Assembly (NCBI GenBank): GCA_016181345.1
Contig: JACOZM010000132.1
Location: forward strand, 1 to 10,114
Length of the DNA: 10,114 nt
Source of the DNA: Candidatus Woesearchaeota archaeon
Lineage (GTDB): Archaea; Nanobdellota; Nanobdellia; Woesearchaeales; GW2011-AR9
Direction of reading: 5' to 3'
In this document: positions 1 to 10,114 of the stretch, piece by piece
How positions within the stretch are numbered: position 1 is the stretch's first letter
Layout of the letters: every line of letters begins with the position of its first letter
Program-made: the position numbers and the translations under genes
Notes under the pieces: generated by a model
Database searches by the model: none
The model's input: the letters and a program-made list of their open reading frames with translations, nothing else
Told to the model about the DNA's origin: nothing

Positions 1-80
1 GCCAAGTTTTTTTGAATAAAATTACTTAACATAAGATTATAATAACAAATAGCACCTAGCGCTTCAAGTTACAGTTTTAT

Positions 81-124
81 AGAAAAAATAAGAGCCGACC
101 TCTGACATTGTCGCGAGACGGCTC
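81..124 (-). terminator. Hairpin plus U-tract terminator of the PG-binding-like gene
   Basis: GAGCCG (92-97) pairs perfectly with CGGCTC (119-124). Inside, CTC/GAG and GAC/GTC can extend the stem around an ATT loop. Read on the minus strand the hairpin is followed by a T-rich run (complement of 81-91). It starts 11 nt beyond the stop codon of the minus-strand gene at 135-854. This resembles a bacterial intrinsic terminator, which fits a horizontally acquired gene; archaeal termination mainly needs the U-tract. Confidence 0.6.
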
Positions 125-134
125 CGTGAAAACA

Positions 135-854
135 TCATGCAGTTGGTTGTGAGAGACCAGTAACAGGATTTGAAATTGCTGACCAGAATACTGGCTCATC
201 GCCGCCTGGTCCAATATACCAGACGTCACAACCTGGACCACTTGGAATACTACCAACATCGATGAAGAAATCTTTATCTAGTTGAGCACGGGTGCCTGGA
301 CCAAAATTGCCGTCCACTACGTCACCAACAAAACCGAGTCGCCATTGAAGTTCTTTGACGGATTCAGCCATTTTTGGCTCGTAATCACCATCTACTTCAA
401 AACCAGGAACAAAGATATCATAGTTGAGATCTGCACAGCGGTTAAATTCTTTGACTAATTCAGAAATATCAATCATTATCCTCTGCGTCGTCTCCCACCC
501 CTGGCCTGTATGGCGATTAGCCAGTTGAATTCGTTCATCACCTAACTGGCGCTGATAATTCAACTCCTCATGAGCATCAGCCAAATCACCACAGCTCATT
601 CTCTTCCCTTGGACTGGAAGATAAACATCAGACGGTGAAACGCTTCCGGCACAATCTCTTAATGTATCCTGCATCATCATGGCTGCAACATTATTATGAA
701 TATACCCGGCAGAACGACATAAATCTTCTACAACTTCGTCACGTTTTTGTGCTGAAGAACCTCTCAAAGATTCTCCTTGCCTGCTCTCAACTTGAGCCAC
801 GATCGTATTTGAATGTGCAGCAAATAATCGCGGCCCAGTAAATAATCTTGACAT
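135..854 (-). CDS. Protein with C-terminal peptidoglycan-binding-like domain
   Basis: The product is 239 aa. The start is the ATG at 854, preceded on the minus strand by GGTGGAGGAAATTCATA, a strong Shine-Dalgarno; an upstream in-frame start (905) has no such support. Residues about 155-196 match the PG_binding_1 fold: SVKELQWRLGF, then DGNFGPGTRAQL, the usual helix, D-G-x-F-G-P-x-T, helix pattern. Residues 1-150 are not recognised; they are hydrophilic with scattered cysteines (C46, C68, C88, C140), and no signal peptide or membrane segment is clear. The tail after 197 is rich in Gly and Pro. The domain normally binds cell-wall muropeptides in bacterial hydrolases, but no catalytic domain is visible here, and archaea usually lack peptidoglycan. 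The base composition is visibly GC-richer than the flanking DNA and the gene has its own promoter and terminator, which suggests transfer. It could be a secreted or effector-like binding protein or a fold reused for another ligand. The domain call is fairly sure; the role is unknown. Confidence 0.75.
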   Translation of the reverse strand: MSRLFTGPRLFAAHSNTIVAQVESRQGESLRGSSAQKRDEVVEDLCRSAGYIHNNVAAMMMQDTLRDCAGSVSPSDVYLPVQGKRMSCGDLADAHEELNYQRQLGDERIQLANRHTGQGWETTQRIMIDISELVKEFNRCADLNYDIFVPGFEVDGDYEPKMAESVKELQWRLGFVGDVVDGNFGPGTRAQLDKDFFIDVGSIPSGPGCDVWYIGPGGDEPVFWSAISNPVTGLSQPTA

Positions 855-885
855 TATGAATTTCCTCCACCAAAAACACCTAGTA

Positions 886-913
886 TCTCTAAAAATACTT
901 CTCAAAAATACCT
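886..913 (-). repeat. Tandem 14-bp repeat in the 5' leader
   Basis: Two adjacent 14-bp units, TCTCTAAAAATACT (886-899) and TCTCAAAAATACCT (900-913) on the plus strand, differ by a one-base shift. A shorter related copy, CAAAAACACCT, lies at 871-881. They fall in the predicted untranslated leader of the peptidoglycan-binding-like gene, between its start site and Shine-Dalgarno. They may be protein-binding repeats or just AT-rich drift. Confidence 0.45.
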
Positions 914-915
914 CT

Positions 916-965
916 CCAAAAGATATGATTACTACTATTTAGTAGTTTATATAAAAATCTTTTGG
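916..965 (-). promoter_or_regulatory. TATA box inside nested inverted repeats (operator-like)
   Basis: On the minus strand a TATA-like element (complement of TTTATATAAAAAT, 946-958) lies about 95 nt before the ATG at 854, predicting a start site near 925. It is enclosed by a perfect 9-bp inverted repeat, CCAAAAGAT (916-924) and ATCTTTTGG (957-965). Almost concentric with it is a second palindrome, CTACTA-TT-TAGTAG (932-945), lying between TATA and the predicted start. A dimeric repressor bound there would block TFB/polymerase. The repeats are seen directly; operator function is inferred. Confidence 0.55.
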
Positions 966-1052
966 TAAATAACTGAAGGAAAAAGCAAAAAAAGATGAAA
1001 CCTGAAGGAAATGAATAAACAACAAGAAAAAATTGAAGAGAAGATAGAAAAG

Positions 1053-1077
1053 ATAAAGATAATAAAAATAAAAATAA
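1053..1077 (-). terminator. U-rich terminator of the SpoIIM-like gene
   Basis: Directly after the TAG stop at 1080 the minus strand reads TTATTTTTATTTTTATTATC, a run typical of archaeal U-tract termination. No stem is needed or evident. Confidence 0.45.
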
Positions 1078-1079
1078 CC

Positions 1080-2108
1080 CTAAACCGGCAGGGTAAACAG
1101 CATACTAGTTGAATAGATCTTCGTTAAGATATCAACATTGTTTGTTATCAGCGCTTCTAATAATGCCCCGGCAATAAAGATCAGAACAGCAAAGATAAAG
1201 AGATAAAAGTTATACATAAAAACCTCCCGATATTTTTTCTGCTGAAATGTTTTTGAAAGGAGGATTAGGATGATAACAATAACGAGCATCTGCAAAGGAA
1301 TAGCTAACCATGAAACAATTCCAAAAAATCTAAGCAAAAAATGCAGGACTAAGCTTATTCCCACTCCGATGATTGAAAAGAGAACGAATTTGTGTACGTA
1401 AGAGCTTTTCTTCACCACATCATTGGAGATGATACTCGCTGAGATTGCCGCTAAGATATACGCTAAGGCTTCTAAGATTAAAAATGGCGCAGTTAATCCT
1501 AAGATGATAAAAAATAATTTCAAAGAACTTCCTCCGATATATTCTGCTGAAGTAATTGCTCTATAACTTAGGATAACACCCCATGAGGAAGCATTCCATG
1601 TCACAAAAAAAATCCCTCCATCTTTAACAAACAAAGAAACGATAAAAATCGTCAATAAAACCCACCAGTTATTTCCTAAGATTGTCCAGAAATCTTGAAA
1701 CATGAACGTCGCTCCTCCTTTACTGAAATCTAATAAGAGCTGGCCATGAAAACTAGATAAGATATTTATTCCCAAAAGGTGGAAGATGAAAACATACGAT
1801 GCATACGTAAAAAAGATAGAGACAAAGAGCATAAAATACGTAACAACTGCCTCCTTGTTATCCCTGAAAAGATGCCAGAGAGAGAATGATCTCTCCCGTT
1901 CTTCTTGCGATTCTTCTTTTTTCAACAATCTCTCTAATAATGGAAAAATGAGCAGAGAAGTTAATACTACGGAAATTAATCCCGAATTTTTACCAAACAA
2001 TAAAACGGAAATAAGGATAGAAACCGAGGAGTAGATAATACCTATCAACAACGTATAACGTAATTTATGTTCAGTCCAATTTTTTGGAAATAATTTTTCT
2101 AAAACCAT
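1080..2108 (-). CDS. spoIIM: SpoIIM/DUF95-family integral membrane protein
   Basis: The product is 342 aa beginning MVLEKLF. I chose the ATG at 2108 over an in-frame GTG at 2117 because the GGTGA containing that GTG makes a correctly spaced Shine-Dalgarno for the ATG, and SpoIIM-like proteins of small archaea commonly begin MVLE. There is an N-terminal hairpin of two membrane segments (about 17-38 and 42-58), a charged loop rich in E/K/R (60-86), then about five to six more segments. Family marks are the N-N-W-x-V-x-L-x-x-F stretch (146-155), the P-F-L-I-L-E-A-L-A-Y segment (208-217) and the last segment ending A-L-L-E-A-L-I-T (315-322). SpoIIM in Bacillus works with SpoIID/SpoIIP in septal wall remodelling; the archaeal relatives have no proven function, so the name records homology only. 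It lies 53 nt downstream of a signal peptidase gene in the same direction and may be co-transcribed. Confidence 0.8.
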   Translation of the reverse strand: MVLEKLFPKNWTEHKLRYTLLIGIIYSSVSILISVLLFGKNSGLISVVLTSLLIFPLLERLLKKEESQEERERSFSLWHLFRDNKEAVVTYFMLFVSIFFTYASYVFIFHLLGINILSSFHGQLLLDFSKGGATFMFQDFWTILGNNWWVLLTIFIVSLFVKDGGIFFVTWNASSWGVILSYRAITSAEYIGGSSLKLFFIILGLTAPFLILEALAYILAAISASIISNDVVKKSSYVHKFVLFSIIGVGISLVLHFLLRFFGIVSWLAIPLQMLVIVIILILLSKTFQQKKYREVFMYNFYLFIFAVLIFIAGALLEALITNNVDILTKIYSTSMLFTLPV

Positions 2109-2161
2109 TCTTTTCACCTTTTTTTTAATATGTATATTTTAACATCACCGATCATAAAAAC

Positions 2162-2761
2162 TTAATAAATCACCCCGATCATTACTCCTTTGACTTGTGG
2201 AAAACGTACATCTTCCGGATCAACTTCAATTAAATTATCTCCTTTAAATTTAGAAAACCATCCTTTCTCATCACTGCTGATCTTAATCACGCGGTGAATG
2301 ATCACCCTTTCCGCGATCTGCGAGTCATAAAACGCTACATCTCCTAAATGAATGCTTTCCTCCGATGCTGGCTTGATGCTTAAAGCTGTAGACCCTTCAT
2401 CAATCAGCGGATCCATCGAATTCGTATCAGCAATTGTCCACCACTCCACATCTTTAAGGTCAATTTCTATTTTATTTTTAAAAACTTTAACTTGCTTATC
2501 ATTGACGTGATCAAAAGGACTATCTTTCTCCACTTCTAAGACTGCTTTCTGCTCTTCAGCCGAAGCTAATTTTTTCTCTAGTGTTTTTTTCTCTTCCTTT
2601 AATTGTTCTTTTTCCTGCTCTAAGCGCAGCCGTTCCTGCTCTAATGATGTTGTATCAACAGTAAAGGTCTCTTCTCCTGATGTCATCGCATAAATGCTGA
2701 AAGAAGTTGAGCCTAGAAAAAGAAAGACTAAGATTATAATAACAATAGTATGCTTATCCAT
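2162..2761 (-). CDS. Membrane-anchored Sec11-type signal peptidase (S24/S26 fold) with coiled-coil stalk
   Basis: The product is 199 aa. Residues 5-26 form one membrane segment. Residues about 39-79 are a highly charged coiled coil (repeated L-E-Q-E, K-E-E-K, L-E-K-K-L). The catalytic domain follows from about 95: N-S-M-D-P (S115 as nucleophile), then L-G-D-V-A-F (139-144), I-I-H-R-V (H156 as general base) and K-G-D-N-x-x-x-x-D-P (D175 and D181). The S-M-x-P, H-R-V and K-G-D order matches archaeal and ER Sec11/SipW-like type I signal peptidases, where His replaces the bacterial Lys. These enzymes cut signal peptides from exported proteins at the outer membrane face. The long coiled coil between membrane and catalytic core is not usual, since the active site normally sits next to the bilayer. 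The start is supported by AGAGGTC just upstream. It may be a specialised rather than the housekeeping peptidase. Confidence 0.8.
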   Translation of the reverse strand: MDKHTIVIIILVFLFLGSTSFSIYAMTSGEETFTVDTTSLEQERLRLEQEKEQLKEEKKTLEKKLASAEEQKAVLEVEKDSPFDHVNDKQVKVFKNKIEIDLKDVEWWTIADTNSMDPLIDEGSTALSIKPASEESIHLGDVAFYDSQIAERVIIHRVIKISSDEKGWFSKFKGDNLIEVDPEDVRFPQVKGVMIGVIY

Positions 2762-2796
2762 CTGACCTCTTTTTTTAATAACTGATTATATATTAA

Positions 2797-2810
2797 ATTT
2801 ATTATATATT
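2797..2810 (-). promoter_or_regulatory. TATA-like element for the signal peptidase gene
   Basis: The minus strand reads AATATATAATAAAT here, about 43 nt before the ATG at 2761. That would start the transcript near 2778 and leave a short leader carrying the AGAGGTC Shine-Dalgarno (2764-2770). A second AT-rich box at 2784-2795 is an alternative. Confidence 0.4.
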
Positions 2811-2890
2811 AGATAGGATGATATTTTAATTATTAAATGTTTCTAAGAGCTTAAACATAAAATAGAAGTCATTTAGACAGGTGAAACCAA

Positions 2891-2909
2891 AAAATATGAT
2901 TAAAAAAAG
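2891..2909 (-). terminator. U-tract after tRNA-Trp
   Basis: The minus strand after the tRNA discriminator base reads CTTTTTTTAATCATATTTT, a simple U-rich terminator. No CCA end is encoded. Confidence 0.5.
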
Positions 2910-3029
2910 TGGGGATGCCGCGATTTGAACGCGGATCTAAGGCTGGCTTCAAAAAAGATATCCTTCATTGCTAAAAGCTTATCTTCCTATTCTGGAGGCC
3001 CCGATTCTACCAGGTTATACTACATCCCC
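2910..3029 (-). tRNA. tRNA-Trp(CCA) with a 47-nt intron
   Basis: The acceptor stem GGGGATG/CATCCCC and the T-arm CCGCG-TTCAAAT-CGCGG pair perfectly, with A as discriminator. The anticodon loop is CTCCAGA with a GGGGC/GCCTT stem, giving anticodon CCA (Trp), if positions 2945-2991 are removed as an intron between tRNA positions 37 and 38. The mature RNA is then 73 nt with a 4-nt variable loop. This is the standard place for archaeal tRNA introns, cut by the splicing endonuclease at a bulge-helix-bulge. The intron contains its own helix AAGATA/TATCTT (complements of 2980-2985 and 2955-2960). The D-stem pairs poorly on paper. tRNA identity is fairly sure; the exact splice points are inferred from base pairing. 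Confidence 0.85.
2945..2991 (-). other. Probable tRNA intron at position 37/38
   Basis: Removing these 47 nt restores a five-pair anticodon stem and a 7-nt loop. Within it AAGATA and TATCTT can form the inner helix, and GAAG before the 3' junction pairs three of four bases with CTCC of the anticodon loop, a slightly relaxed bulge-helix-bulge. Borders could shift by one or two bases. Confidence 0.65.
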
Positions 3030-3142
3030 AACAAACTATCAAAATTAGCTTTGTTTTATTAATATTTTTGTTTTTTTATGATCTTTCCTAAACTTCCCGA
3101 TTTCAAAAACCGACTAACTATAAAGTAGTTACACTGCAAAAA

Positions 3143-3151
3143 TTTATAAAT
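3143..3151 (+). promoter_or_regulatory. TATA box for the 3173 gene (leaderless)
   Basis: TTTATAAAT is centred 26 nt before the ATG at 3173, so transcription should start at or next to the start codon. There is no Shine-Dalgarno, in keeping with a leaderless mRNA. Confidence 0.65.
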
Positions 3152-3172
3152 ACCTCCTTATTTTTTCTAATA

Positions 3173-4129
3173 ATGTTTGGAAAATTAGATCTGCCCGGAT
3201 TCCGTGCCAGAAAAACAGAATTAAAGAACCAAGTCTATATTCAGAACTCTGAAGTAAATTGTATGACGGAAGTAGTCATGCCTGCAGTTATGCGAGACGC
3301 CCAGCCAGAATTAGCTCTTTACTATGCTCTTCGAAAAGTGCGGGAACTAGACGGTAAGGATCTTGATTCATTGCCTCAGCAAAGTTATGCTGAACTAACA
3401 CCATTGCAATACTCTGTTCTTCTAGCTCATCCTCATATTCGAGAAGCTCTTGCTGATCGTGATCAAGGAGCAGTTGCAGCTTTAGCAGAATCCTATACGC
3501 AAGGAGATTTTATCAGTATCAATCATGGAGCAATTTCTTCGACTGCATTTATCGAAGCGTTAAAGAACTCCCATAGAGGAAGAATTCCCCTTAATTGGTA
3601 TCAAAACGAATTAAGAAATAACGTCAATAGCTTAGGAGTAGGAGCGCATGTAGAAATTCCACTTCAAGGAAATACCGTTCAGAGAGGATCACAAGGAAAA
3701 CTTTTGTATTCATATACTTCACCATTAGTCAAACCTATACTAGTAGAAAGAGGAAGCTATCTTATTAACCAGTTTCAAGATCCGCGTAAGGTCGCTTTAC
3801 TTCCACCATTATCCTTAGAACAATATGCATCTGATGGATTAGCCTGCTTTAGCGCAGAATATACCGCTGAACATCAAAGTTCTCCTCCAATGATGGATCC
3901 AATCACTAGAATGATGTCCATATTCTTGGGCGCAGCTGGAATAGAATCGTTAGGAAGCGAACAATTGACTGAAAGATCTCATCCACCAGGCTTGCCACCT
4001 GAATTAGCTCAACTATTAGGAAGGGAAAGTCTTCAAAACTCTGGAAAAATGGTAGCTCTTCCTAATGGAACATCGGTTGTTTTGATTGATCTAGGAGAAA
4101 TACTCCTCGATTCAAGGAAGAAACGATAA
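3173..4129 (+). CDS. Unrecognised soluble protein, 318 aa
   Basis: I do not recognise this protein. The start MFGKLDL is supported by the TATA box 26 nt upstream; the next Met (residue 31) has no such support. No signal peptide, membrane segment or CxxC pair is seen. The N-terminal part (about 40-105) looks helical, with A-L-Y-Y-A-L-R-K-V-R-E-L and an H-P-H-I-R-E-A-L stretch. The middle (110-215) is mixed, with N/Q/G-rich strands such as N-S-L-G-V-G-A-H-V-E-I-P-L. A proline-rich stretch (about 265-277) precedes a short C-terminal strand region, V-A-L-P-N-G-T-S-V-V-L-I-D, and a basic tail D-S-R-K-K-R. It stands alone between the tRNA and rtcA with its own promoter. Codon use looks like that of its neighbours. 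It is a real gene by length and promoter, with no function assignable. Confidence 0.75.
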   Translation: MFGKLDLPGFRARKTELKNQVYIQNSEVNCMTEVVMPAVMRDAQPELALYYALRKVRELDGKDLDSLPQQSYAELTPLQYSVLLAHPHIREALADRDQGAVAALAESYTQGDFISINHGAISSTAFIEALKNSHRGRIPLNWYQNELRNNVNSLGVGAHVEIPLQGNTVQRGSQGKLLYSYTSPLVKPILVERGSYLINQFQDPRKVALLPPLSLEQYASDGLACFSAEYTAEHQSSPPMMDPITRMMSIFLGAAGIESLGSEQLTERSHPPGLPPELAQLLGRESLQNSGKMVALPNGTSVVLIDLGEILLDSRKKR

Positions 4130-4146
4130 GAACTAAATCCACCATA

Positions 4147-4155
4147 TTATTTTTT
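4147..4155 (+). terminator. U-rich stretch after the 3173 gene
   Basis: TTATTTTTT begins 18 nt after the stop codon and fits archaeal U-tract termination. It also separates this gene from the independent rtcA promoter. Confidence 0.35.
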
Positions 4156-4229
4156 AAGAACTATATTTCTCTTTCTTAATACCATAATTGATGAATAAAA
4201 TGTATCAGTTACAAATAGAAGAAAACAAT

Positions 4230-4239
4230 TAATATAAAG
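4230..4239 (+). promoter_or_regulatory. TATA box for rtcA (leaderless)
   Basis: TAATATAAAG is centred about 27 nt before the ATG at 4262, predicting transcription from the start codon itself. This favours ATG 4262 over the TTG at 4250, which would lie upstream of the transcript. Confidence 0.6.
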
Positions 4240-4261
4240 AACAGCTTCTTTGAACAGAAAA

Positions 4262-5332
4262 ATGATCATTCTAGACGGTTCATTCGGTGAAGGCGGTGGA
4301 GCTTTAGTAAGAACAGCTTTAGCTCTTTCCACATTAACAGGCCAGGAATTTAAAATTACCAATATTCGCTCAAATCGTCCTTCTCCCGGATTAAAAGCCC
4401 AGCATCTTCAGGCCATCAACGCCTTAAAACAAATCTGCCAGGCCCAAACGAATAAGATCGATCTTGGATCAACTGAACTTCACTTCTCGCCGGGAAAAAT
4501 AAAAGCAGGAATTTATGATATTGACATCGGAACAGCAGGCAGTATTTCTCTCTTATTGCAGGCTCTTATTCTACCTTGTATGTTCGCTCCTGGAAAAGTA
4601 ACCTTGAATATTACTGGAGGAACGTGCGGAAAATGGCAGGCTCCGGTAGAATATTTGCAGAATGTTCTTCTTCCATATATTAAAAAATTCGTGGAAAGGA
4701 TTGAACTCAAGATCATTAAACGAGGATACTTTCCAGTAGGAGGAGGAAAAGTTAAAGTAGAGATCTGGCCTCAAGTCAACTCAGAAGATCCTGCTGTCAT
4801 TTCCTTATTCTGCAACTCTCTTAGCAAATATGAATTAGAACATCCGGGAAAATTGGAACAGATTAGAGGAATAGTAAATGTTTCTGCTGATTTACAGGAT
4901 AAAGAAGTTGCTGAAAGGATCAAAAAAGCAGCGGAAGGATCATTAAAAGAATTTGACGTTGCTAAAACCATCCGAGTGGAATATTCAAATACTCCTAGCA
5001 CAGGGGGAGAAATCGTCCTCTGGGGAGTTTTCAGCCGAGAAGGAGATGTAAACCATTTTATAGGGAGTAGCACTTTAGTAGAACGAGGAAAAAATTCTGA
5101 AACGATCGGACAAGAAGCTGGACAAGAGTTAAAAAAAGAAATTCTCTCCGGATTTGCTGTCGATCCTTATTTGGCTGATCAGATCATTCCATTTTTGGCC
5201 TTGCAGCCCGGCTCGATGATTACAACTAGTACAATTACTGAACATTGCCTTACCAATGTTTACGTTGCTGAACATTTTCTTCCCATAGGATTTAAGATTG
5301 GAAAAAATAAGATTATCGTGGAAAGTAAATGA
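4262..5332 (+). CDS. rtcA: RNA 3'-terminal phosphate cyclase RtcA
   Basis: The product is 356 aa from the ATG at 4262; family members run about 330-360. RtcA converts RNA 3'-phosphate ends to 2',3'-cyclic phosphate using ATP through a covalent enzyme-AMP. Visible marks in order: D-G-S-F-G-E-G-G-G near the N-terminus, S-N-R-P-S-P-G-L-K-A-Q-H-L, G-T-A-G-S-I-S-L-L-L-Q, the family signature R-G-Y-F-P-V-G-G-G-K, and E-H-C-L-T-N with the expected adenylated histidine at residue 328. All key segments are intact, so an active enzyme is expected in the cytoplasm. The inserted alpha/beta domain lies roughly at 175-270. Its substrates in archaea are not settled; RNA repair or processing is likely, and a link with tRNA splicing (RtcB uses cyclic phosphate ends) is attractive given the intron-containing tRNA nearby, but that is inference. 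The ATG is chosen from the TATA box, as the upstream TTG would precede the transcript. Confidence 0.93.
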   Translation: MIILDGSFGEGGGALVRTALALSTLTGQEFKITNIRSNRPSPGLKAQHLQAINALKQICQAQTNKIDLGSTELHFSPGKIKAGIYDIDIGTAGSISLLLQALILPCMFAPGKVTLNITGGTCGKWQAPVEYLQNVLLPYIKKFVERIELKIIKRGYFPVGGGKVKVEIWPQVNSEDPAVISLFCNSLSKYELEHPGKLEQIRGIVNVSADLQDKEVAERIKKAAEGSLKEFDVAKTIRVEYSNTPSTGGEIVLWGVFSREGDVNHFIGSSTLVERGKNSETIGQEAGQELKKEILSGFAVDPYLADQIIPFLALQPGSMITTSTITEHCLTNVYVAEHFLPIGFKIGKNKIIVESK

Positions 5333-5354
5333 CTAACCTTGATCTTAACCTTAG

Positions 5355-5409
5355 TCTTAACTATATACCAACCACCATCTTGAATATATCTCAGCATATC
5401 TTAACTATA
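5355..5409 (+). repeat. Direct repeat pair in the rtcA-to-zinc-ribbon gap
   Basis: TCTTAACTATA occurs at 5355-5365 and again at 5399-5409, spaced 44 bp, each followed by a similar CAACCA-type stretch. A small inverted repeat, CAGAAA/TTTCTG (5424-5429 and 5440-5445), follows. Nothing else is seen between 5333 and 5482. Function is unknown; chance in AT-rich DNA is possible. Confidence 0.35.
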
Positions 5410-5481
5410 ATCTCAACCATCAACAGAAACTGTTCAAAATTTCTGAGTCAAATCTTCTAGTGCCTTAAACTTAAGACAAAG

Positions 5482-5491
5482 ATTTATAAAT
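5482..5491 (+). promoter_or_regulatory. TATA box for the zinc-ribbon gene
   Basis: ATTTATAAAT is centred about 28 nt before the ATG at 5514, with no Shine-Dalgarno between. It predicts a leaderless or nearly leaderless transcript that probably continues into the aEF1-beta gene. Confidence 0.6.
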
Positions 5492-5513
5492 AAAGTTTGA
5501 AAATAATCCAGCT

Positions 5514-5684
5514 ATGGAAGGAAAAGTATGCACATCGTGTAAAAAAAGGACAGTTAATGACAAAGGTCAGGCTACATTTAGTTGCCCGCAGTGCAGTGAT
5601 TATCAAATTGTTCGATGTACCAACTGCCGGAGCAACGCTTCAAGGTATGCATGCCCAAGTTGTGGATTTAAAGGTCCGAACTAA
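5514..5684 (+). CDS. Four-CxxC zinc-ribbon micro-protein (HVO_2753-like, DUF1610)
   Basis: A 56-aa protein, M-E-G-K-V-C-T-S-C to the end, easily missed because a longer open frame overlaps it. It holds four C-x-x-C pairs at residues 6/9, 24/27, 35/38 and 47/50, enough to bind two zinc ions. This pattern and size match the archaeal zinc-ribbon micro-proteins often annotated as putative RNA-binding, of which HVO_2753 of Haloferax volcanii is the studied member. In many archaea this gene sits directly before the aEF1-beta gene, exactly as here (101 nt away), which strengthens the call and suggests a translation-linked job. The molecular role is not established. The start is supported by the TATA box at 5482-5491. 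The short basic tail is F-K-G-P-N. Confidence 0.9.
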   Translation: MEGKVCTSCKKRTVNDKGQATFSCPQCSDYQIVRCTNCRSNASRYACPSCGFKGPN

Positions 5685-5699
5685 GATTTAATGGAGACT

Positions 5700-5776
5700 A
5701 AAAGGTTTATTCTCTTTTTTGCAAGACTGAACGAAGTGAAACGAGTGAATGTCTGCATTTTGGATAATAACCTTTT
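5700..5776 (+). promoter_or_regulatory. Long-range hairpin between zinc-ribbon and aEF1-beta genes
   Basis: AAAAGGTTTATT (5700-5711) pairs with AATAACCTTTT (5766-5776) with one bulged T. Inside, TGCAAGAC (5720-5727) pairs with GTCTGCA (5751-5757) with one bulged A. The loop carries near-repeats GAAGTGA and GAGTGA. A U-rich run (5710-5720) follows the left arm. In the mRNA the right arm ends 9 nt before the aEF1-beta start, so the fold could tune translation, mark a processing site or give partial termination. The pairing is seen; the role is inferred. Confidence 0.45.
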
Positions 5777-5785
5777 CTAAAGGTT

Positions 5786-6064
5786 ATGGCGAAAGCAATC
5801 ATTACATTCAAATTAATGCCCGAATCTCCCGACGTTGATTTAGGCCCGATCAAAGAAAAAGCGTTAGCTATTGCCAAAAGTCATGGCTCTATCGGCGAAA
5901 TGCAGGTAAAGGAAGACCCCATCGCTTTTGGATTAATTGCTGTTTTAATTCTAGCCATGTATCAAGTTGAAGGCACTGAATTTGATAAGATTGCTGAGGA
6001 GATGGCTAAAATACCAGAAGTCCAATCATCCGAAGTTGCTAGAATGGATTTAGCTTTAGGATAA
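5786..6064 (+). CDS. ef1b: Translation elongation factor aEF1-beta
   Basis: The product is 92 aa, the normal length for archaeal EF-1 beta. It is the nucleotide-exchange factor that replaces GDP with GTP on aEF1A in the cytoplasm. The sequence fits the family: an opening strand A-K-A-I-I-T-F-K-L-M-P-E-S-P-D-V-D-L, a helix, the conserved E-D-P-I-A-F-G-L (42-49), a further strand, a helix, and a closing strand V-Q-S-S-E-V-A-R-M-D-L. It follows the zinc-ribbon gene by 101 nt, the usual archaeal pairing, and is probably co-transcribed with it. AAAGGT lies only about 2 nt before the ATG, too close for a standard Shine-Dalgarno, so start recognition may depend on the hairpin upstream. Confidence 0.92.
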   Translation: MAKAIITFKLMPESPDVDLGPIKEKALAIAKSHGSIGEMQVKEDPIAFGLIAVLILAMYQVEGTEFDKIAEEMAKIPEVQSSEVARMDLALG

Positions 6065-6066
6065 AG

Positions 6067-6076
6067 TTTTTATAGA
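6067..6076 (+). promoter_or_regulatory. TATA box for the 6100 gene (leaderless)
   Basis: TTTTATAGAT is centred about 28 nt before the ATG at 6100 and starts just after the aEF1-beta stop codon. No Shine-Dalgarno is present. Confidence 0.55.
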
Positions 6077-6099
6077 TTAGTTCTTTGTAGTGTTTAATT

Positions 6100-6741
6100 A
6101 TGAGATACAAAACTCGTCAATTATTGGTAGGGATACTCCTTGCAGGAAAATTACTGGCTGCCTGCGCAGCTGAACAGCGAGTCCACCCTAAATTAGCATC
6201 ACGACCAGCTATCGTTACAACAATTGCTTCAACAGTTCTGCCCTTGCTTCAAAAAATTGAGGATAGGCTCCAGAAGATTTTAGATGATGAGAAAAAGATA
6301 GATGATATTCTTGAGGCTTTTACAATAGATGGTGACCACGAACTGAGGTTGGGTCAGATGGGTTTTGATACGAAAAGCATAGGCATTCTTTTAGGACAAT
6401 ATTTCGCGAATATAGAGCAGATCAGTCAAGAGATTGCGCTATTGCGGCAACATCAGAAATATGCCGCGCAGGCAGAGATATTACTCAGAAACGTTGATGC
6501 AAAAAAGCGCATAGAAAATTGCAGTACGGAATTATATCAGCTTAGTCTGCACGAAAAATACTATAGGGACCATCGAAGCTTGGAATGGCTTTTTCGTTAC
6601 CTTAATGAAGTTATGATAACGGCGTTGAAAGAAAGTAGTAATATCAAGTCCCTATTCCAGTTAAAAGAACTTTTCCGGCGAAAGTCACAGCAATTAGTTA
6701 TGGAAACAGGCTTCAGTAGTTTTTCTACTTTTTTTAGATGA
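6100..6741 (+). CDS. Unrecognised putative lipoprotein, helical, 213 aa
   Basis: I do not recognise this protein. It opens with a signal-like segment: basic MRYKTR, a hydrophobic core to residue 21, and a lipobox-like L-A-A-C at 19-22, so C22 may carry the lipid anchor. The rest appears almost wholly helical. Residues about 38-75 (L-P-L-L-Q-K-I-E-D-R-L-Q-K-I-L-D-D-E-K-K-I) and 100-135 are heptad-like and could form coiled coils. It contains C141 as the only other cysteine and ends with an aromatic tail S-S-F-S-T-F-F-R. It probably sits on the outer membrane face. Its own leaderless promoter separates it from aEF1-beta, and it converges with the LAGLIDADG gene at 6784 with a 42-nt gap. A non-lipidated secreted protein is the alternative. 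Confidence 0.7.
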   Translation: MRYKTRQLLVGILLAGKLLAACAAEQRVHPKLASRPAIVTTIASTVLPLLQKIEDRLQKILDDEKKIDDILEAFTIDGDHELRLGQMGFDTKSIGILLGQYFANIEQISQEIALLRQHQKYAAQAEILLRNVDAKKRIENCSTELYQLSLHEKYYRDHRSLEWLFRYLNEVMITALKESSNIKSLFQLKELFRRKSQQLVMETGFSSFSTFFR

Positions 6742-6783
6742 GATAAAAAATGAGGGAATATCTTCATTATCCTGGATTTGGCA

Positions 6784-7794
6784 TTAGGATGATTTGTTTT
6801 CTTTTACCCAATTCGTTGGAGAGACACCATACTGCCTGTTAAATATTCGTCGGAAGGTATCTACATGATAGCCATACGAAGCAGCTACTTCCTGCACTCG
6901 AGCACCAGACAGAAGCATTCTTTCGATCGGACCAAAATCTTCTGGAGGAGCTGCTGCTGTTGCCGGTTCTTTCCCATCTTCCAATATCCTTTTTGTTTCT
7001 GGCAAAAACAAGCCTGTGTCTTCTAGATAAGCAGCATCTTGATAGATAAAATCCCGCACACGATTGGCATTGGCGCCACGATAGGAAAATCTTTGTCCTG
7101 ATGGGCCTTGCCCCCTTACTCCCGCCTGCTCTTTCAGATAGCTATGCATGGCTGCAAGAAAAGGGAGCCCAAACCTAAAAAAACCAATCCGGACATCGGT
7201 ATCTCGCGTTTGTTGAACTCCTGCATTACCATCGACGATACCCCGGATAAAATGGCTCATCATGGAATCAGGGAGATCAAGAAATTGCCTTTCCCGTGCT
7301 GGCCTAGAAAAACCTAATGTATGAAGAGTTTGGTAGAGGTGAATCACACTATAAAAATGGAGCTCATACGCTCCGGTATTCCCAGTAACTACTGGCTTAT
7401 GCCGGGCCTCCAACTCCGTCCTTACGATATCCACTAAGGTCTCATTTTTTGAACAAAAGCTAAAATCACCCTTCTGAGAAATGACCGGCCGCCCATACAG
7501 CAATCCAGTTACATAAGCTACATGCTCGGTAGGATTTTCCAGGAAGTTGTCGAAGTAATGTTCATTAACATCAAGTGCCCTAGAAGACGACAACTTGTGG
7601 CGCTTTAGTAAATCGGGGTTTCTCTCCATCGCCCAAGCACGTGGATATTGTCCGAGACGACGAAAAAATTCCGAAGACAGCTGCTTTAATGTCAGCCCCT
7701 CTTCCTGAGCAATATCTTTGATCCTATCTCCATTTAGTAAACGCTCTTCAACGCGTTGTTGGATATTCTTATCCCATGGAATTGGCTTGCCCAT
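6784..7794 (-). CDS. HTH-LAGLIDADG-HTH DNA-binding protein with degraded catalytic motifs (WhiA-like design)
   Basis: The product is 336 aa. Residues 14-57 are an AraC-type helix-turn-helix (D-R-I-K-D-I-A-Q-E-E-G-L, F-F-R-R-L-G-Q-Y-P-R-A-W), and residues 289-331 a second copy (A-R-V-Q-E-V-A-A-S-Y-G-Y, I-F-N-R-Q-Y-G-V-S-P-T-N-W). The two copies align with each other. Between them, about 90-262, is a two-repeat LAGLIDADG fold: first motif V-T-G-L-L-Y-G-R-P (95-103), second I-R-G-I-V-D-G-N-A (183-191), with the expected strand-helix pattern after each and the typical end F-I-Y-Q-D-A-A-Y-L. The catalytic acid of each motif is replaced (R102, N190), so cleavage is unlikely and a regulatory DNA-binding role is inferred. 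Bacterial WhiA is the known parallel: an inactive LAGLIDADG domain fused to one HTH. The gene is GC-richer than its surroundings, suggesting transfer. The ATG lacks a Shine-Dalgarno; a stop codon lies in frame just upstream. The target is unknown. Confidence 0.8.
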   Translation of the reverse strand: MGKPIPWDKNIQQRVEERLLNGDRIKDIAQEEGLTLKQLSSEFFRRLGQYPRAWAMERNPDLLKRHKLSSSRALDVNEHYFDNFLENPTEHVAYVTGLLYGRPVISQKGDFSFCSKNETLVDIVRTELEARHKPVVTGNTGAYELHFYSVIHLYQTLHTLGFSRPARERQFLDLPDSMMSHFIRGIVDGNAGVQQTRDTDVRIGFFRFGLPFLAAMHSYLKEQAGVRGQGPSGQRFSYRGANANRVRDFIYQDAAYLEDTGLFLPETKRILEDGKEPATAAAPPEDFGPIERMLLSGARVQEVAASYGYHVDTFRRIFNRQYGVSPTNWVKENKSS

Positions 7795-7943
7795 CTTATT
7801 TTTTTGTTATCAACACGTAGTAGATTTTCATTGCTCGACATTTTTCCTAATACTTCTTCTATTTTTCTTGCTTTGGCATTTAATAAAAGTTCTGAATCAG
7901 AAGCCCTTTGTTAGAGAAGGTGCTTATTTTGTTGACAGTTACT

Positions 7944-7953
7944 TTTTTATAAT
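7944..7953 (+). promoter_or_regulatory. TATA box for the PEBP lipoprotein gene (leaderless)
   Basis: TTTTTATAAT is centred about 26 nt before the ATG at 7975 with no Shine-Dalgarno. It predicts transcription from the start codon of the long, lipoprotein form. Confidence 0.6.
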
Positions 7954-7974
7954 CAAACTTCTTTAGTTAGTTTT

Positions 7975-8586
7975 ATGCTTAGAAAAAGGGAGATAGGAGT
8001 AGTAATAGTTTGCACATTCTTCTTACTAAGCTGCAGTCCAGAAGATATCTCCAAAGAAGAAATAATCTTTGAAGAACAAACCAGCGAAGAATTAAATACA
8101 GACACAATAGAAAAAAATATAGATGAGGTGAACAACATGCAGCTAACCAGTCCGGCATTTCAAAACAACACACTAATTCCTAGCACCTATACGTGTGATG
8201 GGAAAAACATTAATCCGCCATTAAAAATATATGGAATTCCAAAAGAAGCAAAAAGTTTAGTTTTGATCATGGATGATCCCGATGCCGTTAAACCAGCAGG
8301 AAAAGTCTGGGATCATTGGATTGTATTTAATATTCCGCCATCAACAACTATTATTCCTGAAGGAAAAGAGCCACAAGGAGTTCATGGGAAAGGAACAGGA
8401 GGAAATCTAAACTACCACGGCCCTTGCCCTCCTGATGCCGAACATCGGTATTACTTCAAGTTATATGCCCTAGATACTCAACTAAGCCTTCCCGAAGGAT
8501 CTACTAAACTTGAAGTAGAAAAAGCCATGCAAGGACATATCATAGAGAAAACAGAACTTATCGGAAGATATAACAGGAAGAGATAA
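7975..8586 (+). CDS. PEBP/YbhB-family protein with lipoprotein signal
   Basis: The long product is 203 aa. Residues 1-20 are a signal peptide with lipobox L-L-S-C (C20), followed by an acidic linker (21-54). The core from M55 is a phosphatidylethanolamine-binding protein (Raf kinase inhibitor-like, YbhB/YbcL type): L-T-S-P-A-F, Y-T-C-D-G-K-N-I-N-P-P-L, the D-D-P-D-A motif (100-104), D-H-W-I-V-F-N-I-P, and Y-H-G-P-C-P-P with H-R-Y-Y-F-K-L-Y-A-L-D. These form the anion-binding pocket; the bacterial and archaeal members have no settled ligand. Stand-alone YbhB proteins are about 150-160 aa and begin where M55 begins. A near-perfect Shine-Dalgarno, GAGGTGA, precedes M55, so a 149-aa cytosolic form is likely also made. 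It is followed 64 nt later by a small membrane protein gene. Confidence 0.9.
   Translation: MLRKREIGVVIVCTFFLLSCSPEDISKEEIIFEEQTSEELNTDTIEKNIDEVNNMQLTSPAFQNNTLIPSTYTCDGKNINPPLKIYGIPKEAKSLVLIMDDPDAVKPAGKVWDHWIVFNIPPSTTIIPEGKEPQGVHGKGTGGNLNYHGPCPPDAEHRYYFKLYALDTQLSLPEGSTKLEVEKAMQGHIIEKTELIGRYNRKR
8125..8139 (+). promoter_or_regulatory. Internal Shine-Dalgarno and start within the PEBP gene
   Basis: GAGGTGA (8125-8131), then five bases, then an in-frame ATG at 8137. It would start a 149-aa protein equal to the bare PEBP domain, without signal peptide or linker. The same bases encode E-V-N-N-M, so coding chance cannot be excluded. Confidence 0.55.
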
Positions 8587-8650
8587 TAAGATAGATAACC
8601 AAAAGAGATAAAAACTTCCCAAGATTAATGAAGAAAAAAGAGGTAGAAAA

Positions 8651-8884
8651 ATGGTCAGAAAAAATAAACTAGAATCTAAAAGTACAACCACATCCTGCTC
8701 CTCAAGGAGTTGGACGCCAAAAGATAGTACGGGGTTAATCCTTTCTGAAGTGACTGCTTATTTGGCTACAGGTTATTTTTTAACTTTGATGAACGTCCAA
8801 AGTAGCATCTGGTTAAATGCATTAGTACTATTAGTGTTGATCAATATCTCATTATGGCTCTGCCCATTTGTAAGATATAGATAG
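8651..8884 (+). CDS. Small two-helix membrane protein (possibly DUF2892-like)
   Basis: The product is 77 aa. The N-terminal third is hydrophilic, rich in Ser, Lys and Arg. Two membrane segments follow at about 29-48 and 53-72, ending L-C-P-F-V-R-Y-R. A short hydrophobic pair closing with a C-P-[FLY] motif recalls the DUF2892 transmembrane domain, where it ends F-C-P-L-Y; the match is weak. The ATG has AGAGGT 5 nt upstream (8640-8645), a good Shine-Dalgarno, so this is probably a second gene of the PEBP transcript, 64 nt away. Function is unknown. Confidence 0.6.
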   Translation: MVRKNKLESKSTTTSCSSRSWTPKDSTGLILSEVTAYLATGYFLTLMNVQSSIWLNALVLLVLINISLWLCPFVRYR

Positions 8885-8897
8885 AGAAAAAATAGCG

Positions 8898-8919
8898 ATT
8901 TCTTTCTTTTATTTTTATT
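8898..8919 (+). terminator. T-rich terminator after the 77-aa gene
   Basis: The stretch reads mostly T, including CTTTCTTTTATTTTTATTC, starting 14 nt after the stop codon. It fits archaeal U-tract termination of the PEBP transcript and directly abuts the inverted-repeat element. Confidence 0.45.
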
Positions 8920-9119
8920 CCCAAACGTATGTATTTGGTTCGGTCGAAAATAGTGGCAAGGTCAAGAGGTAAAATCCATTAGGAGCTTCGTAAGATAAGT
9001 CTAGTTGCGAGGCTTTAAGCTTAAACAGATAGCTTTCATATTGCTCTTAGAGAAAGCCTCGCTGGATTTTATGACCCGCCACTATTTTCGTTATAGAACT
9101 AAATACGTACTCCCAAACG
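8919..9119. mobile_element. MITE-like inverted-repeat element with 9-bp target duplication
   Basis: The 9-bp sequence TCCCAAACG occurs at 8919-8927 and again in the same orientation at 9111-9119, exactly flanking an inverted-repeat unit of 183 bp (8928-9110). The arms are about 50 nt: TATGTATTTGGTTC against TACGTATTTAGTTC (12 of 14, with both mismatches G.U-compatible), CGAAAATAGTGGC against its exact complement (8945-8957 and 9078-9090), then GGTCA and AAAATCCA blocks (8971-8978 with 9063-9070). A perfect 10-bp inner hairpin, GCGAGGCTTT/AAAGCCTCGC, lies at 9007-9016 and 9053-9062. No protein is encoded. Terminal inverted repeats plus a direct duplication are the hallmark of a non-autonomous transposon moved by a transposase elsewhere. 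The wobble-tolerant pairing also allows a structured RNA. No family is assigned. Confidence 0.7.
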
Positions 9120-9123
9120 ATAC

Positions 9124-9133
9124 TTTTTTATAG
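9124..9133 (+). promoter_or_regulatory. TATA box for the DsbA-like gene
   Basis: TTTTTTATAG lies just outside the right end of the inverted-repeat element, about 35 nt before the ATG at 9164. It predicts a start site near 9155 and a very short leader of AAAATAAAGATAACA type without a clear Shine-Dalgarno. Confidence 0.5.
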
Positions 9134-9163
9134 AATGATTCTTTCTTAAAAATAAAGATAACA

Positions 9164-10114
9164 ATGAGAAAAATAACCCCATCATTAATTCTTATCCTTT
9201 TGTGTATTTTTTACGCTTTTCCTGCTCTCGCAGATTCTACCTGCAGTGATAATAACGATAATGGATATTGTATCCAGATCATTACTCCAACAGAAGCAAA
9301 TCAAAAATATGACGTAGGAGATTCACTAGAGATTACTTGGCTGCAGCAAAAAATAGACAAGGTTACGATTGGATACAAAACCTGCCCTTCTTGTTTAGAT
9401 TGGATTAGTTATAATCTTGCAGTAAACCCTTCAGATACAACAGGATCATTTACCTGGAAAATCCCCGAAAGGCTGAATGGGAAAAAAGATCTTCAAATTT
9501 ATCTTATTGGATATAACACAGGAGTGGGAAGCGAGACTTCAACATCAAATAATTTTAGCATCACTGAAGCTTCTGATAGTACTGATGATACTCTAGAAAC
9601 AACTCCAAGCCAAGAAGAGCAAACTTCAGCACCTGATCAGATTCCTAATCCGGAAACACCTTCCGAAGAAACAACAACTAGTCCTACGGAAGAAGCTCCT
9701 ACAACTACAGAGCCAGTCACTACACTTCCTCCAAACTCTCTTAATGATCACTTTAAAGGAGATCTCAACGCTCCAGTTACAATCATTGAATATGGCGATT
9801 ATGAATGCCCTTTCTGTAAACAGTTTCATCAACAAACTCTTCCTCTCATCGAAAAAGAATATATCCAAACAGGAAAAGTAAAATTAATATTCAAGCATTT
9901 TCCATTAGCAGAAATCCATAAAAATGCACAAAAAGCATCAGAGGCTGCAGAATGTGCTTCTAATCAAGGAAAATTCTGGGAGTACCATAACCTCTTGTTT
10001 GAAAATACAAACAATCTTGACGAAGATTCTTTAAACAATTTTGCAGATAAAACAAACCTTAACTTACAAGAATTCTCTGACTGCCTCAAAGGAGGAAAAG
10101 AAAGAACATCAGTA
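9164..10114 (+). CDS. Secreted DsbA-like thiol oxidoreductase with N-terminal Ig-like domain (3' partial)
   Basis: The frame is open from ATG 9164 to the window end, giving 317 residues with the C-terminus missing. Residues 1-23 are a signal peptide ending A-L-A. Residues about 36-133 look like a beta-sandwich of the KRE9/KNH1 Ser-Thr-rich type (I-I-T-P-T-E-A-N-Q-K-Y, V-G-D-S-L-E-I-T-W, G-S-F-T-W-K-I-P). A Thr/Pro/Glu-rich linker spans 134-192. From 196 comes the thioredoxin-fold DsbA domain of the BdbD type: G-D-L-N-A-P-V-T-I-I-E-Y-G-D-Y-E and the active site C215-P-F-C218, then F-K-H-F-P-L and A-A-E-C. Such proteins form or shuffle disulfides in exported proteins outside the membrane. The N-terminal domain also carries a C-P-S-C pair (74-77), possibly a structural disulfide. 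It lies directly downstream of the MITE-like element, with its own TATA box. Confidence 0.88.
   Translation, partial: MRKITPSLILILLCIFYAFPALADSTCSDNNDNGYCIQIITPTEANQKYDVGDSLEITWLQQKIDKVTIGYKTCPSCLDWISYNLAVNPSDTTGSFTWKIPERLNGKKDLQIYLIGYNTGVGSETSTSNNFSITEASDSTDDTLETTPSQEEQTSAPDQIPNPETPSEETTTSPTEEAPTTTEPVTTLPPNSLNDHFKGDLNAPVTIIEYGDYECPFCKQFHQQTLPLIEKEYIQTGKVKLIFKHFPLAEIHKNAQKASEAAECASNQGKFWEYHNLLFENTNNLDEDSLNNFADKTNLNLQEFSDCLKGGKERTSV

Follow-up and report, generated by a model that had tools for sequence, protein, structure and literature searches.

An acidless HTH-LAGLIDADG protein from a Woesearchaeota-type archaeon, probably a regulator derived from a homing endonuclease

The gene described here probably encodes a domesticated, non-cutting LAGLIDADG protein that binds DNA, most likely as a transcription regulator, and that originated from a homing endonuclease. 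Computation showed a LAGLIDADG fold, loss of both catalytic acids throughout the clade that was found, and helix-turn-helix (HTH) units. The preliminary description of this gene was right in what it observed, except that it did not state that the gene lies on the minus strand and that it read each end of the protein as a full AraC-type domain.

The gene, its LAGLIDADG core and the acid positions

The stretch of DNA analysed (the window) is a whole contig of 10,114 bases, belonging to a genome of 902,592 bases that is 68% complete; the order of this genome includes a named Ca. Woesearchaeota genome, in keeping with the archaeal origin previously assumed. Features of the gene are given in Table 1. 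Its 336 codons run without interruption from ATG to stop, while in that frame the plus strand is broken by stops. Neighbouring genes in the window that could be named encode an RNA 3'-phosphate cyclase, an EF-1 guanine nucleotide exchange domain protein, a PEBP-family protein and a DsbA/thioredoxin protein; when nine frames of the window were compared with Pfam, four had no match and one had a sub-threshold match only. A tRNA search of the window found none, and a search for RNA families returned nothing at cut-off, including no group I intron. Since separate frames also lie on either side, the gene is free-standing, as had been proposed, and an endonuclease of a group I intron or intein was ruled out on these grounds. 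A recent pseudogene was ruled out by the intact frame and by full-length relatives (for those that came from protein databases, an open frame is a given).

Table 1. Coordinates of the gene and its features within the window
Feature	Position	Strand	Residues	Detail
Whole gene: HTH, acidless two-repeat LAGLIDADG, HTH	6784..7794	minus	336 aa	ORF, relatives, model
N-terminal AraC-type HTH unit	7621..7770	minus	9-58	Model helices, similarity to C unit, weak Pfam matches on relatives
Two-repeat LAGLIDADG core	6955..7572	minus	75-280	
First LAGLIDADG motif, VTGLLYGRP	7486..7512	minus	95-103	Arg102 (7489-7491) at catalytic acid position
Second LAGLIDADG motif, IRGIVDGNA	7222..7248	minus	183-191	Asn190 (7225-7227) at catalytic acid position
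C-terminal AraC-type HTH unit	6787..6942	minus	285-336	Pfam HTH_18, HTH_AraC; MarA match

The AlphaFold2 model (pLDDT 89) contained the predicted two-repeat LAGLIDADG fold across the core, from about residue 86 to residue 279, with two alpha-beta-beta-alpha repeats and two central motif helices. Its best matches among solved structures were PI-PfuI, I-Tsp061I and I-DmoI, and WhiA was matched also; these matches covered the core and barely probed the HTH ends. The alignment behind the model included acid-bearing relatives, and therefore fold and homology are not independent evidence. The profile searches proposed in the preliminary description gave a divided result, since HTH_18 exceeded its cut-off at the C-terminal end while neither a LAGLIDADG model (including PF14528) nor a WhiA model was matched by the window protein at E<=10. 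A profile of the window protein and five relatives, however, recovered 43 proteins, 31 of which carry PF14528 (LAGLIDADG_3). By fold and sequence homology, the window protein belongs to the two-repeat, monomeric LAGLIDADG superfamily. Its core has a net charge of -4 and is slightly acidic overall, which speaks somewhat against tight binding of DNA by this part of the protein.

Both motifs were recognisable where they had been described. Position 8, which we take to be the catalytic acid position, is not acidic in either motif of the window protein, as it is in an active LAGLIDADG homing endonuclease; the same profile columns in the solved archaeal homing endonuclease 2DCH read LIAADG and FIDGDG, with Asp at position 8. 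The Arg/Asn pair was present in all ten members of the close group, i.e., the window protein plus the nine relatives nearest to it (P0002-P0010), which are 43-91% identical. Ten more distant rows, mostly from the same archaeal order, also lacked both acids, having varied residues instead (P0011, P0012, L002, L010, L011, L012, L014, L015, L046 and L047). Nearly all remaining rows were Asp/Asp; the free-standing exceptions were P0034 and P0037 (D/N), L056 (D/E), L038 (D/H) and L062 (H/E), and Glu/Asp occurred in three long frames. The same split between acidless and acid-bearing sequences was seen among eight further proteins and 18 frames from later loci, where the acidless P0044, L101, L102 and L103 were the same genes as L015, L010, L015 and L014 respectively, and where L090 was cut before its second motif. 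'Hypothetical protein' was the sole name given to any acidless member (P0044). The homologue alignment that had been suggested as a check thus found both acids lost in every member of the clade that was recovered.

With Arg and Asn at the metal-binding positions, the protein should not cut DNA. It might still be an enzyme, nicking or cleaving with other residues or acting as the active partner in a heterodimer, given that the fold and core helices are intact in the model and that Asp188 remains at position 6 of the second motif. This was thought very improbable because position 8, which is Asp in 2DCH and in nearly all acid-bearing relatives, has been lost from both repeats in all recovered members of the clade.

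HTH units at the ends of the core

The C-terminal unit exceeded the Pfam cut-offs for HTH_18 (37.4 bits against 33.6) and HTH_AraC (30.7 bits against 26.6), and the profile of the acidless group matched the C-terminal half of MarA (E = 1.7e-4). The N-terminal unit comprised helices at residues 9-20, 25-31, 36-47 and 51-58 in the model; its Pfam matches were weaker, with HTH_AraC at E = 8e-4 to 9e-4 in P0005 and P0006, and HTH_18 at 0.16 in P0004. The two units of the window protein aligned over 43 residues without a gap, with a score of 61; shuffled C units scored 20 on average, and none of 2000 reached that value. Similarly, the N unit of the clade (six sequences) matched the C unit (ten sequences) with a probability of 98.2% (4e-14), as against 28% for the N-terminal HTH of six acid-bearing proteins. 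As the N unit is closest to the C unit, capture and duplication of a single AraC-type unit is favoured.

The earlier claim of two mutually similar AraC-type domains therefore stands as regards their presence and likeness, but each is half of an AraC domain. The C unit aligned to positions 38-79 of the 80 in HTH_18 and the N unit of P0004-P0006 to positions 38-77 only, and the two adjoining HTH subdomains of a full AraC/XylS DNA-binding domain were found at neither end. In regulators of this family (MarA, GadX, Rns), whose C-terminal HTH the window unit resembles, the two HTHs adjoin; in the window protein there is one unit per end, with the LAGLIDADG core between.

Symmetric flanking, which had also been proposed, was true of the window protein but of only two of the ten members of the close group. 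These are P0001 and P0002, which are 91% identical, and the restriction of the both-end arrangement to two such near-identical proteins counts against the regulator interpretation. P0003 had the C unit only; P0004, P0005, P0006, P0007 (part of the unit) and P0009 had the N unit and ended after the core, while P0008 and P0010 had the N unit and ended at or inside the core, although some of these single-end layouts may be cut by contig ends. Among the more distant cousins, C-terminal AraC-type units were identified in L002, L010, L011, L046, L047 and P0012 (best Pfam E = 7e-5 to 6e-10). Two AraC-type units occurred in tandem in P0012 and, judging by its sequence, in P0011; L015 had a helical tail that matched no Pfam HTH, and L012 and L014 ended after the core. 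The HTH layout across the acidless clade thus appears to be modular.

Some LAGLIDADG proteins are RNA-binding splicing factors (maturases). That the window protein is one of these has little to commend it, since terminal HTH units of AraC type suggest DNA as the ligand, the gene is free-standing and the window contains no group I intron match.

Descent and distribution of the acidless clade

An unrooted tree was estimated from 86 core sequences after the two acid columns had been taken out of the alignment. One side of a branch consisted of the 20 acidless rows; its support (98/75) is lower than the program asks of a firm branch. The window's own subclade had support of 100/99. When seven rows were dropped (the long-branched L065, L038, L057, L056, L062 and L015, plus L012; L015 and L012 being acidless), the 18 remaining acidless rows of 79 were supported at 100/99. 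The 86 rows were drawn from 101 domain matches, leaving out frames longer than 350 aa (P0012 was retained), cores shorter than 140 aa and one copy of the window protein; L035 and L071 had one motif only. The 'acid-bearing' label in the tree covers P0034 and P0037 (Asp/Asn) and L056 (Asp/Glu), while L038 (D/H) and L062 (H/E) carried the label 'half' and were not included among the acidless rows. The acidless label of L047 was assigned manually: the alignment was shifted there by one column, and its motif, IRGFIEDKC, gives Lys. Since the tree is unrooted, loss of the acids, as opposed to their gain, was deduced from the nature of LAGLIDADG enzymes.

Comparison of profiles (hhalign) related the clade to ten acid-bearing LAGLIDADG_3 proteins (99.0%, 2.9e-18), to a metK-linked archaeal set (97.8%, 9e-13) and to four acidless cousins (99.9%, 3e-33), but indicated no relationship to four WhiA proteins (0.3%). 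This shows the sequence kin of the window clade to be LAGLIDADG_3 proteins and not WhiA. Common descent of the acidless clade with acid-bearing HTH-LAGLIDADG_3 proteins was shown by computation. WhiA and the LAGLIDADG_3 set themselves had almost no sequence relation (7.0%), and for this reason the profile test cannot date the split.

The closest sequence relatives are putative free-standing homing endonucleases of LAGLIDADG_3 (PF14528) with an HTH, e.g., among P0013-P0043 and L018-L025. These have in common with the window clade the NEHYFD linker, the AYxxG first motif, the SHFIRG second motif and the two-repeat core. They differ in keeping Asp at position 8 of both motifs (Asp/Asn in P0034 and P0037) where the window clade has Arg/Asn, and in their HTH, which precomputed Pfam results annotate in 7 of 31 and which is of another type, whereas that of the window clade is AraC-type.

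Among acid-bearing HTH-LAGLIDADG proteins of the same order, one clade of seven genes spanning six families (L003/L016, L017, L018, L019, L020, L021 and L023) was in every case directly upstream of, and co-directional with, metK, which encodes S-adenosylmethionine synthetase; in L017 the contig breaks off within metK, leaving just the beginning of that gene. Their product is either a homing endonuclease residing at one fixed site or a regulator linked to metK. Further relatives of this clade were present in 12 of 287 genomes of the order, metK adjacency being checked in part. Elsewhere, L006 and L007 combine an acid-bearing LAGLIDADG with a C-terminal HTH and have a uracil-DNA glycosylase gene downstream (by Pfam for L006, by eye for L007), while an M29-type aminopeptidase gene precedes the acid-bearing HTH-LAGLIDADG genes L022 and L025 (by Pfam and by eye, respectively).

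An acidless cousin might conceivably serve as a guard against homing, occupying the target sites of active HTH-LAGLIDADG endonucleases and so blocking invasion. Acid-bearing relatives do exist in the same archaeal order, with one group at the fixed site upstream of metK. We nonetheless attach little weight to this explanation, since no shared target site was identified and the window's genome (68% complete) yielded no acid-bearing relative (no second gene, and none at 1e-20).

Acidless members were rare. They were detected in 7 of 287 genomes of the order (G000, G026, G228, G300, G237, G289 and G070; A1 profile, 1e-3), in at least 4 of 378 genomes of the class (G000, G026, G506 and G532; A4 profile, 1e-4), in 2 of 49 genomes of the family and in 5 of 371 genomes of the phylum (A4 profile, at a stricter 1e-12), where these samples overlap and the window's genome is counted in each; ten weaker matches in the class lie outside its count. 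A scan of named genomes with the A5 profile produced 14 loci, three of them acidless (L029, L030 and L031), all archaeal records; of the other loci, ten keep Asp in the motifs seen, L038 is D/H, and L042 is the same as L025. Across the genomes searched, the Arg/Asn subclade was found in no genome except the window's, which leaves a single metagenome-assembled genome as the evidence for an archaeal host. A scan of genome contigs with the A1 profile found no relative. Two pattern scans of viral contigs found no acidless relative, one giving a single distant acid-bearing protein and the other nothing.

The insertion-site test placed the gene in neither intron nor intein, and no neighbour was common to more than two of nine acidless loci, among which there were four single pairwise matches. 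A predicted membrane protein of the window (1083-2138, minus strand) is 27% identical to a frame of L097 (12535-13398; E = 4.6e-13) in genome G300, approximately 4.3 kb from the acidless gene there.

A dying mobile element would likewise leave a gene with a rare and scattered distribution, and this counts against the regulator interpretation. A homing endonuclease that has lost catalysis, and whose gene is drifting with no host function yet, would explain the patchy distribution, the lack of widely shared neighbours, and the many different residues at the acid positions outside the window's own clade. Decay is nevertheless unlikely. The acidless rows make up a single branch whose members have diverged widely from one another; in the eight acidless cousins taken from genomic sequence, the reading frame stays open over 205-343 codons; every member of the close group retains Arg102 and Asn190 despite identities as low as 43%; and most members have gained or kept HTH units.

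Comparison with known regulators and probable function

WhiA is the precedent: there, a homing endonuclease became a transcription regulator. In architecture the window protein matches it in kind, combining a degenerate LAGLIDADG domain with an HTH; a role of its own in transcription would be by analogy. WhiA (DUF199, Gram-positive bacteria) has one C-terminal HTH, as opposed to AraC-type units at either or both ends in the window clade. The LAGLIDADG part of WhiA has lost key residues, while its HTH binds DNA specifically and the protein both activates and represses genes (PMC3781837). A WhiA orthologue was ruled out by the absence of a WhiA Pfam match at E<=10 and by the hhalign result, which agrees with the earlier suggestion that the archaeal case is independent of WhiA. 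PF14527, the WhiA LAGLIDADG model, had no match at E<=0.001 in the window's genome, 68% complete as it is. Among 14 control genomes, this model exceeded its cut-off in the archaeon Methanocaldococcus jannaschii. Because the profiles tie the clade to acid-bearing HTH-LAGLIDADG_3 proteins and not to WhiA, catalysis looks to have been lost separately.

The HO endonuclease of yeast may also be likened to the window protein, being a LAGLIDADG homing endonuclease taken over by its host that still cuts DNA (PMC7282813), whereas the window protein is predicted to be non-cutting. The open-licence literature, mostly titles and beginnings of abstracts, contained, among the matches listed, no description of an archaeal regulator that combines an acidless LAGLIDADG domain with an HTH.

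The saddle-shaped fold and the HTH units, together with the WhiA model, make a DNA-binding regulator the probable identity of the protein. This interpretation, already offered in the preliminary description, is plausible and is strengthened by the family-wide loss of acids, the regulatory role itself being what we infer. The regulator would have arisen, in the known cases among Woesearchaeota and related archaea, from a free-standing homing endonuclease of the HTH-LAGLIDADG_3 type that lost both metal-binding acids and picked up AraC-type HTH units, which came to occupy both ends in the window's protein. The core, a monomer of two repeats, probably remains seated on DNA by way of its beta-sheet saddle, or may serve as a scaffold, while the HTH units would read flanking sequence. 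The protein would then act as a sequence-specific repressor or activator, as does WhiA in Gram-positive bacteria. Gene neighbourhood and operator repeats gave no pointers to a regulon, which counts against this role: a repeat search of 6640-8100 identified two weak inverted pairs, both within the gene, whereas the intergenic DNA upstream of it contained none.

On balance, we lean towards a broader proposal: that Woesearchaeota-type archaea contain a second lineage of LAGLIDADG homing endonucleases that became non-cutting, DNA-binding regulators, one with no sequence relationship to WhiA, both acids being lost once, and an AraC half-domain being captured and duplicated, to give a clamp-like arrangement with an HTH on either side of the saddle in the window's lineage. 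To our knowledge, few regulator families have been described in DPANN archaea, and this one, if true, would add another. A separate archaeal lineage that has acid-bearing relatives would also allow the route by which a selfish nuclease becomes a regulator to be put to the test; the order of acid loss and HTH capture, and the reading of DNA by a LAGLIDADG saddle, would become answerable questions.
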